A stretch of DNA of 64,000 nt, from assembly GCA_030055465.1 (NCBI GenBank), contig JASFYF010000001.1:634447-698446 (forward strand), in the 5' to 3' direction. Positions 1-64,000 of the stretch are shown one piece after another; within the stretch, counting starts at the first letter, position 1; each line of letters opens with the position of its first letter. Under the pieces are notes generated by a model. It was not told the origin of the DNA. It saw only the letters and a program-made list of their open reading frames with translations, and did no database searches. Made by a program: the position numbers and the translations under genes. This DNA is from Candidatus Nezhaarchaeota archaeon. GTDB lineage: Archaea > Thermoproteota > Methanomethylicia > Nezhaarchaeales > WYZ-LMO8.

Positions 1-1061
1 ACGGATTGAAAGACGTAGGATGGGGCGTGACCTAAGCCCGTTCCCTCTATGACTACTCCTTTAAAGCCGGCTTGAATGGGCCACTCCACTGCTTCATGAG
101 GTATTCCCGGGTACACCTTGAGTAGGGCAACCCGGGGCTCGAACTCCGGGTACACCTTGAAGCTACTTCTATCATTGCTACGCGGATTCAGGTCTTTCGC
201 TAAAACTTTAACTTCTTTACCCCCCTCTATCCTAGCTATGGGAGAGTCGTTTACAGCCTTGAAGGCATCCCTTCTGCTAGTGTGACATTTCCTGGTTCTC
301 GTACCTCTCAAAACCACTAGGGATTCATCGCTTAGAGTTTCGTGCATTACGACTACAACCTCAGCGAAGGGCGCACGTGCAGCCACAACAGCAGCTCCCA
401 TCATGTTCAACGCTGCGTCGCTTGATGGCCTATCAGACGAGCGCTGCGCCCCCACCAATACGACCGGGATGGGCAATCCTCGCAGAGCGAAGCTTAAAGC
501 AGCCGCCGTGTACCCTAGGGTGTCGGTGCCATGCGTTATTACTATTCCTTGAACCTCCCCGTCTCGCACTTCGTCGGCAACGGCCCTAGCCACAGTTGAC
601 CAGTGCTCGGGCCGCATATCCTCACTGAAGATAGTGAATAGGTTGCGAGTGGATATCGCAGCGATATCGCCAAGCTCCGGTATGGATGCGTAAAGATCTT
701 CAGCTGATAGGGAAGGATACACGGCCCCGGTCCTGTACTCCACCCTACTTGCAATTGTTCCCCCTGTGCCGATAACCGAGACCTTGGGCAATGTTCTCTT
801 AATAGCCGGCAGCGAATCGTGATGAGGCAGTGGGTTATTACGATGCTTAAAAGCAAGCTCAATTCTAGTTTCGGAGATCTTAAAGCCCACGTTGTAGCCG
901 TTATCCATCTTTATGAGGACGTATTCGTCGCCCAAAACCTCCGTCCTAGGCATGAGAATGCCCTCGTACACTGAGCCGCCTTTAAACACTCTCACCCTGT
1001 CGTAGACCTCCAACCCCAACTTCTTTAGGGGTAAGGGAACGTCGCCCTCCTCTGAATGCAA
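1..1061 (-). CDS. gatD: Glutamyl-tRNA(Gln) amidotransferase subunit D (partial, 3' end outside window)
   Basis: Archaeal GatD is the asparaginase-like subunit of GatDE. It releases ammonia from glutamine so that GatE can convert Glu-tRNA(Gln) to Gln-tRNA(Gln). Read on the minus strand, the frame gives a small N-terminal domain (VYDRVRVFKGG) and then the L-asparaginase core with VIGTGGTIASR, VITHGTDTLGYTA and VGAQRSSDRPSSDA, which carry the catalytic Thr-rich sites. The frame is open to base 1, so the C-terminus is missing. The start is a TTG placed 7 nt after GGTGA; an in-frame stop lies upstream. The ORF track omits this gene because it runs off the edge. Identity is secure from the motifs. 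GatE is not in the window. Confidence 0.93.
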   Translation of the reverse strand, partial: MHSEEGDVPLPLKKLGLEVYDRVRVFKGGSVYEGILMPRTEVLGDEYVLIKMDNGYNVGFKISETRIELAFKHRNNPLPHHDSLPAIKRTLPKVSVIGTGGTIASRVEYRTGAVYPSLSAEDLYASIPELGDIAAISTRNLFTIFSEDMRPEHWSTVARAVADEVRDGEVQGIVITHGTDTLGYTAAALSFALRGLPIPVVLVGAQRSSDRPSSDAALNMMGAAVVAARAPFAEVVVVMHETLSDESLVVLRGTRTRKCHTSRRDAFKAVNDSPIARIEGGKEVKVLAKDLNPRSNDRSSFKVYPEFEPRVALLKVYPGIPHEAVEWPIQAGFKGVVIEGTGLGHAPSYVFQS

Positions 1062-1215
1062 GAAGCTTTCACCATCAACCCTTGCTAGTTAGGTGAAGAC
1101 ACTGACGGGTTAACTAAAAAGTTATGCCTCACATGCCAATCGCTAAAGCGATCACAGGATATTGGGATGCGATGCCCCTTAAACTGGAACTCGCTATACC
1201 GAAAAAATCAAGGTT

Positions 1216-1377
1216 TTAGGTGGCAGCCTCCTTCTGCTGTGGGGCCTTTATAAACCTCTTAACGTACTCCCTATGGTTTTTAACTCGCGGTATCGGTGTC
1301 TTCTTTGGTTTAGGCGGTATTTTAGGTGTTTGGGACCTTACTTTACCAGCTTTTGTTAGCGAACCATGAGATGGCAC
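1216..1377 (-). CDS. rps30e: Ribosomal protein S30e
   Basis: A 53-aa small-subunit ribosomal protein of the archaeal/eukaryotic type, absent from the ORF track because of its length. The minus-strand translation begins [19 protein letters not shown], continues through a Lys/Pro-rich segment, and ends in [15 protein letters not shown]. The first part is the hallmark S30e sequence. The start is GTG, 6 nt after GGTGA, with a TATA-like element about 50 nt further upstream. The length is as expected for archaeal S30e, which in eukaryotes is made as a ubiquitin-like fusion; no fusion is present here. Identity rests on motif recognition. Confidence 0.93.
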
Positions 1378-1422
1378 GAGAATTCACCGACCCCGTATGC
1401 TATCAAAGCAGTGAAGCGCAGG

Positions 1423-1433
1423 AAAATATAAAG
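1423..1433 (-). promoter_or_regulatory. TATA-like box for S30e
   Basis: On the minus strand the sequence reads CTTTATATTTT, an archaeal TATA-type element. It lies about 50 nt upstream of the S30e GTG, which would give a leader of about 25 nt containing the GGTGA site. Inferred from sequence and spacing only. Confidence 0.5.
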
Positions 1434-1535
1434 TTAGTGTCGATATGGTCGAGTGGTGGTTTAAGGCCGTGCCAATTGATGTTGTCCAGTATCGACCTTT
1501 ATTGGGCTCAAAAACGGCTTCCCGAGGCTGAGCGG

Positions 1536-2405
1536 TCATCCGCTACCTGAGAGCACGCTTTCCCTCAAGCCCAGAGGACTTCGACGAGTTACACCAAACT
1601 CATTTAAGCCTCGAAGCCTAGAATGGTTAAAAACCGGTCCATCCCTGCACACTCTAAAGCCGTTTACAGCGCAAGAACCACATATGCCCACACCACACTT
1701 CACGTAGCGTTCGAGGAGGAATTGATGTGGGAGTCTCATAGTCGACAGCAACCTATGAAGGTTGAAGAGCATGGGCTCGGGACCACATGCATAAACATAG
1801 GAGAACCTCTTGTACCTCTGCCTTAAAATGCTGTTGACAGCATCGACGACCGTCCCTCTAACTCCCAGCTCACCGGTATCTGTGGATACCGCAAAGTTGT
1901 CTCCAACGAGTTTCGAAACCTCATCCACAAAGAAGGAATCGGCAGCGCTCCTGAAGCCTAGGACAACGTAAAGGTTGAAGCCTTTGCCGACCAAATCCTT
2001 TATCAAGGGGAGCAAGGGCGCAACCCCTACGCCTCCTCCAGCAACGAGGACTGGTTCGTCCTCATCGCTCCTATGGTGTAGGTCTCGAGGAATCGTAAAT
2101 CCGTTGCCGTAAGGGCCGCGCGCAAAAACCGAGTTGCCAACGCTTAGCTCTGAAAGCGCAGCGGTCCCAGCCCCCCTGACTTTAAATGTAAGCTTCACAA
2201 CGCGTTTTCCAACATCGTAGTCCGAGGGGGATAGTGGGAATTCGTCTATTCCGGGTAGCCACACCATCAAGAAGCGCCCAGGCCTCAACCCCCTCATAGT
2301 ATTTGGTTCAAAGCTGAAAGTCTCCGAGAATATCTTATGCGCCTCCTCCTTCCTGCTTATAAGGGTGAACTTGGCGTAGTACGTTGTGGACACCTCAATG
2401 CGCAA
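1536..2405 (-). CDS. pyrK: Dihydroorotate dehydrogenase electron-transfer subunit (PyrK-like)
   Basis: A 289-aa iron-sulfur flavoprotein of the ferredoxin-reductase superfamily that would pass electrons from PyrD to NAD+ in pyrimidine synthesis. Seen in order: a beta-barrel FAD domain (about 1-105, with RGPYGNGF near 95), an NAD-binding fold (VLVAGGGVGVAPLLPLI), and a C-terminal 2Fe-2S motif CGVGICGSC followed by a fourth Cys in VCRDGPVF. The TTG start overlaps the end of pyrD by 11 nt, so the two genes are probably translationally coupled. A GTG four codons later is an alternative start. Related electron-transfer subunits exist (for example in sulfide dehydrogenases); adjacency to pyrD favours PyrK. 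Confidence 0.88.
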   Translation of the reverse strand: MRIEVSTTYYAKFTLISRKEEAHKIFSETFSFEPNTMRGLRPGRFLMVWLPGIDEFPLSPSDYDVGKRVVKLTFKVRGAGTAALSELSVGNSVFARGPYGNGFTIPRDLHHRSDEDEPVLVAGGGVGVAPLLPLIKDLVGKGFNLYVVLGFRSAADSFFVDEVSKLVGDNFAVSTDTGELGVRGTVVDAVNSILRQRYKRFSYVYACGPEPMLFNLHRLLSTMRLPHQFLLERYVKCGVGICGSCAVNGFRVCRDGPVFNHSRLRGLNEFGVTRRSPLGLRESVLSGSG

Positions 2406-3300
2406 CGCCTATCAAGTCCTTTAGACTTGAGAGGCCCTCCTTCCTCATGAAGCTCTCGATACCGTTTAAAAGTTTTCTGAATGCGCGGAGGCCTTCCTTA
2501 TAAACTGCTGTTCCCAGCTGAACAGCGGAGGCTCCAGCCATCAGGAACTCAATGACGTCTTCCCAGCTCATTATTCCTCCGACACCTATGAGTGGTATTT
2601 TAAACTCCTCGTACAGTTCATATATTACTCGCAACGCTATGGGCTTTATTGCTGGCCCTGAAAGTCCTCCATAAATTGCAGACAGTACTGGCCTCTTGGC
2701 CTCTATGTCTATCGCTGTGGCCCTCACCGTATTTATTGCGGTTACAGCTGATGCCCCATGCTTTATCGCAGCCTCAACCACCTCCCTAAGATTTGTGGTT
2801 AGGCCTATCTTTACAAAGATCGGCAAGTCCGTGACATCGCGTACCGCCTTCACTACCTGCGCCGTAAGCCTTGGATCCTCAGAGAATAGCCTCGTTTCCT
2901 TTACGTGCGGGCATGAAAGGTTAAGCTCGAAGGCCTTGCCCATGCCGTGCTCTGCTATGAGTTTCACGGCTTCTTCATAGCCCGCTACATCGGAGCCTGC
3001 AATGCTGAATATCACTGGTACGTCCACGAGCTTTCCCTGCAGCTCAAGGCATTCCTTCAAGTACTCCTTGACGCCGGGGTTTGCGAGGCCAATTGCGTTT
3101 ATTAAGCCGTAGCGCAATTCAACCAGAACTGGGTTTGGGTAACCGCTCCTTGGATGTAAGGTAAGGGACTTGGTGGTAACGGCGGCGGCGCCAGCTTTGT
3201 GCGCCTTTACGAGCATAGAAGGAGTGGTTCCCAGAATCCCCGACGCAAGTACCAGGGGATTCTTCAATTTTAACGATGCCACTTCCACCTCTAGATCCAT
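2395..3300 (-). CDS. pyrD: Dihydroorotate dehydrogenase, class 1B catalytic subunit
   Basis: FMN enzyme converting dihydroorotate to orotate in pyrimidine synthesis. The TIM-barrel frame shows the FMN/substrate motifs NAIGLANPG, ELNLSCPHV (the Cys is the class 1 catalytic base), VKIGLT, and IGVGGI with AVQLGTAVY at the phosphate-binding end. The ORF track starts 15 codons earlier, but the ATG at 3300 follows GAGG at about 5 nt and matches the usual N-terminus (MDLEVEVASLKLKNP), so I use it. It precedes and overlaps pyrK, the expected 1B pairing. It is divergently oriented to nop5 with a shared TATA region between them. Confidence 0.93.
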   Translation of the reverse strand: MDLEVEVASLKLKNPLVLASGILGTTPSMLVKAHKAGAAAVTTKSLTLHPRSGYPNPVLVELRYGLINAIGLANPGVKEYLKECLELQGKLVDVPVIFSIAGSDVAGYEEAVKLIAEHGMGKAFELNLSCPHVKETRLFSEDPRLTAQVVKAVRDVTDLPIFVKIGLTTNLREVVEAAIKHGASAVTAINTVRATAIDIEAKRPVLSAIYGGLSGPAIKPIALRVIYELYEEFKIPLIGVGGIMSWEDVIEFLMAGASAVQLGTAVYKEGLRAFRKLLNGIESFMRKEGLSSLKDLIGVAH

Positions 3301-3331
3301 CGTCATCCTCGTAGATAACCGAAAAAAACAG

Positions 3332-3341
3332 TTATATATTA
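3332..3341. promoter_or_regulatory. TATA element between pyrD and nop5, possibly bidirectional
   Basis: TTATATATTA is nearly symmetrical and lies 32 nt before the pyrD ATG on one strand and 52 nt before the nop5 ATG on the other. Archaeal TBP can bind such a site in either orientation. Assignment to both genes is inference. Confidence 0.5.
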
Positions 3342-3392
3342 TCATGGTTTTATGTTCTAGTCGAAAGATGCCGAATAAGGAGAAAAGAAAAC

Positions 3393-4601
3393 ATGAAGGG
3401 ATACGTTATTGGCAGCTTCATGGGCTTCCTACTTTGCAACGATAAGGGCGAGGTCGTCGAAAAAGCGTTGTTCCCATCAAACCCGCAGGTGCAAGCTGAA
3501 AGGCTCTACATGTTAAGCAGAGGAGAAGCCATTGAAGAAGTGAAGCTCCTCTGCGAGAAGGCCTACAACCTTGGTTTAGATGAACTTGTAGTCGAGGATC
3601 CTACTCTGGCTAAAGTATTTGTAGGCGCTGGGTTTCAAAACGTGAAGGTCGAATCCCCAAATAACGTCGGCAAGGTGTTGAGGGCTCAGATGTTCAGGTT
3701 AGTTGTTGGGCTCGGCTACTCTGAAAACGAAGAAGAGGCATTTCGAAGGCTTCAACAGATGGCTTACCACCTAAGTGCCAAGAGGGTTGTTGAAGCCGTG
3801 GAGAAGAGGGACCTGTTGGTAGCTCAAGCGGTCTCGTGTATAGATGAAGTTGAGAAAATGTTAAACATATTGGCTTCGCGGCTCAGGGAATGGTATGGCA
3901 TACATTTCCCTGAGCTTGGAAATGCGCTTAAAGATCACGAGGCCTTCTTGAAGGCAGTGATGGCTGTAGGACATAGAAGCACTATTAAGAGGCAGGATGC
4001 TGCAAGCCATCTAAGCTTCATAAAGGATAGATTGCCGCAACTTGCGCGCGACGTGGATTCGTCTTTAGGTGCTGACGTCCTCCCGAAAGATGTGGAAATG
4101 ATGAAGAAGGTTGCGTCGGCTACTCTTGAATTGTACCGTTTGAACGATGAACTTCGGAAATACGTCGAAGAGGTAATGGGTGAGGTTGCCCCCAACATAA
4201 AGGAGCTCGTGGGGCCCGTGTTAGGCGCTAGGCTCATATGTCTTGCCGGAGGCCTTGAAAGGTTGGCAAAAATGCCTGCAAGCACCGTACAGCTACTGGG
4301 CGCCGAAAAAGCACTCTTCAGGTCTCTAAAGACTGGAAGCAAGCCGCCGAAGCACGGCGTGATCTTTCAGCATCCGGAAGTTCATAAATCGCCAAGGTGG
4401 CAGAGGGGCAAGATAGCTAGGGCATTAGCCGGCAAAATAGCGATAGCCGCTAGGGTTGATTACTTCACAGGCGAGTATGTAGCTGACGAGTTAAAGGAGG
4501 AGTTGGAAAGCAGGATAAAGGAAGTGAAGGAGATTTACAAGGAGCCGCCGAGGAAGGTCAAAGAGAAAGAGAAGAAGCCGAAGCATCGGTGGAGAAGGTG
4601 A
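3393..4601 (+). CDS. nop5: Nop5 (Nop56/58) C/D-box RNP core protein
   Basis: A 402-aa scaffold protein of the box C/D ribonucleoprotein, which guides 2'-O-methylation of rRNA and tRNA; it bridges L7Ae and fibrillarin. Visible features are an N-terminal fibrillarin-binding domain, a central coiled coil (about 150-230), and the Nop domain with the signature LGAEKALFRSLKTG and HPEVHKSPRWQRGKIARALAGKIA. A Lys/Glu-rich tail ends the protein. The last codons overlap the start region of the fibrillarin gene, so the two partners are co-translated. The length is usual for archaea. Confidence 0.96.
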   Translation: MKGYVIGSFMGFLLCNDKGEVVEKALFPSNPQVQAERLYMLSRGEAIEEVKLLCEKAYNLGLDELVVEDPTLAKVFVGAGFQNVKVESPNNVGKVLRAQMFRLVVGLGYSENEEEAFRRLQQMAYHLSAKRVVEAVEKRDLLVAQAVSCIDEVEKMLNILASRLREWYGIHFPELGNALKDHEAFLKAVMAVGHRSTIKRQDAASHLSFIKDRLPQLARDVDSSLGADVLPKDVEMMKKVASATLELYRLNDELRKYVEEVMGEVAPNIKELVGPVLGARLICLAGGLERLAKMPASTVQLLGAEKALFRSLKTGSKPPKHGVIFQHPEVHKSPRWQRGKIARALAGKIAIAARVDYFTGEYVADELKEELESRIKEVKEIYKEPPRKVKEKEKKPKHRWRR

Positions 4602-4606
4602 TGACC

Positions 4607-5296
4607 ATGATCGTCAGGAAGAACGAAAAATTGAGGGGGGTATACGTAGTGGAGTTTGATGACGGGTTGATACGCTTGGCGACCCGCAACATGTCGCCGG
4701 GCTTCAGAGTATACGGTGAGGAGCTTGTCCAGCATGAAGGATTGGAGCTCAGAATATGGGATGCGTACAGGTCTAAGTTAGCAGCGGCCTTCATAAAGGG
4801 GTTGGAGTTCTCCCCCTTGAAGGAGGGGGCTAAGGTCTTATACTTGGGCGCCGCATCGGGAACAACGTGTTCGCACGTCTCAGACCTAGTTGAAGAAAGA
4901 GGAAGAGTGTACGGCGTTGAGTTCTCCGCTAGAGTTATGAGGGAATTCCTCGAGAGAGTTGTCAAGCATAGGAAGAACGTTATACCAATATTAGCTGATG
5001 CGCGCTTCCCTGCAGGATATGCATACATGGTTGAAGAAGTCGAAGTTATATATCAAGACGTAGCACAGCCTTATCAGAGCAAGATATTGATAGATAACGC
5101 TGAGTTCTACCTTAAAGATGGGGGTTGGGCTTTGCTTGCCATAAAGGCAAGGAGCATCGACGTGACCAAAGAGCCTTCAGAGGTGTACAAGAGAGAGGTG
5201 GAGACATTGAAGAGGGGGGGCTTTGATATAGTTCAAGTAGTGCACTTAGAACCCTACGACGTTGACCATGCAATGATCTTAGCGCGCAAGGTGTAG
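4607..5296 (+). CDS. flpA: Fibrillarin-like rRNA/tRNA 2'-O-methyltransferase
   Basis: The methyltransferase of the C/D-box RNP. It has a short N-terminal beta domain and a Rossmann fold with the SAM motif VLYLGAASGTTCSHVSD, then VYGVEFSARVMRE, ADARFPAGYAYM and DVAQPYQ, all typical of archaeal fibrillarin. The ORF track starts at 4589. The ATG at 4607 sits 5 nt after GGTGA, which overlaps the nop5 stop codon, so I take 4607. The gene is directly downstream of nop5, the conserved archaeal arrangement. The following gene overlaps its stop codon by 1 nt. Confidence 0.95.
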   Translation: MIVRKNEKLRGVYVVEFDDGLIRLATRNMSPGFRVYGEELVQHEGLELRIWDAYRSKLAAAFIKGLEFSPLKEGAKVLYLGAASGTTCSHVSDLVEERGRVYGVEFSARVMREFLERVVKHRKNVIPILADARFPAGYAYMVEEVEVIYQDVAQPYQSKILIDNAEFYLKDGGWALLAIKARSIDVTKEPSEVYKREVETLKRGGFDIVQVVHLEPYDVDHAMILARKV

Positions 5297-5781
5297 TGTG
5301 GTTGCTTGACCGCTCCTACGGTTTCAGAGATGGATTCCTCCAGCGAGTGCACGGCCTCCTGAAGAGGGAAGTAGAGAGAATAAACGACCACTTGCCTAAA
5401 GAAAGTAAAACCCTTAAAGAGCTTTTAGCTATGGAGGAGCCCAAGGTTACGACGAGAGCAGGCGATGATTTAGTAATGGAAAAAAGCGAACTAGAGCTCC
5501 TCGAGAGGTTGTTGCCTGAGAAGTACCACGAGAGGTTAAAGTTACCTATAGTGATATTGCGCATGATAGGGATGGGTGAAGGGGTTTACATGATATGTGG
5601 AAGCGATGCGGAGGTTCAAGCCATTGAAAGCGTGCTGGGCTCGAGGGGGGCAGTACATCAGCATCAGGGTAAAGCTTTTTTATATAAGCCCTACGTAGCT
5701 ATTCTGAAGGGCAAGCTGAGGACAACAACAGTAATAGGGTTCATACCTACCGAAGAAGGGGTTTTAACCCCATGCTGCTAG
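5296..5781 (+). CDS. UPF0216 (DUF61) family protein
   Basis: A 161-aa archaeal conserved protein of unknown function. The recognisable family segments are LKREVERINDHLPKESKTL, the central LPEKYHERLKLPIVILRM, and a C-terminal half ending EGVLTPCC. The GTG start overlaps the fibrillarin TAG by one base, and the gene overlaps the next HTH gene by 10 nt, so it belongs to the nop5-flpA operon. The genomic company suggests a role linked to RNA or translation, but the sequence shows no catalytic motif that I can name. Confidence 0.75.
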   Translation: MWLLDRSYGFRDGFLQRVHGLLKREVERINDHLPKESKTLKELLAMEEPKVTTRAGDDLVMEKSELELLERLLPEKYHERLKLPIVILRMIGMGEGVYMICGSDAEVQAIESVLGSRGAVHQHQGKAFLYKPYVAILKGKLRTTTVIGFIPTEEGVLTPCC

Positions 5782-6737
5782 AAACCGTAATAGCAAAGGT
5801 CAGGGGTGCGTTACGGGATAGAGGGTTTGAAGTTTCAAGGCCTTACGTTAATGAGAGGAGCTCAATAAATATCGTCGCCAGGAACGATGATAGATTAATA
5901 CTTGTAAAGGCCTTAAAAAAAATGGATGAGCTGAAGACGTGCTGCTCTATGGAAATCAAAAAAGCCAGCTATGCCCTCAAGGCCTCCCCAATAGTTGTCA
6001 GCGAGGGCGAAGAGGAGGAAATAGATGAGGAGGCCGTGTACGAAAAGTATGGAGTTTACATATTGCACCCAAATACTTTGAAGAGCTACTTGGAAGACAG
6101 AAAACAATACGTGTATTATAAGGGTGGACGGTTCTACGCTAGGATTAACGGGGAAAAACTTCGGGAGATACGGGAGAGAGTTGGGTTATCGCTTGGTGGA
6201 TTAGCCGGCATGCTTGGTATTACCAGGAAAGCCGTCTACGAGTACGAGAGAAACGAAATGGATGCAGCCATAGATGTTGCCGCGAAGCTTTACGACATCT
6301 TAAAAGATCTTGTAGGTGAGGGAGAGGCCATTCAAGCATTTAAACCTGTCGACATTTTGGGATCGACAGCTGAGTTCAAGGCGGAGGAAGGAGTCCCCAC
6401 AGCAAACATCAAATTTAAAGGGCGCAAATTCCAAGAAGAAGTAACCTCTAAGCTCTTGACTCTAGGATTTTCAGTCCTCAAGTTCAGAGAGGCACCGTTC
6501 AATTTGATAGCCAAGAGGAATAACGATAAAAGAAAAACCATATTGATCCTAGCTGTAGAAGCGTTAAACTGTAAAACAAAAGAAGAAGCGGAATTCCTTA
6601 GGGATGCTGCCGAACTGGCTGAGGTTAAAGAGCTCGTGATAACGCGTAAGGAAGCGCGTGAAGAAGGGATAATAAGCTCCAAGATGTTGGAAGGTATAAG
6701 TAGTGCCGAAGAGCTCATAGAAGTCACGGAGCCGTGA
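5772..6737 (+). CDS. Archaeal HTH-type transcriptional regulator (UPF0217-like)
   Basis: A 321-aa protein with three parts: an N-terminal alpha/beta domain (about 1-115) resembling a nuclease-like or restriction-endonuclease-like fold, an XRE/Cro helix-turn-helix (about 125-180, KLREIRERVGLSLGGLAGMLGITRKAVYEYER), and a second alpha/beta domain (about 210-321). This matches the conserved archaeal family annotated as putative HTH-type transcriptional regulatory protein. It overlaps UPF0216 by 10 nt and closes the nop5 operon. Its targets are unknown. The N- and C-terminal domains look alike in pattern (ARNDDRLILVKAL against AKRNNDKRKTILILAVEAL), suggesting an internal duplication. Confidence 0.8.
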   Translation: MLLETVIAKVRGALRDRGFEVSRPYVNERSSINIVARNDDRLILVKALKKMDELKTCCSMEIKKASYALKASPIVVSEGEEEEIDEEAVYEKYGVYILHPNTLKSYLEDRKQYVYYKGGRFYARINGEKLREIRERVGLSLGGLAGMLGITRKAVYEYERNEMDAAIDVAAKLYDILKDLVGEGEAIQAFKPVDILGSTAEFKAEEGVPTANIKFKGRKFQEEVTSKLLTLGFSVLKFREAPFNLIAKRNNDKRKTILILAVEALNCKTKEEAEFLRDAAELAEVKELVITRKEAREEGIISSKMLEGISSAEELIEVTEP

Positions 6738-6739
6738 GC

Positions 6740-7975
6740 TCAGCTCATCAAGAAGTTGAGCAGCTCTGAAATCCTACCGTTGAACCTCAAGCCTTTGAAG
6801 TTGAAGTGCGTCGGCGAAGCATAAAATCCTTGAGATCTTAAGCGCTCTATGAGCTTTTGCGTTTTCGGTTCCCTTATTCTGTACACCCGAGATAAAGAGC
6901 TTAGCGTGTAGTATGTTGGAGGTCCATCAGCCTCGGCGACTATTAAGCTGAGTAGCTTTTTAAGGGAGGACTTAGACGACAAATAATCCATCATCGATAG
7001 GGTTGCACAAAGCTCCTCGCAGAACCTCTTATCGAATATGGCTCCTGTCCAAAGGGGACCTGCGAGCTTCATTGCGCCGCCGCAGTTTTCGCAGAGGGTA
7101 CTGCGCAACCCAACATCGCTAATGTCCACGACCTCTCTGTGCAAGCACTTAAAGCAATGGTAGAGAAAGCCAACCCCCCCGACACTTTTAGTAGAAAGCA
7201 ATTGAACGTAAACCCTTACATAGTGCCTTGTGCTGTGGGCTGTTAAGGGCTTTATGGATAGGTTGTACTTGCTTGCCTCTCTATAGAGGAGGTATAGGAG
7301 TAATCGTACAGCAATTTCATGGCAGTACTCGGTCCTCAACGAGAGACCACCATACCTCCTCAGCGCTACTTCTGGGTAGACCCCGCATAGAGGAGGCATA
7401 TCCGTCGCAGTGACGGCTATAACGCCACCTATAAGGGTTGAGCGTATAGCTGAATCCACGTAGGGCGCTGGCGAACCAAAGGGATCTACATCCACTACGT
7501 CGAATCGCCCGCCTTTAACACCATGTGCAGAGAGGAATTCATTGGCATCAGAAAGCTCTACGCGCACCTTACATTGTAAGCCGTTCAAGGCTACGCTCAT
7601 GCGGGCAAAGTCCACGGCCACCGGATTGATGTCAGATATCACCACTTCGCGAACCTCGTCAACCTCCTTGGCGTACCTAAGCCCCCGGACTCCGCTTGCC
7701 GTTAAGGGCTCGGCAACCCTTATTGGCCTCCCCTTTAACCTAGCATAGGTCTTTAGAAAGCATAGAGAGAAGTCCCTGGAAAACGCTGTAAAGGCATTGT
7801 AGAACAATACCTTCTTAGCTGCTTCACTACCAAGGACTTTTTCGTCGGGCAACAACACCGTCACCTTGCCCTCCTGAAGGATTTTTAGAGGCACCTTAAC
7901 CCAACGTTGCCGAGTCTCGGTATGCCTGCCTTCCTTAAGCTTCTCCACCTTCATCGCCCCTTTTAACGATCCCAT
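6740..7975 (-). CDS. trm1: tRNA (guanine26-N2)-dimethyltransferase Trm1
   Basis: SAM-dependent enzyme that dimethylates G26 of tRNA. Motifs seen: AEPLTASGVRGLRYAKE (SAM loop), VVISDINPVAVDFARM, and the catalytic motif DVVDVDPFGSPAPYVDSA, followed by TATDMPPLCG. A zinc-finger-like set CFKC...CENCGG lies in the C-terminal domain. The length of 411 aa is normal. The start shown is the first ATG; a second ATG 7 codons downstream is possible. It converges on the nop5 operon with only 2 nt between stop codons. Confidence 0.95.
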   Translation of the reverse strand: MGSLKGAMKVEKLKEGRHTETRQRWVKVPLKILQEGKVTVLLPDEKVLGSEAAKKVLFYNAFTAFSRDFSLCFLKTYARLKGRPIRVAEPLTASGVRGLRYAKEVDEVREVVISDINPVAVDFARMSVALNGLQCKVRVELSDANEFLSAHGVKGGRFDVVDVDPFGSPAPYVDSAIRSTLIGGVIAVTATDMPPLCGVYPEVALRRYGGLSLRTEYCHEIAVRLLLYLLYREASKYNLSIKPLTAHSTRHYVRVYVQLLSTKSVGGVGFLYHCFKCLHREVVDISDVGLRSTLCENCGGAMKLAGPLWTGAIFDKRFCEELCATLSMMDYLSSKSSLKKLLSLIVAEADGPPTYYTLSSLSRVYRIREPKTQKLIERLRSQGFYASPTHFNFKGLRFNGRISELLNFLMS

Positions 7976-8095
7976 CCATAGACCCCAAGCCGCTTTGTGA
8001 TCTTCTTTGCTGATTCCATTTACTTCTTTCCATTAGCCTTAGAAAGGAAGTCCGCTGTGTCCGCTTTTCGGAGAAAAGCCGCTTGCCGAAATATT

Positions 8096-8728
8096 TTAAT
8101 CCTTAGCGTTTTTCGGGGCGGAGCCGTGAAAGCCCCTGCATATCACGTATATCTCCCTGCTTTGAGGCTTAGAGGCTTTAGGTTTAAAAAGCTTGACGTC
8201 GCGGAAAAGCTCTTTAAGCTTTAAGACCAAGATTCGAAGATCCTCGGCTTGGAAAGCCTTAATGACGGTCGCTCCTCCATCCTTCAGGGCTTTAAGTACG
8301 ATCGAGATTACGCATTCCACTAAGCTAATATGTCTCGCAACGTCAGTGGGCCATGCCCCAGTCAATTTGGGTGAGAGGTCCGACAGAACCACGTCGACCC
8401 TGCCCTTCGCTGCGCTGGTTATTTTCTCGTGGGTGTTCTCATCGCATACGTCGCCGACAATAGTGATAACGTTCGACATCGGAAGGGGTTTTATAGGTCT
8501 GATGTCAACTCCTATAACTAAACCCGCTCTACCCACCTTGCTTGCTGCTACTTGTAGCCACCCTCCCGGGTAAGCCCCCAAGTCCAATACTTTATCCCCC
8601 TTCTTAACTACCCTGAACCTTTCTATGATCTCAATAAGCTTAAAGGAAGCGCGGGATCTCAGCCCGCTCTCCCTAGCTCTCTTGTAATGCGGGTCCCTAG
8701 CCCTCTGAAGCCGCCATCTTCTCGACAT
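8096..8728 (-). CDS. rlmE: FtsJ/RlmE-family 23S rRNA 2'-O-methyltransferase
   Basis: A 210-aa SAM methyltransferase of the FtsJ family, expected to methylate the 2'-O of a uridine in the large-subunit A loop. Visible are RSRASFKLIEI (first catalytic Lys), KVLDLGAYPGGWLQVA (SAM motif), VIGVDIRPIKPLP, VVLSDLSPKLTG (catalytic Asp), VIKAFQ (Lys) and SREIYVICRGF (Glu), giving the K-D-K-E tetrad. It ends in a short polar tail. It lies 6 nt downstream of the TFE-beta-like gene and is probably in the gar1-tfb operon. Confidence 0.93.
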   Translation of the reverse strand: MSRRWRLQRARDPHYKRARESGLRSRASFKLIEIIERFRVVKKGDKVLDLGAYPGGWLQVAASKVGRAGLVIGVDIRPIKPLPMSNVITIVGDVCDENTHEKITSAAKGRVDVVLSDLSPKLTGAWPTDVARHISLVECVISIVLKALKDGGATVIKAFQAEDLRILVLKLKELFRDVKLFKPKASKPQSREIYVICRGFHGSAPKNAKD

Positions 8729-8734
8729 TTCACA

Positions 8735-9097
8735 TCATTTCTCGTCCTTCAAAAGCCATGCCGTCAAGTCTTCGCATTTTTCGGGGTTTACATATTGTCC
8801 ACTGCCACAACGCACTAAGTTCATACATGAAAAGCAGGGGCATCCCCTCACACTTTCGAGGACTATCTCGAGCTTGTGGGATACCGCCATCAGCTTGAAG
8901 GTCTTTAGGCGGCCCCGTGTTATGGGCTCTCTAACTATGAGTCCCTTCCTCTCTAAAGCTGAGACTAGACGTGAGCCTTCCCGGCTGCTAACCTTTAGGC
9001 GCTTCCACAGGTCTCGCTGCAACATTCCCTGAGGCCCAGACTTCTTTATGAGTTCAAGCACTTTATCGCAGAGGCTTTCTGGCTCTCTCTTCTTCAT
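8735..9097 (-). CDS. Winged-helix/FeS protein, likely TFE-beta (Rpc34/hRPC39 homologue)
   Basis: A 120-aa protein with an N-terminal winged helix (GMLQRDLWKRLKVSSREGSRLVSALERKGLI) and a C-terminal Cys cluster CPCFSC...C...C (VNPEKCEDL), spaced as in the 4Fe-4S domain of archaeal TFE-beta. That protein pairs with TFE-alpha and helps TFB and TBP open promoters. The position right after tfb, whose 3' end overlaps the longer TTG-started frame, fits this assignment. I use the ATG at 9097. Alternatives are another FeS winged-helix regulator. TFE-alpha is not in the window. Confidence 0.65.
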   Translation of the reverse strand: MKKREPESLCDKVLELIKKSGPQGMLQRDLWKRLKVSSREGSRLVSALERKGLIVREPITRGRLKTFKLMAVSHKLEIVLESVRGCPCFSCMNLVRCGSGQYVNPEKCEDLTAWLLKDEK

Positions 9098-9107
9098 AGG
9101 TAAGAGA

Positions 9108-10034
9108 TTATATCTTGACCACAAAATCAAGTTTTCGCATGAGCTCCTGGTACCTGTTACGTATCGTCACCTCAGTAACGTTAGCTGATAGAGCGATATC
9201 TCTTTGTGTGCACTTCACCTGTTGAAGTATGCTAGCGATGTATATCGATGCAGCGGCTATGCCCATCGGACCCCTACCTGATGTTAAGCCCATGCTTCTC
9301 GCGCTTTCCAGGATTGTTATGGCCAGCTTCTGGACTTCGTGCGATAGCCTAAGCTTATTTACGAGTCTAGGTATGAAGTTTACAGATGTCATAGGGGTAA
9401 TCTTGGTTAGAAGGGTCTTCAACAAAAGCCTGTAGCTTCGCCCTATCTCGCGCTTCTTTATGTTTACTGCCTGTGCTATCTCATCCAATGTCCTTGGTAT
9501 CCTGTTTTGCCTGCAAGCAGCGTATATCGCAGCTGCAACCATACTCTCAATCGACCTGCCTCTCACTAGTCTAGTCTCAATCATCCTCCTGTAGAATATG
9601 GCGGCGCTCTCCCTCACATTTCTCGGCAGACTGAGATGCGATGCAAACCTGTCCAGCTCCGACAACGCAAAAGTCAAGTTCCTTTCAAATGCGTTGGACA
9701 CCCTCGACCTCTGCTGCCACTTCTTCAGCTTGTAGATCTGGATTCGATGGGCTGGGCTCATAGGTTTCAGATGCCTGCTGTTGTGCCAATCTATTACGGT
9801 CGAAAGGCCTTTATCATGAATTGTAAGCGTGAGTGGGGCGCCCGCCCTAGCTTTTTTATCCTGCTGCTCTGAATCAAAGGCCCTCCATTCAGGACCCATA
9901 TCTATTATGCGCTCGCTTATAACTAAACCGCATCTTGCACAAGCCATTTCGGCCCTATCGTAATCCCTAAAAAATTCAATGCCACCGCATTCCGGGCATC
10001 TAAGTTCGGATTCGTCGACCAACTTATCCCTCAC
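9108..10034 (-). CDS. tfb: Transcription initiation factor B (TFB/TFIIB)
   Basis: General transcription factor that recruits RNA polymerase to the TBP-bound promoter. The N-terminal zinc ribbon (CPECGGIEFF...CARCG) is followed by the B-reader/linker, with DMGPEWRAFDSEQQDKKARAG, and two cyclin repeats (about 115-205 and 210-300) including GRSIESMVAAAIYAACR and an HTH near VTEVTIRNRYQEL. 308 aa is the standard size. It overlaps gar1 by 4 nt (ATGA-type coupling) and precedes the TFE-beta-like gene, placing two initiation factors together. Confidence 0.97.
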   Translation of the reverse strand: MRDKLVDESELRCPECGGIEFFRDYDRAEMACARCGLVISERIIDMGPEWRAFDSEQQDKKARAGAPLTLTIHDKGLSTVIDWHNSRHLKPMSPAHRIQIYKLKKWQQRSRVSNAFERNLTFALSELDRFASHLSLPRNVRESAAIFYRRMIETRLVRGRSIESMVAAAIYAACRQNRIPRTLDEIAQAVNIKKREIGRSYRLLLKTLLTKITPMTSVNFIPRLVNKLRLSHEVQKLAITILESARSMGLTSGRGPMGIAAASIYIASILQQVKCTQRDIALSANVTEVTIRNRYQELMRKLDFVVKI

Positions 10035-10306
10035 TTCCTCTTCCTCCTAGAGCTTTTAGGGGTCGACCTCACATAGGTTCTCCTAATCCTGCTAACGTCA
10101 TGGGGGGCCAAGACCGTTGAAGGTTTAACGACGATGTAAGGAGATGCTGTAGGCCCTATGATATCATAGACAGAACCTACCATCCTGGAGCTACCATCGT
10201 ATACTGGTTCGCCAATCCTGGGTGTCTTTTTGGCACATTTAACTATGAGCATGTTGCTTTTTGATACGTGAAGAACAAATCCGAGAAGCGTTAGGGGTTC
10301 CCCCAT
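10031..10306 (-). CDS. gar1: Gar1, H/ACA RNP protein
   Basis: Small beta-barrel subunit of the H/ACA ribonucleoprotein, which makes pseudouridine in rRNA with Cbf5, Nop10 and L7Ae. The frame shows MGEPLTLLGFVLHVSKSN, the core GEPVYDGSSRMVGSVYDIIGP and ASPYIVVKPS, and a basic tail RRTYVRSTPKSSRRKRK. The ORF track starts 6 codons earlier at TTG; the ATG at 10306 is the better start because it falls just after the expected transcription start of the TATA box at 10331-10342. It heads the gar1-tfb-TFE-beta-rlmE group. Confidence 0.88.
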   Translation of the reverse strand: MGEPLTLLGFVLHVSKSNMLIVKCAKKTPRIGEPVYDGSSRMVGSVYDIIGPTASPYIVVKPSTVLAPHDVSRIRRTYVRSTPKSSRRKRK

Positions 10307-10330
10307 GGCCAGGGAAAAAGGCAAGAGGAC

Positions 10331-10342
10331 CTCATATAAAAC
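10331..10342 (-). promoter_or_regulatory. TATA box for gar1-tfb operon
   Basis: The minus strand reads AGTTTTATATGA, a good archaeal TATA box. Its spacing places transcription start at about 10310, so the gar1 mRNA would have a very short or no leader. Sequence-based inference. Confidence 0.55.
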
Positions 10343-10409
10343 TTTCCCGTAAGGTTTACGCGGAAACCAACATGTTATTAACGATTTTTTCGTGTATTAG
10401 AAGCCCCAA

Positions 10410-10685
10410 CTAAGGATGGGGATGCCTCCCCCTTTTCTCCGATACCTTCTGAGCTACCAGTAAAAGGATTTTACTTTTCTGCATAACCTTCTTGACAGAA
10501 ACCCTGCCGGGCTCCTCCCACCACCAAGAAGGATGAGCCTTACCCTCTATCGATGGATCTAGGCCAAGTTCTCGAGCCGCTTGGTGTATCTCCTCGATCT
10601 TGGGTGAGGAGACAGCAAGCTTCTTAGGAACCTTCCTGCCCCCAGATCGGGTCTTAGTGGAGTCGAGATAGCATGGGTATATCAC
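10410..10685 (-). CDS. srp19: Signal recognition particle protein SRP19
   Basis: SRP19 binds helices 6 and 8 of SRP RNA and prepares it for SRP54. The frame has IYPCYLDSTKTRSGGRKVPKKLAV, the SRP19 hallmark, then a Trp-rich segment HPSWWWEEPGRVSV and a Lys-rich end. No ATG is available: the GTG start used here gives VIYPCYLDS, while AGGTGA lies 13 nt upstream and the frame is open further upstream (DRNRIVIYP), so a non-standard codon slightly upstream is possible. It lies 28 nt after S8e in the same direction. Confidence 0.9.
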   Translation of the reverse strand: MIYPCYLDSTKTRSGGRKVPKKLAVSSPKIEEIHQAARELGLDPSIEGKAHPSWWWEEPGRVSVKKVMQKSKILLLVAQKVSEKRGRHPHP

Positions 10686-10713
10686 TATTCGGTTCCTGTC
10701 ACCTAGTATAGGA

Positions 10714-11109
10714 TCAGCCTCCTTGACCTCGGATCAGCACAGCATTGATAATGCCTTCTTGGCCGGGCCTTGAAGTAACCTTAGCCAGTCCCTTTTCGGT
10801 CTCTATTATTGTTCCTTTCGTAATTATACCTCTTCGCGAGTAGTCTACGCTGGCGGGGTTGCTCGTCACCCGCAGTATCTTCAGCTTATGGGACTCATGT
10901 GTCTCCGGATCCAATACGTTAGCATAAACCGCCCGCTTAAGGCCTACCTTTATTGACCCACCTTTGATCCTCCTAGTTATCTTGCTCTCACGTTCGCCCA
11001 GCGTCGTTTCAAGCGGCTCCCCGCCCATTTCATACTTCCTCTTCTTTCTATAAGGCCTTGTTCTACCACCTGTGGGCTTCTTAAAGTCCCTTCCATGATA
11101 TTGCGGCAT
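10714..11109 (-). CDS. rps8e: Ribosomal protein S8e
   Basis: A 131-aa archaeal/eukaryotic small-subunit protein. The N-terminus MPQYHGRDFKKPTGGRTRPYRKKRKYEMGGEP, followed by NVLDPETHESHKLKIL, TSNPASVDYSRRGIITKG and GRPGQEGIINAVLI-type sequence, is characteristic. It starts with ATG; GGAG lies 11 nt upstream. It is followed by SRP19 in the same direction and is divergent from hypE. Confidence 0.96.
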   Translation of the reverse strand: MPQYHGRDFKKPTGGRTRPYRKKRKYEMGGEPLETTLGERESKITRRIKGGSIKVGLKRAVYANVLDPETHESHKLKILRVTSNPASVDYSRRGIITKGTIIETEKGLAKVTSRPGQEGIINAVLIRGQGG

Positions 11110-11200
11110 TGATGCATCAACTCCAATACATCAAGAACTGGCTACAGCGAGGAAAATTCAAAATAAGGGGTAATAAGCTTTATGCGTGTGGAGAGGTCTC

Positions 11201-12223
11201 ATGGTCGGCGAGGTGCTCTTGGCGCATGGCGCTGGCGGGGTAATGATGGTGGAGCTGCTAAAGGAAGTTGTGATGAGCAGTATAAAGCGGCGGCGAGTTT
11301 ATAATGGAATAGGTCTAGATGACATGGACGACGGCTCCACAATACCTCTAGGCGACCACGAAGTTGTTGTGACTATAGACGGCCACACGGTAGACCCCAT
11401 ATTCTTCCCCGGAGGAGACATAGGGAAGCTGGCAGCCGCAGGAACGATAAACGACCTAGCAGTTATGGGCGCCAAGCCCCTTGCCATCCTAGACTCCATA
11501 ATAGTGGAAGAGGGATTCCCAATTCGAGACTTAAAAAAAATCGTGGAGTCAATGAATCAGGTGGTTGAAGAGGTTGGCGCGGCTATAATACACGGTGACT
11601 TTAAGGTCATGCCTAAAGGTAAGATCGACAAGGTAGTCGTGAGCACTGCAGGAATAGGCTTAGTTGAAAGGGGTAAGGCCTTAAGGGATTCAAACCTGAA
11701 GGTTGGAGATAAAGTCTTAGTATCGGGATTCATAGGCGACCACGGAATCGCCCTAGCCTCTTTAAGAGAAGGCATAGGATTTGAGGCAAACCTACAATCC
11801 GATGTGGCCCCGGTATGGGATGTTGTGGAGGCCGCCATGAAGGTTGGTGGAGTCCACGCCGCTAAAGACCCCACCAGGGGTGGCCTATCCATGGCTCTGA
11901 ACGAGATGGCTTACAAGTCGGGGCACTCGATATGGATTAGAGAGAGGTACATCCCAATAAGAGAGGAGGTTAAGGCTGCCTCCGAGATGCTGGGCTTAAA
12001 CCCTCTTGAAGTCACATGTGAAGGGGTTGCGGTGCTCGTAGTCGATGGCGACTTAGCTGACGAAGTTCTCGGCGCCGTGAAGAAGACGAAACACGGAGAA
12101 AATGCCTCTATTATAGGTGAGGTTAGGAAGGAGCCCGCGGGCAGGGTCGTATTGGAGACGAGCGTTGGTGGCAAAAAGCTACTTGAACCCCCGATAGGAG
12201 AACCTACGCCGAGGGTGTGCTGA
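11201..12223 (+). CDS. hypE: Hydrogenase maturation protein HypE
   Basis: HypE accepts a carbamoyl group from HypF on its C-terminal cysteine, dehydrates it to thiocyanate, and supplies the CN ligands of the NiFe hydrogenase active site. The protein has the AIR-synthase-like fold with GLDDMDDGSTIPLGDHEVVVTIDGHTVDP, ATP-site residues in AAGTINDLAVMGAKP, DPTRGGLSMALNEMA and the terminal PTPRVC, the carbamoylated PR-x-C motif. The ORF track starts 5 codons earlier; the ATG at 11201 follows GAGG at 4 to 5 nt. No hydrogenase subunit gene lies in the window; hypF is at 29.7 kb. Confidence 0.96.
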   Translation: MVGEVLLAHGAGGVMMVELLKEVVMSSIKRRRVYNGIGLDDMDDGSTIPLGDHEVVVTIDGHTVDPIFFPGGDIGKLAAAGTINDLAVMGAKPLAILDSIIVEEGFPIRDLKKIVESMNQVVEEVGAAIIHGDFKVMPKGKIDKVVVSTAGIGLVERGKALRDSNLKVGDKVLVSGFIGDHGIALASLREGIGFEANLQSDVAPVWDVVEAAMKVGGVHAAKDPTRGGLSMALNEMAYKSGHSIWIRERYIPIREEVKAASEMLGLNPLEVTCEGVAVLVVDGDLADEVLGAVKKTKHGENASIIGEVRKEPAGRVVLETSVGGKKLLEPPIGEPTPRVC

Positions 12224-13324
12224 ATGTTGACAGAACGGTGTGTACCGAGGCACATCATTGAGTCGAGGATCAAAAGGCTGAAAGACGCAATGAACAAGGT
12301 TGGAGCCAAAAGCCTTTTGGTGACGGAAGCGGAAAACGTTCAGTACCTAAGTGGCTTCGACGTTATGGGGAACCCACCTAAAGCCGCTTGGCTACTTTTA
12401 GTTGAAGGCTTAGAAGGAGCATACCTGCTAGTACCACCGCTGGAATATTACGAGGCGCTTGATGAGGCAATAGCCGTAGAGGTTGTAAGCTTAAACTGTG
12501 GAAAAAAGCTCGTAGAGGCGCTCGTCGATTTCCTTGAGAAGGTAAATGCGCGGACACCGATATACGTGGAGGGCAGCGAAGTGGAAGGCGGAATTGTGTG
12601 CGCATTGAAACGTAAATTTGAGGTAAGGGGAGAACCGTTTTTAAGATCGGAAATAAGCAAACTTCGAGCGAAAAAAGACGAATACGAGATTCGATGTGTA
12701 AGAGAGGCCGTTGAAAAGACACTTAAAGGGTTAGAGGCTGCAGAGGAGGCGCTGCGGGAGGGGGTTAGAGAAACTAGCATCGCTGGAGAAGTCGAGAAGG
12801 CACTGAGAGAAGAAGGCGTTGAAGCCATGGCTTTTGACGTGCTGGTCGCTTCAGGGCCTAGATCCTCTTATCCCCACGCTAAACCAACAACTCGACGAGT
12901 GAAGAACGGGGAGGGCGTGGTAGTAGATGTGGGCGTAAGGGTTCAAGGATACTGCTCTGACGTTACGAGGACGTTCATTGTTGGCCGTAATCCTGAGGTT
13001 GAAGGGGTTTTAGCTCACGTCGTTGAGGCTCAAGAGGAGGCAACACTCAATATAAAGGAAGGGGTCAAGGCATCAATGTTGGATGCACGTGCCCGAGAGG
13101 TCCTTAAGGAGAGGGAGTTAGATGAGTTCTTTCTCCACGGCTTAGGCCATGGCCTAGGCCTATCGGTGCATGAGAGGCCCTCCATTTCTATTTTAAGCGA
13201 AGACATATTAGAGGAGGGCAACGTCATAACCATAGAGCCTGGAGTCTACCTTAGAGGTAGATTTGGCGTGAGGAAAGAGGATGTATTTGTGGTTACTGGT
13301 CAGGGCTACAAGAAGTTGTCGTAA
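12224..13324 (+). CDS. pepQ: M24B peptidase (Xaa-Pro dipeptidase/aminopeptidase)
   Basis: Dinuclear-metal peptidase that cleaves X-Pro bonds. It has an N-terminal creatinase-like domain (about 1-130) and a C-terminal pita-bread fold. Metal ligands are visible as VVVDVG (Asp), YCSDVTRTF (Asp), GHGLGLSVHE (His), ITIEPGVYL (Glu) and GVRKEDVF (Glu). The size (366 aa) is usual. It begins directly after the hypE stop codon and is followed by serS, so it is probably co-transcribed with both. Whether it acts as dipeptidase or aminopeptidase cannot be decided from sequence. Confidence 0.9.
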   Translation: MLTERCVPRHIIESRIKRLKDAMNKVGAKSLLVTEAENVQYLSGFDVMGNPPKAAWLLLVEGLEGAYLLVPPLEYYEALDEAIAVEVVSLNCGKKLVEALVDFLEKVNARTPIYVEGSEVEGGIVCALKRKFEVRGEPFLRSEISKLRAKKDEYEIRCVREAVEKTLKGLEAAEEALREGVRETSIAGEVEKALREEGVEAMAFDVLVASGPRSSYPHAKPTTRRVKNGEGVVVDVGVRVQGYCSDVTRTFIVGRNPEVEGVLAHVVEAQEEATLNIKEGVKASMLDARAREVLKERELDEFFLHGLGHGLGLSVHERPSISILSEDILEEGNVITIEPGVYLRGRFGVRKEDVFVVTGQGYKKLS

Positions 13325-13337
13325 AGGTGATTGTATC

Positions 13338-14921
13338 ATGAGGTTTTACTTAAAAGGATGCTTAATCTTAAGTAGACCGCTTACCGATCAAGAGGTTTCA
13401 GAGGTTTCAAAGCTCATAACTGAGGCCAACGCAAAGCTCCTTGTCAGGGGAGCGCCTAGAGGCAAGGAAAGCGAGGCAGCTCGCATAACAAATTGGTTCA
13501 TTGATTCAGATAAGATGCACGTGGAAATAGAGTCCGGAAGGTATGTGCGCGCGCACGATGCGCTTTTCAGGCTTAAAAACCAGTTAGCGGCAAGCTTAGG
13601 AAAGGAGTTTAGAGTTGGCGTGAGGGGCATCAGGGCGACGCGATACGAGATAGAGGTTGCGGGCTTTAAGGGCAGCGTTGACGATATTAGAGCCTTAGTA
13701 GGCCTATTGGGCGATGTGAGGATAGTTGATGAATCGCTACATATTGAGCTCAGCGACCTAAGCGAAGAAGATCTTGAATCTCGGTTGATTGATAGGCTCG
13801 TCAAGAAGGTGTTGGAGGCCGAGGCGAAGCCCTTGGAAAGCATTAGCGAGGCGATGCTAGTACCCTTCGGCCACGTAATCCAGCAATCCAAGCCGAAGCC
13901 CATCAAAACCGGGCTTGAAGTTGCAGGTGAAGCTGAGAGGCTAGGATGGATTAAGAGGTTTCCGGCTAAAGGTCAATGGATATTCACGGCGCCGATGGTT
14001 GGCCTCCTGAAGACAATACGTGAACTGATAGTTGAGAATGTTTGTAGGCCACTTGGATTCGAGGAGTGGATGTTTCCAAGGCTTTTACCCATGTCCGTTC
14101 TGGCCAAGCTCTCAAGCTATGTTGAACACCTGCCCGAAGGAATGCTCTACGTTTGTGCTCCTCCACGAGACCCTTCAGTGTTCGACGAGTACAAGAGGGA
14201 GTACTCATTGAAGAGGGTGCTGCGGAGGGATCTGTTGAAGAAGATTTTAAGTGAACCCGAATACGTGCTTGATGCAGTTCAATGTCCACCTTTCTACCAG
14301 TTCTTCAGCGAGGAGACCGTGAAGCTCGAGGACCTGCCGGTGAAGGTCTATGAGTGCATGGGTGGATGGACCTGGAGAAACGAGGCCGGCGGCGTTGAAG
14401 GGCTTGCCAGAACCAACGAGTTCTGGCGCATGGAAATGGTTTACTTGGGCTCTCCATCAGATGTCTTGGATATAAGGGAGGAGGTCGTCTCAAGGACTGT
14501 TAAACTCGTAGATGAGGTGCTGGAGCTTGAATGGAGGGTAGTGGTTGGTGCCCCCTTCTACCTGTCAAGCGAAGAGGCCAGTAGAAGGCGCATAGACATA
14601 TCCTCAAAGGACAAGATACCTACACTCGACGTGGAATGCTACTTGCCCTACCGGGGTGAAAGGGAAAAAGCCGAGTGGCTGGAAATCACAGCTGCCAGCG
14701 TGCACTACACGCATTACGTCTCGACCTTTAAGATAAGGGAAGTTAAGGGAAGAGCTGTGTGGACTGGTTGCACAGGACATGGATTAACAAGGTGGGCCAC
14801 AGCTTTCCTAGCTCAACACGGATTCAACGTGTCGGAGTGGCCTGAGAAGGTTAGGGAATTATACGAGAAAAATGGACCCTACAGCGCAGTGAAAACTCTG
14901 GAGTGGCCCCCCGCAAAGTAG
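13338..14921 (+). CDS. serS: Seryl-tRNA synthetase, type 2 (methanogen-type)
   Basis: Charges tRNA(Ser) with serine. This is the rare zinc-dependent type 2 form, distinguished from common SerRS by the N-terminal MRFYLKGCLILSRPL, the idiosyncratic tRNA-binding domain (about 1-170), and a core with WIKRFPAKGQWIFTAPMVGL, VQCPPFYQFFSE, the motif WTWRNEAGGVEGLARTNEFWRMEM, and GCTGHGLTRW. The Cys in VQCPPF, Glu in FWRME and Cys in GCTGHG correspond to the known zinc ligands of the family. The ATG at 13338 follows GGTGA by 7 nt; the ORF-track start lies inside pepQ. No class of ordinary SerRS is seen in the window. Confidence 0.92.
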   Translation: MRFYLKGCLILSRPLTDQEVSEVSKLITEANAKLLVRGAPRGKESEAARITNWFIDSDKMHVEIESGRYVRAHDALFRLKNQLAASLGKEFRVGVRGIRATRYEIEVAGFKGSVDDIRALVGLLGDVRIVDESLHIELSDLSEEDLESRLIDRLVKKVLEAEAKPLESISEAMLVPFGHVIQQSKPKPIKTGLEVAGEAERLGWIKRFPAKGQWIFTAPMVGLLKTIRELIVENVCRPLGFEEWMFPRLLPMSVLAKLSSYVEHLPEGMLYVCAPPRDPSVFDEYKREYSLKRVLRRDLLKKILSEPEYVLDAVQCPPFYQFFSEETVKLEDLPVKVYECMGGWTWRNEAGGVEGLARTNEFWRMEMVYLGSPSDVLDIREEVVSRTVKLVDEVLELEWRVVVGAPFYLSSEEASRRRIDISSKDKIPTLDVECYLPYRGEREKAEWLEITAASVHYTHYVSTFKIREVKGRAVWTGCTGHGLTRWATAFLAQHGFNVSEWPEKVRELYEKNGPYSAVKTLEWPPAK

Positions 14922-15457
14922 CGCGCTTTGAAGGCTCCCCGGATTTCTTGGATTTAACCCTTGCAGGGCTAGAACCTAAAGTACTATGGGAACTTCGGCA
15001 AGCCGCTTAGGTATGCCGAGCCCTTTCTTAGCAGAATAAGCATCCACATGGGGTAGATTGCCTAATTCGTATGAGGCAGAGGCAATCCCTTTGAGGCGTC
15101 AGGCCGCCCATCAGGCATCATCGCCTTTGCCTAGGGCTCTTAGACCGTCATATCTTCATCCGCCGCAATCTTAAGTGAGGGCTGTGAGATATTAACATTG
15201 CTATATGCCCTTTTGAAGGTTCCCTTTAAGCCCCTAAATCCAGCAAAGGCGGCTTGAACTTAGAGGGAAATGCGAGGGACCTATCAATGTCGATTCCAAA
15301 CCTCCATGGGCGAAGCAAAGGCTATAAAACGTTGATCTTCAAAAAACCATCACAACATAAGGCCCGCGAGCTTCCCTACTTGGAGGTGCGCGGGAGAAGT
15401 TAAGAAGGAGCATAGCCTAATACTAATGTTGCTATTAGTCCACAGTGGTGTCATAAA
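14922..15457. other. Gene-free stretch with inverted repeats; possible structured RNA at 15018-15139
   Basis: No credible ORF is found in either direction. Within it GAGCCC (15018) can pair with GGGCTC (15134), enclosing a hairpin GATTGCCT/AGGCAATC (15056-15087, 8 bp, 16-nt loop) and a second pairing AGGCG/CGCCT (15094-15126). This nested arrangement could be a small multi-stem RNA. I do not recognise it as RNase P RNA, SRP RNA or a tRNA. The rest shows nothing I can name. Confidence 0.3.
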
Positions 15458-15460
15458 TTG

Positions 15461-16225
15461 ATGCTCGAGCCTGTAGTGGGCGCAGTATCAGACGTTCACT
15501 CACCAAAATTCTTTGAGGATTTCAAAAGGGTGCTTAACAATAGCCCTGACCTTGAACTCATGCTTCTTGTGGGAGACATGATATACAAGGGGGATGTGAA
15601 TGAGTATCAGAATATAATAGATGCCATTAAGAAGAGGTACGGGAACTGCAAGATAGTAGCATGTTTTGGCAACGAGGAATACGATGATAAAACACTTGAA
15701 ATATCCACAAGGTACAGAGAAGTTGTATGGCTTAATGATGAGAGCATTGCACTTCAGCTCTGCGGTTTGAAGATAATATTGATAGGCACTAAAGGCTGCT
15801 TAGATAGGCCAACAAGCTGGCAACGGAGGCACATACCGAGGATTGAGCAGGTGTACGAAGAGAGGTTAAAGAAAATAGATCGCCTACTACTTGACGCCAG
15901 CTCTCAGGACTCTGATATTGTTATGCTGCTATCCCATTACTCGACAACGTTTAAAACCCTTACAGGTGAACCTAAATGGGCGTGGCCTGAGCTCGGCTCT
16001 GCCAAGCTCGAAGAAGTAGTGAAAAGACGCAAACCCGACATTGTAATTCACGGGCACGCGCATAACAGCAAAACCCACACCACCACGATTAATGGCACTT
16101 GCGTGTACAACGTTTCGTTTCCAGCCACAAGGAAAATAACCACGATAAGGCTGAAGGTTAGGGAACGCCATAAAAAAGAGGGAAGGCAAGCGACGTTGAC
16201 CTCATTCATGGAAGGTAATCCTTAA
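15461..16225 (+). CDS. Calcineurin-like metallophosphoesterase
   Basis: A 254-aa two-metal phosphoesterase. The metal-binding motifs appear in order: SDVHSP (DxH), LLVGDMIYKGD (GD), CFGNEEYD (GN-[HE]), LLSHYS (H) and IHGHAH (GHxH). The fourth-position residue after GN is Glu rather than His. A basic tail (VRERHKKEGRQ) ends the protein. The substrate cannot be told from sequence; related archaeal proteins include phosphodiesterases and ICC-like enzymes. The ATG at 15461 is one codon after the TTG used in the track. Confidence 0.85.
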   Translation: MLEPVVGAVSDVHSPKFFEDFKRVLNNSPDLELMLLVGDMIYKGDVNEYQNIIDAIKKRYGNCKIVACFGNEEYDDKTLEISTRYREVVWLNDESIALQLCGLKIILIGTKGCLDRPTSWQRRHIPRIEQVYEERLKKIDRLLLDASSQDSDIVMLLSHYSTTFKTLTGEPKWAWPELGSAKLEEVVKRRKPDIVIHGHAHNSKTHTTTINGTCVYNVSFPATRKITTIRLKVRERHKKEGRQATLTSFMEGNP

Positions 16226-16258
16226 ATCACGCTGCACTTTTATTCGTCACCTGCAAGT

Positions 16259-16334
16259 GGGGCCGTAGGCTAGCTTGGTAGACTGCGAGGCTTGGGCCCT
16301 CGCGACCCAGGTTCAAATCCTGGCGGCCCCACCA
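16259..16334 (+). tRNA. tRNA-Pro (TGG)
   Basis: Acceptor GGGGCCG pairs with CGGCCCC; the anticodon stem CGAGG/CCTCG encloses CTTGGGC with anticodon TGG; the T arm is CCAGG-TTCAAAT-CCTGG. The discriminator A is followed by an encoded CCA. No intron. The D stem contains a mismatch. Confidence 0.95.
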
Positions 16335-16493
16335 GCTGCGACAAAACCTCGTGTTTCAACGTTGCCATCACTCTAACACAGCTTTTTATTTTGAATCCAT
16401 AACCTCAGCCGTTCATTTTTATCTCCGAGCTGAAACGGAACATCTGATGGTTAGTCCCTTTCACGGGTATTTCGCTCGGCAATCCATACCATT

Positions 16494-17033
16494 TCATTCT
16501 TTCATGAGGGTTACGGTTAACTGACAGTAAGGTTCATATTTCGCTAGGCCAGGGTAAAACTCCGTTAACTCCAAGTTCGGATTAATCCCCTCCGCCAACC
16601 CTTTCTCCGTTTCCTTCAGTATTTCGCACATATCTTCGGGGGTGATGGTCGCGTAGCTCCAGCCCTTAATGAAGGCGCAATGCGTAAACCTAAACCTGCA
16701 ACGCGTAGGCGTTAACTCCAGAAGCTTCAAGCCTAAAATTCTACTCTTAACGTAGGGCTCGATAAATCTCCTGTAACATTCCCACCACGTTATAGCGTCC
16801 TTCCTCCAGGCTAGGGAGGGCTCCACTTCCGTTATGATGTGTTCAACCATGCTACGACCCCTTTCCCTCATCATTGCTTTAAGTACTTCTTTGGCGTCTG
16901 CATGCTTCTTAAGTAAAGCCTCGACCCATAACGCCAACAAGTAGTGATTTCGGGTTACAGCAAAATCCAATGCATCTACCAACTCTTCCTTTTTAAGCTT
17001 CTTATAGAAAGACCTAAAATCAGGCAAAGCCAT
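16494..17033 (-). CDS. Uncharacterised protein
   Basis: A 179-aa soluble protein that I do not firmly recognise. It is mostly helical in its first 90 residues and carries conserved-looking residues in the second half: RCRFRFTHCAFIKGW, a mid-region GLAEGINPNLELTEFYPGL, and a late Cys in EPYCQLTVTL. This layout, a substrate-facing Cys/His pair and a C-terminal Cys strand, is reminiscent of the L-2-amino-thiazoline-4-carboxylic acid hydrolase-like family, but that is only an impression. An AT-rich segment with a TATA-like run precedes the ATG. It stands alone between tRNA genes. Confidence 0.55.
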   Translation of the reverse strand: MALPDFRSFYKKLKKEELVDALDFAVTRNHYLLALWVEALLKKHADAKEVLKAMMRERGRSMVEHIITEVEPSLAWRKDAITWWECYRRFIEPYVKSRILGLKLLELTPTRCRFRFTHCAFIKGWSYATITPEDMCEILKETEKGLAEGINPNLELTEFYPGLAKYEPYCQLTVTLMKE

Positions 17034-17535
17034 AGTAATAGATATATTGTCATCAAAGATAAATTTTCCCTCCGAAAATATAACAGTAGCACGAAACCAC
17101 TTCTTTTAGGTTCATGACGGTAAATTAATGAGAGCCATCAGCTTACATTAATTTTAGTCGTTGACAGCGATTTTGAAGGCTACATCAGTTAAAATCCCTA
17201 AGGAATGCCTAGCCAGAATCCGTTATGGAACTCTCCTACAGAAATCATTAACACAAGCCTCGTTGAGATGTAAGCCTAGCGTTAACGCCCTAACCCAAGG
17301 GGGGAAGGTCGAGGCTTAAACCCGAGAAGGCTTCTCCTTTGTCCAATTTCAAATGAATTGAGTATATATTATGTAAGGGCTATGCACGTAAGGTTTAGGC
17401 GGCGCTAGGAGTTGTGGAAAGCCATACTGGCTGTCTCGTAAATAAGACTTGTAAAGGAGCTTCCGCCCTTTTAGTCGGTATCCGTGAGGCAGCGCGCTCC
17501 AAAGCATGGAGAAGCGTGCAGGAGTCATGCAAATG
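17034..17535. other. Gene-free stretch
   Basis: No convincing ORF. There is a TATA-like TATATATTA near 17363 reading plus, a short hairpin GAGAAGGCTTCTC near 17323, and a longer stem (GCGCG-CTCCA with TGGAG-AAG-CGTGC, about 17490-17520) next to the 3' end of tRNA-Ser. These could belong to a small RNA or to tRNA 3' processing; I cannot identify it. Confidence 0.3.
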
Positions 17536-17623
17536 TGGCGCCGGGTGGGGGACTCGAACCCCCGATCCCCAATGGGGAACGGGCTTAGCAAGCCCGCGCC
17601 CTACCGGACTAGGCGAACCCGGC
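17536..17623 (-). tRNA. tRNA-Ser (GCT)
   Basis: On the minus strand the acceptor GCCGGGT pairs with ACCCGGC; the anticodon stem CGGGC/GCCCG encloses TTGCTAA (anticodon GCT). A long variable arm (TTCCCCATTGGGGA) marks a class II tRNA; the T arm is GGGGG-TTCGAGT-CCCCC. Discriminator G and CCA are encoded. This is a substrate of the type 2 SerRS at 13.3 kb. Confidence 0.95.
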
Positions 17624-17915
17624 CTGAATTGGTTGCCGCTCTCCACGATATCTCTTGTAGGTCGAAGATAAGAGGACCTGTAGTTTATTTGAACTTTGTG
17701 CTTTTAACGCTTGCTTCGCAGCATGAGTTAAACGCAAAATTCACGGAGGGATGCACAACGTAAAAGCGCGCCTTAACACACAAGTTTTTGCTGAAGAACC
17801 CCAGTTCACCTGCTTTAACGCTGCAAGCTATAGACTGAAGTTCCAATGTCGAGTGGGGCTCATTTCAATGTCAGAACTAAACTTTTATCCCGCTCTATTG
17901 AAGGATGAGATCTGT

Positions 17916-17991
17916 GCCCCGGTTGCCTAGCGGTTAGGGCGGCGGCCTTGTAAGCCGCAGGTCGCGGGTTCAAATCCCGCCCGGGGCTCCA
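17916..17991 (+). tRNA. tRNA-Thr (TGT)
   Basis: Acceptor GCCCCGG/CCGGGGC, anticodon stem GCGGC/GCCGC with loop CTTGTAA (anticodon TGT), T arm GCGGG-TTCAAAT-CCCGC, discriminator T, CCA encoded. No intron. Confidence 0.95.
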
Positions 17992-18401
17992 GTCCTCCGG
18001 GTCCACATCCCGTCATTCCAAGTTTTTGTAGACAGGGGGTTTACGGCGTTTTCTGTGGGCGACTTCCATGAATTTAACGGGGGGTTTAAGCGATATAGGT
18101 TATTATAGCTGGCTTTCGGGTTAACGGTGGCATGTAGCCACGGTTTCAATCACATCTCCTTTGAAAATGAGTCCATCAGCTTATTAGAGTAAGAGATTGC
18201 GACCTCATAATGTAGATATCAAAATAGTATGGTAACATGACTGAATTTTTCTGCACTCACAATCACGAAAGCACCTAACGTATTTATGGGTACTATTGGA
18301 AGTGCTAGAATTTGACAAGCGTTTATCTTGGTTACTATTGGTCTAAAAATATGAAAAATATGGTGGGTTTTCATTCAGCAATCTTATGTTCTGTTCTTAG
18401 G
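17992..18401. other. Gene-free, AT-rich stretch
   Basis: No ORF, tRNA or clear repeat is visible between tRNA-Thr and the 3' end of mscL. Base composition becomes AT-rich after about 18170. Confidence 0.4.
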
Positions 18402-18791
18402 TTACTCTATTCCCCACTTTCTAGTCATCTTAACTATTAGAAAGATCACGAACGCGACTATTAGGAACGTTATGAGTGCTCCTAGAAAACTACCTATGCG
18501 GAAGGGTCCCAAGGTTATTTGCTCCCAAAGGAGTCCTGGCGTTGCCATTTCGATTATAGGCATTAATAAATCTTTTACAAGCGATTGGACTAATGCGCCT
18601 AAGTAAATACCCATGATAAAGGCTACAGCCATTCCCATAACCTTGTACTTCGATATGAATTCCTTGAATTCCGCAATCAGTCCTCTAGGCGGCGGGGGCG
18701 AGGGGGGCGCTGGTTTTGGAGATAGAAGGTCTCTAATTTCCTTGAGGGTTTTTAGAATTTCCTCATCTCTACTTACATTAGGAGAAGACAT
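18402..18791 (-). CDS. mscL: Large-conductance mechanosensitive channel MscL
   Basis: Homopentameric membrane channel that opens under hypo-osmotic stress. The core FKEFISKYKVMGMAVAFIMGIYLGALVQSLVKDLLMPII gives the amphipathic N-terminal helix and TM1. TM2 is IGSFLGALITFLIVAFVIFLIVKMTRKW. Unlike bacterial MscL, the protein has an N-terminal extension of about 35 residues with a Pro-rich run (PKPAPPSPPPPR), and it lacks the usual C-terminal cytoplasmic helix. It stands alone, upstream of the IS607-type element. Confidence 0.88.
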   Translation of the reverse strand: MSSPNVSRDEEILKTLKEIRDLLSPKPAPPSPPPPRGLIAEFKEFISKYKVMGMAVAFIMGIYLGALVQSLVKDLLMPIIEMATPGLLWEQITLGPFRIGSFLGALITFLIVAFVIFLIVKMTRKWGIE

Positions 18792-19206
18792 GTATCAGCC
18801 ACCAAGTCTTCAAGTAAGAAGACATAGTAGCCCACCATATAAAGCGATTGGTCGACAAGCGCAAAACAACAAATGAGTAAGACGTAGAGGGAGAAAGAAA
18901 GACCACCCATTTTTAATGGATGGCAATGGTCACATCGCGAAAAATAAGTGATGCCAAGAAAATCTTTGAATTCTACCGTTTCTTCCTCTTAAACTCGTTT
19001 ATAGAGACCTAAAAAATTCTAAGGAATTCCTAGGCCACGGGTGAGATGGAGTTGTCGCTGCTCTTGCTAACCTATCTTAGGTTTCCCCATAGGCACCGCA
19101 GTCTCATAGCTTTTTGAATAGGTGCTTAGAGGGGACTGTTTTCTTCTTGATTTTTTGAGTAAATATTTATAAGCTTTATTTTCATTTATATTCATTGTAA
19201 TTAGGG
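18792..19206. other. Intergenic region with left end of IS607-type element
   Basis: No ORF. The last 70 nt before tnpA are strongly AT-rich, with TATA-like TTTATAAGC and TTATATTC, and would hold the tnpA promoter. The exact left boundary cannot be set because IS607 elements lack terminal inverted repeats. Confidence 0.4.
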
Positions 19207-19854
19207 ATGTCCGAGAGGTTGCTGAGACCTAAGGAGGTTTGCAGGAAACTTGGTATCAGTTATTCCACTCTCCATAGGTGGATTGAAGCAGGATATCTCA
19301 AAGCTATTAAAACGGTTGGAGGTAAGTATAGAGTTCCCGAGAGCGAGGTTAGGAGGATACTAGAATCCCGTGCAAGAGAGGTTAGAGCGGTTGTATATGC
19401 TAGGGTTTCATCAAGCGACCAAAAGGAGGATTTAGAGCGTCAGGTCAAGTACCTGTTAGAGTACTGTGCCTCCAAGGGCTACAGGGTAGTCGAGGTCTTA
19501 ACTGATATAGCATCTGGGCTGAAAACGGATAGGAAAGGGTTGAGGAAGCTATTCGAGTTAGTGATCTCCAGGCAGGCAGAGGTTGTGGTTATAACCTATC
19601 GAGATAGGCTTACAATGTTTGGCTTCGAGTACCTAGAGTACTTCATCAATCAGCACGGAGCCAAGATAGAGGTGGTCTTCGGAGAGGTGCCCAAGGATGC
19701 CTATCAAGAGCTCGTAGGAGACTTACTGGAAATCGTCACCTCTTTTGCAGGCAAGATGTATGGATTGAGAGGCCATAGAAAGAAGAGGCTGGTGGAAGGA
19801 TTCAAAAAGCTCGTAGAGGAGGTTGAGAAGAGTGGAGAAAGTGATGATAAATAG
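19207..19854 (+). CDS. tnpA: IS607 transposase TnpA (serine recombinase)
   Basis: A 215-aa recombinase with an N-terminal MerR-type helix-turn-helix (LLRPKEVCRKLGISYSTLHRWIEAGYL) and a serine-resolvase catalytic domain beginning VVYARVSSSDQKEDLERQ, where the Ser after ARVS is the nucleophile. Later resolvase elements are seen in DIASGLKTDRKGLRKL and VVVITYRDRLTMFGFEYLE. The frame is intact, so the protein could still be active. Its last codons overlap the tnpB start. Confidence 0.93.
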   Translation: MSERLLRPKEVCRKLGISYSTLHRWIEAGYLKAIKTVGGKYRVPESEVRRILESRAREVRAVVYARVSSSDQKEDLERQVKYLLEYCASKGYRVVEVLTDIASGLKTDRKGLRKLFELVISRQAEVVVITYRDRLTMFGFEYLEYFINQHGAKIEVVFGEVPKDAYQELVGDLLEIVTSFAGKMYGLRGHRKKRLVEGFKKLVEEVEKSGESDDK

Positions 19855-21121
19855 AACTGTCATCGTTAAATCCGAGAGATTGCTGAGGAAGGTGTTTAGG
19901 GTCTTCGTGGAGCTTGAGGGTATTTACAGGAATGTGGTGGAACAGCTAACGCTGTACGCTGTTGGGAATAATATCGGGTCTTTCACCAAGCTCAAAGCAT
20001 TGAAGTACAGGGAGCTGAGAAGCCTTATACCCTCAGTTACCATCGCGCTACGCCTATACGGCATGTCAGGACGCATCCACCAGAGCTAAGAACATCCTCA
20101 AATTGAGAAAGAGAGGTTTAGCTAACAAAGAGCGTCCAGAGGTTAAAAGCGTCTCCATCTGGTTAGACGACCACCTCTGGAGAATTGATGGGCTAACACA
20201 GGTTAAGATAGCTACTCATAAGGAGTGGATTACTGTTGCTGTTGAACCTCATAAGCAGTTCTGGAGGTATGTTAACAGTGGATGGAGGGTCGCCGGCGAA
20301 GCAAAGATCAAGCTTGATAGAAGTGAGAGAAGGCTCATCCTCTACATCACCTTCAAGAAAGAGGTTGAACAGCACAAATCGAAGGGATTTATATCCATTG
20401 ACGTAAATGAGAACAGCGTAGCCGTGATGGTAGATGGGAGAGTACCTTTTTGATACAGGTATGGAGAGGCTCGTCCTAGGCTACTACCGTAGGAAAAAGT
20501 TCAGAAAAAGTACGATAAGCTCTATGGTGTTAAGTTCAGGGCTAAGAGGAAGGTGTTGGAAAAGCTCAATGAGAGAAAAAGAAGGACGATACTAGATGGA
20601 AAGTTGCAAACCGGATTGCGAGATAAGCCGCTAAACATGGCCTACGACATACTCTTAGAGAGGTTGGGTAGGCAACTAGCTAAGAACATGGTTAACAAGG
20701 TTAAGGATGGGCAGCTCAGGCACAGGATATACCAAGCCTCCTTCAGATGAGTTCAGAGAGCCATAGAGGAGAAGGCTAGGGAGCACGGTGTGCCAGTAGC
20801 GTGCGTAGACCCTAGGGGCACCCTCCAAGACGTACCTGCTACATGGAGCAGAGATGCTCTACTCTTCGAGGATAGGAGTATGCAGCATTGGCGGAGAGAG
20901 GTGGCATAGGGATGCCGTTGCATGCTGGAACCTTCTCCTAAGAGTCCTAGGCGGTGATGGGAGCAACGGTTCAAGCCGCTCGGGGCTAGACCTAGAGGGG
21001 AGCCTCATGCCGTTAGGCTCGACAAGCCATCCATGACCCCACGCTTATACCCAAGCCCACGTGGGCGAGGTGGAAGTCCCTAGATACGAATAAACATCAA
21101 ATATCAAAAATGAATATCTAG
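19844..21121 (+). pseudogene. tnpB: TnpB (RNA-guided nuclease family), disrupted
   Basis: Fragments in all three frames line up as one IS607-type TnpB. MINRTVIVKSERLLRKVFRVF opens the gene in frame 2. A shift near 20060-20100 leads to RKRGLANKERPEVKSVSIWL and a RuvC-like GFISIDVNENSVAVMV. Another shift follows near 20450. An in-frame TGA at about 20748 separates YQASFR from VQRAIEEKAREHGVPVACVDPRG. A further shift gives the zinc-finger remnant and RWHRDAVACWNLLLR. The tail HDPTLIPKPTWARWKSLD ends at TAG 21121. One zinc-finger Cys appears replaced (KTYLLHG). The gene cannot make a functional nuclease. Confidence 0.88.
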
Positions 21122-21782
21122 GGTCAAACGGCCAATCATCAGAGACAACAAATGCCCTCCTCTGTTCTTTTAATAAAAATTTCAGGGACGTTAATGATGC
21201 TTCGGGATCAAATCTCCATAGTAATTCCTTGAATTGTTTTCCTTCGCCAAGGAGATTACCTAGGTTGTACGAGTTGATGGTGTCAATAAGCTTTAATTCA
21301 GTAGCTGCGATCAAACCGGTTAAACTTGATGTCTAAGGTGCCTCCTCTTTGGTTGCCTTCATTACTCGCTCTTAGAAGTCCCTTAACTACGACTTGGTCG
21401 GGCTCTCCTTATGCTCCACTAATTTCGTAAGTCTCTCAGACCTCTAAACCATTGGCGCATGTCTTTGGGAACTCCTTGAGGACAAATAAAGCCTTCACAA
21501 CGCGTGGTTGTTTATAAAGCGTCGTAAACAAACATCTCTTTAGTTTTTACCATGTCTTTATGGTTTCGGGAGTCTCCCTGGCTAGGGTGGTTGTTGACCT
21601 CCACGTCATTTACGTTTAGTTGAGGTGCGCGTTCGCATCATCATATTTTCGGAGCCGGCCGCTGACGCCTGCGTGAAGCGACTTTTTTCAATGGGCCAAA
21701 GTCAAAATCCCGACGGCCTCGAACATGACTGTCGTCGAAGCAATAGGTCGACGAGAAAAGAGTGGCTGGTGATGCGCAAAGG
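21122..21782. other. Gene-poor stretch after the IS element
   Basis: The minus ORF at 21045-21314 overlaps the tnpB tail for its last 25 codons. Its first 60 residues (TELKLIDTINSYNLGNLLGEG) look somewhat protein-like and might be a gene truncated by the element, but no family is recognised. The remainder to 21782 shows nothing I can support. Confidence 0.35.
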
Positions 21783-22868
21783 CTACGTTCTACCCCTTGA
21801 AATAACCCTCAAAGTTTCATTATCTAGAAATGACCCACCCACCTCACTGCCGTAAAAGTCCCTAAAGAACTCGGCTGCCCTCTCCTTCTTTCTTTTATCT
21901 GTTTTATATACCTCATGGATGACGCGCTCTTCAGCTTGCTTAGTTTCGAGCGCGTCGGCTACCTCGTTGAATAGTTTTTCGCCGCGCTCGTTCATTACGA
22001 GCACAGTGTTCCATCCGTTAAGCGCACCTCTTGATCCCACGTTGATGTCCGAGAAGCTTGAGAGGAATTCGGGACATTGATGGCATGAAGGTCTCACAAG
22101 CTTCTCGTAAGTTGACAACGGTATCTCGTAAACCTTGTTGTCAACGTCGTGTAGAAGGAGCTTGCCCTTTATGTCCATCTTGACTATTCTGTCCGCGTTA
22201 ATTCCCCTTTGCATCATCAACTTCATAGTCATTGACTCGTAGTCCACGTTGTGGCTGCAGAGCAACCCAAGCTTGTACGTGACCTTGTGAGTCATGCCTA
22301 CCCCAAGCTCTGCAAGCCTTTCAACAGCCCTAATCTGGCATGGAAGTCCCACAATCATGATTCTCTCCGCGTCGGCGTCTCTGCCCAACTTCAAAAGCGA
22401 TGGTATGTAGAAGTACTTCGACTTAGCGCATTCCAGCGCATCGCGTGGCGTCAGTGCCAAGGTCGGCTTCGGAGTCCATCTACCCATGGTTCCGGCGAGG
22501 ATGGCTGCATCTATAATTTTTTTCTCTAATGCGCTTACAACCATCGATGTTATGGTCCCGCCGTCCTGAGCGATTGATGATATTCTTTCGTCCTTGCTCC
22601 TTGCATGCAAGACGCTCACAGGCTTGGCTGCCACTCGGTAAAGGTCAGGCCTTACCCATAACATAGCCTGAGGGCAGACTATAAGGCAGCGCGAGCAGTT
22701 CACGCAAAGCTTATCTTCCAAGAAGACTTGGCTAGGCCTTCCAAAATCAAAATACGCTGCACCCCACGAGCAGGCAGCAATGCACGAGCCGCATAGAGAG
22801 CAAAGCCCCACTTCAAGTAGGTAGCGAACGCTTGTTAAAGGCGTTTCCTTTGGCTTCCACAAAACCAT
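21783..22868 (-). CDS. FrhB/FdhB-family F420-reducing hydrogenase/dehydrogenase beta-subunit-like protein
   Basis: A 361-aa iron-sulfur flavoprotein. An N-terminal ferredoxin domain has CSLCGSCIAAC and CVNCSRCLIVCP. The FrhB-type domain follows with AQDGGTITSMVVSALEKKIIDAAILAG, IVGLPCQIRAVERL and the later Cys pair in CHQCPEF. Family members pass electrons between F420H2 or ferredoxin and partner enzymes (F420-hydrogenase, formate dehydrogenase, F420H2 dehydrogenase, sulfite reductase). It stands alone, so the partner is unknown. It is one of few hints of F420 or hydrogen metabolism here, with HypE and HypF. Confidence 0.85.
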   Translation of the reverse strand: MVLWKPKETPLTSVRYLLEVGLCSLCGSCIAACSWGAAYFDFGRPSQVFLEDKLCVNCSRCLIVCPQAMLWVRPDLYRVAAKPVSVLHARSKDERISSIAQDGGTITSMVVSALEKKIIDAAILAGTMGRWTPKPTLALTPRDALECAKSKYFYIPSLLKLGRDADAERIMIVGLPCQIRAVERLAELGVGMTHKVTYKLGLLCSHNVDYESMTMKLMMQRGINADRIVKMDIKGKLLLHDVDNKVYEIPLSTYEKLVRPSCHQCPEFLSSFSDINVGSRGALNGWNTVLVMNERGEKLFNEVADALETKQAEERVIHEVYKTDKRKKERAAEFFRDFYGSEVGGSFLDNETLRVISRGRT

Positions 22869-23230
22869 AAACCACGCATCCCTTGCGTTACTCCGCTTTC
22901 AGCGTTTAGATAAATAGACGTCGTGTGCTTAACTTTTACTGTGAAGGGGATGCTAAATCGGTTTTATAATCCTTAAAGCCCTACTTGGTGCAAAAACCTA
23001 AGTCGAGCCTTGAATAATCGCGTGAAACCCATAAAAGGTTACGGCAACTTTGGGTCCTAAACCATGTGAATCCAGCTCAAATGAGAGCGCCACGGCCTTC
23101 GCGTCTTTGACAATGGAGAAAGCTGCGCTAATTGCCCTTTCGCTTTGGAGGCTCCACGGTATGGCTTGTCCATGAGAAAGCTGGCGGACGATGCGTTTAT
23201 AAGCTTAAAAGCAGCTCACGCTGTTAGCGT
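22869..23230. other. Divergent intergenic region
   Basis: It lies between the FrhB-like gene and the DUF488 gene. A TATA-like TTTATAAGC at 23196-23204 fits the DUF488 start 27 nt downstream. A minus-strand reading frame at 22998-23193 gives a protein-like sequence (SLQSERAISAAFSIVKDAKA) but has no start codon or ribosome-binding site, so it is not called. Confidence 0.4.
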
Positions 23231-23653
23231 ATGATCCTAGTGTACGATGTCGGTTACGGGCGTTTCAAGTCAGTTAGCGAATTCCTAGGTTCGCTGTTGT
23301 CTCGGAATGTAAGCGTGGTGGTAGACGTTAGGGCTTTCCCAAGATCAAAGATCCAAGGTTTTTGCAAAGGAGATTTAGAGCGGGCTCTCAAGGAAAGCGG
23401 GTTGGAGTATTTGTGGATGGGAAGAGAGCTGGGTGGTTTCAGGAAGATAACGTACAGCGAATATGCAAACAGCGAGGAGTTCGAATCCAGCTTGAAAAGG
23501 CTGATAGAATTAGCTAAGGTGAAGAGGACCTGCATAATGTGCCTCGAGAAGAGAAGGGATGGCTGTCATAGAAGATTTATTGTGGCTCGGCTGGAGGAGA
23601 GGGGGTTTAGGGTTGAGGACCTAGTTGACGGGGGCATCAAGAAACATGCATAG
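23231..23653 (+). CDS. DUF488 family protein
   Basis: A 140-aa protein of the DUF488 family. The N-terminal LVYDVGYGRFKSVSEFLGSL is followed by VVDVRAFPRSKIQGF, the motif YLWMGRELGGF, and the C-terminal CLEKRRDGCHRRFIVARL, whose Cys...CHRR signature is the most conserved part of the family. Function is not established; the Cys-His-Arg cluster suggests nucleic-acid or metal chemistry. The ATG is within about 30 nt of a TATA box, so the mRNA is probably leaderless. It overlaps the DNA methyltransferase gene by 8 nt, which implies coupled expression. Confidence 0.85.
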   Translation: MILVYDVGYGRFKSVSEFLGSLLSRNVSVVVDVRAFPRSKIQGFCKGDLERALKESGLEYLWMGRELGGFRKITYSEYANSEEFESSLKRLIELAKVKRTCIMCLEKRRDGCHRRFIVARLEERGFRVEDLVDGGIKKHA

Positions 23654-24605
23654 GGTGTTGGACCTCTTCTGTGGCGCTGGGGGCTTTTCGTTAGGGTTCC
23701 TCCTTGAGGGATTTAAGGTACTCATGGGTGTAGATGTTGATCCTCTCGTTGCCGAAACCTACGAAGAAAACCTCAAAGTCGAGGTCTTATGCGACGACAT
23801 ACGAGGTCTCCACTCATTAGACCTGAGGCGCCTGTTAGGCGATGTGGATGTGGTGTTGGCCAGTCCACCCTGCGAGCCCTTCACAGGGGCCAACCCTAAA
23901 AGGGAAAAGGAGGTGATGGATAGACTATACGTAGATGAGGTTGGCAGATTATTCCTACATGCTGTCAGGATTATAGGGGATCTCAAGCCCAAGCTCTTTG
24001 TGATCGAAAACGTCCCCTCGATATTGGAGGGGAGTTTAAGGTTTCATATAAAGGAGGAGCTAATGCGGGTTGGCTACGAAAAAATCCACTTTAACGTCCT
24101 ATACGCGGAGGACCACGAAACCCCTTCGCGAAGAAAAAGGGTTTTCATGTCAAACTTCAAGCTTACACCTCAACCCTCTTCTAAGTTGATTGTGGTAGAG
24201 GAGGCGCTGAAGGATCTTCCAGACCCATCCGAAGATAACTCCATGCCAAACCACTCAATTAAGCCCCTACCTTCCTGGAAGCTCAAGAAAGTTGCCAAGT
24301 TAAGGTGGGGGGAAAACTTAGTGTTATACAAGGGGGCTGGAAGGAGGGCTTTACCGAACTGGGTTAGGCTTCACCCCTTAAAGGTTGCTCCCACGGTCCT
24401 CGGAGGATCCAGGTTCATACACCCCTACGATAACAGGCTTCTAACGGTTAGGGAGCAGGCAAGACTTATGGGCTTCCCAGACTCCTTCATCTTCAGAGGA
24501 GGCGTAGATGCACAATACAATATGATAGGGGAGGCGGTGCCCCCAACCCTCTCGAGAGCCATCGCTAAAGAGGCCCTCAGATTATTAAGGGAGTGCCCTG
24601 CCTGA
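23646..24605 (+). CDS. dcm: DNA (cytosine-5) methyltransferase
   Basis: A 319-aa C5-cytosine methyltransferase. Motif I is VLDLFCGAGGFSLGFLLEGF, motif IV carries the catalytic ASPPCEPFTG, motif VI is VIENVPSIL, motif VIII is SRRKRVF, and motif X is MIGEAVPPTLSRAIA. The target-recognition region between VIII and IX is short (about 90 residues). No restriction endonuclease gene is adjacent, so it may be solitary or work with the overlapping DUF488 gene. The ATG at 23646 starts MHRVLDLF; the track start lies 7 codons earlier. Confidence 0.93.
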   Translation: MHRVLDLFCGAGGFSLGFLLEGFKVLMGVDVDPLVAETYEENLKVEVLCDDIRGLHSLDLRRLLGDVDVVLASPPCEPFTGANPKREKEVMDRLYVDEVGRLFLHAVRIIGDLKPKLFVIENVPSILEGSLRFHIKEELMRVGYEKIHFNVLYAEDHETPSRRKRVFMSNFKLTPQPSSKLIVVEEALKDLPDPSEDNSMPNHSIKPLPSWKLKKVAKLRWGENLVLYKGAGRRALPNWVRLHPLKVAPTVLGGSRFIHPYDNRLLTVREQARLMGFPDSFIFRGGVDAQYNMIGEAVPPTLSRAIAKEALRLLRECPA

Positions 24606-24620
24606 ATATAAGCGGTCGAA

Positions 24621-25097
24621 ATGAAGGAAGTGATCCCAGTAATTCATAACGTCTTCAGCGTTGAAGTAGTGAAGCAATTCGCCAAGTTATCCTACGGCCT
24701 TGGCTTCAATACGATTGTTATAAGTAAACCAACTGGAGCTGCCGCGCAGGCAGGAGTTCCGGAAGCTCAGAGGTTGGCCCTAAAGAGGGGTAGAGCCCTT
24801 GTAGTTCTGGGCGGCATCGAAGACCTGATGGACCTCCTCAAGCCTTCCACGTTGTTGATGGTTACGGCCAGAAAATACGCTAGGGAGGAATTCGACGCCA
24901 AGAAATTACTGAACGAGCTTGAAAAGGGAAGTGCAGCGATAGTTTTCGGGGGCAGTGAGCCCGGATTATCGGCTAGAGAGATCGAGGCGGGGCTTCCAGT
25001 ACACATAGGCATCGACGAGGACTTAGGACCGTTGGGCTTCGCTGCCGTAGTTTTATACAAGGTGTTTGAGGAGTTTGGAAGGGGGCGAGCTCGATGA
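24621..25097 (+). CDS. DUF2122-like protein (alpha/beta-knot type, annotated elsewhere as RecB-family nuclease)
   Basis: A 158-aa archaeal protein. The order of elements, VIPVIHNVFSVEVVKQFAKLSYGLGF, IVISKPTGAAAQAGVPEAQRLALKRG, LVVLGGIEDLMDLLKPS and VFGGSEPGLSAREIEAGLPVHIG, resembles the archaeal DUF2122 family and, in its glycine-rich C-terminal part, SPOUT-type methyltransferases. No nuclease motif is visible. It overlaps the aspartokinase gene by 4 nt (ATGA). I am fairly sure that it is a conserved archaeal family, less sure of the name. Confidence 0.6.
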   Translation: MKEVIPVIHNVFSVEVVKQFAKLSYGLGFNTIVISKPTGAAAQAGVPEAQRLALKRGRALVVLGGIEDLMDLLKPSTLLMVTARKYAREEFDAKKLLNELEKGSAAIVFGGSEPGLSAREIEAGLPVHIGIDEDLGPLGFAAVVLYKVFEEFGRGRAR

Positions 25098-26491
25098 ATA
25101 CAGTAATGAAGTTTGGCGGCGTGTGCACATCATCGGGAGCCAACATATTAAGGATAACCGATATAGTCAGGAAGCACTTGGAAAGGCGGGACAAGGTGGT
25201 ACTCGTAACCTCGGCAATGGCCGGAGTAACCGATACGCTAATAGAGTTGATAAACGTTGCGCTCTCCGGCAAGGATGATGAGGTCCTCAGGTTACTTTCA
25301 ATATTAAAAGAGAGGCACCTCCAGGTTTGCATGGAGGCTATAGGGAGGCCGGAGCTGCGGGAAGAGGCTGTACGGGAGTTGGAGGAGAGCATCCGCGAAC
25401 TCCAATACATGGCGATGATGATTTCCTACCTTAAGGAAGCCACGCCGAGGTCTAGGGATAGGATACTGGCTTTCGGGGAGAAGATGATTACGAGGATTAT
25501 CTGGAGAGCAATGCTAAGCAGGGGCATTAAAGCCGAGTACTTTACGGGTGGACGAGCAGGCATAATAACCGATGATAACTTCGGACAGGCAACTCCGTTG
25601 ATGCACCTCTGCGAAGAGAGGTTGAGGTCTGCGTTGTTGCCCCTAGTCAACGAAGGCGTAGTGCCGATAGTAACAGGTTTTATAGGACAAACCATGAGTG
25701 GAGTGGAGACCACGCTTGGTAGAGGTGGATCAGACTATACTGCAACCATTATTGGGGCCGCTCTGGGATTCGACGAAGTGTGGGTCTGGAAAGACGTTGA
25801 AGGTATAATGACGGCGGATCCGAAGATAGTTCCCAACGCCAAGCCAATACCGAAGATATCCTACGAAGAAGCGACGGAGCTTGCCTACTTCGGCGCCAAG
25901 GTCTTACATCCATTAGCATTGAAACCGCTGATGCAGAAGAACATACCGCTAAGGGTTCGCAGCTTCTTCAACTTGGAAAGCCAAGGAACGTTGGTGTCCC
26001 GTGACCTCAACAACGGGAAGATAGTTAAAGCCGTCACGATGATACCTAAGGTGGCATTAATCACGGTGAGCGGGGCTGAACTCTACGAGGCACCCCTCGT
26101 TGTGGCTAAAGTTTTCAACACGCTTTTCGACGTTAGGGCGAACGCAATAATGGTCTCCCAAAGCTCCTCCCAGACGAACATATCAATAGTTGTCTATAGC
26201 GACAAGTTGAAGGAGATAGTGGACAGAGCCAAGGCAGCATTACCGGAGAACTGCGAGGTCACGTGGGAGGGCAACGTATGCGTCGTTGCGGTAGTAGGCT
26301 CAGGAATGAGGGGGAGGCCTGGCGTAGCCGCTAAGGTATTCAACTCCGTTGCAGAAAAGGGAGTCAACGTCAGAATGATCGCACAAGGTGCCTCCGAGCT
26401 CAACATATCAATGGTTGTGAGACAGGAGGATGCAATCAAAGCCGTTCAGGCATTGCACAGCGCGTTTATCTCGGAGGAGCATAACATTTAA
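25094..26491 (+). CDS. lysC: Aspartokinase
   Basis: Phosphorylates aspartate, the first step of the threonine, methionine and lysine (DAP) pathways. The kinase domain opens VMKFGGVCTSSGANIL (usual KFGGTSV, here with Cys for Thr) and contains RILAFGEKMITRI, TLGRGGSDYTATIIGAALG and VWKDVEGIMTADPKIV. Two ACT domains follow (about 315-465, with SQSSSQTNISIVV and SELNISMVV), the likely site of amino-acid feedback. The length of 465 aa is normal. It is coupled by ATGA to the preceding gene and precedes asd. Confidence 0.95.
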   Translation: MNTVMKFGGVCTSSGANILRITDIVRKHLERRDKVVLVTSAMAGVTDTLIELINVALSGKDDEVLRLLSILKERHLQVCMEAIGRPELREEAVRELEESIRELQYMAMMISYLKEATPRSRDRILAFGEKMITRIIWRAMLSRGIKAEYFTGGRAGIITDDNFGQATPLMHLCEERLRSALLPLVNEGVVPIVTGFIGQTMSGVETTLGRGGSDYTATIIGAALGFDEVWVWKDVEGIMTADPKIVPNAKPIPKISYEEATELAYFGAKVLHPLALKPLMQKNIPLRVRSFFNLESQGTLVSRDLNNGKIVKAVTMIPKVALITVSGAELYEAPLVVAKVFNTLFDVRANAIMVSQSSSQTNISIVVYSDKLKEIVDRAKAALPENCEVTWEGNVCVVAVVGSGMRGRPGVAAKVFNSVAEKGVNVRMIAQGASELNISMVVRQEDAIKAVQALHSAFISEEHNI

Positions 26492-26647
26492 CTATATGGC
26501 TCTCTTTTATTCCCAGCTTGGGTGTCTCGAGGGTTGATGGAGCTCGACGCCTCCCAGCCGCCACGCGGCTGTTCAACCTTTAAACTTCAGCGCGGCCATA
26601 AACCAAATTATAAGAGGCCTTGTGGCGAATTGCAGTTTAACACCACG

Positions 26648-26656
26648 TATATATTA
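26648..26656 (+). promoter_or_regulatory. TATA box for asd (leaderless)
   Basis: TATATATTA lies 23 nt before the GTG start, so transcription would begin at about the first codon. No ribosome-binding site is needed or seen for a leaderless message. Inferred from spacing. Confidence 0.6.
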
Positions 26657-26678
26657 GTGTTATAAACGCCTTCACTAG

Positions 26679-27755
26679 GTGGTGGCCTTGGATAAGTTTA
26701 AGGTTGCGGTGCTTGGTGCCACAGGTCTCGTGGGGCAGAGATTCGTCAAGTTACTTTCGGATCACCCGTTCTTCGAAGTTGCAGCCCTAACCGCTTCCTC
26801 TAGAAGTGCTGGAAAAAGGTATTGCGAGGCCACAAAGTGGATGCTGGGTTCAGGCTTCCCCGAGGCGGTCAGGGACATGAAGGTCCTTGAAAGCAGTCCC
26901 GAAGCAGTTAAAGGCTGCGGTTACAACATCGACATTGTGTTCTCAGCCTTGCCTTCAAGTACAGCGAGGGAGCTTGAGCCAGCTTTTGCATCAAGTGGTT
27001 TCAACGTAGTTACTAACGCCAGTGCCCTGAGGATGTTTGACGACATCCCATTAATAGTTCCCGAGGTAAACAGCAACCACATGAAGCTAATAGAGCATCA
27101 GAGGCGGAGGCGGGGATGGAGGGGGCTTATTGTTACAAACCCAAATTGCAGCACGTGCATACTTACTTTAACCCTAAAACCCATAATGGATGTCGCGGGA
27201 ATAGAGGCGGTTCACGTAACTACGCTGCAGGCCGTATCGGGCGCTGGCTTCTCGGGGGTGACCTCTATGGCTATATTGGACAACGCGATCCCATTCATAG
27301 CGAACGAAGAGGAAAAAATGCAAACGGAAACACTCAAAATCCTGGGCACGTTGGAGGGTGAAACAATAAAGCAGGCCGACATCAGTGTGTCGGCCTCTTG
27401 CAATAGGGTCTGCGTATTGGATGGCCACCTCGAATGTGTATTCCTCAAAACGAGGAGGCCGGTGAGCCCAGAAGAAGTAAAGGAAGCATTAAAAAGCTTC
27501 AAGGGTCTACCTCAAGAGCTGAAGCTACCGCTAGCCCCCACCTCACCAGTAATAGTGAAGGACGAAGTGGATAGGCCCCAACCAAGGCTTGATAGAGATG
27601 AGGGTAAGGGAATGAGCGTTGTTGTTGGCAGGCTTAGAAGTGGAAGAGACGGGTGGCTAAAGTATGTGGTCCTTGGGAACAACGTTGTTAGGGGGGCAGC
27701 GGGGAACGCCATCCTTATAGGGGAGGTCATGGCTAAGTCTTGGCTAAGTGATTAG
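26679..27755 (+). CDS. asd: Aspartate-semialdehyde dehydrogenase (archaeal/fungal type)
   Basis: NADP-dependent enzyme that reduces aspartyl phosphate to the semialdehyde, the step after aspartokinase. Seen are the nucleotide-binding VAVLGATGLVGQRFVKLL, FSALPSSTARELEPAFA, the catalytic IVTNPNCSTCILTL, and the dimerisation/catalytic region QAVSGAGFSG. The C-terminus has VVLGNNVVRGAAGNAILIGEVM. 358 aa matches the archaeal/fungal subgroup. GTG start, probably leaderless. It is downstream of lysC but has its own promoter. Confidence 0.95.
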   Translation: MVALDKFKVAVLGATGLVGQRFVKLLSDHPFFEVAALTASSRSAGKRYCEATKWMLGSGFPEAVRDMKVLESSPEAVKGCGYNIDIVFSALPSSTARELEPAFASSGFNVVTNASALRMFDDIPLIVPEVNSNHMKLIEHQRRRRGWRGLIVTNPNCSTCILTLTLKPIMDVAGIEAVHVTTLQAVSGAGFSGVTSMAILDNAIPFIANEEEKMQTETLKILGTLEGETIKQADISVSASCNRVCVLDGHLECVFLKTRRPVSPEEVKEALKSFKGLPQELKLPLAPTSPVIVKDEVDRPQPRLDRDEGKGMSVVVGRLRSGRDGWLKYVVLGNNVVRGAAGNAILIGEVMAKSWLSD

Positions 27756-27757
27756 AC

Positions 27758-27874
27758 ATGGATTACCTTGAAATCTTTTCATCATATCTCGTCTACGTGA
27801 TACCGTTGGTGACGGTAATGTTAATCTTGGTATACAAGATTTTTGGGTTAGAGGAGGAGAGTAATGGTAGATAA
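27758..27874 (+). CDS. Small single-span membrane protein (38 aa)
   Basis: Too short for the ORF track. ATG two nt after the asd stop gives MDYLEIFSSY, a hydrophobic span of about 18 residues (LVYVIPLVTVMLILVYKI), and a charged end EEESNGR. It overlaps the next gene by 11 nt. No family is recognised. The close packing between asd and the downstream gene, and the clean membrane span followed by an acidic tail, favour a real gene. Topology and role are unknown. Confidence 0.5.
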   Translation: MDYLEIFSSYLVYVIPLVTVMLILVYKIFGLEEESNGR

Positions 27875-28100
27875 CGATATACTAAACGAAGTGTTAACGG
27901 ATTGCAAACCATACTTGGCTAAGCTGAAGGAAATCGAGGGGCTCCTCGAAGAGCTTTCAAGCCAGGGTTTAACACTAACCGATCTTTGTTCAAGGCTTGA
28001 AAGCGCTGCAAAAGCCGAAAGAGACCCCCTACTCAAGACTGATATAAGGATACTGCTTTCGGAGCTGAGGGCTAAGATTAATCCCCCTTCCGATCGTTAA
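27864..28100 (+). CDS. Small acidic helical protein
   Basis: A 78-aa protein with no recognised family, predicted to be all helix (LTDCKPYLAKLKEIEGLLEELSSQG and SRLESAAKAERDPLLKTDIRILLSEL). The ATG follows GGAGGAGAG by about 2 to 5 nt within the end of the preceding 38-aa gene, so translation is likely coupled. It converges on the MazG-like gene, with stop codons only 2 nt apart. Function unknown. Confidence 0.55.
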   Translation: MVDNDILNEVLTDCKPYLAKLKEIEGLLEELSSQGLTLTDLCSRLESAAKAERDPLLKTDIRILLSELRAKINPPSDR

Positions 28101-28102
28101 TG

Positions 28103-28393
28103 TCAATTTAGGTTGCAGTTGCAAGGCCTTCCGCCGCACTTCGGGCAACAGCTACCATATCGCTCAATGGCAGCTTCTTCGATGTTGATCGATAGGGTAT
28201 TGGCCAACGAAACAAGCCAAGCCAGCACGTCTGCGAGTTCCTCTTTAACCTGTTTTCCGTTGCCCTTAATTATGGCGCTGCCCAGCTCTCCCACTTCTTC
28301 AACCAGGTGGATGAAGTTGGCTTCAGGAGTCCTCTTCGAGTCCTTGTGCCAGTACACCTCCTTCATTAGGGCCTGAAACTCCTTGATTTGCAT
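28103..28393 (-). CDS. MazG-like nucleotide pyrophosphohydrolase
   Basis: A 96-aa all-alpha NTP pyrophosphohydrolase. The MazG metal site is visible as FIHLVEEVGELGSAI (EExxE type) and VKEELADVLAWLVSLAN (ExxD). It ends in a Cys-rich tail, CCPKCGGRPCNC, probably a zinc knuckle also seen in some archaeal MazG-like proteins. It would hydrolyse (d)NTPs, perhaps damaged ones, to monophosphates. It lies 15 nt downstream of the Sec61-beta gene. Confidence 0.85.
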   Translation of the reverse strand: MQIKEFQALMKEVYWHKDSKRTPEANFIHLVEEVGELGSAIIKGNGKQVKEELADVLAWLVSLANTLSINIEEAAIERYGSCCPKCGGRPCNCNLN

Positions 28394-28408
28394 TGAAGTC
28401 CCCCGCCG

Positions 28409-28621
28409 CTATAACGGCAGCAGTATTGGGAGAGCCAGAACTATAATTATTAGGACTGTAGCGATCACCACCACCACGTAGGGTGGAATCGATAATCCTC
28501 CGGTTTCCTCTTTAAAGAACCTTATGAGACCGGCTCCCGTTATGGGTGTAAACTCCACGCCTTCTCTTCTGGGGCGTGAGCCTTTAGTGCTCTTAGCCTT
28601 AGCTTTCGCCTTCTTCGACAT
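28409..28621 (-). CDS. secG: Preprotein translocase subunit Sec61-beta (SecG)
   Basis: Small non-essential subunit of the SecYEG channel. The archaeal Sec61-beta signature is seen: a Lys-rich cytosolic N-terminus (SKKAKAKAKSTKGSRPRREG), GAGLIRFFKEETGGLSIPPYVV, and one C-terminal TM helix (VVVVIATVLIIIVLALPILL). I start at the ATG at 28621, three codons after the track start. The start region lies just after the ZPR1-like stop, suggesting one transcript. Confidence 0.9.
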   Translation of the reverse strand: MSKKAKAKAKSTKGSRPRREGVEFTPITGAGLIRFFKEETGGLSIPPYVVVVIATVLIIIVLALPILLPL

Positions 28622-28626
28622 AAGGT

Positions 28627-29193
28627 TCATCTACCCATTCTAAGGGGCTCCTTTATTACCTTTGTGGGCACGCCGCTTTTGGGTATTAAAAGGCTCAGCC
28701 CGCTTGGATCCTCAATTATAAAGGTGAAGGCTTCTTTACCTTCAATTGCGGATGCAAGCTTCTTCAGCACGTGTGCGCAACGTTCTTTTTTGCGTTTATC
28801 GTCTTCGCTTGAAAGCAGGAACTCGGCTATTTCCTTAATCCTGTGAAGGAAGCCCTCTATAGTGGTTATGATCCCCTCTGCGTATGGTCCTGGAGTTATC
28901 GTCACTCCGAATTCTGGTATCTTTACTGAGGCGTGGCTTGAGCGCACAACCAGGTGGTTGAGGTCTTCGGCCCTTTCCACGCGCACTGTAAACCTTGATG
29001 GTTCCTGATGCGGCGTTACCTCCATTATGTCGTTGTGTTTAAAGCCGCATCCATGACAGAGGGCGGAGAACAAGTACACTGTGTTTAGGTTCGGCAACTC
29101 ATAGTAGGCCTCAATCACTAGGAGCCTTTTCTCTCCGCATAGCGGACAGCAAACTACGTGCTCCTTGGATTCGCGGTGGGCAACGCCTTGCAG
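28627..29193 (-). CDS. zpr1: ZPR1-type zinc-finger protein; CTG start proposed
   Basis: The archaeal ZPR1 domain consists of a 4-Cys zinc finger and a beta-helix-like domain; in eukaryotes ZPR1 binds translation factor eEF1A. The track starts at GTG 29118, which removes the first zinc pair. Extending the open frame upstream adds VVCCPLCGEKRLLV, completing CPLCG...CHGCG. The only plausible start is CTG at 29193, 7 nt after GAGGTGA; the extension contains no ATG, GTG or TTG. Other family segments are ITPGPYAEGIITTIEGFL and FIIEDPSGLSLLIP. It overlaps the neighbourhood of the adenosine-kinase gene closely. Confidence 0.85.
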   Translation of the reverse strand: MQGVAHRESKEHVVCCPLCGEKRLLVIEAYYELPNLNTVYLFSALCHGCGFKHNDIMEVTPHQEPSRFTVRVERAEDLNHLVVRSSHASVKIPEFGVTITPGPYAEGIITTIEGFLHRIKEIAEFLLSSEDDKRKKERCAHVLKKLASAIEGKEAFTFIIEDPSGLSLLIPKSGVPTKVIKEPLRMGR

Positions 29194-29200
29194 GTCAGCG

Positions 29201-29695
29201 TCACCTCTTATATCCTATACTCCTCAGAAACCTTTTCCGCTCTGATTCCTTCTCGCCATCCTCGACGCCAACGACAGTATAGCCGTCGATAATGCCTATT
29301 ACCCCTCTTCCCTGATCAGTCTCAGCAACAACCACTTGCAGTGGGTTCGCGGTTGCGCAGAAGATCCTGCAAACCTCAGGGACCACCTTGAGGGAGTTTA
29401 ATACGTTAATGGGATAGCCTTCCCTTATTAATACCACGAATACGTGTCCAGCCCCTATGTTTAAGGCTGTTTTTACGGCGGCTTCTATGAGTTCCGGGTC
29501 GTTGCCTTCTTTTCTCACAAGTCTAGGCCCTGAAGCCTCGTTAAAGGCTAAGCCGAACTTCAAGTGAGGCGATGAGGTTGCCAAAGCCTCGTAGATGTCT
29601 TCAACGGTTTTTATGAAGTGTGACTGGCCTATTATTACATTAGCACCTTTGGGAATATCCACAGGGATGACTTTAATTTCAACTTCTCCACTCAT
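29201..29695 (-). CDS. Adenosine-specific kinase family protein (DUF355)
   Basis: A 164-aa protein of the family typified by an archaeal protein reported to bind adenosine/AMP and phosphorylate adenosine. Segments supporting this are [68 protein letters not shown] and the [18 protein letters not shown] strand, ending in [11 protein letters not shown]. The ATG start precedes the first strand. The biochemical role in vivo is uncertain. It precedes the ZPR1-like gene by 8 nt, whose ribosome-binding site lies over this stop codon. Confidence 0.85.
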
Positions 29696-29721
29696 ATGCG
29701 GCTAATTAGCTTTAAACAAAT

Positions 29722-32052
29722 TTAAGCATTAATGTAGGCCAGCCCCACGAAGGCTTGACCAGCTGATAAGCCGCCATCGCCTGGAGGCAACTCTCTATGC
29801 CTTAAAACCTTGATGCCATGTTTTGAGGCTTCTTCCTCAATTGTTTTAACCATAACTTCATTTACGGCGGCCCCACCGGAAATCCCCATAACCTTCACTC
29901 CCTCTTCCATAGCTTTCGTGCAGGCCACCTCGGCAAATCCCTTCGCTATAGCGAAGAGCGCCGTGCGCGCAACGGTGGCTGAATTGCAGGTTTTAGCGAG
30001 CTCCAGAAGCTGCAAAAGTATTTGGGAGGCATCGATAATGGCTCTTCTACCCATGTATGATATCGACACGTCAATGTTCACTACGTTGTTGCTCGCCTGG
30101 GCGTGCGCTTCGAGCTTCATAGCTGGTTCACCTTCGTAGGACCTATAGGTGCAAAGCCCCAACAAAGCTGAAACCGCGTCGAGGAAACGGCCCGTGCTCG
30201 AAGATTTCAGCACGTTTAGGCCTGAGGAAAGCTGCTTTAAAATCACGGGCACCTCCTGTAAACCATGCTTGAAGGCGTTTGCGTATCTCTCCACTAGCAG
30301 GGACTCCAACTCATCTTGGCTTAACACTAAACTTAGCAGGCCAGCTAAGGATCTCGCAGGGTAGTACGCGCATATGTCGCCTCCGGGAAGGGGGTATGGC
30401 CTTATATGTCCGACTCTCTCATACTTCATGCCTGAAGCCAGCAAGATCTCGCCGCCCCACGCAGATCCGTCATCGCCTAGGCCCACGCCGTCTATTGTTA
30501 TGAATATTGTATCATCGTCTATCCTCAACCCGTGCTCCGCAGCCAATGAAGCTGCGTGTGCGTGGTGGTGCTGAACCCTTATCAATGGTTTACCTGAAGC
30601 TTCGCTTAGATCCTTGGCAAGCCTAAATGACGGGAAGCTTGGGTTTAGATCGCATGCGAAGGCGTTCACCTCTCTTACTTTAAGAAGTCTCTTGAGGGTC
30701 CCATAGGACTGCTCTAGAAACCTAAGAGAATCTAGGTTGTCGATATCGCCTATGTGTTGGCTTAGGTAGCATTTATTACCCTTAAGTATCGACAAGGTAA
30801 CGTTGAGGTCCCCGCCGAAGGCCACAACGCACCAATCCCCATCCCCTACGCCTGTGAAGGACACCGGAGAGGGAGCGTAACCTCTCGATCTGCGCAGGAA
30901 GGTTGGCACACCGTTTACCATCCTTACAACCGAGTCGTCACAGCGATTCACTATCTCCCTATTGTGACGTAAAAAGTAGTCTGCAACGCCCCAAAGCCTC
31001 GTTAAGGCCTCCGAGTTGTCTGTAGCCATAGGCTCTCCAGGAAGGTTGCCGCTCGTCATTATCAGCGCGGGTTCGCCCACCTTCTTTAGAAGCAGTAAGT
31101 GTATGCCTGTATAGGGAAGCATAACGCCAACAGTGTTAAGGCCTGGCGAAACAAGCTTGGAGAGGGGGCTTTTCTCCTTAACCTTTAAAACAACTATTGG
31201 CCGCTCCTTGGATGTTAAAAGCTTTTCCTCCTCGCTTGTAATGTATGCAATCATGCTTGCGGCCTCGAGGTTTGGAACCATTACCGCAAATGGTTGTTGA
31301 GGTCTCCTGCGCCTCTTCCTAAGCTTCGCTACTACTTCGTCATCAGTTGCTAGACATGCTACGTGGAAACCACCAATGCCCTTAACGGCAATTATGTAGC
31401 CCTCTCTGATGAGCCTCGCCGCCTCGTTTATGGGCTTCTCGCACGGTATTTTAGAGCCTGCTCCGTCGAGCAGCTCAAGCCTTGGGCCACAGAGGCTACA
31501 GCATAGCCCCTCGGCGTGGTACCTCCGGTTTCCAGGGTCATGGTAATCGCGCGAGCAACAGAGACATAAAGGGAATTCAGCCATTGATGTTCGTTCGCGA
31601 TCGTAGGGCATGTCAAGTATCATGGTGAACCTAGGCCCACATGTAGCACAGCACGTGAAAGGATATTCAGCCCATCGGGGATCATGACTCATAATGTCCT
31701 TAACACACTCGTCGCATATTGCGAGGTCGGGGGGAACCGTGGAACCGCTGTGCTCCACTCTAGCGTCGCTGGGCAGTATCCGAAATTCGCTGAAGTCACC
31801 AAGATGCTCAGCCCACTTAGTTGAGATCGATTCTATGCGGGCTGGGGCGGGCTTATCGAGGTGTAGCCTTCTGAGGAATTCTTCGATGTGCTCCCTAGTG
31901 CCTTCCACAACCACCTCTACGCTTGCGTCGCCCAAGTTAGCAACGTATCCTCTCAAGTTTAAAGCTGTTGCAAGCCTATAAACAAATGGTCTGAAACCTA
32001 CTCCCTGCACGAGACCGGTTACACGTATAATGGCCCGGGCTGGAGCGCTCAT
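29722..32052 (-). CDS. hypF: Hydrogenase maturation carbamoyltransferase HypF
   Basis: HypF makes carbamoyl-adenylate from carbamoyl phosphate and transfers the carbamoyl group to HypE for synthesis of the CN ligands. Domains in order: acylphosphatase (1-90, VTGLVQGVGFRPFVYRLA), two zinc fingers (CDECVKDI...CCATCGPR and CLCCSRDY...CCSLCGPR), a YrdC-like nucleotide domain (about 205-385, with IAVKGIGGFHVACLATDDEVV), and a Kae1-like domain (about 420-776, HHHAHAASLAAEHG, GISGGAAVNEVM). 776 aa is full length. It is monocistronic or distal; hypE lies 18 kb away. Confidence 0.97.
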   Translation of the reverse strand: MSAPARAIIRVTGLVQGVGFRPFVYRLATALNLRGYVANLGDASVEVVVEGTREHIEEFLRRLHLDKPAPARIESISTKWAEHLGDFSEFRILPSDARVEHSGSTVPPDLAICDECVKDIMSHDPRWAEYPFTCCATCGPRFTMILDMPYDRERTSMAEFPLCLCCSRDYHDPGNRRYHAEGLCCSLCGPRLELLDGAGSKIPCEKPINEAARLIREGYIIAVKGIGGFHVACLATDDEVVAKLRKRRRRPQQPFAVMVPNLEAASMIAYITSEEEKLLTSKERPIVVLKVKEKSPLSKLVSPGLNTVGVMLPYTGIHLLLLKKVGEPALIMTSGNLPGEPMATDNSEALTRLWGVADYFLRHNREIVNRCDDSVVRMVNGVPTFLRRSRGYAPSPVSFTGVGDGDWCVVAFGGDLNVTLSILKGNKCYLSQHIGDIDNLDSLRFLEQSYGTLKRLLKVREVNAFACDLNPSFPSFRLAKDLSEASGKPLIRVQHHHAHAASLAAEHGLRIDDDTIFITIDGVGLGDDGSAWGGEILLASGMKYERVGHIRPYPLPGGDICAYYPARSLAGLLSLVLSQDELESLLVERYANAFKHGLQEVPVILKQLSSGLNVLKSSSTGRFLDAVSALLGLCTYRSYEGEPAMKLEAHAQASNNVVNIDVSISYMGRRAIIDASQILLQLLELAKTCNSATVARTALFAIAKGFAEVACTKAMEEGVKVMGISGGAAVNEVMVKTIEEEASKHGIKVLRHRELPPGDGGLSAGQAFVGLAYINA

Positions 32053-32486
32053 CAGGAACGCCTCAAGAAAAACCGCTTTGCTTAGTTATCGAAGAAGGTG
32101 AAGGCTTTAAGCCTAAACGCTTAGGTTTGCGTGCAAGCCTCACTGAGCAAAGCTCTCCAAGGTGGCTGAGTACAAGCTTAAGGCAAACGCAGGGGCTTCT
32201 AGGAGGCTGCTTCTCGTGCTTAGAGCGGCCAACGAAGTATGCAGCCTTCAACACGGCGCCGAGCACCCTGACTTCCTCAACCCTCCCCGCTTGGAGCCGG
32301 TTCCAGCAGGGCATGGTGCCGCCGTCAACCAGCCCAATGCTGGGATCAATGGCGACTTCAGGGCGAGCCATCATTTGATTCGCCCGCAAGCTCAAGGTCT
32401 TCAGCTGCGGGTATTAAACAACTTAACCTCAACCTCACCCATAAACGCGGATTCAGAAGCACATCGTAGTGATGGCCCTACGCTAA
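32053..32486. other. Intergenic stretch, possible decayed coding sequence
   Basis: Long ORFs exist in several frames, none with ribosome-binding site or known family. The plus frame 32162-32515 includes a protein-like run (LNPPRLEPVPAGHGAAV) that may be a relic. Nothing here can be firmly annotated. Confidence 0.3.
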
Positions 32487-32891
32487 CTAGAGCCTGGAAA
32501 TTTCCACTTTCTTGACGAGCCGGTACATCCTGTTCTTTCTTTCGCCTCGCCTCTCCAGAAAGCCGCCGTTGTATAACCTTAGTAGGTATGTGGAGACTGT
32601 GGAGAGCTTTAAGCTTTCATTGTATGTTCTAGCATACGCGTCTAAAACATCCTTGCTCGTAAACCAAGAGCTATCACCGAAGCTTTCCTCTAAAACTTGT
32701 TGAAGCCTCTCCATGAGCGTTTGGTCTTGTGGCTCCGCTTGATTGTTCGAAGCCTCTGATGATGAGATTATGTCGATGAGGTCTTTAACCATCTGGATCC
32801 TCTTCCACGGTATGCTCTTGCCTTGGAAGACTATGGTCATCTTGGAGCCGTCTGGGAAAGACACTGTAAACCTGAAGTCGTTGAAAGCCAT
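32487..32891 (-). CDS. Winged-helix DNA-binding protein, probable regulator
   Basis: A 134-aa protein. The N-terminal 40 residues form a beta-rich segment (FRFTVSFPDGSKMTIVFQGKSIPW), followed by a linker helix, and a C-terminal winged helix (FTSKDVLDAYARTYNESLKLSTVSTYLLRLYNGGFLERRGERKNRMYRLV). The ATG at 32891 is used; a GTG 3 codons upstream is the track start. Six 7-bp repeats lie directly upstream, a plausible autoregulatory operator. Not assigned to a named family. Confidence 0.7.
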   Translation of the reverse strand: MAFNDFRFTVSFPDGSKMTIVFQGKSIPWKRIQMVKDLIDIISSSEASNNQAEPQDQTLMERLQQVLEESFGDSSWFTSKDVLDAYARTYNESLKLSTVSTYLLRLYNGGFLERRGERKNRMYRLVKKVEISRL

Positions 32892-32902
32892 AAAAACCAC
32901 AA

Positions 32903-32944
32903 GTTACACTCTACAGCTTACAGGTTTACTTTCACAGTTCACAG
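32903..32944. repeat. Six tandem 7-bp imperfect repeats (consensus about TTTACAG), likely operator
   Basis: Reading plus: GTTACAC TCTACAG CTTACAG GTTTACT TTCACAG TTCACAG. Five of six fit NT(T/C)ACA(G/C); the fourth is out of step. The array starts 12 nt upstream of the winged-helix ATG (minus strand), where transcription start and leader would be, so a bound regulator could block expression. Regulatory role is inference. Confidence 0.55.
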
Positions 32945-33087
32945 TTTTAAGTTTTATTATCGCGAATTTTTACATGAGTTAATATAAGAAGCAAGGTGAA
33001 AAACTTGGTGATGAAACATCCCAGTTAAATAGAAATTTCACAGAGAAAAAAGAGTAGAAAACAACCTTCTCAAGGTAAATGACGTAG

Positions 33088-33110
33088 TTTTCCACTAGAA
33101 ATAGAGGGGT
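33088..33110 (+). repeat. Dispersed repeat, copy A
   Basis: TTTTCCACTAGAAATAGAGG followed by GGT. The 21 nt from TTCCA match copy C (33441-33461) at 19 of 21 positions. A partial copy (TTTTCCACTGGAAAAAATTG) lies at 33283. No ORF is associated. Confidence 0.6.
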
Positions 33111-33187
33111 TCCTATTTTTCTACAAACAATTAAATTGTAAAGAAGGAAAAACTGCGAAAACGACATGCAGGCGAGAGCGTATCACC

Positions 33188-33273
33188 GGGGTCGGTTTCT
33201 ACAGGAGCAACGTGGTTTTCAAGGAGTTCGTAAATTAGAAGGCACCAATAACATGCTGGAACAAGCCGACCCC
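33188..33273. repeat. Inverted repeat, 11-bp stem with 64-nt interior; possible structured RNA
   Basis: GGGGTCGGTTT (33188-33198) pairs with AAGCCGACCCC (33263-33273) with a single G-U pair. It stands out as a GC-rich island in AT-rich sequence. The interior has no ORF. It could be a non-coding RNA or the ends of a tiny non-autonomous element; three oligo-T tracts follow 75 nt downstream on the plus strand. Confidence 0.4.
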
Positions 33274-33346
33274 GACCCCTGGTTTTCCACTGGAAAAAAT
33301 TGTAGAAAGAGGATCTTAGATTGAGAGTATAACTATGGTACGAATG

Positions 33347-33371
33347 TTTTTTTGCTTCTTTTTACTTTTTT
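33347..33371 (+). terminator. Oligo-T tracts, probable plus-strand terminator
   Basis: T7, T5 and T6 runs within 25 nt (GTTTTTTTGCTTCTTTTTAC and on). Archaeal RNA polymerase stops at such tracts. No protein gene reads into them from upstream on this strand, which hints at an untranslated transcript. Confidence 0.45.
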
Positions 33372-33440
33372 GCTTTCCCGTAACTCATTTTTGATTAAGA
33401 CACTTTATTCCACGTTGGATCTCTCAAACCCATATTTACC

Positions 33441-33461
33441 TTCCAGTAGAAATGGAGGGGT
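33441..33461 (+). repeat. Dispersed repeat, copy C
   Basis: TTCCAGTAGAAATGGAGGGG plus T, 19/21 identical to copy A. It is flanked downstream by TTGATTAAGA (33471), which also occurs exactly 80 nt earlier (33391). Confidence 0.6.
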
Positions 33462-33633
33462 CTGAGCAGTTTGATTAAGAATACAGATATATCCATAAGC
33501 GATAAGGTAAGCTAGCTTCGAAGCCATACCTGAGGAGCGGCAACTTCCATCCACCACCAAAAGGTTACGCGGGATGTTCAGCCAGAAAAGTTTTTTGGAG
33601 GGATTGAACACTACTCTCCAACAGATGCCGCAA

Positions 33634-33711
33634 AGCGGGGTGGGGAAGTCAGGTCATCCCGCGGGGCTCATAACCCCGAGATCGGTGGTTCAAATCCACC
33701 CCCCGCTACCA
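33634..33711 (+). tRNA. Initiator tRNA-Met (CAT)
   Basis: Acceptor AGCGGGG/CCCCGCT has the A1-U72 pair of archaeal initiators; the anticodon stem CGGGG/CCCCG supplies the GGG/CCC signature and encloses CTCATAA (anticodon CAT). T arm GGTGG-TTCAAAT-CCACC; discriminator A, CCA encoded. No intron. Confidence 0.93.
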
Positions 33712-34183
33712 ACATTGCTTTCTTAGCACCGTTCAACTACTGGAAACCTCCTGTTCATGATTACAGGATTCCTCGTGGATTCCGTAGGTTAAACAGGTTA
33801 AGCTCCAAGTCATTGGATTGGGCTTCTTCGAGTATATAGGATCCGTTGGCATTTTTACGGGTTTGTGGGTTCTGAGTTGGAAAGGCTTGTATGAGGAGAC
33901 TTCCTAAGCTTTAGTGTAGTTCTTACTACATTGAGATGCATGCTTCTCCTTCTATTTTTATCCACGGGAGCTAGTTCCAATAATTCTTATCTCCAAACAG
34001 GTGAGGAACCTTTGAAACTACACAAGTTTTTTAATGCTTTTTCACGTGTAGAGAGAATGTGAAAACGTTGCATCATCACCGCTTTCAACACCGTTTCTTT
34101 CACTAAGCCCTGCCAAGTCTCACAAGATTCGGTACTTGGTAATTTTGCGTCTCGACTCGGAGATGAGGATGTTTGTTAATCTT
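33712..34183. other. Gene-free, AT-rich stretch
   Basis: No ORF over 60 codons with a start signal, no tRNA and no clear repeat. It continues the low-density region that begins near 32053. Confidence 0.4.
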
Positions 34184-34417
34184 CTAAGAGATCAACGTGA
34201 TTTTCGTTGGGATTTTTAAATTTTCAGGTTGCAACCTGAAAGCATCGCCCCTTAAGTTTGGGGGAATCAACTTGGAGGAAATGGCACATAATATACAAGC
34301 CAATTGATCATGCAGCTTTAATGAACATTTAGTCTCAACTAGGACAGGATAAGCATTATGCAAACGTTTACGTGAGATATCATCCATTGTGCTAGTAGGA
34401 CTATTTGGTTTAGACAT
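34184..34417 (-). CDS. Small protein of unknown function with an ideal ribosome-binding site
   Basis: A 77-aa frame with no recognised family, including a Cys pair in LACILCAISS. The reason for calling it is the perfect GGAGGTGA 6 nt before the ATG (minus strand), stronger than most genes here. The C-terminal third looks less protein-like, so the gene could be truncated or decayed. Confidence 0.4.
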   Translation of the reverse strand: MSKPNSPTSTMDDISRKRLHNAYPVLVETKCSLKLHDQLACILCAISSKLIPPNLRGDAFRLQPENLKIPTKITLIS

Positions 34418-34572
34418 TTTTCCTCACCTCCTTACGAAAAATTAAAAACATGGTGAAAGAGGAATCAACCCAATATTAAATGGTCATGTGCTGCTTGTTA
34501 GATGTGTCTAGGAGAGAACATAAGGGCTACACCATCAATCTGGAAGCCCCGCTTATTGGGCGAAAATAGACA

Positions 34573-35982
34573 TCACTGTTTAATATTCAGAGGACCAGCC
34601 GGTTGCAACTCGCGCTTTATTACCGCCTTTGTCCATCCACCTTTCCCAACCCATATATAGGAAGCCGCACCGCCAATAAGCTCGGAGAGGGCTATGGTCA
34701 TCCACAGCCCCGCCGCGCCCATTCCTAAATTCATCGCTGCCAGCCACCCTAAGCCTATTCTAATAACCCAGAACCTCACCACGTTCACCACCGTTGGCAC
34801 CACGGTGTGCCCCGAACCTCTGCCTACAGACATCCCGAGGAAGGACAACATCATCAATGGTAAGATCCACGCTATGATCGACACAAGCCTTTCGGCCTCC
34901 AGCATCACAGCACCATCGCTTGCAAAGACTGAGATCAAGTGGTTTCTCCCAAGGTAAACAACGATAGAGCCTATGAAGACAAGGAGCATTATGGTGTGCG
35001 CAGCAGTCAAAGCCGTTTTGCGGGCACGTGATGAGTTTCCGGCCCCCAAATTTTGCCCGACCATTATACTTATGGACATGGTGAAGCCCCTAAGCACTGC
35101 GCTCGCCATGTCTAGAACTATGTATCCTATAGCAAACGCCGCGGCAACAACAACACCAAACATGTTGACCAGCGCTTGGTGGAAAATGAATGCAAACCCA
35201 TCGGATGCAGTCATTATGGTAATCGGTATCCCTATTTTCAGGCTAAGGAGAAGCCAATCCCTATCGATCTTACGTGTGAATCCGATTTTCACTTCAGGGT
35301 ACCTCGCCATTATGATGCGCAGCATAATCATTCCTGAAAGGAGCCTAGTGACGACAGTAGCTATGGCTGCCCCTCGAGCACCCATCGCTGGGATGGGGCC
35401 TAAACCTATAATGAACATTGGGTCGAGAGCCAGATTCATTAAGGCGCCGGCCCCCATAAGTGCCGCCGGCGTTCGCGTATCGCCGAATGACTGCATTATT
35501 GTAGCCAGCGACATGGCTACCCCAAAGGCCAGAAAGTCGAAAGCGATAACCTCCGCGTATCCCAAGGCCTCTTCGAGAATTTCACTTGGGACCATGATAA
35601 GGTAGGCGAATATATGATGCCTGAAGGCCTCATAAATCAAAAACAGGGCCGTCGATGTGGCGGTGCACAAAGTGAAAAGCTTTGACGAAACATCGCTGAC
35701 CTTATCGTATCTCTTAGCGCCAACGTACTGTGAGAGCATCGCCAAGTTAGCGTTGGTAATGCCCATAACTATTGAGACGAACGCTAGGAATATTGGCCAA
35801 TTCATCCTGGGAACGGCAAGGGCATATTGGCTATACCTACTCAGCCAGTAGGCGTCGGTAACATTGTATACAAGCATGATGACGTCTGTGAGCATAAGCG
35901 GCAACCCCAACCGAAGCATTGTTGGCAGAATGGGTCCTGAAACAATGGAATCCCTATACTTATCAATGCCTGAAGGACTCAT
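34573..35982 (-). CDS. MATE-family efflux transporter
   Basis: A 469-aa polytopic membrane protein with about 12 hydrophobic spans. MATE-like features are GPILPTMLRLGLPLMLTDVIMLVYNVTDAYWLSRY near TM1, ALGYAEVIAFDFLAFGVAMSL, GDTRTPAALMGAGALMNLALDPMFIIG (the conserved NxxLDP), and in the second half GMSVGRGSG. It would export drugs or metabolites using a Na+ or H+ gradient. I start at ATG 35982; the track adds 25 N-terminal residues from a TTG. A TATA-like TTTTTATG lies about 45 nt upstream. No regulator is adjacent. Confidence 0.9.
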   Translation of the reverse strand: MSPSGIDKYRDSIVSGPILPTMLRLGLPLMLTDVIMLVYNVTDAYWLSRYSQYALAVPRMNWPIFLAFVSIVMGITNANLAMLSQYVGAKRYDKVSDVSSKLFTLCTATSTALFLIYEAFRHHIFAYLIMVPSEILEEALGYAEVIAFDFLAFGVAMSLATIMQSFGDTRTPAALMGAGALMNLALDPMFIIGLGPIPAMGARGAAIATVVTRLLSGMIMLRIIMARYPEVKIGFTRKIDRDWLLLSLKIGIPITIMTASDGFAFIFHQALVNMFGVVVAAAFAIGYIVLDMASAVLRGFTMSISIMVGQNLGAGNSSRARKTALTAAHTIMLLVFIGSIVVYLGRNHLISVFASDGAVMLEAERLVSIIAWILPLMMLSFLGMSVGRGSGHTVVPTVVNVVRFWVIRIGLGWLAAMNLGMGAAGLWMTIALSELIGGAASYIWVGKGGWTKAVIKRELQPAGPLNIKQ

Positions 35983-36169
35983 CCTCAAGTCGCCGCCTAT
36001 AAAGGCAATGCAAAGGAACACGCATAAAAATGAATGGCCAAAACTCAAAAACCTCAACTGGGTTGTGAGGGCTGGCCAACTTTAGCTTCAGCGATGTGAG
36101 ATCGCATACCACTGTGGAGTTGAGTTGCCGGCATGAATCGATAAGCTGATATTTTGAAAGGGAAACATA

Positions 36170-36760
36170 GTGTTTGTGTTGGCGCGTAGGGAGAAAGCGA
36201 GGCTACGCCACCTCTACGACGTTACGGCATCGTTCTACGGGCCTCTCTACGGCCCCGAGCAGCTTAGGAAATTCCGGGCAATATCAAGACTTACTTTGCT
36301 AAAATACCTTAAACCTGAAACAATTTTGGACGCGGGCTGCGGTGCAGGCGTGGTGACGCGTAGGCTTTGCAAGAGGAGGAACAGCCTCATTGTCGGCATC
36401 GATTTTTCTGAGGGCATGCTCAGAGAAGCCCATAAAAGGATTGGCGGAAAGCGAAACGTGGATTTGGTGCTTGGAGATGTCGAAAACCTGCCTTTCAGGC
36501 CGAGAGCATTTGACTTAATAGTAAGCCTGACTGTCCTGCAGAATTGCCCTCGACCCTTAAAAACTTTAAAGCTCCTCCTACACGCGCTGAGCGCAAGGGG
36601 AATCTTGGTCTTAAGCTATCTCAAAAGGGCAGCAAACACGTTGTTCCTCAAAGATCTTTTTGGGGAGAGAATAATCGAGTACCTAGACGCGACGGATAAC
36701 ATACTCATCGTGGACAGCGAGGGGCGAAGCGTTTTTAGCGGTGCGCTACCGAAGCGTTAA
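36170..36760 (+). CDS. Class I SAM-dependent methyltransferase
   Basis: A 196-aa methyltransferase. Motif I is ETILDAGCGAGVVTRRLC, the acidic-loop motif is IVGIDFSEGMLREA, then VDLVLGDVENLPFRPRAFDLIVSLTVLQNC (motif II/post II). It resembles small-molecule methyltransferases of the UbiE/type 11 group. GTG start. It overlaps the DUF504 gene by 20 nt. The substrate is unknown. Confidence 0.85.
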   Translation: MFVLARREKARLRHLYDVTASFYGPLYGPEQLRKFRAISRLTLLKYLKPETILDAGCGAGVVTRRLCKRRNSLIVGIDFSEGMLREAHKRIGGKRNVDLVLGDVENLPFRPRAFDLIVSLTVLQNCPRPLKTLKLLLHALSARGILVLSYLKRAANTLFLKDLFGERIIEYLDATDNILIVDSEGRSVFSGALPKR

Positions 36761-37025
36761 GTGGATGAAATCACATATAAGATCCACTTTGAACCAGATA
36801 ATATGGTATGACAGCTCCAACATCGCAGACTACGAAATCTTCTTTCTGCATAGGGGCGCACCATGTGATGTTAGGAGAATTTCCGCATCTGAGATCACCG
36901 GGGTTTTCAGGGGTTGCTTCAGCTTCAAGGATTCTGACGGAACCGAAAAAACCATCCCCTATCATAGGGTTTTACTTATAAAGAACAGAGTTAAGGGCGA
37001 GGTGCTATTTGAGAAGAGGCCTTAG
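36741..37025 (+). CDS. DUF504 (UPF0248) family protein
   Basis: A 94-aa conserved archaeal protein. The family elements LNQIIWYDS, YEIFFLHRGAPCDVRRISASEI, and the C-terminal KTIPYHRVLLIKN are present. In eukaryotes this domain is found in RNA-processing proteins and is predicted to act on nucleic acids. It overlaps the methyltransferase gene by 20 nt; the GTG used by the track could be replaced by ATG at codon 9. Confidence 0.75.
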   Translation: MRYRSVKWMKSHIRSTLNQIIWYDSSNIADYEIFFLHRGAPCDVRRISASEITGVFRGCFSFKDSDGTEKTIPYHRVLLIKNRVKGEVLFEKRP

Positions 37026-37075
37026 CTGCCGTGCGCTTAACGGTAAGCCTGAAAGTATGTCTCAAAATTTCTAGT

Positions 37076-38248
37076 TCACGATCCTTTGAGTATAACAACA
37101 TAGAAAAAGCCTGGAGTACCGTGGATGTGAGGGTGGAACCTCACCGCCTTATCCGCGTGCTGGGAGAACCTCCGCAAACCTTCATCTCCAGCGGGTCTCG
37201 GCACATCTAGGGGATACGCATTATGGACTTTAGCGGCGTACTCTATTATTTCCTCGCACTCTTCAATGCACATGGTGCACACGGAGTAGAGGAGCCTACC
37301 ACCTCTCTTAAGCAAGTTTAAGCCTGCGGTGACGAACTGCTTCTGGTAATTGCTTAGATCCCTAGCCTTCTCGTCTGTCAAGTCATCGTATAACTTAGGT
37401 CTCACTCCTAAGGCTGAGCAGGGTGGATCAACCATTACTGCGTCCACTTTGCCTCTTAAATCGCTTAGCTCCCTATCTGCATATCTAGAGTCGAGGCACA
37501 TGGTTCTAGCGTTTTTCACCCCCAACCGCTTTATGTTCTCGTTTAGCCTCTCAACCTTAACCGGTGAGCGATCTATGCCTATTACTAAGCCCTTATTGCC
37601 CATGAGCTGGCTAGCGTAGGTCAACTTGCCGCCAGGCGCAGCGTTGAGATCAACCACCACCTCACCCTCTTTCGGGTCTAAAGCCCTCACGGCCAGAACC
37701 GACGGTAAGGATTGAGGGTATATGAGGCCAGAGGCATAGATGGCGAGGCTTCTCAGCGGGGGAAGCTTGTAGATGGAGCTGAGATTTTTTACTGCTAATC
37801 CCTTGTTGAGGAAGGGTAGATCACGAGAGCTTATAAGCGACCTTCCCATCGCCACAGGCCTTCCCCTAGGGTCTAAGACATTGACGAGGTCGCCCTCCCT
37901 GACTCTATCTATGTTTTTTATCCCAGGAACGTAGACGTCGGCGCCGACCATGACTGATTCTGCAGTAAACTTGTCTACGACAACCTTTTTCGGGGTCTCT
38001 GGGATTTCGAAGGGTCCTAAGGGTCTAACCAACAAAACGTCGTCTACGAGATCTGTGAATTTAACTTCGAAGCCCAGATTCTCAAAGTAGCGCTCTACGC
38101 CGTCTACGTCGCCCCTCAGTTTGTTGACTCGCACCGCATACCACGAACCTGGCGAGGATAGCGATTCTATAACGTCCTGCAGGGAATCTCCATACACTCG
38201 GGCGAGTCGGCTTAAGGCAGTAGGCGATGCTTCGTATCCCGGAATCAT
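37076..38248 (-). CDS. NOL1/NOP2/Sun-family RNA m5C methyltransferase with PUA domain
   Basis: A 390-aa RNA cytosine-5 methyltransferase. The N-terminal half includes a PUA-like insert (about 90-165, VGADVYVPGIKNIDRVREGDLVNV). The Rossmann domain has VVVDLNAAPGGKLTYASQLM, VIGIDRSPVKVERL, the motif IV VDPPCSALG and motif VI LLYSVCTM with the catalytic Cys. The PUA arrangement resembles NSUN6-type enzymes, so a tRNA substrate is possible. It overlaps nob1 by 4 nt (ATGA). Confidence 0.88.
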   Translation of the reverse strand: MIPGYEASPTALSRLARVYGDSLQDVIESLSSPGSWYAVRVNKLRGDVDGVERYFENLGFEVKFTDLVDDVLLVRPLGPFEIPETPKKVVVDKFTAESVMVGADVYVPGIKNIDRVREGDLVNVLDPRGRPVAMGRSLISSRDLPFLNKGLAVKNLSSIYKLPPLRSLAIYASGLIYPQSLPSVLAVRALDPKEGEVVVDLNAAPGGKLTYASQLMGNKGLVIGIDRSPVKVERLNENIKRLGVKNARTMCLDSRYADRELSDLRGKVDAVMVDPPCSALGVRPKLYDDLTDEKARDLSNYQKQFVTAGLNLLKRGGRLLYSVCTMCIEECEEIIEYAAKVHNAYPLDVPRPAGDEGLRRFSQHADKAVRFHPHIHGTPGFFYVVILKGS

Positions 38249-38790
38249 AACTCCTCGTACCTTGCAGGCTTTCTTTTAACTTCATGGCCGCAAATCGGGC
38301 ACCTTTTCAAATACTCATTGTAAGTGCTGTTGCATGCGTTACAGTAATAATGCCACTTAATGCGCCTCCTTATAGAGGTAACCTTCAGGCCCTTGTATCT
38401 GATCCCGATGTGGGATGCTAAGTTCTGGATTGTGTAGTCGTCGGTTAACAAGAGGGGGTTCAACCCGTGGCGTTTTAGCCTGAGAGCCAAAGCCAATAGA
38501 GCCACGTCAGTCTTCGATAACGATGATAGGTCGCCCGTCTTCTTCGCTGCGCTCACTAGCGCTCCCAGATCCTCGGTGGAAGGCTCCACAACGCTTAGTG
38601 CGCCCGCATCTTGAAGTATATCTATGCATATCTTGTGCCTCATGGTCTTCACCTCGTCTATAACCTCCGGAACCGTGTAACATTGATGATTTCGAAGGAA
38701 CTCTATAGAATTATCAACTAGAAATGCGGAGGTATCAATAACCAATGTTTCCCCATCACTGGTTTTCCCGTTAAGCCTCTTTTCCTCCAC
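38245..38790 (-). CDS. nob1: rRNA endonuclease Nob1
   Basis: PIN-domain nuclease that cuts the 3' end of pre-16S rRNA. The PIN acidic residues are in LVIDTSAFLV, VPEVIDEV, SKTDVALLALALRL and LLTDDYTIQNLA. A C-terminal zinc ribbon YYCNACNSTYNE...CPICGHEV distinguishes Nob1 from other PIN proteins. The GTG at 38790 is used; a TTG 15 codons later (before VIDTSAFL) is possible. It overlaps NAD kinase by 20 nt and the NSUN gene by 4 nt. Confidence 0.92.
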   Translation of the reverse strand: MEEKRLNGKTSDGETLVIDTSAFLVDNSIEFLRNHQCYTVPEVIDEVKTMRHKICIDILQDAGALSVVEPSTEDLGALVSAAKKTGDLSSLSKTDVALLALALRLKRHGLNPLLLTDDYTIQNLASHIGIRYKGLKVTSIRRRIKWHYYCNACNSTYNEYLKRCPICGHEVKRKPARYEEL

Positions 38791-39640
38791 GAATACGGAC
38801 GTCGTAGAACTTCCTATAAAACTCGCTCCTGAGGTCTTTTATCCTCATGAATTCCACGTACATCGATGAGCTCGCTATTTCTATGGTGCTTTTCGCCTTC
38901 ACGAGCTCCGTGAAGGTTCCATCAGAGTACACAGCCGCCCCCCTCCTCTCATCCTTCGGAAACGAAACTTGGATCACGCTGTTCTGAGGAAGCACAAGAG
39001 GCCTTACACCCAGCTTTAAGGGGTTCAGCACCGTCACAACGATGCATTGAACGAGTGGATCGACGAGCGGCCCCCCTGCTGAAACCACGTAAGCCGATGA
39101 GCCGACGGTTGTGGACACCAAGGCGCCGTCGGCTTTACCGCTAAACACGCCAACTCCATCGGATTTGAGCGTGAAGCCCACAACTTTAGCCAGCTTAGAG
39201 GTGAAGATTAACACATCGTTAAGAGCCTGACCCCTCTCGACGCCATCAATCTTAACCGAGAGCAGGTTAGCCCTTTGCAGATAGTAGTCGCCGGCCAACA
39301 CCTTATCTAAAAATTTAGGAACCTCGTTAACTTCAACCTCGCAAAGGAAACCCATAAAGCCCATGTTTATCCCAAGTATTTTGAGGGGGGGCTTCAACCT
39401 CTTCACGGTCCATAATATCGTCCCATCGCCGCCTACGGTTATTATGAAATCGGCTTTCTTCAGGGCGTCCAGGGTGGACGAAGCCCCTCTAACCTCTGGA
39501 TTTCTGCAGAGCCCTGCCACAGCCTCATCGACTAGTACTTTAACGCCCCTATTCGTTAATCGGAGGAATATATCCTCAACTAACCTTAGAGCATCCTTCA
39601 AGTCCTTTCTAGCTACTATTCCTACGCATTGAACGCTTAA
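38771..39640 (-). CDS. nadK: NAD kinase; unusual 5' end
   Basis: Phosphorylates NAD to NADP. The core motifs are FIITVGGDGTILWTVKRL (GGDG), ILGINMGFMGFL, LNDVLIF, and VSTTVGSSAYVVSAGGPLVDP. The track starts at TTG 39601, which cuts off the conserved first strand. The frame is open upstream and reads LSVQCVGIVARKD-LKDALRL, clearly NAD-kinase-like, but contains no ATG, GTG or TTG. AGGTGA lies 6 nt before a TTA at 39640, which I use. An ATG out of frame at 39647 would need a single-base shift. Either a TTA start or a sequence error explains this. Confidence 0.85.
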   Translation of the reverse strand, partial: LSVQCVGIVARKDLKDALRLVEDIFLRLTNRGVKVLVDEAVAGLCRNPEVRGASSTLDALKKADFIITVGGDGTILWTVKRLKPPLKILGINMGFMGFLCEVEVNEVPKFLDKVLAGDYYLQRANLLSVKIDGVERGQALNDVLIFTSKLAKVVGFTLKSDGVGVFSGKADGALVSTTVGSSAYVVSAGGPLVDPLVQCIVVTVLNPLKLGVRPLVLPQNSVIQVSFPKDERRGAAVYSDGTFTELVKAKSTIEIASSSMYVEFMRIKDLRSEFYRKFYDVRIRGGKEA

Positions 39641-39677
39641 CTTTCATCACCTGACGCCGTCGAGGTTCAGGGAGCAC

Positions 39678-40076
39678 CTACCTTGTCCGCACTATCTTCC
39701 TCCTTCCGAGGATCTCCCAAACCTCTACCTCTGTTCCCACTGAGAGCTTGTCAGCTATCTGAGGGTCTATGGTATCCTTGGACACCTCATACGACTCGTA
39801 GCTCGATAAATCCATTATCTGGATTGAAGAAGGCATAATCGATATTACTTGAGCAACCTTTTTGTCGACCACAGGTACATCGACTTTTTGGTCTACAGGT
39901 ACAACTATGCTCCTCTTAACGCCATCAAATATCCCCATGGCGGTTATGCGCACCTTGGCTGACCCGTGCTTTCCGGGTTTCGATTTTTCAGCCTCAACTA
40001 TCCTGCATGGCTCACCGTCGATTACGACATAGGACCCCTCTTTGAGGGAACCTGCATCTACCGGTCTCTTCGACAT
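39678..40076 (-). CDS. eif5a: Translation factor aIF5A
   Basis: Hypusinated elongation factor that helps ribosomes through difficult peptide bonds. MSKRPVDAGSLKEGSYVVIDGEPCRIV precedes the loop SKPGKHGSAKVRI, where the second Lys is the hypusine site; the C-terminal OB fold follows. The track extends upstream to 40193, but GGAGG lies 7 nt before the ATG at 40076 and the family normally starts there. 132 aa is standard. Deoxyhypusine synthase is not in the window. Confidence 0.96.
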   Translation of the reverse strand: MSKRPVDAGSLKEGSYVVIDGEPCRIVEAEKSKPGKHGSAKVRITAMGIFDGVKRSIVVPVDQKVDVPVVDKKVAQVISIMPSSIQIMDLSSYESYEVSKDTIDPQIADKLSVGTEVEVWEILGRRKIVRTR

Positions 40077-40208
40077 CTTGTAGCCTCCCTCAGCTGGGCA
40101 GAGAAGGTACTCTCTATTCATTTTTAAATTTTTACCAAGCAACGTCGTAGCTGTACAGTAGCCCCCTTCTCTATTGCTAGGAATTAGGCACATGTATGGA
40201 AGAAAACC

Positions 40209-40814
40209 TTAATAGGCACCGTCGGACGAACCTACGGTCCCTTCGTAACCATTGCTGTACTTGTTTAACAGGTACTTCACCATCTTTTCAAAAGCCCTCC
40301 TTCTATGCGATATCTTGTTCTTGAAGCTGGGATGCAGCTGCGCGTAGGTCAACCCTCCCAGACCATTAGGCTCGAATATAGGATCAAACCCCCATGAGGC
40401 CCCCTTAGCTTTGTACGCTATTTTCCCTTTCACTTCACCTATGAATACGAGCCTCCTCCTCCCGTCGTGAAATACGGCTGCCGACTTGAACGTGGCCCTC
40501 CTGTTCCTCACGTTCCTCATGATCTTTAGTATTCCATCGCAGCCTATGGTCTTAAAAACATAGGAGGAGTAGGGGCCTGGGAAACCGTTCAGCGAGTCTA
40601 TAAATAAGCCGGCGTCTTCCACTATGACTGGCCTTCTTAGCTTCCTATAGGCCTCTTTAGCCCTGAACATGGCTACTTCGCTTAAATCTTCGGCTTGGAT
40701 TTCTGGGACGCTCAAGAGTGCTACCTCCACTTTCACGCCCAGCTCCTCTAGGATTGAGGTGCTTTCGCTCACCTTGTGAGGGTTGTTGCTCACGTAGAAT
40801 GTGTTGAGCTTCAT
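40209..40814 (-). CDS. rdgB: XTP/dITP pyrophosphatase (HAM1/RdgB)
   Basis: Removes non-standard purine nucleotides (ITP, XTP). Signature segments are FYVSNNPHKVSESTSIL, VIVEDAGLFIDSLNGFPGPYSSY, GEVKGKIAYKAKGASWGFDPIFEP and KNKISHRRRAFEKM. 201 aa is normal. It has its own promoter region and is divergent from rps15. Confidence 0.95.
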   Translation of the reverse strand: MKLNTFYVSNNPHKVSESTSILEELGVKVEVALLSVPEIQAEDLSEVAMFRAKEAYRKLRRPVIVEDAGLFIDSLNGFPGPYSSYVFKTIGCDGILKIMRNVRNRRATFKSAAVFHDGRRRLVFIGEVKGKIAYKAKGASWGFDPIFEPNGLGGLTYAQLHPSFKNKISHRRRAFEKMVKYLLNKYSNGYEGTVGSSDGAY

Positions 40815-40903
40815 ACTTTACAGACTACTGCGCGCAATATTTATGTGCATCCTTCATAGACTCTTCTTGCTTGAAGGGTAGCAGAAAGTAAGGTGGTAGC
40901 GCT

Positions 40904-41350
40904 ATGCGCAAAAGCAGGAAGAAGGGCTCTTCGCATTCCACACGACCCATAACAAGCGAAGTTGCCGCAAAGGTGAGGCTATCAGAAGAAGAGGTCGTAT
41001 CTCTAATAATCGATTACGCTAAAAAGGGGCACAAACCATCAATGATAGGCATGATACTGAGAGATCAGCACGGCATCGCCCTGACGAAGCCATTAATAGG
41101 CAAGAAAATCACGGAGCTGCTTTCAGAAAAGGGGTTAGCTCCCTCCACACCTGAAGACCTTCTCAACTTGATAAAGAAAGCCACGAGGATCAGGCGACAC
41201 CTCGAGGAACATCCAAAGGACTTCTTCTCTCTAAGAGGACTTCAGCTGACGGAGTCCAAGATTCACAGGCTTGCGAAGTACTACAAGCGGAGGAGATTGC
41301 TGCCACCTGATTGGAGATATGAACCCTCTAAGATGAGCCTAGCATCCTGA
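40904..41350 (+). CDS. rps15: Ribosomal protein S15 (archaeal S13e/S15 type)
   Basis: A 148-aa small-subunit protein binding 16S rRNA. The archaeal N-terminal domain (PSMIGMILRDQHGIALTKPLIGKKI) precedes the universal S15 core (LNLIKKATRIRRHLEEHPKDFFSLRGLQLTESKIHRLAKYYKRRRLLP). It leads the conserved archaeal cluster S15 / RecJ-like / Pcc1-like / S3Ae. Confidence 0.96.
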   Translation: MRKSRKKGSSHSTRPITSEVAAKVRLSEEEVVSLIIDYAKKGHKPSMIGMILRDQHGIALTKPLIGKKITELLSEKGLAPSTPEDLLNLIKKATRIRRHLEEHPKDFFSLRGLQLTESKIHRLAKYYKRRRLLPPDWRYEPSKMSLAS

Positions 41351-41370
41351 TTCTCAAAGCTGAGTATTGT

Positions 41371-42828
41371 ATGTCCTCCACGGGCAAGAGTCAAGATGCA
41401 GCTCAACTGCGCGAGGCTTCTTCACGTATAGCTGAGCACATAGAAAAGAGCCCGATGGACCTGTGCGTGATAATCACCCACTATGATGCCGATGGATTGG
41501 CGGCGGCTTCTATAATCGCAAGGGCATTAACTAAGCTCGAGAGATCGTTTATTGTTAGGGTAATAGATCAAGCTGACGAAGAAACGTTAGGTAGCGTACC
41601 TAGAGGCGACTACTACATATTTACGGATTTGGGCAGCTCTGCCATAGACATCGTGGTTAGGCTAGGACTCAAACCCGCCAGCATAATAGACCACCACGAA
41701 CCTAACGATGTAAAGGAAGGCGTCAAAGACGTTCAAGAGCTAAACCCCCACCGCGCAGGGATTGATGGAGGAAGAGAGGTCAGCGCATCGGGGTTAGCGT
41801 ACCTAGTATCTAAATCCATGGGCGTTGAAGATTCTGTGGCCCCCTATCTGGCGATAGCTGGTGCTGTCGGTGATCGACAAGAAAACAGCGCTCAAGGATT
41901 CATGGGCATTAATAGGATAATAGTCGAAGAGGCCGTGGGCAAGGGTTTAATAAAGAAGACCGTTGGGCTACGGCTCTACGGCGTTCCAAAGCAACCGCTT
42001 GTAAAGTCACTTGTTTACACGGTTGACCCGGTACTTCCAGGCCTAACTTACGACGAAGCTGCATGCCAGCGATTCCTTGAAAGCACGGGGATACCGTTAA
42101 AGAAGCCTGACGGCTCTCCAACAACTTACCGAGATCTAAGCATAGAGGATATCTCAAAGCTGGCTACAAACCTTGTAAAGCACATGCTAAGCAAGGGGCT
42201 GAGCGCGAAGGTAGCTGACATGCTCTTCGGGCACCTCTACGAATACCTACTTGAACCTGAGCCTTCACCGCTTAGATACGCGCATGAATACGCACAGGTG
42301 CTGAATGCATGCGGCAGGCTCAGGAGACATGGAATAGGGCTTGCGCTATGTCTTGGCGATAGGGAGAAGGCCTTAAGCCAAGCAGAGCTAATTTCCTCCG
42401 AGTATAGGAGGAGGCTTGCTCAATACATTTCGCTTCTACGAAATGATGCGTCGTATGTGAGACAACTCAATAACATACAGATCATGAGGCTAAACGGCAT
42501 TGTCGACGATAGGATCATAGGTGCCATTGCCTCAATCGCCTTGTCTTCCTATCTCTGCAACCCTGATAAGCCGCTGATAGCGGCGACGACGTCCTCCCAA
42601 GGAAAAGTCAAGATCTCCGCCAGAATGCAGGAGATGCTGTTGAAGCGAGGCATAGACTTGGGCCTCGCAGTCAAGCATGCAGCTGAACTTGTCGGAGGGA
42701 GCGGGGGAGGCCACAGCACCGCAGCTGGCGCGCTGATACCGGCTGACTCGTTGGATGATTTTATAAAAACCGTGGATTCGCTCATTGGAAAGCCAGCAAA
42801 GCAGGGCTCCGATCCGTGTAGCCTTTAA
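41371..42828 (+). CDS. Archaeal RecJ-like single-strand exonuclease (GAN type)
   Basis: DHH-family nuclease homologous to bacterial RecJ and eukaryotic Cdc45. Motifs are VIITHYDADGLAAASI (DxD), YYIFTDLGSS, SIIDHHEPND (DHH), IAGAVGDRQ, and the DHHA1 motif VGGSGGGHSTAAGAL. In other archaea such proteins associate with GINS at the replication fork. It follows rps15 by 20 nt and lies in the conserved cluster ending with S3Ae. Catalytic residues appear intact, so it is likely an active nuclease. Confidence 0.9.
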   Translation: MSSTGKSQDAAQLREASSRIAEHIEKSPMDLCVIITHYDADGLAAASIIARALTKLERSFIVRVIDQADEETLGSVPRGDYYIFTDLGSSAIDIVVRLGLKPASIIDHHEPNDVKEGVKDVQELNPHRAGIDGGREVSASGLAYLVSKSMGVEDSVAPYLAIAGAVGDRQENSAQGFMGINRIIVEEAVGKGLIKKTVGLRLYGVPKQPLVKSLVYTVDPVLPGLTYDEAACQRFLESTGIPLKKPDGSPTTYRDLSIEDISKLATNLVKHMLSKGLSAKVADMLFGHLYEYLLEPEPSPLRYAHEYAQVLNACGRLRRHGIGLALCLGDREKALSQAELISSEYRRRLAQYISLLRNDASYVRQLNNIQIMRLNGIVDDRIIGAIASIALSSYLCNPDKPLIAATTSSQGKVKISARMQEMLLKRGIDLGLAVKHAAELVGGSGGGHSTAAGALIPADSLDDFIKTVDSLIGKPAKQGSDPCSL

Positions 42829-43014
42829 CAATCACGGGCAGCCCTTGAGTATTGGAGCAATAACCCTTCAACTGAAGGTAACAAATTAACGGGTTATATG
42901 AGGAAAGTTTATACATGATTGCACGCGTTTGCTTCGCGTTAAAGGCTCTGTTGCAGTCCTTTTGGTTGAGATCGATTGACTACCGAGAACAGCTAAAAAC
43001 CGAGGTGAAGGTTC

Positions 43015-43296
43015 TTGAGAGGCGGGTTGCCTAAGCTGCGCGTGACGGTGGAGGTTCGAATATACGCATCGAATATGGTGGAAACACTTGTAGATGCCAT
43101 CAAACCTGACAACGTCGGCATCCCACAAGGCATGAGGCTCTGCACGAGAATAGATGAAGAAAGCGGCAACTACCTTAAGATAAGGGTTGATCATCACAAA
43201 ATACCTCCCCTGCTAAACACCTTGAATGACCTCTTCTCCTGCATTCAACCAGCATTTAAGCTTCTCAGCGAGTTAACCTTGCAAAGGCATGGTTGA
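43015..43296 (+). CDS. Pcc1-family protein, likely KEOPS Pcc1 paralogue (Pcc2)
   Basis: A 93-aa protein with the Pcc1 layout: LRVTVEVRIYASNMVETLVDAIKPDN, a central strand GNYLKIRVDHH, and a final helix LLNTLNDLFSCIQPAFKLL. A Pcc1 paralogue has been described as a fifth subunit of archaeal KEOPS, which makes the t6A37 modification of ANN-decoding tRNAs. A second, more typical Pcc1 is at 47.3 kb, so this one is the likely Pcc2. The TTG start is fixed by GGTGA 6 nt upstream. It sits between RecJ-like and rps3ae as in other archaea. Confidence 0.7.
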   Translation: MRGGLPKLRVTVEVRIYASNMVETLVDAIKPDNVGIPQGMRLCTRIDEESGNYLKIRVDHHKIPPLLNTLNDLFSCIQPAFKLLSELTLQRHG

Positions 43297-43363
43297 AAAA
43301 ATTTAAATTGTCGTTTCATCGTCTCTACGATATATCACCGCCTCTCCAGAAATAAAAAGTAGG

Positions 43364-43996
43364 GTGTCTTCTGTGTCTTCAAGAAAAGCTAAGGCGCTGA
43401 GGGCCCAGCCGAAGGCGTGGGTCACAATAGTAGCGCCTAAATGTTTCGGCTACACGGAGATAGGAAAGGCGCTTGTACCTTCCCCGGATAGGGCCATTAA
43501 GAGAACAGTTTGGACGACTCTCTACGCTATAACGAACGACTTTGCTCATCAACACATAAAATTGCTCTTCCAAATAATCAAGGTTGAAGGCGATAAAGCC
43601 TACACGATATTTAAAGGTCACTCTTTGGCAAGAGATTATATTAGGAGCCTGATCAGAAGAGGGTCCTCGAGGATCGCCAGTATATTTAACGTTCAGACGA
43701 AGGACGGTTACAGCTTGAGGATATCCATGTTGGCAGTGACCGTGAGGAGGGCTAAGACATCCCAGAAGTCGATGATAAGGAAGGCGATGAGGGATGTGGT
43801 TGCGCAGCGCGCCTCAGAGCTAAACTTCGAGGACTTCGTTCAGGAACTCACGTTGGGCAAGGTTCCATCCGATGCTTACAACAACGCCAAGAAAATATAC
43901 CCACTAAGAAAAGTAGAGGCCATGAAAAGTAAGCTTCTTCGAGTACCCCCCGAAAGCGAGGAGGCCAAAGTCCTCTACCAGTCTATTTCCATTTAA
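43364..43996 (+). CDS. rps3ae: Ribosomal protein S3Ae (S1e)
   Basis: A 210-aa small-subunit protein. Family segments: KAWVTIVAPKCFGYTEIGKALVP, FKGHSLARDYIRSLIRRGSSRI, TKDGYSLRISMLAVTVRRAKTSQKSMIRKAM and a C-terminal PSDAYNNAKKIYPLRKVE. GTG at 43364 is the track start; a second GTG three codons later has GGGTG 5 nt before it and may be the true start. It closes the S15 cluster. Confidence 0.95.
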   Translation: MSSVSSRKAKALRAQPKAWVTIVAPKCFGYTEIGKALVPSPDRAIKRTVWTTLYAITNDFAHQHIKLLFQIIKVEGDKAYTIFKGHSLARDYIRSLIRRGSSRIASIFNVQTKDGYSLRISMLAVTVRRAKTSQKSMIRKAMRDVVAQRASELNFEDFVQELTLGKVPSDAYNNAKKIYPLRKVEAMKSKLLRVPPESEEAKVLYQSISI

Positions 43997-44025
43997 AGGG
44001 CGAGGAGCTTACAGCGGCGTCGTAG

Positions 44026-45582
44026 ATGGGCCTTGAAAAGAAGGTAACCTTCTCGGAGTATAACGCGATAAGGAAAAGCTGGAATAAAAGCCTCTTAAAG
44101 GTAGCAATATGTTATCCCAATGTTTACAGGGCTGGCATGGCTGGACTCACGGTTCAACAGCTCTACTATCTCTTCAACCTGGACGACGAGGTTTTATGTG
44201 AGCGCTGCTTCTTAAGTAAGAACCCTAAGACAGTGGAGAGCAGCGCGAACCTTAAGGCCTTCGACGTTGTGGCGTTCACGTTGCAATACGAAGAGGACTA
44301 CATGAACGCACTCAGGATGTTAATCAATTCCGGCATAAACCCTTTAGCCGATGCTCGCCCAGAATCAGATCCCTTAATTATAGCTGGTGGCCAAGCTGTA
44401 TCGGCAAACCCTCTACCCCTCTCCAGGATATTCGATTGTATATTCATAGGTGAACTTGAACCGGAGCTGCAGATGGTTTTAGATGCGCTGAAAGGGCGTA
44501 GAACCAAAAGCAGCAGATTGAGAGAACTATGTGAATTGGACTGCATCTACCACCCTGGCAAGAACTATGTTAAGAGATCCGTGGCGCTAAACCTTGACGA
44601 AACCCCCCACATAACCTCTCAAATTATGCCTTGCCTCGGTGAGGCCCTTGTTGACCCCGTATTTTCCTCCTCCTCTTACGTAGAGATCTCTAGATCTTGC
44701 GGTAGGAGGTGTCGTTTCTGCTTAGTCTCGTGGACCAATGGACCGTTCCGTTTCAGGAGCTTCTCAAAAACCCTGGAACTCGTTGATTTGATAGTGCAGC
44801 GCAGCGCGGGGAAACGCATCACGCTTTTGGGTGCAGGAATATCAGACGTTCCGCATCTTAAAGACATATGCAACGAAATCAGCGGAAAGGGGCTGGAACT
44901 CTCCATTCCATCACTTAGACCTGATGCTATAGATCCCGAACTCCTAGAGCTAATGAAGAGAGGGGGACAGAAAACCTTGGCGCTCGGGGTCGAGTCGCTG
45001 TCAGGGGAGTGCAGGGAGTTTCTCGGTAAACCATACGATGATGATGTATTGGAGAACGTCGTAGAGATGGCGGTAGATGAAGGCTTAGCGGAGGTTAAGC
45101 TGTACCTCATAGCCTGCCTGCCTAGAGAGAATCTAGAGACCGTTAAACCTCTGCTGCAAAGATTGTTTAACTTCCTGAGCAAGGGAAAAACCGTTATTCA
45201 CTTCTCCGTAAACCCGTTAATCCCTAAGCCTAACACCCCGTTCCAATGGCTTCAGCCCCCCAGGCCAAGTACCGTGAAGAGCTGCTACAGTCGCCTTTCA
45301 AAAGCGCTAAGGCATCCGAAAGCGAAAGCGCACTTCTTGAACCCCTATAGGGCATTGGTACAAGCCTTGTTATCACTAGGCAATGATATTCTCGGCCTAC
45401 GCCTTTTAAAGGCTATTGAAGGATCACCGCTCAATTGGCGTTTAACCTCGAAAATACTTTCGAGCGCTTTTGTTGGAGTTAAAGCGGAAAACCCCTGGGA
45501 TATAATCGATTTAGGGTACGATAAGGGAATGTTGAGGGCGAGCTTCGAGCGTGCCATGCAGCTTCTGGGTTTGCACATGTGA
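44026..45582 (+). CDS. Radical SAM protein with B12-binding-like N-terminal domain
   Basis: A 518-aa protein. The N-terminal part (about 30-160) looks like the B12-binding domain common in this group (LKVAICYPNVYRAGMAGLTVQQL, DVVAFTLQYEEDY, LIIAGGQAVSANP), and the radical SAM domain has YVEISRSCGRRCRFCLVSW, with the CxxxCxxC ligands for the 4Fe-4S cluster. Later parts include LSIPSLRPDAIDPELLELM and FSVNPLIPKPNTPFQWL, typical of the Elp3/MiaB/NifB-like superfamily. The substrate is unknown. It follows rps3ae by 29 nt. Confidence 0.85.
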   Translation: MGLEKKVTFSEYNAIRKSWNKSLLKVAICYPNVYRAGMAGLTVQQLYYLFNLDDEVLCERCFLSKNPKTVESSANLKAFDVVAFTLQYEEDYMNALRMLINSGINPLADARPESDPLIIAGGQAVSANPLPLSRIFDCIFIGELEPELQMVLDALKGRRTKSSRLRELCELDCIYHPGKNYVKRSVALNLDETPHITSQIMPCLGEALVDPVFSSSSYVEISRSCGRRCRFCLVSWTNGPFRFRSFSKTLELVDLIVQRSAGKRITLLGAGISDVPHLKDICNEISGKGLELSIPSLRPDAIDPELLELMKRGGQKTLALGVESLSGECREFLGKPYDDDVLENVVEMAVDEGLAEVKLYLIACLPRENLETVKPLLQRLFNFLSKGKTVIHFSVNPLIPKPNTPFQWLQPPRPSTVKSCYSRLSKALRHPKAKAHFLNPYRALVQALLSLGNDILGLRLLKAIEGSPLNWRLTSKILSSAFVGVKAENPWDIIDLGYDKGMLRASFERAMQLLGLHM

Positions 45583-45741
45583 GGCGATCGCAAGAGATTA
45601 GATAATACCCGATGTCTTTGTAGCAGGTTTAATATTTCATGGTCGATGCCAATTAAACGAGGTCGGCTTCCGATTTTTCCCAGAACTGCACTTGACGTAC
45701 ATCACATGCCTCAACGCCCCTCAAACGAGTTAATAACATCC

Positions 45742-45873
45742 CTAGGCCCCCTCATAGGGCTTGAATGATGGCAGAGTCAACATCAGCTCTGCATCACATG
45801 AATGGTCGACAATACCTTCAATTGGAAAACCGGTACATCTAGTACACGGAGGGATGTGCAAGACACGGTTCAT
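45742..45873 (-). CDS. Small CxxC protein (43 aa) coupled to DHH phosphoesterase
   Basis: Too short for the ORF track. The ATG overlaps the DHH gene's TGA (ATGA), the usual archaeal sign of translational coupling. The translation MNRVLHIPPCTRCTGFPIEG continues with DHSCDAELMLTLPSFKPYEGA; it has one CxxC pair plus another Cys and reads like a folded small protein or a metal-binding subunit. No family is recognised. The frame, its stop and the overlap were read directly. Confidence 0.5.
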   Translation of the reverse strand: MNRVLHIPPCTRCTGFPIEGIVDHSCDAELMLTLPSFKPYEGA

Positions 45874-46862
45874 CCTTCTATTTTCTTTAAGGGATATTCA
45901 AGCCTTCCTGCGAGGAGTCTTAGAACTTCTTCTAAGACCTCGTCGCACCTCTTCTGCGAGGTCAAACAAGCGGCACCCGCATGGCCGCCGCCTGATCCGG
46001 AGGCTGCTACCCCCATCTTTTGGAGTTCTCCTCCTAGGTGGAGTCCTGTTGCTTTGATGAAATCGTCGCTAGCCCTTACGCATAGCCTAGAGCCTTCTTT
46101 ACATTCATTGCAGACCGCGGCGATATCTGCTCCAATATCTACTAATGCTCTGGCAGCTGAAGCCTCGTAGGAGCCCACCCTAGACACGGCTACTATCCAC
46201 CTTCCCGCTGAGTACAGCGTAGCCCGCTGAGAGGCCTTCAGCCTAGCGATCTTCTCCGAGTAGTCTAAAGGTAAATATAGGATTGTCGACGCCTCGCTCA
46301 ATGATGCACCTTCAGACAATAGGAATGCCACTTTTTCGCATGTTTTAACTCCACCTATGAGTAGCCTCCTTGAGTCCGAGAGTATCCCAAGCAGCAAACC
46401 CAGAGCCTCTTTTCGGCTCGGTTTTAAGTTCAGGCTTTGCATAACATCGCAAACAACTTCAGCTGTAGCTGTGGCTTCCTCGTCGATTATTTTGATGGCT
46501 TTTTCGGGGATGTTAGGTGATAGTCTATGATGATCTATTATCACTGTGGGCACGTCGTGTTTTACGTCTTTGACTAATGGACCTAGGTGTAGCGGATTGT
46601 TCACGTCGACTAGGACGCATAAGTCATGTTGTGGCAGACTCTCCCGCTCCTCAACTGCTTGTAATAGTTCAAGCCTTTCCAAGACAACTCTCGCTGACGC
46701 GCTCATCCTTGAGGTTACTACGTCAACCTCAATTGAAGAATTTATCCTTTCCAGAATCTTTTTAACGACCCAGCTGCTCAGAACCGCATCTACGTCGCTG
46801 TTTTGGTGGCTTAGAATGACTGCCTTTTTAGAAGCCTTAGCAGCCCTCAATACATCTATCAA
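45870..46862 (-). CDS. DHH/DHHA1 phosphoesterase (nanoRNase/pAp phosphatase-like)
   Basis: A 330-aa phosphoesterase. Visible are AVILSHQNSDVDAVLSSW (motif I), LCVLVDVNNP, VIIDHHRLS (DHH), LGLLLGILSDSRRLL, and the DHHA1 motif ASGSGGGHAGAACL. Related enzymes degrade short oligonucleotides, pAp or cyclic dinucleotide products. The start is TTG at 46862; no good ribosome-binding site is visible. It is coupled to a 43-aa CxxC gene downstream. Confidence 0.87.
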   Translation of the reverse strand: MIDVLRAAKASKKAVILSHQNSDVDAVLSSWVVKKILERINSSIEVDVVTSRMSASARVVLERLELLQAVEERESLPQHDLCVLVDVNNPLHLGPLVKDVKHDVPTVIIDHHRLSPNIPEKAIKIIDEEATATAEVVCDVMQSLNLKPSRKEALGLLLGILSDSRRLLIGGVKTCEKVAFLLSEGASLSEASTILYLPLDYSEKIARLKASQRATLYSAGRWIVAVSRVGSYEASAARALVDIGADIAAVCNECKEGSRLCVRASDDFIKATGLHLGGELQKMGVAASGSGGGHAGAACLTSQKRCDEVLEEVLRLLAGRLEYPLKKIEG

Positions 46863-46925
46863 CGTCGTTTCTTCACGGAGAATACCTCATCACTTCTAGC
46901 CTCGCGGGCCTTAAGCGAATGGTGC

Positions 46926-47285
46926 TCATCCGGAGGTTTGGAACCCCGATAGCGATTGACTTAGATCAAGCCTCAACTCCTCAAACCTCTTTCTGGCCTG
47001 CGCCTCCTGCTTTTCCAGCGTCTTTATATGTAGTTCCAGCGTCTCTTTTCTGTCTACAAGCTCTTTGGTCACATTCTCCCTGTTAGCCTTTATCAGCACC
47101 CTACCAGCAAACTTAAAAACCGGAGTTGCATCATCGATGCCCTTAAGCTCCTCCAGCGTCTTCTCGATTTCCCTCAGCTCCAGCTCTAGCTGCTGCCTTC
47201 TAACAAGCAGAGCCTTAATACGCTCCTGTATTTCTTGAAACTGCATGATCTTATGCTGCAACTCAGGGGGTATTTGTGCTTGCAT
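46926..47285 (-). CDS. pfdB: Prefoldin subunit beta
   Basis: Subunit of the hexameric jellyfish-shaped chaperone that hands unfolded proteins to the thermosome. MQAQIPPELQHKIMQFQEIQERIKALL starts the first coiled-coil helix, the beta hairpins lie around DDATPVFKFAGRVLIKANRENV, and a second long coiled coil follows. ATG at 47285 follows GGTGA by 5 nt; the track start is 8 codons earlier. It overlaps the pcc1 end. The thermosome is at 62.3 kb. Confidence 0.94.
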   Translation of the reverse strand: MQAQIPPELQHKIMQFQEIQERIKALLVRRQQLELELREIEKTLEELKGIDDATPVFKFAGRVLIKANRENVTKELVDRKETLELHIKTLEKQEAQARKRFEELRLDLSQSLSGFQTSG

Positions 47286-47535
47286 CTTCATCACCCGAAA
47301 CAACTTCACATATCGCGTTCGTCCACCTTAAATATGAATTCAGCACTGCCCTTAACCGGCTCAGGCTTTTAGAGTAAAATCTTATTATTAACTTTTCCCC
47401 TTCAAAAGTTGCCTTCACGTTAAAGCCCTTGCTTGCACCCTCTACTTCTGGCTTTAGGGCCGAGCATATGGCTTTCTTTAATGCTTTGTCTTCCACGAAT
47501 ATTTCGATGGTTGCGCTATGTTGATGGCAGGACAA
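47263..47535 (-). CDS. pcc1: KEOPS complex subunit Pcc1
   Basis: A 90-aa protein with the classical Pcc1 pattern: ATIEIFVEDKALKKAICSALKPEVE, EGEKLIIRFYSKSLSRLRAVLNSYLRWTNAICEV. Pcc1 dimerises KEOPS and binds tRNA for t6A synthesis. It sits between Brix and prefoldin beta, its usual place in the archaeal exosome/proteasome superoperon. TTG start; it overlaps the Brix gene by 20 nt and prefoldin by 23 nt. Confidence 0.85.
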   Translation of the reverse strand: MSCHQHSATIEIFVEDKALKKAICSALKPEVEGASKGFNVKATFEGEKLIIRFYSKSLSRLRAVLNSYLRWTNAICEVVSGDEDASTNTP

Positions 47536-48097
47536 CGTCCTTCACGCTCAGAGTCGGCCCAAATGGTAGGTTTGCACTTCTATCTATAAACGTTATCTCT
47601 ACGTCGTCCTTCCTAACTTCCACATTCATTATCCACCTGCATTCATCGCATGATTCCTCGCAGCACTCCACGTCAAAGAGCGTCGGGAGAAACCTAGCAA
47701 CTCTAGCTTTCTGACTTGCCCAACCCTTGTACGCAATGGTTATCATCGCCTCTACCGGCGCCCTCACAGTTTTCTCATGCTCCCTCGTTAATTTAACTCC
47801 CGACAAAAGCAATGAACCTAAGTATGCTGTGCCCTCAGCCTCGGTGGCGTAGAAATCCATTTTGCTTGGGTTGCCGCCTCTAGCTTGAACCAAAATTAAC
47901 CTGGTCGCCTTCAATCTCAGGGCAATTTTTATCAGATCGCAGAACCCCTTCTTTCCTCGCGCCACATAACGGCTGGGGGTTAATGCGCGCGCTAAATCGC
48001 GGCAAAAGGTCCGCATTCTATTAGATGGAATGCGGGATGTTGATATTACGCGGTTGCACTTCAATGGAGGAGTTGAAGGTGAATAAAGGCGCCCCAT
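47516..48097 (-). CDS. Brix domain protein (Imp4-like ribosome biogenesis factor)
   Basis: A 193-aa archaeal Brix protein, related to eukaryotic Imp4/Rpf factors that bind pre-rRNA. VISTSRIPSNRMRTFCRDLARAL, YVARGKKGFCDLIKIAL and LVQARGGNPSKMDFY are the conserved parts. Two Cys pairs (ECCEESCDEC) in the C-terminal half could bind metal. The ATG follows the L37Ae stop directly. Confidence 0.87.
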   Translation of the reverse strand: MGRLYSPSTPPLKCNRVISTSRIPSNRMRTFCRDLARALTPSRYVARGKKGFCDLIKIALRLKATRLILVQARGGNPSKMDFYATEAEGTAYLGSLLLSGVKLTREHEKTVRAPVEAMITIAYKGWASQKARVARFLPTLFDVECCEESCDECRWIMNVEVRKDDVEITFIDRSANLPFGPTLSVKDVVLPST

Positions 48098-48325
48098 TTA
48101 TAACCCTGTTATGGGCACGTAAGCTCCTCCAGCGAAGGTTGTTTCGCATTTTTTACAATGCCATATTCCCACGGCTTTGCGCCTCAGCGTGCCCATGGAA
48201 CCGCACTGCGGGCACTTGTGGGGACCCCGTTTCTTAGCCTCTACCTCCGCTACCACCTTGCGGATGGTTGAACCATACCTTGCCCCAAATCTGCCTGTTG
48301 AACCCACCTTTTTAGTTCTTCCCAT
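48098..48325 (-). CDS. rpl37ae: Ribosomal protein L37Ae
   Basis: A 75-aa large-subunit protein with a zinc finger: [23 protein letters not shown], then [23 protein letters not shown] and FAGGAYVP. All four Cys are present. It overlaps rrp42 by 14 nt, as the downstream member of the exosome group. Confidence 0.96.
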
Positions 48326-49118
48326 AGCCTGTGGCCTCCTTAACTGCGTTCACAAGCTCCTCTACCTTTTTTCGTGCAATATTAACGCATCGTAGGGTTT
48401 CCTCTATGCTTAAAGCTTTTTCTCCTCTCTTCTGGATGGAGCATGTCTTATCGCCTATGAAGGTCATGGTGAGGAAAGCATCAGCTATCTCCTCCTCGTC
48501 GAGGCACGGATCAATGAGCAGCTTGTCGCCTACCTTGGCAACGGTGATCGTGGCTGGAACACCCTTTATCGGGAGCTTTTGTCTCGCGCTCTTGTCCAAT
48601 GTTACCTCGCCCTTATCGTTGACGGCGGCTTTAGGCAGAGTAGCGGTTAGAAGAGCGGCAACTGAGGCCATGGCTGATGCATCCATCAGATTTCCATCGT
48701 GATTCAGGGCGTGGATGTCAACCCATATCTCCCATACTGCTTTACCTGGAATAATGCATAGCTGCTTCAGGTCCACCATTTCGGACCTCCTTAAACCTCG
48801 ATCAATGACTCTTGCCAGTTCTATTGCGTTCTCGTCGGGTGGTCCGGGCTCAAATGTGGGAGAGGCTATTGGAAGGAACTCCGCATTCACTATCAACACC
48901 CCCATGTCGGGGGTGTCCGGAAACGGCACCCCTATGTTCATTTTCACCCCTGCTATTGTAAGGGTTTTTCCCAGCCTAACCTCCGCTGAGCCGTCAGCGT
49001 TGGGCACAATTCCGCATCTTATTTCTATGTTCCTTACATCCTCAAGCCCTCTGTCGTCAGTCCTTTTATTTGAGGAAAGTGCTTCCATGATCTGTTTCCT
49101 TCTAACTTTCGACATCAT
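48312..49118 (-). CDS. rrp42: Exosome subunit Rrp42
   Basis: Inactive RNase PH-like subunit that forms the hexameric ring with Rrp41. Seen are [62 protein letters not shown] and a C-terminal [15 protein letters not shown]. It precedes rpl37ae and follows rrp41. ATG with AAGGTG 8 nt upstream. Confidence 0.95.
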
Positions 49119-49132
49119 AAAGGCGACACCTT

Positions 49133-49864
49133 CTAGTTAACTTTACGCGCCTCAAGGTACTTTGCTTTTAACGCGTTTTTCTGCCTCTCGTATATATCCC
49201 TGCAAGCCTTGGAGACCATGGCTATCGCTTTTTCCAGCTCCTCAACGCTTAGCACACCATCCAGTTGAAGGAGCGTTACCTCGTTCCTGTTAGGCATCAT
49301 TGCTAAGGGCATGTCAACTTCTCCATGCTTATCCTCGGTGTCTGTAACGTCGAGGACGAGTACACCATTTACTTTTCCAACAGAGCATGCCGCCACCAAG
49401 TCCCTCATGGGGATGCCGGCTGACGCCAGCGCCAGCGAAGCGGCTATTATGCTCGCACATCGCGTGCTCCCGTCGGCATTTATGATCTCCACGAACACAT
49501 CGATTACTGTGAAGGGAAACTGCTCTAAGAGTATTGCAGGTGTCAACGCCTCCCTTATCACCTTTGACAGCTCTATTTCCCTTCTGCTCGGGGCAGGCGA
49601 TTTCCTCTCCTCCACGGAGAATGGAGTCATGTGATACCTGCAGCGGATCACTGCCTTATCCGGGGAGGCCAAGTGGCGTGGATGAACTTCCCGGGGGCCG
49701 TAAACCGCTGCGTAAACCTTCGTATTACCCTGCTCAACATAAGCTGAGCCATCGGCGTTTTCGAGTACGCCGACAGTCATCTTTATGTCCCTTATTTCGT
49801 CAGGCTTTCTACCATCGATTCTAAGGCCCTCAGGGGATATAAGCGCTAGGTTTTTAGCTTCCAA
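49133..49864 (-). CDS. rrp41: Exosome subunit Rrp41 (catalytic)
   Basis: Phosphorolytic 3'-5' exoribonuclease subunit. [37 protein letters not shown], the RNA-binding region around [26 protein letters not shown], and the catalytic [14 protein letters not shown] are all present. The track starts at TTG 49873, which abuts the GGAGG; the next TTG at 49864 lies 9 nt after GGAGG, after the rrp4 stop, and gives [13 protein letters not shown], so I prefer it. Confidence 0.95.
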
Positions 49865-49869
49865 ATATC

Positions 49870-50559
49870 TCAACCTCCTTTTTCAACTTGAAGCATGCTT
49901 TGGATTTGTTGAGTAAGACCGCTTGTGTGGGCTTCTTGCTCAACCTTGCGGATAGCTTTCTCAGCTAAATCTTCCAATTTCGGCTCCTTCCCTTTTATCC
50001 ATATATAGCCGTTTTGCCCTACTATTATTTTACACCCTGTCTCCTTCTTTATTAGGTTGACCATGGAGCCCTTTCTGCCGATGAGCCTCGGTATTTTGGC
50101 TGGGTTGATTTTTATGAGCCTTCCATCTATTAGCCTACCCAGATCCTTATCTCTGCATGTTAGCAGTGCGTCGGAGTACTTGTCGAACTTCGCCACTTTA
50201 CACACCATAGTTTCGCCTATGTCGAGGTACTTTGCTAAGTCCTCAGTTAGCACGCTCTTGCGTGGGGGTACAAATTCGCTGGCCTGCAACACGGCCTTGT
50301 AGTGAGAATTAATATCGAGCACGTAGGCCGTTGGCAGGAAATCGGTGACAATGCCTATGACTACATCCCCCACTTTGGGTATGTAAGGACCCTGCAGCGG
50401 CACCACTCTTATAACTCCCTTTTTGTACTCCACAATTCCAATGGTTATGGAATAAATTCTGCCGTTCTCCCTATATGTATAGGAACCGACGCCGTAGTCC
50501 CCTTCGGCGAGCAGCTCGCCGGGAACCACTACATCCCATTCTTTGAAGTAAATCGGTAT
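49870..50559 (-). CDS. rrp4: Exosome RNA-binding cap subunit Rrp4; ATA start proposed
   Basis: Cap protein with S1 and KH domains that feeds RNA into the Rrp41/Rrp42 ring. [28 protein letters not shown] begins the N-terminal domain, S1 spans about 60-135 ([15 protein letters not shown]), and KH has [20 protein letters not shown]. The track start (GTG 50529) is too late: the frame upstream reads [15 protein letters not shown], as in other Rrp4, with no ATG/GTG/TTG before the SDO1 stop. GAGGTGG lies 6 nt before ATA at 50559; an ATT two codons later is the alternative. Confidence 0.92.
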
Positions 50560-50574
50560 TCTCGACCACCTCTC

Positions 50575-51276
50575 TCAGCTCTTGCCGGTAACTTTAACTT
50601 CAACTCCCCCATGAGTTATCTTGTTGATCTTGTCGAGCAGTTCAAGCTGTAATCCAGCGGGTATCTCCACCTCCCCCCTCCAAGACCCATCATTTAGCCA
50701 TTGGCTCCTCAACACTTCGCCGTATCGTGGGAGTAGCGAGTACACTTTATTCGCATATTGTGAGGGGGCCTTTACCTCCAGCATCACCTTGGATATCTTA
50801 ATAGGTATTTTGGTTTTTAAAAGCTTAATGACCTCAAGCGCCTGTGCTTCCGAGTCTTTAAACGGGTCTATTGAAATCCTGACCTCGTTGAGCAGGTTCT
50901 CAACCCTTGTAGGCGGTATGGGCAGCCCAGTCTTAGCGTCTACGCAGTTTCTAGCTATAAAAGTTATTATTTGTCTCCTTTTGTTTTCAACTAACTCCCT
51001 TCTTTGCTGGGTCGTTAATTGGATCTCTCCCCTCATTATTATTTGTCTGCCAACCTCGTAGGGATCCAGGGTTTTGAAGAACTTCTGGAGGACATCTTTG
51101 GAGGCCCTCAGCCCCTTCTTGGCATCCTTGTATATTATGTCATTTATCATGGCGTCTTTAACTTCTACTTTTGCTCCTTGCTTCATCTGCCAAGCTTTCT
51201 CCGGGTTCACGAGTATCTCAAACCGCTCAGAACCTAAAGCTAACCTCGCTATGGAGTACTCGTTTTCATTGCTCAT
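50575..51276 (-). CDS. sdo1: Ribosome maturation protein SDO1/SBDS homologue
   Basis: A 233-aa, three-domain protein that in eukaryotes helps release anti-association factor eIF6 from the 60S subunit. YSIARLALGSERFEILVNPEKAWQMKQG, VLQKFFKTLDPYEVGRQIIMRGEIQLTTQQRRELVE and the third, ferredoxin-like domain (KISKVMLEVKAPSQYANKVYSLL) are present. It precedes rrp4, the usual archaeal order. Confidence 0.95.
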   Translation of the reverse strand: MSNENEYSIARLALGSERFEILVNPEKAWQMKQGAKVEVKDAMINDIIYKDAKKGLRASKDVLQKFFKTLDPYEVGRQIIMRGEIQLTTQQRRELVENKRRQIITFIARNCVDAKTGLPIPPTRVENLLNEVRISIDPFKDSEAQALEVIKLLKTKIPIKISKVMLEVKAPSQYANKVYSLLPRYGEVLRSQWLNDGSWRGEVEIPAGLQLELLDKINKITHGGVEVKVTGKS

Positions 51277-51283
51277 AACTATT

Positions 51284-52018
51284 TCATCCGGTCTTAAACT
51301 TCTCCACTATCTCCTTAAGTTCTTCTGTCTTGAGCTTGTCGAAACGCCCAGTCTTAACCTCAGCCACGGCGATCTCTATCTTGTCGGCGCTCAGCCCCCC
51401 CTCAACTATTGCCTCCATGCACTTCAGCGCCAGCTTTATTCCATCCTGTATGGTGGCATTACGGGTGTAATTCTTTTCGAGGACTTCAGTGGCCGTCTGA
51501 GCGCCTGCCCCTATCACGACCGCGTGGTATCCCGCATAGGCTCCGCTGGGCTCAGTCATGTAAAGTTTCGGCCCCACCTTATCAACCCCAGCAATTATGA
51601 ACGAGACGCCGAAAGGCCTCACACCTGCGTGCTGCGTGTAGAGCTGCTTTAGATCGCTGATTTTGCGCGTCAAAACCTCCACATCGATTGGCTCGTCATA
51701 GATCATCCTGTGGATTTGCGCCTCGATCCTCGCTCTATCTATCAACACTCTGCCGTCCGACGCCAAGCCCGCGTAGGCTATTCCCACATGATCGTCTATT
51801 TTCCATATCTTTTCCATCGTATCGGGATCAACAAGGGGTGATATCCTTTTCTTCTCAACAGCTACAACCACACCATCTTGACATTTAACACCCAAAGTGG
51901 TCCATCCTCTCTTAACTGCTTCAAGGGCGTACTCAACTTGATATAACCTCCCTTCGGGGGAAAACACGGTTATGGCTCTATCATAACCCATGCCAGGTGG
52001 AGTGAACATTTGAGACAC
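51284..52018 (-). CDS. psmA: Proteasome subunit alpha
   Basis: Forms the outer rings of the 20S proteasome. GMGYDRAITVFSPEGRLYQVEYALEAVKRGWTTLGVK is the alpha-subunit signature; the gate region is the first dozen residues. The tail is ELKEIVEKF. It begins the sdo1-exosome group. The beta subunit is not in the window; a PAC2-like protein is at 59.4 kb. Confidence 0.96.
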   Translation of the reverse strand: MSQMFTPPGMGYDRAITVFSPEGRLYQVEYALEAVKRGWTTLGVKCQDGVVVAVEKKRISPLVDPDTMEKIWKIDDHVGIAYAGLASDGRVLIDRARIEAQIHRMIYDEPIDVEVLTRKISDLKQLYTQHAGVRPFGVSFIIAGVDKVGPKLYMTEPSGAYAGYHAVVIGAGAQTATEVLEKNYTRNATIQDGIKLALKCMEAIVEGGLSADKIEIAVAEVKTGRFDKLKTEELKEIVEKFKTG

Positions 52019-52062
52019 CTATTACCTCTTATTGTTTAAGGGCTGAACTTTAGAGTAATGTG

Positions 52063-53937
52063 TTAGTCTAATAATTTTTTCGCAATATGGGGGCTCTTCA
52101 AGCTGTAGGCCCATACGGGGCACATGTAGCTGCATTCGCCGCACCTCACGCAGTTATCGTGCACCACGTAGGGTGCACCCTCCTCGCTCAGCATCGCGGC
52201 GCCGTGCGGACAAATCACTGTACATAACATGCACTTAGTGCAAAGAACCGCCCTTGCAACGCATCGAAATATCCTGTATAGGTCGTTGCCCTTGCTTTTG
52301 ACGAGAATCTTGCTGTCGCTTCTTGTAAGTTCCCCTGCAACTCTCCTTCCAAGCCTGAGGATGGCTTTTCCTTCCTGGATTGAGACATCATAGAAGACCC
52401 TCAAAACGCTTAAGACGCTTTCGAACCTATCCCCGCCATTCACCGCTACGCAGTCCTCATCAACCGGGAGGTATTGATGTTGCCCGCCTTTAAATTCTCC
52501 TCTTCCTCGGCCGTTCCGCACGGGCTGCTTGAAGCGCCACCTCCACTGCTCCAAGAGCCTATCGTAGTCGTCAAGATTCATGAGCTCGTAGGCCCTCCTC
52601 GCATAGTCGGTCCAGGCTTCACCCATAATCTCCCTTGCTAACATCATTTCGGCCACATCCATGCTTGGACATACCCAGCACCCTATTCTTTCAAGGCCTT
52701 TGAGGTATAGCGGGTTAACTTTAACGCCCTCCTTTATGAGGTAGAGCCACACGTCCAAGGTGCTCCAGTCGTATATGGGTGAAACGCCTCTTTGACCCTT
52801 CACCCATATGCTCTTCCACATCCAGCCTTGCCTCTTCCGCTTAGAAGACTCAACACTTCTTGATCCTATAAACGTCAGACATTCCCCTCCCAGCTCCTTC
52901 ACGACGCGGGCTAGGGGGGCTAGCTTGCACGTCTTGCAGCACCACCTGAAATCTCTTGCAGGGGGGCCGAACAACTCGATTGCCTTGAAGAAATCGACGG
53001 GGCCACTCACCTTTATTAGCTTATCCCTCAAGCCGATGGATTTTAAGACCTCTTCAACGTACTCCTTGGTTTCAGGGTACTCTATGCCGGTGTCTGAAAA
53101 CACCACGGAGTATTCTTTACCGATCTTGCTTAGCGCCTTTTTAACGAGAAGAAGCGCAGCTAGGCTATCCTTGCCGCCGGAAAAGGACACCAAGATTGGC
53201 TTGTCGTATCCGGTGCACACCTCAAGTATAAGCTCAATGGCTTTCCGCTCTTTTTCCTCTAAGCTTGATTTGTTTGCCTCTACGACATCCTTCCACGTCG
53301 CCTTTCTGCCTATAAGCTGCGGATCTCTGGGTTCACATGTGCGTCTTATCTTTACCACGGGCCCCCTCCCCCTCTCCATGTTGTGGTAGAAGTCTTGCGT
53401 AGCTTTGCCGACCGCTACCGCCTTCCAGTGTTCGTTAATCACGTAGACGTAATCGTCGCTGCATATGCTGGTATCGTACTCAACAACGCCTGGTGCTAAG
53501 AGGCTGCTTCCCCTCGACACTATGGCCCTCTCAGCACCTCCATCAACCATGACCCACTTGCGGGCCCTTTGTTGTGCCAGCCTCCGAGCCCCCTCCATGT
53601 ATGGTATAAAGGACCAATTCCTGCCCTTAAGCTCAAATCTCCATATTCCTACAGCGCTTCCATCAACTATGACCTCGTATGCTAAATCCACGTGGGGTAT
53701 CTTGTTCAAAAGCAAGACATTGTCCTCGGGCACTATGAGTAGCAGCGCCTCTTCTCCGTAAATCCTCCTCACCGTTTCGCTTAACCTCAGCCTTTCCGAG
53801 CTGAAAAGGGGCTTCACGTTGTTGGGGGGCGTTATTTTAACTTCAAGTAAAGCATCATTTTCTAGACATAACTCGCACCTACTCGCTAAGAGGGGAACAT
53901 TGCAATTTCTACACCAAAAAAGAAGTCCCTTCGGCAT
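52063..53937 (-). CDS. PUA / PAPS-reductase-like / ferredoxin multidomain protein
   Basis: A 624-aa protein of an archaeal family of unknown role. Domains in order: zinc ribbon (WCRNCNVPLLASRCELC), PUA RNA-binding domain (about 105-210, WVMVDGGAERAIVSRGSSLLAPGV), a PP-loop ATPase/PAPS-reductase domain (about 250-440, ILVSFSGGKDSLAALLLVKKA, FRWCCKTCKLAPL, GCWVCPS), and two 4Fe-4S motifs at the end (CTKCMLCTVICP and CVRCGECSYMCP). The combination suggests redox-linked sulfur or nucleotide chemistry on an RNA, rather than plain sulfate assimilation. No sulfate-assimilation genes are nearby. Confidence 0.85.
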   Translation of the reverse strand: MPKGLLFWCRNCNVPLLASRCELCLENDALLEVKITPPNNVKPLFSSERLRLSETVRRIYGEEALLLIVPEDNVLLLNKIPHVDLAYEVIVDGSAVGIWRFELKGRNWSFIPYMEGARRLAQQRARKWVMVDGGAERAIVSRGSSLLAPGVVEYDTSICSDDYVYVINEHWKAVAVGKATQDFYHNMERGRGPVVKIRRTCEPRDPQLIGRKATWKDVVEANKSSLEEKERKAIELILEVCTGYDKPILVSFSGGKDSLAALLLVKKALSKIGKEYSVVFSDTGIEYPETKEYVEEVLKSIGLRDKLIKVSGPVDFFKAIELFGPPARDFRWCCKTCKLAPLARVVKELGGECLTFIGSRSVESSKRKRQGWMWKSIWVKGQRGVSPIYDWSTLDVWLYLIKEGVKVNPLYLKGLERIGCWVCPSMDVAEMMLAREIMGEAWTDYARRAYELMNLDDYDRLLEQWRWRFKQPVRNGRGRGEFKGGQHQYLPVDEDCVAVNGGDRFESVLSVLRVFYDVSIQEGKAILRLGRRVAGELTRSDSKILVKSKGNDLYRIFRCVARAVLCTKCMLCTVICPHGAAMLSEEGAPYVVHDNCVRCGECSYMCPVWAYSLKSPHIAKKLLD

Positions 53938-53968
53938 AGTCCGTGCCTTTCCCGTTGAATGAATGGGT

Positions 53969-55306
53969 TTAAGGCGTCAGCCTTGTCCTGTCCCGCGGGA
54001 ACAACACTACTTCCCTTATGTTTTGCCTGTTCGTAAGCACCATCATGAGCCTAGAGAGCCCCAAACCCCATCCAGCATGCGGCGGCATACCGTAGTCGAA
54101 AACCCTTAGGTGATCTTTGAAGCTTTCGACATTTAGCCCCTTCGCCTCTATGCTCTTCTCTACCTCTCTCCGAGTATGTATCCTGGTACCTCCGCTTGCC
54201 AGTTCAATGTGCTTGTACATAAGGTCGAAGCTTTCCGTGATCTTAGGGTTGCGGGGGTGGGGTTTTATGTAGAAGGGCTTTGCTTCTAGGGGCCACTCAA
54301 CTATGAAGTAGTAGCCGTTGAACTCTTCGCTTAGCGCTCGAAGGATGGGCGTGGTTAAGTCGTCCCCCCAATTTAAGTTTAGGCCCCGCTCCTGGGCCAT
54401 TTCCACAGCCTTCGAGTAAGTTACTACAGGGAAATGGGCTTCGGGCTTCTGCAGCTTGCCACCTATTTTCTTCAGCAGCTCGTAGGAGGGGGATTTTTCC
54501 AAGCGATCGTAGACGTAGAGCACGCAATCCTCTAAAATCCTCATAGCATCCCTGTAGTCTATGAAGGCGGCCTCCACGTCCACGGAAACGAACTCATTGA
54601 GATGGTATGGCGTGTTCGACTCTTCAGCTCTAAAATACACACCAACCTCGTATACCCTTTCAAAACAGCTCGTAAGCACCTCCTTGTAAAGCTGGGGGCT
54701 CTGAGCGAGATACGCATCTCTATCGAAGTACTGTACTTTGAACAGTTGCGCACCTCCTTCAGTTGCTGAAGCTAATATTTTGGGGGTTATAACTTCCATG
54801 AAACCACGTTCATCAAGGTAGCTTCTTATAGCCTTCAAGACCTCGTGCTGTAACCTAAAAACAGCGACCTCCGTTGGTCTCCTTAAATCCATGAACCTAG
54901 ACGCCATCCTAGTATCGAAATCTGCGGGAACCTTACCCGAAACCTCCATGGGTAAAGGGGTCTTAGCTAGGTTGAGGATCCTCACGGCGTGGGGCAGAAC
55001 CTCGACGCCCAACTTGCTCTTCTCCGATCTCCGCAGCGTGCCCTTCACAGCCACTACGCTCTCGCGAGTTAAACGCATGGCTCTATCCAGGAGCTCGGGG
55101 GGTACCTCACCCTTCTTTATGGTTACCTGCGTTATCCCGGTCCTGTCCCTCAGGATAATGAACTTCAGCCCACCCAAGTCCCTTATCTCGTGAACCCATC
55201 CCATGAGAACTACTTCTGCTCCATCAGGAAGCGAGGCCAGATCGCTGTTGCTCTGGGTCTTTCGGAGCTCGTCGAGTTGATCTGTCCTGTCATCTTCTCC
55301 AGCCAT
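53969..55306 (-). CDS. aspS: Aspartyl-tRNA synthetase, archaeal type, probably non-discriminating
   Basis: Class IIb synthetase. The N-terminal OB fold (GWVHEIRDLGGLKFIILRDRTG) is followed by motif 2 (YFRAEESNTPYHLNEF) and motif 3 (GWGLGLSRLMMVL). Known archaeal enzymes that charge only tRNA(Asp) carry Trp in the W-V-W loop of the OB fold; here it is His (WVHE), as in enzymes that also charge tRNA(Asn). That implies an Asp-tRNA(Asn) amidotransferase elsewhere; GatDE alone serves Gln. The first 20 residues are a polar extension. 445 aa. Confidence 0.93.
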   Translation of the reverse strand: MAGEDDRTDQLDELRKTQSNSDLASLPDGAEVVLMGWVHEIRDLGGLKFIILRDRTGITQVTIKKGEVPPELLDRAMRLTRESVVAVKGTLRRSEKSKLGVEVLPHAVRILNLAKTPLPMEVSGKVPADFDTRMASRFMDLRRPTEVAVFRLQHEVLKAIRSYLDERGFMEVITPKILASATEGGAQLFKVQYFDRDAYLAQSPQLYKEVLTSCFERVYEVGVYFRAEESNTPYHLNEFVSVDVEAAFIDYRDAMRILEDCVLYVYDRLEKSPSYELLKKIGGKLQKPEAHFPVVTYSKAVEMAQERGLNLNWGDDLTTPILRALSEEFNGYYFIVEWPLEAKPFYIKPHPRNPKITESFDLMYKHIELASGGTRIHTRREVEKSIEAKGLNVESFKDHLRVFDYGMPPHAGWGLGLSRLMMVLTNRQNIREVVLFPRDRTRLTP

Positions 55307-55326
55307 TGGCGATCGAAGACATATGC

Positions 55327-55827
55327 TTAAGCAACAATATAAACGGTTTCTCCCAATAGCTCCCGCGCAACTTCCTCTAGCGCCTTAACGTCGGCTGGCA
55401 ACTTCTTGAGGTCCTCCGTAGATACCCTAACTGTACTCTCACAAGTACCGTCAGGCAACCATATAGTGTTCAGAGCCACGACCTTAGCTGGAAACAGTAG
55501 CTGGCTTAAGAAGCCCCTTAGCGATGGGGATTTCTCCACTATCCTCACGTTGAGGCCCTTCTCGTCGCCTAGGGCCTTCCCCACCTTTCTCCAAAGCATG
55601 CTTAAAGTTTTCGACCTGCATCCTACTAGGACAACCAGCAGGTCACCCCTTTGGACGGCTTTATGGAATACGCAATCCCTGATTTGAGGATACTTGGTTT
55701 CATTGTCAAGAAACCACTTGGCAACTTCTATGTCAAGCTTCGTTATTTCTCCCTTCCTCAGTTTTTCATCGCACGTCTTACATAGCAGGCCACTCTTCAG
55801 GCAGAAGTAACATATCGGGAACTGCAA
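55327..55827 (-). CDS. Zinc-ribbon/KH-domain protein, NusA-like
   Basis: A 166-aa archaeal protein. An N-terminal 4-Cys zinc ribbon (CYFCLKSGLLCKTC) is followed by a linker and a KH-like domain (VVLVGCRSKTLSMLWRKVGKALGDEKGLNVRIVEK), then a second strand-rich segment (KVVALNTIWLPDGTCESTVRV). Homologues are annotated as NusA-like transcription elongation proteins. It lies 20 nt upstream of aspS in one transcription unit. Nucleic-acid binding is likely; the exact role is open. Confidence 0.65.
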   Translation of the reverse strand: MQFPICYFCLKSGLLCKTCDEKLRKGEITKLDIEVAKWFLDNETKYPQIRDCVFHKAVQRGDLLVVLVGCRSKTLSMLWRKVGKALGDEKGLNVRIVEKSPSLRGFLSQLLFPAKVVALNTIWLPDGTCESTVRVSTEDLKKLPADVKALEEVARELLGETVYIVA

Positions 55828-55844
55828 CTCATATCCCCTTGGCT

Positions 55845-56117
55845 TTATTTATTAGCTATCGTGATTGTAATTGTGCTTAGGTTAACAACTTTCCCCTTAT
55901 CGTTCACGAGCCTTTCACTACCGATTTCTAGGCTTTTTACTCTAACGGATGGGATAAACTTTTTCTTAACAATATTCACGACGTCAACAGCTTTCGATAT
56001 AGCCTTTCCTCGAGCCTTTATCACCACATCATCAAATCCTTGGTGGAATAACGTTAGACAAGCTAATACATAGCTCATAGGGGGTTTCTGACCTATAATT
56101 ATTATGTTGTCATTCAT
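55845..56117 (-). CDS. alba: Alba chromatin/RNA-binding protein
   Basis: A 90-aa Alba-family protein that coats DNA or RNA. MNDNIIIIGQKPPMSYVLACLTLF is the hallmark; then VVIKARGKAISKAVDVVNIVKKKF, and a beta hairpin loop ending VNLSTITITIA. The Lys usually paired as KK in the loop is QK here. ATG at 56117 (track start 6 codons earlier). It precedes the Zn-KH protein and aspS. Confidence 0.92.
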   Translation of the reverse strand: MNDNIIIIGQKPPMSYVLACLTLFHQGFDDVVIKARGKAISKAVDVVNIVKKKFIPSVRVKSLEIGSERLVNDKGKVVNLSTITITIANK

Positions 56118-56264
56118 TCCACTTCCCCTCGTCAAGCGGGCATGCCCAGGTTTTCAGAACGTCGTTACCCTCCTCTCCAACTACATCTCCTTTTTTAAAC
56201 TTTAGCTCTCCAAGTAAAATTTATCTAACAGCTCCCTGGCTAGGAGCCTAGGAGGCAAAGCCTA

Positions 56265-56426
56265 ATGCCCATCACGGATCCTGTTAAGCTACAAATAGCC
56301 CAGAAAAGGCTCTTAGATGTGAAGATATGTAGAAAGTGCGGCGCTCGAAATCCTCGAACCGCTGAGCGATGTAGAAAGTGCAGGTCCTCTAATCTGAGGC
56401 TGAAGAAGCGATCAGTTGAAAAGTAG
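56265..56426 (+). CDS. rpl40e: Ribosomal protein L40e
   Basis: A 53-aa large-subunit protein too short for the ORF track. [20 protein letters not shown] is followed by a zinc finger ([21 protein letters not shown]) and a basic tail. GGAGG lies 9 nt before the ATG. In eukaryotes it is fused to ubiquitin; no fusion is present. Adjacent tRNA-Val follows. Confidence 0.95.
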
Positions 56427-56487
56427 CTTTTAACGGCTTAAACGTGAGGAGCCCCTCGGCTCGCCTTTTGAATATAAGAAAAAGGTA

Positions 56488-56562
56488 GGGCCGGTAGTTC
56501 AGTATGGTTAGAACGCCCGCCTCACACGCGGGAGGTCCCCGGTTCAAGTCCGGGCCGGCCCA
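56488..56562 (+). tRNA. tRNA-Val (CAC)
   Basis: Acceptor GGGCCGG/CCGGCCC, anticodon stem CCCGC/GCGGG with loop CTCACAC (anticodon CAC), T arm CCCGG-TTCAAGT-CCGGG, discriminator A. Unlike the other four tRNAs here, CCA is not encoded (ATCAA follows). Confidence 0.95.
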
Positions 56563-56888
56563 TCAACTTCTCTCCACTCCCATGCCCTCGTGGCGAACCT
56601 TACCTCATGTATGTCCACACTACTGCATGCAAGCCTGAATGCTCAGTTTTATGTGGGTCGTGCACACCATTATGTAGGCTCTGCGCTTGATCCCGTCACT
56701 TGCAAGCTTGAAACTGATGTCGAGCAGGGCTGGACACGCGACCTTAGTACATCCAAATACAATGAGCCTCTCCGGCCATGTGGAAAAGAGGTTCACCTAA
56801 GAATTAGCTGAACGCTGGCCTGGTAGATTGTGCTTTCAGGTTATCTTTAGATGCTCTGCGGTTTTTTCTCATCGAAGTGGAGGATCTT
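56563..56888. other. Gene-free stretch
   Basis: A 73-codon plus ORF (56590-56811) has no recognisable family or ribosome-binding site and is not called. No clear RNA or repeat is visible. Confidence 0.35.
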
Positions 56889-57263
56889 TTAAAGCTTTTT
56901 TAGCCCGATGTATACCTTGTCCCCCGCCTCAACTTTCACTTGTGCATCTTTCGTTTCAATCCTAACCTTTAAGCCGCCTATAGATCCGTAGATGACGGTG
57001 GTTTCCTCGTCTTTCTCCTTTCTCTCTTCTATCTTGTATAGCGTACACATGAAGAGCCCGTCCACTTCGCTCTCTATGTCTTCACTTGATGTACTCATGA
57101 AGAAGCGGACCGCATCCCCGCTTTTTAGCGGGAAAACGTCCTCTAGGATCTCCAAGGTTATGCTTGTTCCATCAACCGACATCCTAGCTGTTTTTAACCT
57201 CCTCAACTCGCTTTCCTTAACCTCTTCGACCTTGCCCTGGAGTTTAAGGATAACCTCGCCCAT
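56889..57263 (-). CDS. rpoG: RNA polymerase subunit Rpb8-like (RpoG)
   Basis: A 124-aa protein resembling archaeal Rpb8, an OB-fold subunit of RNA polymerase known from Crenarchaeota and Korarchaeota. The beta-rich sequence VILKLQGKVEEVKESELRRLKTARMSVDG, the mid-part DGLFMCTLYKIEERKEKDEETTVIYGSIGGLKVRIETKD and the end DKVYIGLKKL line up by eye with Sulfolobus RpoG, especially the last third. ATG at 57263 lies 7 nt after GGAGG. No other polymerase subunit is nearby. Confidence 0.75.
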   Translation of the reverse strand: MGEVILKLQGKVEEVKESELRRLKTARMSVDGTSITLEILEDVFPLKSGDAVRFFMSTSSEDIESEVDGLFMCTLYKIEERKEKDEETTVIYGSIGGLKVRIETKDAQVKVEAGDKVYIGLKKL

Positions 57264-57358
57264 AGATGAACCTCCCACGAGGATAATGCTTATGTGAACC
57301 TATAAATTAATTTAGGCGTTCCTCTATTAGGAGAGCTGAATCTGCGAAATGAGATGGG

Positions 57359-57817
57359 GTGTTGATCTCTGTGAGCACATTCCAACCTTTGGCGTCGAGG
57401 AGGTTTTCAACCGAGCTTTCATCGTTGCTTGATAAGATGGTTAGGGTTTCGATGGTTAACGGAACTACCTATGAAGGTAGGCTTCTTGCTTTCGATCAAA
57501 ACAGCCTCAACATGATATTGGCGAACGCTAGGGACCATCAAGGGGGCACCTACGCTAGGGTCTTGATAAACGGCCACTATGTTACGCAGGTTTTGAGGAT
57601 CGAGGAGCCCTTTGATTTGAGGGGGTTGGCTGAGCTCCTCGAAAAATCGTTTCCAAACATGGTTGTGCTACATGAAGATGCAGGCGTTATAACGGTTATG
57701 GATAGGGTAAGGGTCTCCGAATCCGGAATCATTGAGGGATCCGGCCCGGTGGCCGAAAGGGTCAAGAGGATATTCGATGAGTTCATCACCTCAAGGCAGG
57801 TTCAGGGAAAAACTTGA
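57359..57817 (+). CDS. Sm-like archaeal protein with C-terminal domain (SmAP3 type)
   Basis: A 152-aa protein with a Sm/Lsm fold in the first 85 residues (FSTELSSLLDKMVRVSMVNGTTYEGRLLAFDQNSLNMILANARDHQGGTYARVLINGHYV) and a C-terminal alpha/beta extension of about 65 residues, as in SmAP3. Sm-like proteins form rings that bind U-rich RNA. Start at GTG 57359 (an alternative GTG lies 4 codons later). It ends 1 nt before the archaeosine TGT gene. Confidence 0.85.
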   Translation: MLISVSTFQPLASRRFSTELSSLLDKMVRVSMVNGTTYEGRLLAFDQNSLNMILANARDHQGGTYARVLINGHYVTQVLRIEEPFDLRGLAELLEKSFPNMVVLHEDAGVITVMDRVRVSESGIIEGSGPVAERVKRIFDEFITSRQVQGKT

Positions 57818-57818
57818 G

Positions 57819-59420
57819 ATGACCTTTGAAATAACCGATAAGGATTTAGCTGGAAGAATAGGCAGGCTAGAGACCAGAAGAGGTACAATCGAGACTCCTT
57901 ACCTTTTTCCCGTTATAAATCCCTTTGATAAGACCGTTAGCGTTGAGGATATTAATAGGATAGGCTTCAACGCGTTTATAACCAACATCCTTCACGTGCG
58001 CAGAGCCATTAAGGAACTCGGCGTGATGGACGTCCACGAATTGTTGGGCTTCGCCGGACCTGTAATGACCGATTCGGGGGCCTATCAGTTGCTCGTTTAC
58101 GGGCGCGTTGATGTAACGCCGAGGGAGGTCATAGAGTTGCAGGAGAAGTGTGGCAGCGACATTGCCGTGATACTCGATTTTCCCACCGGAGACATATCAT
58201 ATGATGAAGCTCAGCGGAGAGTCCATGAAACTTTGGAGAGAGCTAAAGAACTTCAGGCGCTAAGGAGCGACGGCTCCGTGCTTTGGGTTGGACCAGTTCA
58301 AGGGGCACCTTACTTGGACTTGGTGGAGAGATGCGCTAGGGAGTTAGCGCGCTTGAACTTCGACATATATGCCGTGGGTAGCCCAACGAAAATTATGGAG
58401 TCCTACAACTACAAGCACTTACTTGACGTGGTGTACAAGGCAAAATCCGCCTTGCCTTTAGGGAAGCCCGTGCACCTCTTTGGAGCCGGCCATCCCATGA
58501 TGCTTTCCTTAGCTGTTGCGCTTGGATGCGACCTCTTTGACTCGGCATCATACGTACTGTATGCCAAGGAAGATCGGTACATGACTCCATACGGGACGCT
58601 TAAAGTAGATGAGCTTGAGTACCTGCCATGCTCTTGTCCTCTCTGCTCTAGGCTATCGGCCCGTGACCTCACCTCCATGCCGAGGAAGGAGAGGGTTAGA
58701 ACCGTTGCATTGCATAACCTCTACGTATTAATGGGTGAGGTGAAAAACATAAAGCAGTCAATAAGGGAAGGGCGGCTGTGGGAATACGTTTCGCTTAAGT
58801 CTAAAGCGCATCCACGCTTGTTCTCTGCCTTCTCGAAGTTTAGGGTGTACTCAAGCTTCTTCGAATCTTTAGACCCCGTAACGAAGGCATCTTCGGCAGG
58901 CCTCTTCTTCTACGAGCACCGCGATATCTTCAGGCCGGAGGTTGAAAGACACATTAAGAGGTTGAGCAGGGCATCGCGTTATTTCCAAGGTAAAGTGCTT
59001 TTGCTGCTGCCCCGCGACGATGCCAGCATCGCCTCCCAAGGCCCCTTAAAGAGGTTGCTTAAAGATCTTGGAGAAGCCGCGCGAGGTAACGCCGTTCAGA
59101 TTCTTCTTTACGGGTTTCCTTTCTGCCTTATCCCCCTAGAACTTTATGGCGTCTACCCGTTGTCCCAGTACGAGGTGGCCGGCACCCTAGATCCTGCATG
59201 TAGGATCCTCGTATCCCGTAGAATTGCGAGGATACTGGAGGCGCTTAAACCTAAAGGCATAGTGCTGTGCAACGACGTGAATCGGTGGGGGCATAGCGTG
59301 GAAAGAGCCTGCAGGCAGGCCTGCGCGAATGTTAGGGTTTTAAACTTAAGCGAGAGGATGGAAGGACCCCTCAGGGAAAAGATGAGGTTAATGCTTGACG
59401 CGCTCCTCGAATTGGTGTGA
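57819..59420 (+). CDS. tgtA: Archaeosine tRNA-guanine transglycosylase
   Basis: Exchanges guanine-15 of tRNA for preQ0, the first step to archaeosine. The barrel shows PVMTDSGAYQLLVYG (catalytic Asp), AVILDFPTGD, VGPVQGAPY, and zinc ligands CSCPLCSRLS with His later (ALHNLYVL). C-terminal parts include RYFQGKVLLLLPRDD and an extra domain ending ERACRQACANVRVL. At 533 aa it lacks room for the usual C-terminal PUA domain. The ATG at 57819 (MTFEITDKDLAG) is used; the track start is inside the Sm gene. Confidence 0.93.
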   Translation: MTFEITDKDLAGRIGRLETRRGTIETPYLFPVINPFDKTVSVEDINRIGFNAFITNILHVRRAIKELGVMDVHELLGFAGPVMTDSGAYQLLVYGRVDVTPREVIELQEKCGSDIAVILDFPTGDISYDEAQRRVHETLERAKELQALRSDGSVLWVGPVQGAPYLDLVERCARELARLNFDIYAVGSPTKIMESYNYKHLLDVVYKAKSALPLGKPVHLFGAGHPMMLSLAVALGCDLFDSASYVLYAKEDRYMTPYGTLKVDELEYLPCSCPLCSRLSARDLTSMPRKERVRTVALHNLYVLMGEVKNIKQSIREGRLWEYVSLKSKAHPRLFSAFSKFRVYSSFFESLDPVTKASSAGLFFYEHRDIFRPEVERHIKRLSRASRYFQGKVLLLLPRDDASIASQGPLKRLLKDLGEAARGNAVQILLYGFPFCLIPLELYGVYPLSQYEVAGTLDPACRILVSRRIARILEALKPKGIVLCNDVNRWGHSVERACRQACANVRVLNLSERMEGPLREKMRLMLDALLELV

Positions 59421-59437
59421 GGTGCTTTCTACAACAT

Positions 59438-60154
59438 CTAGATGTAGAGGGTTGTAGCTTCTGATTTTATTTTCTCTTGTTTTCTCTTGAGGTTTTCCTC
59501 TATTTCCGCCTCTATCCTCTGGGCATCTTTTATAAGTTCATCGGTTTCAACTTTGACGTCGTACATTTTGCTGAAGTACTCTATTGCAACCGCAGCCGCC
59601 ATGGGATCAGGCCTTGAAGGGTTAGCGTATGACAAGATGGCTATAGCTGGAAACCCTAGTTGCTCAAACTTCATTAGCATGAGCGCGAGGGGTCCTGTAA
59701 CGTAGAGGCCGGTATCCAGCACCTTGTAGCCCTTGTCCAATACCTTGGATATGGCTTGCGATGTCGCGGCGAACTTAGCTTTTTCCACTTCACCATCCTT
59801 TTTAACCCTTAAGTCCAGCCCGCCCATGAGTAGCGCTTCAGAGAAGTTCGTTGCGCACCAGTTGCATATCCTGTTTATAAACCGGTAAAGCTCGGACGGG
59901 GATGGCATGAACTCCACGAGCATGAAGACGTGGCTTCCATGTTTAAACAGCTGTATTGGCGTTGCAAGCCTATTCCCGTCCATCCACACGAAGGGCGGCA
60001 TCCTCTTCAAGAGGACGAAGCCTATGGGCTTAGCGTTTAAAGCCGCAACCATGTGTCGAACGGCTATGTAACCCGTGATTCCAATCCCCTGGAAGCCCGT
60101 TACGAAGACGGCGTTTCTGGGAACCTCCTCTTTCATGACTATCTTTATGCTCAT
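59438..60154 (-). CDS. PAC2-family protein (proteasome assembly chaperone-like)
   Basis: A 238-aa archaeal PAC2-family protein. VFVTGFQGIGITGYIAVRHMV, the segment HVFMLVEFMPSPSELYRFINRICNW, MGGLDLRV and ILSYANPSRPDP are typical. Relatives in archaea have been implicated as proteasome-assembly factors, though not all members. It ends in a charged coil (EAEIEENLKRKQEKIK). ATG at 60154 follows GGAGG at 5 nt; it is divergent from the beta-CASP gene. Confidence 0.8.
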   Translation of the reverse strand: MSIKIVMKEEVPRNAVFVTGFQGIGITGYIAVRHMVAALNAKPIGFVLLKRMPPFVWMDGNRLATPIQLFKHGSHVFMLVEFMPSPSELYRFINRICNWCATNFSEALLMGGLDLRVKKDGEVEKAKFAATSQAISKVLDKGYKVLDTGLYVTGPLALMLMKFEQLGFPAIAILSYANPSRPDPMAAAVAIEYFSKMYDVKVETDELIKDAQRIEAEIEENLKRKQEKIKSEATTLYI

Positions 60155-60253
60155 GGTTTCCTCCACCATTTTCAATGATTCTCGGTGAGGAGAAGTAAGC
60201 CACAGATAGACTTAAAGGTAGCTTTCTATAGTGTGGTTGGCGGTTGTCTTCAG

Positions 60254-61537
60254 GTGGATAACTTAAGCTTACTTTGCCTAGGCGGTTGCAGGGAAGTAGG
60301 CAGATCAGCCTTCTTACTTGAGGCTGGGGAAAAGAAGATCCTCCTTGATTACGGCATATCACTAAACGACGTCCCTTCCTTCCCACTCCACATAAGCCCC
60401 AGCGAAATTGACGCCGTGCTACTCTCTCATCCGCACTTAGATCACTCAGGCTCCCTTCCCCTGCTCTTCTCGTCGAGGGTTAAGCCTCCTGTCTACACGA
60501 CGCCTCTCAGCAAAGCGATGCTGGAGTACCTGATGGAGGACATGATGAAGATCTCGGGTCGCTATCTCCCCTACGAGGAATACGAAGTTCGGGAGATGCT
60601 CGATAAAACTGTCGCAGTGGATTACAAGGATGTATTCAGGATAGGAGACGTTGAAATTAAGCCGCTGAACGCGGGGCACGTCCCCGGCAGCTGTATGTTC
60701 CTAATTAAGCTCGGAAGGTTAAAGGCGCTTTATACGGGAGACATCAATACTGTGGATACAAGGCTCATTTACTCAGCGGAAATCCAGGAGATATTGGCTG
60801 AGTCACCCATAGACCTACTTGTAGTTGAAGCAACATACGGTAGCAGGCTTCACGATGATCGTCGCGCCACCGAAAAAAGCTTTGTTTCATCCGTTCTTGA
60901 CGTTCTCGAAAACAATGGGCTAGTGTTGGTGCCCGCTTTTGCTTATGGTAGAGCCCAAGAGATGCTATGCGTGCTCGAAGCCTACAAGAGCGGCTTTCCC
61001 CTATACATGGACGGGATGGCTAGAAGGATTTCACCGACGCTGCTCAGCTTCAAGCACTACTTGAAGGATCCGGCCACCTATGAAAGCGCACTTCAAAACA
61101 CCCTCTTCGTCAGAGGATCTAAAGAGAGAAGGAAGCTTTTGAAGGGAAGCGGAATAGTGATAAGCCCTGCGGGCATGTTAAAGGGTGGGCCGGCCCTATT
61201 TTATGCTAGGTCGATAGCTAAGAGAAGCAACAGCGCTATATTCCTTGTTAGCTATCAAATACCTGGCACTCCAGGCGACAACCTTTTAACTTTGGGCAGA
61301 ATTGATGGCGAAGCTGAAAAGGTTGCGTGCTCCGTAAAGTGGTTTGACTTCTCATCTCATGTAGGTAAAGATGAACTTGTACGCTTCGTAAGCGCAGTAG
61401 CTGAAGCTTCAGGGAACTCGACCAAAGTTGTCATAGTGCACGGAGATGAAGCCTCATCCGCATCGTTGGAAACCAACCTGAGGGATATGGGCTTCAACGC
61501 GCTTTTGCCGAGAAATGGAGATTTAATTAAGCTGTAG
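60254..61537 (+). CDS. Beta-CASP metallo-beta-lactamase RNA nuclease (aCPSF2 type)
   Basis: A 427-aa nuclease of the CPSF73/RNase J superfamily. Motifs: LLSHPHLDHSGSLPLL (HxHxDH), NAGHVPGSCMFLI, YTGDIN, VEATYG, and the beta-CASP motifs PAFAYGRAQEMLC, ISPAGMLKGGPALFY and VIVHGDE. It lacks the N-terminal KH domains of aCPSF1, so it is the aCPSF2 type. The track starts 23 codons earlier at GTG; GTG 60254 gives VDNLSLLCLGGCREVG, matching the usual N-terminus, and is the better choice. Confidence 0.9.
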   Translation: MDNLSLLCLGGCREVGRSAFLLEAGEKKILLDYGISLNDVPSFPLHISPSEIDAVLLSHPHLDHSGSLPLLFSSRVKPPVYTTPLSKAMLEYLMEDMMKISGRYLPYEEYEVREMLDKTVAVDYKDVFRIGDVEIKPLNAGHVPGSCMFLIKLGRLKALYTGDINTVDTRLIYSAEIQEILAESPIDLLVVEATYGSRLHDDRRATEKSFVSSVLDVLENNGLVLVPAFAYGRAQEMLCVLEAYKSGFPLYMDGMARRISPTLLSFKHYLKDPATYESALQNTLFVRGSKERRKLLKGSGIVISPAGMLKGGPALFYARSIAKRSNSAIFLVSYQIPGTPGDNLLTLGRIDGEAEKVACSVKWFDFSSHVGKDELVRFVSAVAEASGNSTKVVIVHGDEASSASLETNLRDMGFNALLPRNGDLIKL

Positions 61538-61657
61538 AGATGATCAGCACCCTCTTTCAGTTCAACCCTTAAAGGAACCTTGGAGAACTGCATAGACCAA
61601 CGGGGTATGAAAATCTGGGTTCCTTCGCTTCGTCGTCCCTCCCTCGGAGGGTGAAGC

Positions 61658-62284
61658 TTAACTTATCAACTTGTTGATTATTTCCTTGGGGATGGCCTCT
61701 TCCCTCTCAACTCTCAGCAGGATTTCGAGTGCTTTATCTTCTTCGACTAGCGCAAGCCAATCTATGCTTACCTCAGTCATCCCTTTACCCCTCAGTGCTT
61801 CAAGCACCTCAGACGCTATTTCCTCCGCTTTTCTATTAGTGCAGTCCAATTGCCTCACTTTATCCTCACCGTAAAATGACAGTGCATCGAACAGGCATGT
61901 CCCTAAGAGTTCAGCTTGTGCGTTTTCAATGCACTTCTTTATGTTCCATCCTCTAGCAACCCCCCGCCTTAATATTTCGATGGGATGAATCCTCAGCACT
62001 ATGACTTTTGTTATCAGCCTTCTTGGGAAGACGTCGACCACGTGAGAATCTACAATGACCCTTTTAATTCCGCGCAGAAATCTGGAAAAAAACTCCCTGG
62101 CTCTGAGGGTGTCAACTATGAAGCTTTCTCGACGCTCATCCACACCTTCATAGAGCTGCTCTTGAATTATCAGCTCGGCGGCATTAATGTAGGGGCAGTC
62201 CATCATTTCAGCTAATTTTTTAGCTACGGTCGTCTTCCCAACTGATGGGGTTCCAGAAATTAGTAGCCTGAAAACTCTAAGCAC
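61658..62284 (-). CDS. Fap7/AK6-like adenylate kinase (ribosome assembly)
   Basis: A 208-aa P-loop kinase. LLISGTPSVGKTTVAKKLAEMM is the Walker A; DSHVVDVF carries the Fap7-like motif; CIENAQAELLGTCLFDAL lies in the adenylate-kinase core. Fap7/hCINAP acts in final 18S rRNA processing with Nob1, consistent with Nob1 in this genome. GTG start just after AT-rich sequence suggests a leaderless mRNA. The C-terminal 35 residues extend beyond the core. Confidence 0.82.
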   Translation of the reverse strand: MLRVFRLLISGTPSVGKTTVAKKLAEMMDCPYINAAELIIQEQLYEGVDERRESFIVDTLRAREFFSRFLRGIKRVIVDSHVVDVFPRRLITKVIVLRIHPIEILRRGVARGWNIKKCIENAQAELLGTCLFDALSFYGEDKVRQLDCTNRKAEEIASEVLEALRGKGMTEVSIDWLALVEEDKALEILLRVEREEAIPKEIINKLIS

Positions 62285-62329
62285 AAAAATATTTAGAAAA
62301 GGGCTGGATAGATTTATAGTTGCCTCAGT

Positions 62330-63997
62330 TTAGTCCTCGCTGCTGCTCTCTTCTTTCTCCTTTCCTCCAGCCTCCTTGCCCTTCCCCGCTCCAGCCTCGG
62401 TCTTAGCAGCAGCTATTACGTCGTCGATCCTCAAGATCATCGTGGCAGCCTCGGCAGCCGACTTCAAGGCCATGAGCTTAACGCTCAAAGGCTCTATGAT
62501 TCCATTTTTAAGCGTGTCTATAGGCTTACCACTGTAAACGTCGATGCCAACGGTGGAGCCTCCATCTTTTTCGTGCTCCGCCCGCAACGCCATGATTATA
62601 TCTATGGGATCATAGCCGCCATTCTCCGCTAAAGTTCTCGGTATTACTTCGAGCGCGTTGGCGAAAGCCTCTATCGCTAGCTGCTCCTTCCCTCCAACTT
62701 TAGCTGCGTACTCCCTCAGCCTTTTAGCCATCTCCATCTCTGTAGCTCCACCGCCCGCTATATAGCGACCGCACTCAACCGCGTCGGCCACCGCGCTTAA
62801 AGCATCTTTAAGGGCTCGCTCGGCTTCATCTATGAACTTCTCTAGTCCACCTCTAATCAGTATTGCAACCGACTTGGGGTTCTGGCACTTCTCCACGAAT
62901 ATCATCTTTTCATCGGCTATCTTTCTTTCTTCAACCAGTTCTGCGTGTCCAAGGTCCTTTGCCGTTAAGTCGTCGATGCTCGTGACTATTCGGGCGCCGG
63001 TTGCTCGTGCCAGCTTCTCCATGTCTGACTTCTTAACTCTTCTAGCGGCGAGTATCCCAGCTTTAGCTAGGTAGTGCTGGGCTACATCATCTATTCCCTT
63101 CTGGCAGAAGACCACGTTGGCGCCTATGTTCTTGATCTTCTCCACCATGTCCTTCAATATTTTCTCCTCTTCCTCGATGAAGGCCTTCATCTGTGAAGGA
63201 TCGCTTATCCTTATCTCCGCATCTATCTCGGTCTTCTCCACTTCCATTGGGCAATCGAGCAGCGCAATCTTGGCGTTTTCAACCCTTCTTGGCATGCCTG
63301 TGTGGACCACTTCCTTGTCGACTATGACTCCCTGCACTAGTTTCGTGTCCAGTATGCTGCCTCCCTGCTTCTTCACAAGTTGAACTTGATCTACATCAGC
63401 TACCAGTTTACCGTCCCTCTCTTCAACTATCTGCTTTATAGCTTCAACCGTGAGGTTGGATAGGTAGTCCCTTACGGAGCTTACCACTTTAGCATGCATG
63501 GAGGTTTCAGCTATCAGCTTCAGGATTTTATCGTCCTTGAGCGATACGGGTAAGCTGACTTTGTCGAGCTCGCTTTGGCAGAAATTGAGGGCCCTGCTGT
63601 AGCCGTCAATTATTATCGTTGGATGAATGTTTTTCGCCATCAGCTCCTCTGCCCTCTTTAGGAGCTCGCCGGCAAGGACAACCACGGTTGTGGTTCCATC
63701 GCCGACCTCCTCGTCTTGGGCCTTTGCTATCTCAACCAGCATCTTAGCTGCTGGGTGCTGTATGTCCATCTCGTCGAGGACCGTTGCACCATCATTGGTT
63801 ATTGTGACATCTCCCAAGCTATCCACGAGCATCTTGTCCATGCCTCGGGGGCCGAGGGTTGTCCTGAGCGTCTCGGCGATGGCTCTTGCCGCAGCAATGT
63901 TGGCTCGTTGAGCTTCTCTGCCATACGTCCTCGAGGACCCTTCCTTTAGGATTAATACAGGTATACCACCGACTTGACCGGCTAGTGCTGAAGCCAT
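62330..63997 (-). CDS. thsA: Thermosome subunit (group II chaperonin)
   Basis: ATP-dependent chaperonin that folds proteins in a double ring. The frame has [25 protein letters not shown], the ATP-binding [42 protein letters not shown] and [17 protein letters not shown]. The C-terminus is a Gly/Lys/Glu-rich tail ([13 protein letters not shown]). The ATG lies 3 nt from the window edge, so its promoter is not visible. 555 aa, full length. Prefoldin beta is at 47 kb. Confidence 0.97.
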
Positions 63998-64000
63998 AGA

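What the first reader, a model, noticed from the sequence alone, without database searches (positions are those of the whole stretch)
32903..32944. Six tandem heptamers in front of a winged-helix gene
Six consecutive 7-bp units with consensus near TTTACAG occupy 42 bp, starting 12 nt upstream of the winged-helix ATG. A 7-bp period is not the 10-bp helical repeat, so binding would wind around the DNA. It looks like an operator for the adjacent regulator, of a type I do not recognise.
Basis: partly seen in the sequence, partly recalled or inferred. Interest (0 to 1): 0.6.

Follow-up and report, generated by a model that had tools for sequence, protein, structure and literature searches.

The report
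Conserved heptamer array at archaeal regulator promoter
In an uncultured Nezhaarchaeota-type archaeon, a run of 7-base repeats (TGTRA-type) sits just after the TATA-like box of a small winged-helix regulator gene; closely similar arrays occur at the same gene's promoter in several relatives and nowhere else found in their genomes, so it is most likely the regulator's own control site.

Summary
The array is real. On the gene's strand it reads CTGTGAA CTGTGAA AGTAAAC CTGTAAG CTGTAGA GTGTAAC, then a seventh, weaker TTGTGGT. Unit 3 is degenerate. It is the best 7-bp periodicity in the window, though weak by itself (P about 0.01 for period 7, about 0.04 over periods 5-13). The decisive evidence is comparative. 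Three same-family genomes carry it at the same place: 26 of 42 columns are invariant across four genomes, against 49 of 183 upstream and 18 of 88 synonymous codons. Searching five whole genomes for three tandem TGTRRNN units gave hits only at this gene's promoter: in the window genome, two family members, and one genome of a different family (34-38% protein identity); none elsewhere, none in controls. G002 keeps a degraded version; other families lack it. The array starts where a TATA-like CTTAAAA ends, so it should cover the transcription start: an autorepressor position. The protein is a beta-hairpin/helix domain plus a BlaI/MecI-like winged helix; hypF lies downstream. Binding is not shown. 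Tandem 7-bp operators are known (omega of pSM19035, ribbon-helix-helix); here the likely binder is a winged helix.

The parts
32903..32944 (-). Six tandem heptamers, gene strand: CTGTGAA CTGTGAA AGTAAAC CTGTAAG CTGTAGA GTGTAAC (U1 32944-32938 ... U6 32909-32903); U3 degenerate, U5 invariant in four genomes
32896..32902 (-). Seventh in-register unit TTGTGGT; overlaps the alternative GTG start (32900-32898); displaced by 2 bp in G003 and G004
32945..32951 (-). TATA-like box CTTAAAA directly abutting the array, preceded by A-rich BRE-like AATAAAA (32952-32958); start of transcription expected about 32920-32926 (inferred)
   Evidence: similar element in relatives; assigned from general knowledge of archaeal promoters, not tested
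32487..32891 (-). Winged-helix regulator gene (134 aa): N-terminal beta-hairpin plus helix, linker, C-terminal BlaI/MecI-like winged helix; single copy in the genome
32864..32870 (-). TTTACAG inside codons 8-10 of the gene, an inverted copy of the unit (CTGTAAA); invariant in four genomes; possible extra site, weak evidence
29722..32052 (-). hypF (hydrogenase maturation) downstream on the same strand; 32-39 bp behind the regulator in three relatives, 434 bp here; possible co-regulated gene

Best explanation
The array is the operator of the winged-helix gene behind it, and the gene's own protein binds it (negative autoregulation). Each TGTRA-type heptamer is one recognition unit for one winged helix. 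Several subunits line up along units 1-2 and 4-6/7, held together by the N-terminal beta-hairpin/helix domain, and cover the DNA from the downstream edge of the TATA box across the start of transcription. This blocks RNA polymerase and limits expression of the regulator and, in relatives where the genes are 32-39 bp apart, probably of hypF behind it. Shown: the array, its conservation, its exclusive association with this gene, its position next to a TATA-like box, a winged-helix fold. Inferred: that this protein is the binder, that binding represses, and how the subunits are arranged.
For: Recognisable array at the same place in three further genomes of the family, two other genera; 26/42 invariant columns vs 49/183 upstream (Fisher P = 4e-5) and vs 18/88 synonymous codons (P = 7e-6). 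Pattern TGTRRNNTGTRRNNTGTRR in five whole genomes: five matches, all at this gene's promoter in G000, G003, G004 and G028, zero elsewhere, zero controls. G028 is another family (34-38% protein identity), and only period 7 stands out upstream of its gene (P about 0.002). A sequence-only model of the promoter finds just the four family promoters strongly in 40 genomes (E 1e-17 to 1e-20; next best 0.003). One match to the regulator per genome. Winged helix supported by Pfam Penicillinase_R weak matches in 19 of 26 members, a profile match to MecI (E 0.02) and fold hits to MecI/BlaI among other winged helices. BlaI/MecI/CopY operators contain TACA/TGTA (PMC7253601), as several units here do.
Against: No binding or expression data. 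G002 has only a degraded array (a 1-bp deletion, units 4 and 6 altered; period-7 P = 0.35). Orthologues in most other families lack a comparable array. BlaI-type repressors bind inverted, not direct, repeats. The structure model is mediocre (mean pLDDT 69.7, N-terminal domain about 63). The TATA-like box is assigned by eye; the window's other promoters gave no clear TATA peak.
Confidence: 0.6

Rival explanations
1. The array is a real operator but for a different DNA-binding protein (for example a ribbon-helix-helix protein of the omega kind, or a global regulator), the winged-helix gene being only its target.
For: The known 7-bp tandem operators are bound by a ribbon-helix-helix protein, omega/ParB of pSM19035, consensus WATCACW, one dimer per heptad (PMC9499535); TTCACAG shares the TCAC core. 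The winged-helix precedent with direct repeats, BldC, uses 9-bp units, and BlaI-type proteins use palindromes.
Against: No Omega_Repress (PF07764) match in the genome, which is however only 67% complete. A global regulator should have other sites; none found. The array goes with this gene even in another family.
Confidence: 0.2
2. It is a conserved core promoter and 5' leader (initiator, translation-start or RNA element) with no repeat-binding protein; the 7-bp period is accidental.
For: Periodicity alone is of modest significance (P 0.04 over all periods); G002 conserves part of the sequence without the period; U7 overlaps a conserved in-frame GTG start; a hairpin between array and early codons is predicted (z -2.1).
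Against: In G028 the heptamers lie upstream of a separate GAGGAGGT Shine-Dalgarno and keep the 7-bp spacing. The consensus fold has one compensatory pair of 20, and the start of transcription inferred from the TATA-like box would leave units 1-3 out of the RNA.
Confidence: 0.15
3. Neutral tandem duplication (replication slippage) or chance in AT-rich DNA, without function.
For: A search of 398 genomes for four TGTR heptads gives about as many matches as the reversed control, so such strings arise by chance.
Against: Conserved over distances at which only 18 of 88 synonymous codons stay identical; found at the orthologous promoter in another family.
Confidence: 0.05

Closest known systems
omega (ParB) repressor of plasmid pSM19035 and its parS/operator heptads
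   Same: Contiguous 7-bp non-palindromic units (7-10 of WATCACW) overlapping promoters, including that of the repressor gene (PMC9499535); TCAC core resembles TTCACAG
   Different: omega is a ribbon-helix-helix protein; no such family found in this genome; its units also occur in inverted order and serve plasmid partition
BldC (Streptomyces)
   Same: A winged-helix protein that binds direct repeats head-to-tail as a cooperative multimer (PMC5859096)
   Different: 9-bp repeats (AATTNNNNC); MerR-like family; bacterial
RdfS and other oligomeric winged-helix excisionases
   Same: Winged-helix filaments on DNA, oligomerisation probably aided by an extra N-terminal element, negative autoregulation at own promoter (PMC11963761)
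   Different: Recombination directionality factors on mobile elements; no 7-bp tandem units reported in the passages read
BlaI/MecI/CopY (Penicillinase_R) repressors
   Same: Closest named winged-helix family by sequence (below cut-off) and among the closest by fold; operators contain TACA/TGTA
   Different: Palindromic TACANNTGTA operators; here an N-terminal beta-hairpin/helix domain precedes the winged helix

Membership tests
BlaI/MecI/CopY repressors (Pfam PF03965 Penicillinase_R) | Sequence match above the family cut-off | tested here: not met
   18.6 bits vs cut-off 22.6; 19 of 26 orthologues match at E <= 0.1, best 6.5e-5
BlaI/MecI/CopY repressors (Pfam PF03965 Penicillinase_R) | Palindromic TACANNTGTA operator | tested here: not met
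   Array consists of direct TGTRA-type units
BlaI/MecI/CopY repressors (Pfam PF03965 Penicillinase_R) | Winged helix-turn-helix domain | tested here: met
   Model helices 55-71, 79-90, 96-108 and wing strands 112-115, 122-125, block pLDDT mostly 79-88; fold hits 1sd7, 1sax, 1p6r at probability 1.00 but E about 0.02, among other winged helices
omega/ParB heptad-operator repressors (PF07764) | Ribbon-helix-helix protein of this family in the genome | tested here: not met
   No match at E <= 1 in the 67%-complete genome
omega/ParB heptad-operator repressors (PF07764) | Several contiguous 7-bp units over the promoter of the regulator gene | tested here: met
   Six to seven units, one degenerate, 11 nt before ATG
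Head-to-tail winged-helix multimers (BldC kind) | Cooperative binding to direct repeats | not testable with these tools
   Needs protein and DNA
Autoregulatory operator | Site conserved at the regulator's own promoter across species and absent elsewhere | tested here: met
   restricted to family f1 and one genome of family f9
Autoregulatory operator | Regulator binds site and changes transcription | not testable with these tools
   No binding or expression data

The most novel reading that the evidence does not exclude
An archaeal winged-helix protein that polymerises on tandem 7-bp direct repeats, using an N-terminal beta-hairpin/helix domain to join neighbours that are 240 degrees apart around the DNA: a winged-helix counterpart of the ribbon-helix-helix omega spiral, with no precedent in the papers read here.
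Probability: 0.25. Interest if true: 0.6.

Novelty: new variant of a known kind. Interest (0 to 1): 0.42.

Why it matters
Regulators of Nezhaarchaeota and related archaea are, to my knowledge, almost unstudied. This gives one testable regulator-operator pair, linked by gene order to hypF (hydrogenase maturation), with a defined 42-bp site and homologous sites in relatives. If a winged helix does assemble on a 7-bp period, it adds a new geometry to direct-repeat operators.

Tried and rejected
(1) Regulon search: heptad patterns and a promoter model found no second site in the genome; a two-unit pattern found none beyond chance in the window. (2) Enrichment of single TGTRA in orthologue promoters outside the family: 17 in 1875 nt near vs 25 in 2746 nt far, no positional enrichment, rejected. 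(3) Four-heptad pattern in 398 genomes of the phylum: matches about equal the reversed control; the four cases read in detail were simple repeats, a repeat cluster, tRNA-adjacent or probably coding sequence. (4) A weak model hit before a TFB gene in G020 (ttaaaaattgtgaattatgaagtag, E 0.003) treated as chance. (5) TGTAGAGTGTRA in the class: seven matches, two at this promoter; the one in G010 is inside a coding frame. (6) RNA structure over array and early codons: no convincing covariation. (7) Histogram of TATA-like hexamers in the window: too few to show a peak. (8) No relatives in viral contigs.

Full report
Setting. The window is part of a 1.02 Mb, 67%-complete single-contig archaeal genome. 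One same-family relative is a Candidatus Nezhaarchaeota MAG, WYZ-LMO8 (its contig of 17,232 bases has the same length and match as G003 contig C19). The gene behind the array runs on the minus strand, ATG at 32891, stop at 32487, 134 aa. Downstream on the same strand lies hypF (29722-32052), then an adenosine-specific-kinase family gene and a ZPR1-domain gene; on the other side is tRNA-Met (33634-33711).

Observation. On the gene's strand the array is CTGTGAA CTGTGAA AGTAAAC CTGTAAG CTGTAGA GTGTAAC TTGTGGT, then TTTTATG with the start codon. It directly follows a TATA-like CTTAAAA. It has the top 7-periodic score in the 64 kb window. Against 400 second-order Markov windows the chance of such a maximum is 0.01 for period 7 and 0.04 if any period from 5 to 13 could have been picked.

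Comparison. Orthologues at 79-81% identity exist in three more genomes of the family. All have recognisable versions: G003 CTGTGAA TTGTGAA AATTAAG TTGTGAG CTGTAGA GTGTAGT; G004 CTGTGAA TTGTGAA AAATAAG CTGTGAG CTGTAGA GTGTAGA; G002 a degraded TTGTGAA ATGTAGA AGTGAA(-) TAGTAGG CTGTAGA GCGCAAC with one base missing. Of 42 array columns 26 are invariant, against 49 of 183 upstream columns and 18 of 88 synonymous codons. The third unit is degenerate in all, so the conserved layout is two units, a 7-bp gap, then three or four units; units 1-2 and 4-5 are 21 bp apart, two helical turns.

Exclusive association. A search of five whole genomes for TGTRRNNTGTRRNNTGTRR gave five matches, all at promoters of this gene (two overlapping in G000, one each in G003, G004, G028), none elsewhere and none for the reversed control. 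G028 belongs to another family of the class (38% identity, 34% in the alignment). Its promoter reads AGTAAGCTAAAAAGCTGTGTGGTGTGTAGAGTGTGAAGC, with a separate Shine-Dalgarno GAGGAGGT before the ATG, so there the heptamers are not part of the ribosome site. A sequence-only model of the family promoter finds no other strong site in 40 genomes. Orthologues in the remaining families show no array (L010 is borderline with P 0.026, one of 26 tests), so the array is a feature of family f1 and of G028, not of the whole protein family.

The protein. Orthologues occur in 26 of 40 genomes of the class and elsewhere in the phylum. The aligned members share an N-terminal region predicted as beta-hairpin and helix, a variable linker and a C-terminal winged helix with an S-T-x-S-T-Y-L-x-R-L recognition helix. 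Named families match only weakly: Penicillinase_R below cut-off, MecI by profile at E 0.02, and MecI, BlaI, STIV F93 and Fur winged helices by fold at E about 0.01-0.03. The gene sits near hypF in families f1, f9 and f6; in f9 and f6 two further genes (an XRE-type HTH protein and a coiled-coil-like protein) lie between, and in f1 they are absent and hypF follows at 32-39 bp (434 bp in this genome).

Mechanism. The site is tied to one regulator gene, conserved, and placed from the TATA-like box across the expected start of transcription. That is a usual layout for a negative autoregulatory operator in archaea (established knowledge, not tested here). The simplest model is one winged helix per TGTRA unit with several subunits side by side. 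A head-to-tail winged-helix multimer on direct repeats is known for BldC with 9-bp units, and RdfS shows winged-helix filaments with negative autoregulation. Seven-base tandem operators are known for omega, a ribbon-helix-helix protein, which is not found in this genome. Whether neighbouring 7-bp units can all be filled by winged helices, or only units on one face (every third), is open.

Verdict. A genuine, conserved, gene-specific array with the marks of a regulatory site; autoregulation by the adjacent winged-helix protein is the best explanation (0.6). It is a new variant of a known kind, of moderate interest.

Noticed in passing
window 32053-32486: A 434-bp, GC-richer gap separates the regulator from hypF here, whereas three relatives have 32-39 bp; it looks like an insertion or remnant in this genome.
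   Followed up: partly
L042, L043, L046, L048, L050: Conserved neighbourhood in several archaeal families: this winged-helix gene, a coiled-coil-like protein, an XRE-type HTH protein ('LRKKAGLTQKELAKRAG...') and, in f9 and f6, hypF; possibly a regulatory cassette.
   Followed up: partly
L056 1501-1559: In G020 a TFB (transcription factor B) gene has a promoter resembling this one (acttaaaaattgtgaattatgaagtag), E 0.003 with the promoter model; probably chance.
   Followed up: partly
L017, L018, L020, L024-L027, L029, L030 upstream of the orthologue: In family f6 the orthologue's promoter has its own conserved element around the TATA-like box, roughly CYACAATACRCTCATATAC-TGYGAA, possibly a different operator for the same regulator family.
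   Followed up: no
L077 1380-1575 (G193): Intergenic cluster of TACA/TGTA-rich repeats (TTTTGTATACTGTATTTTGTAC twice, about 50 bp apart; GTACTAGTACAA several times), possible operator array or inverted-repeat cluster.
   Followed up: no
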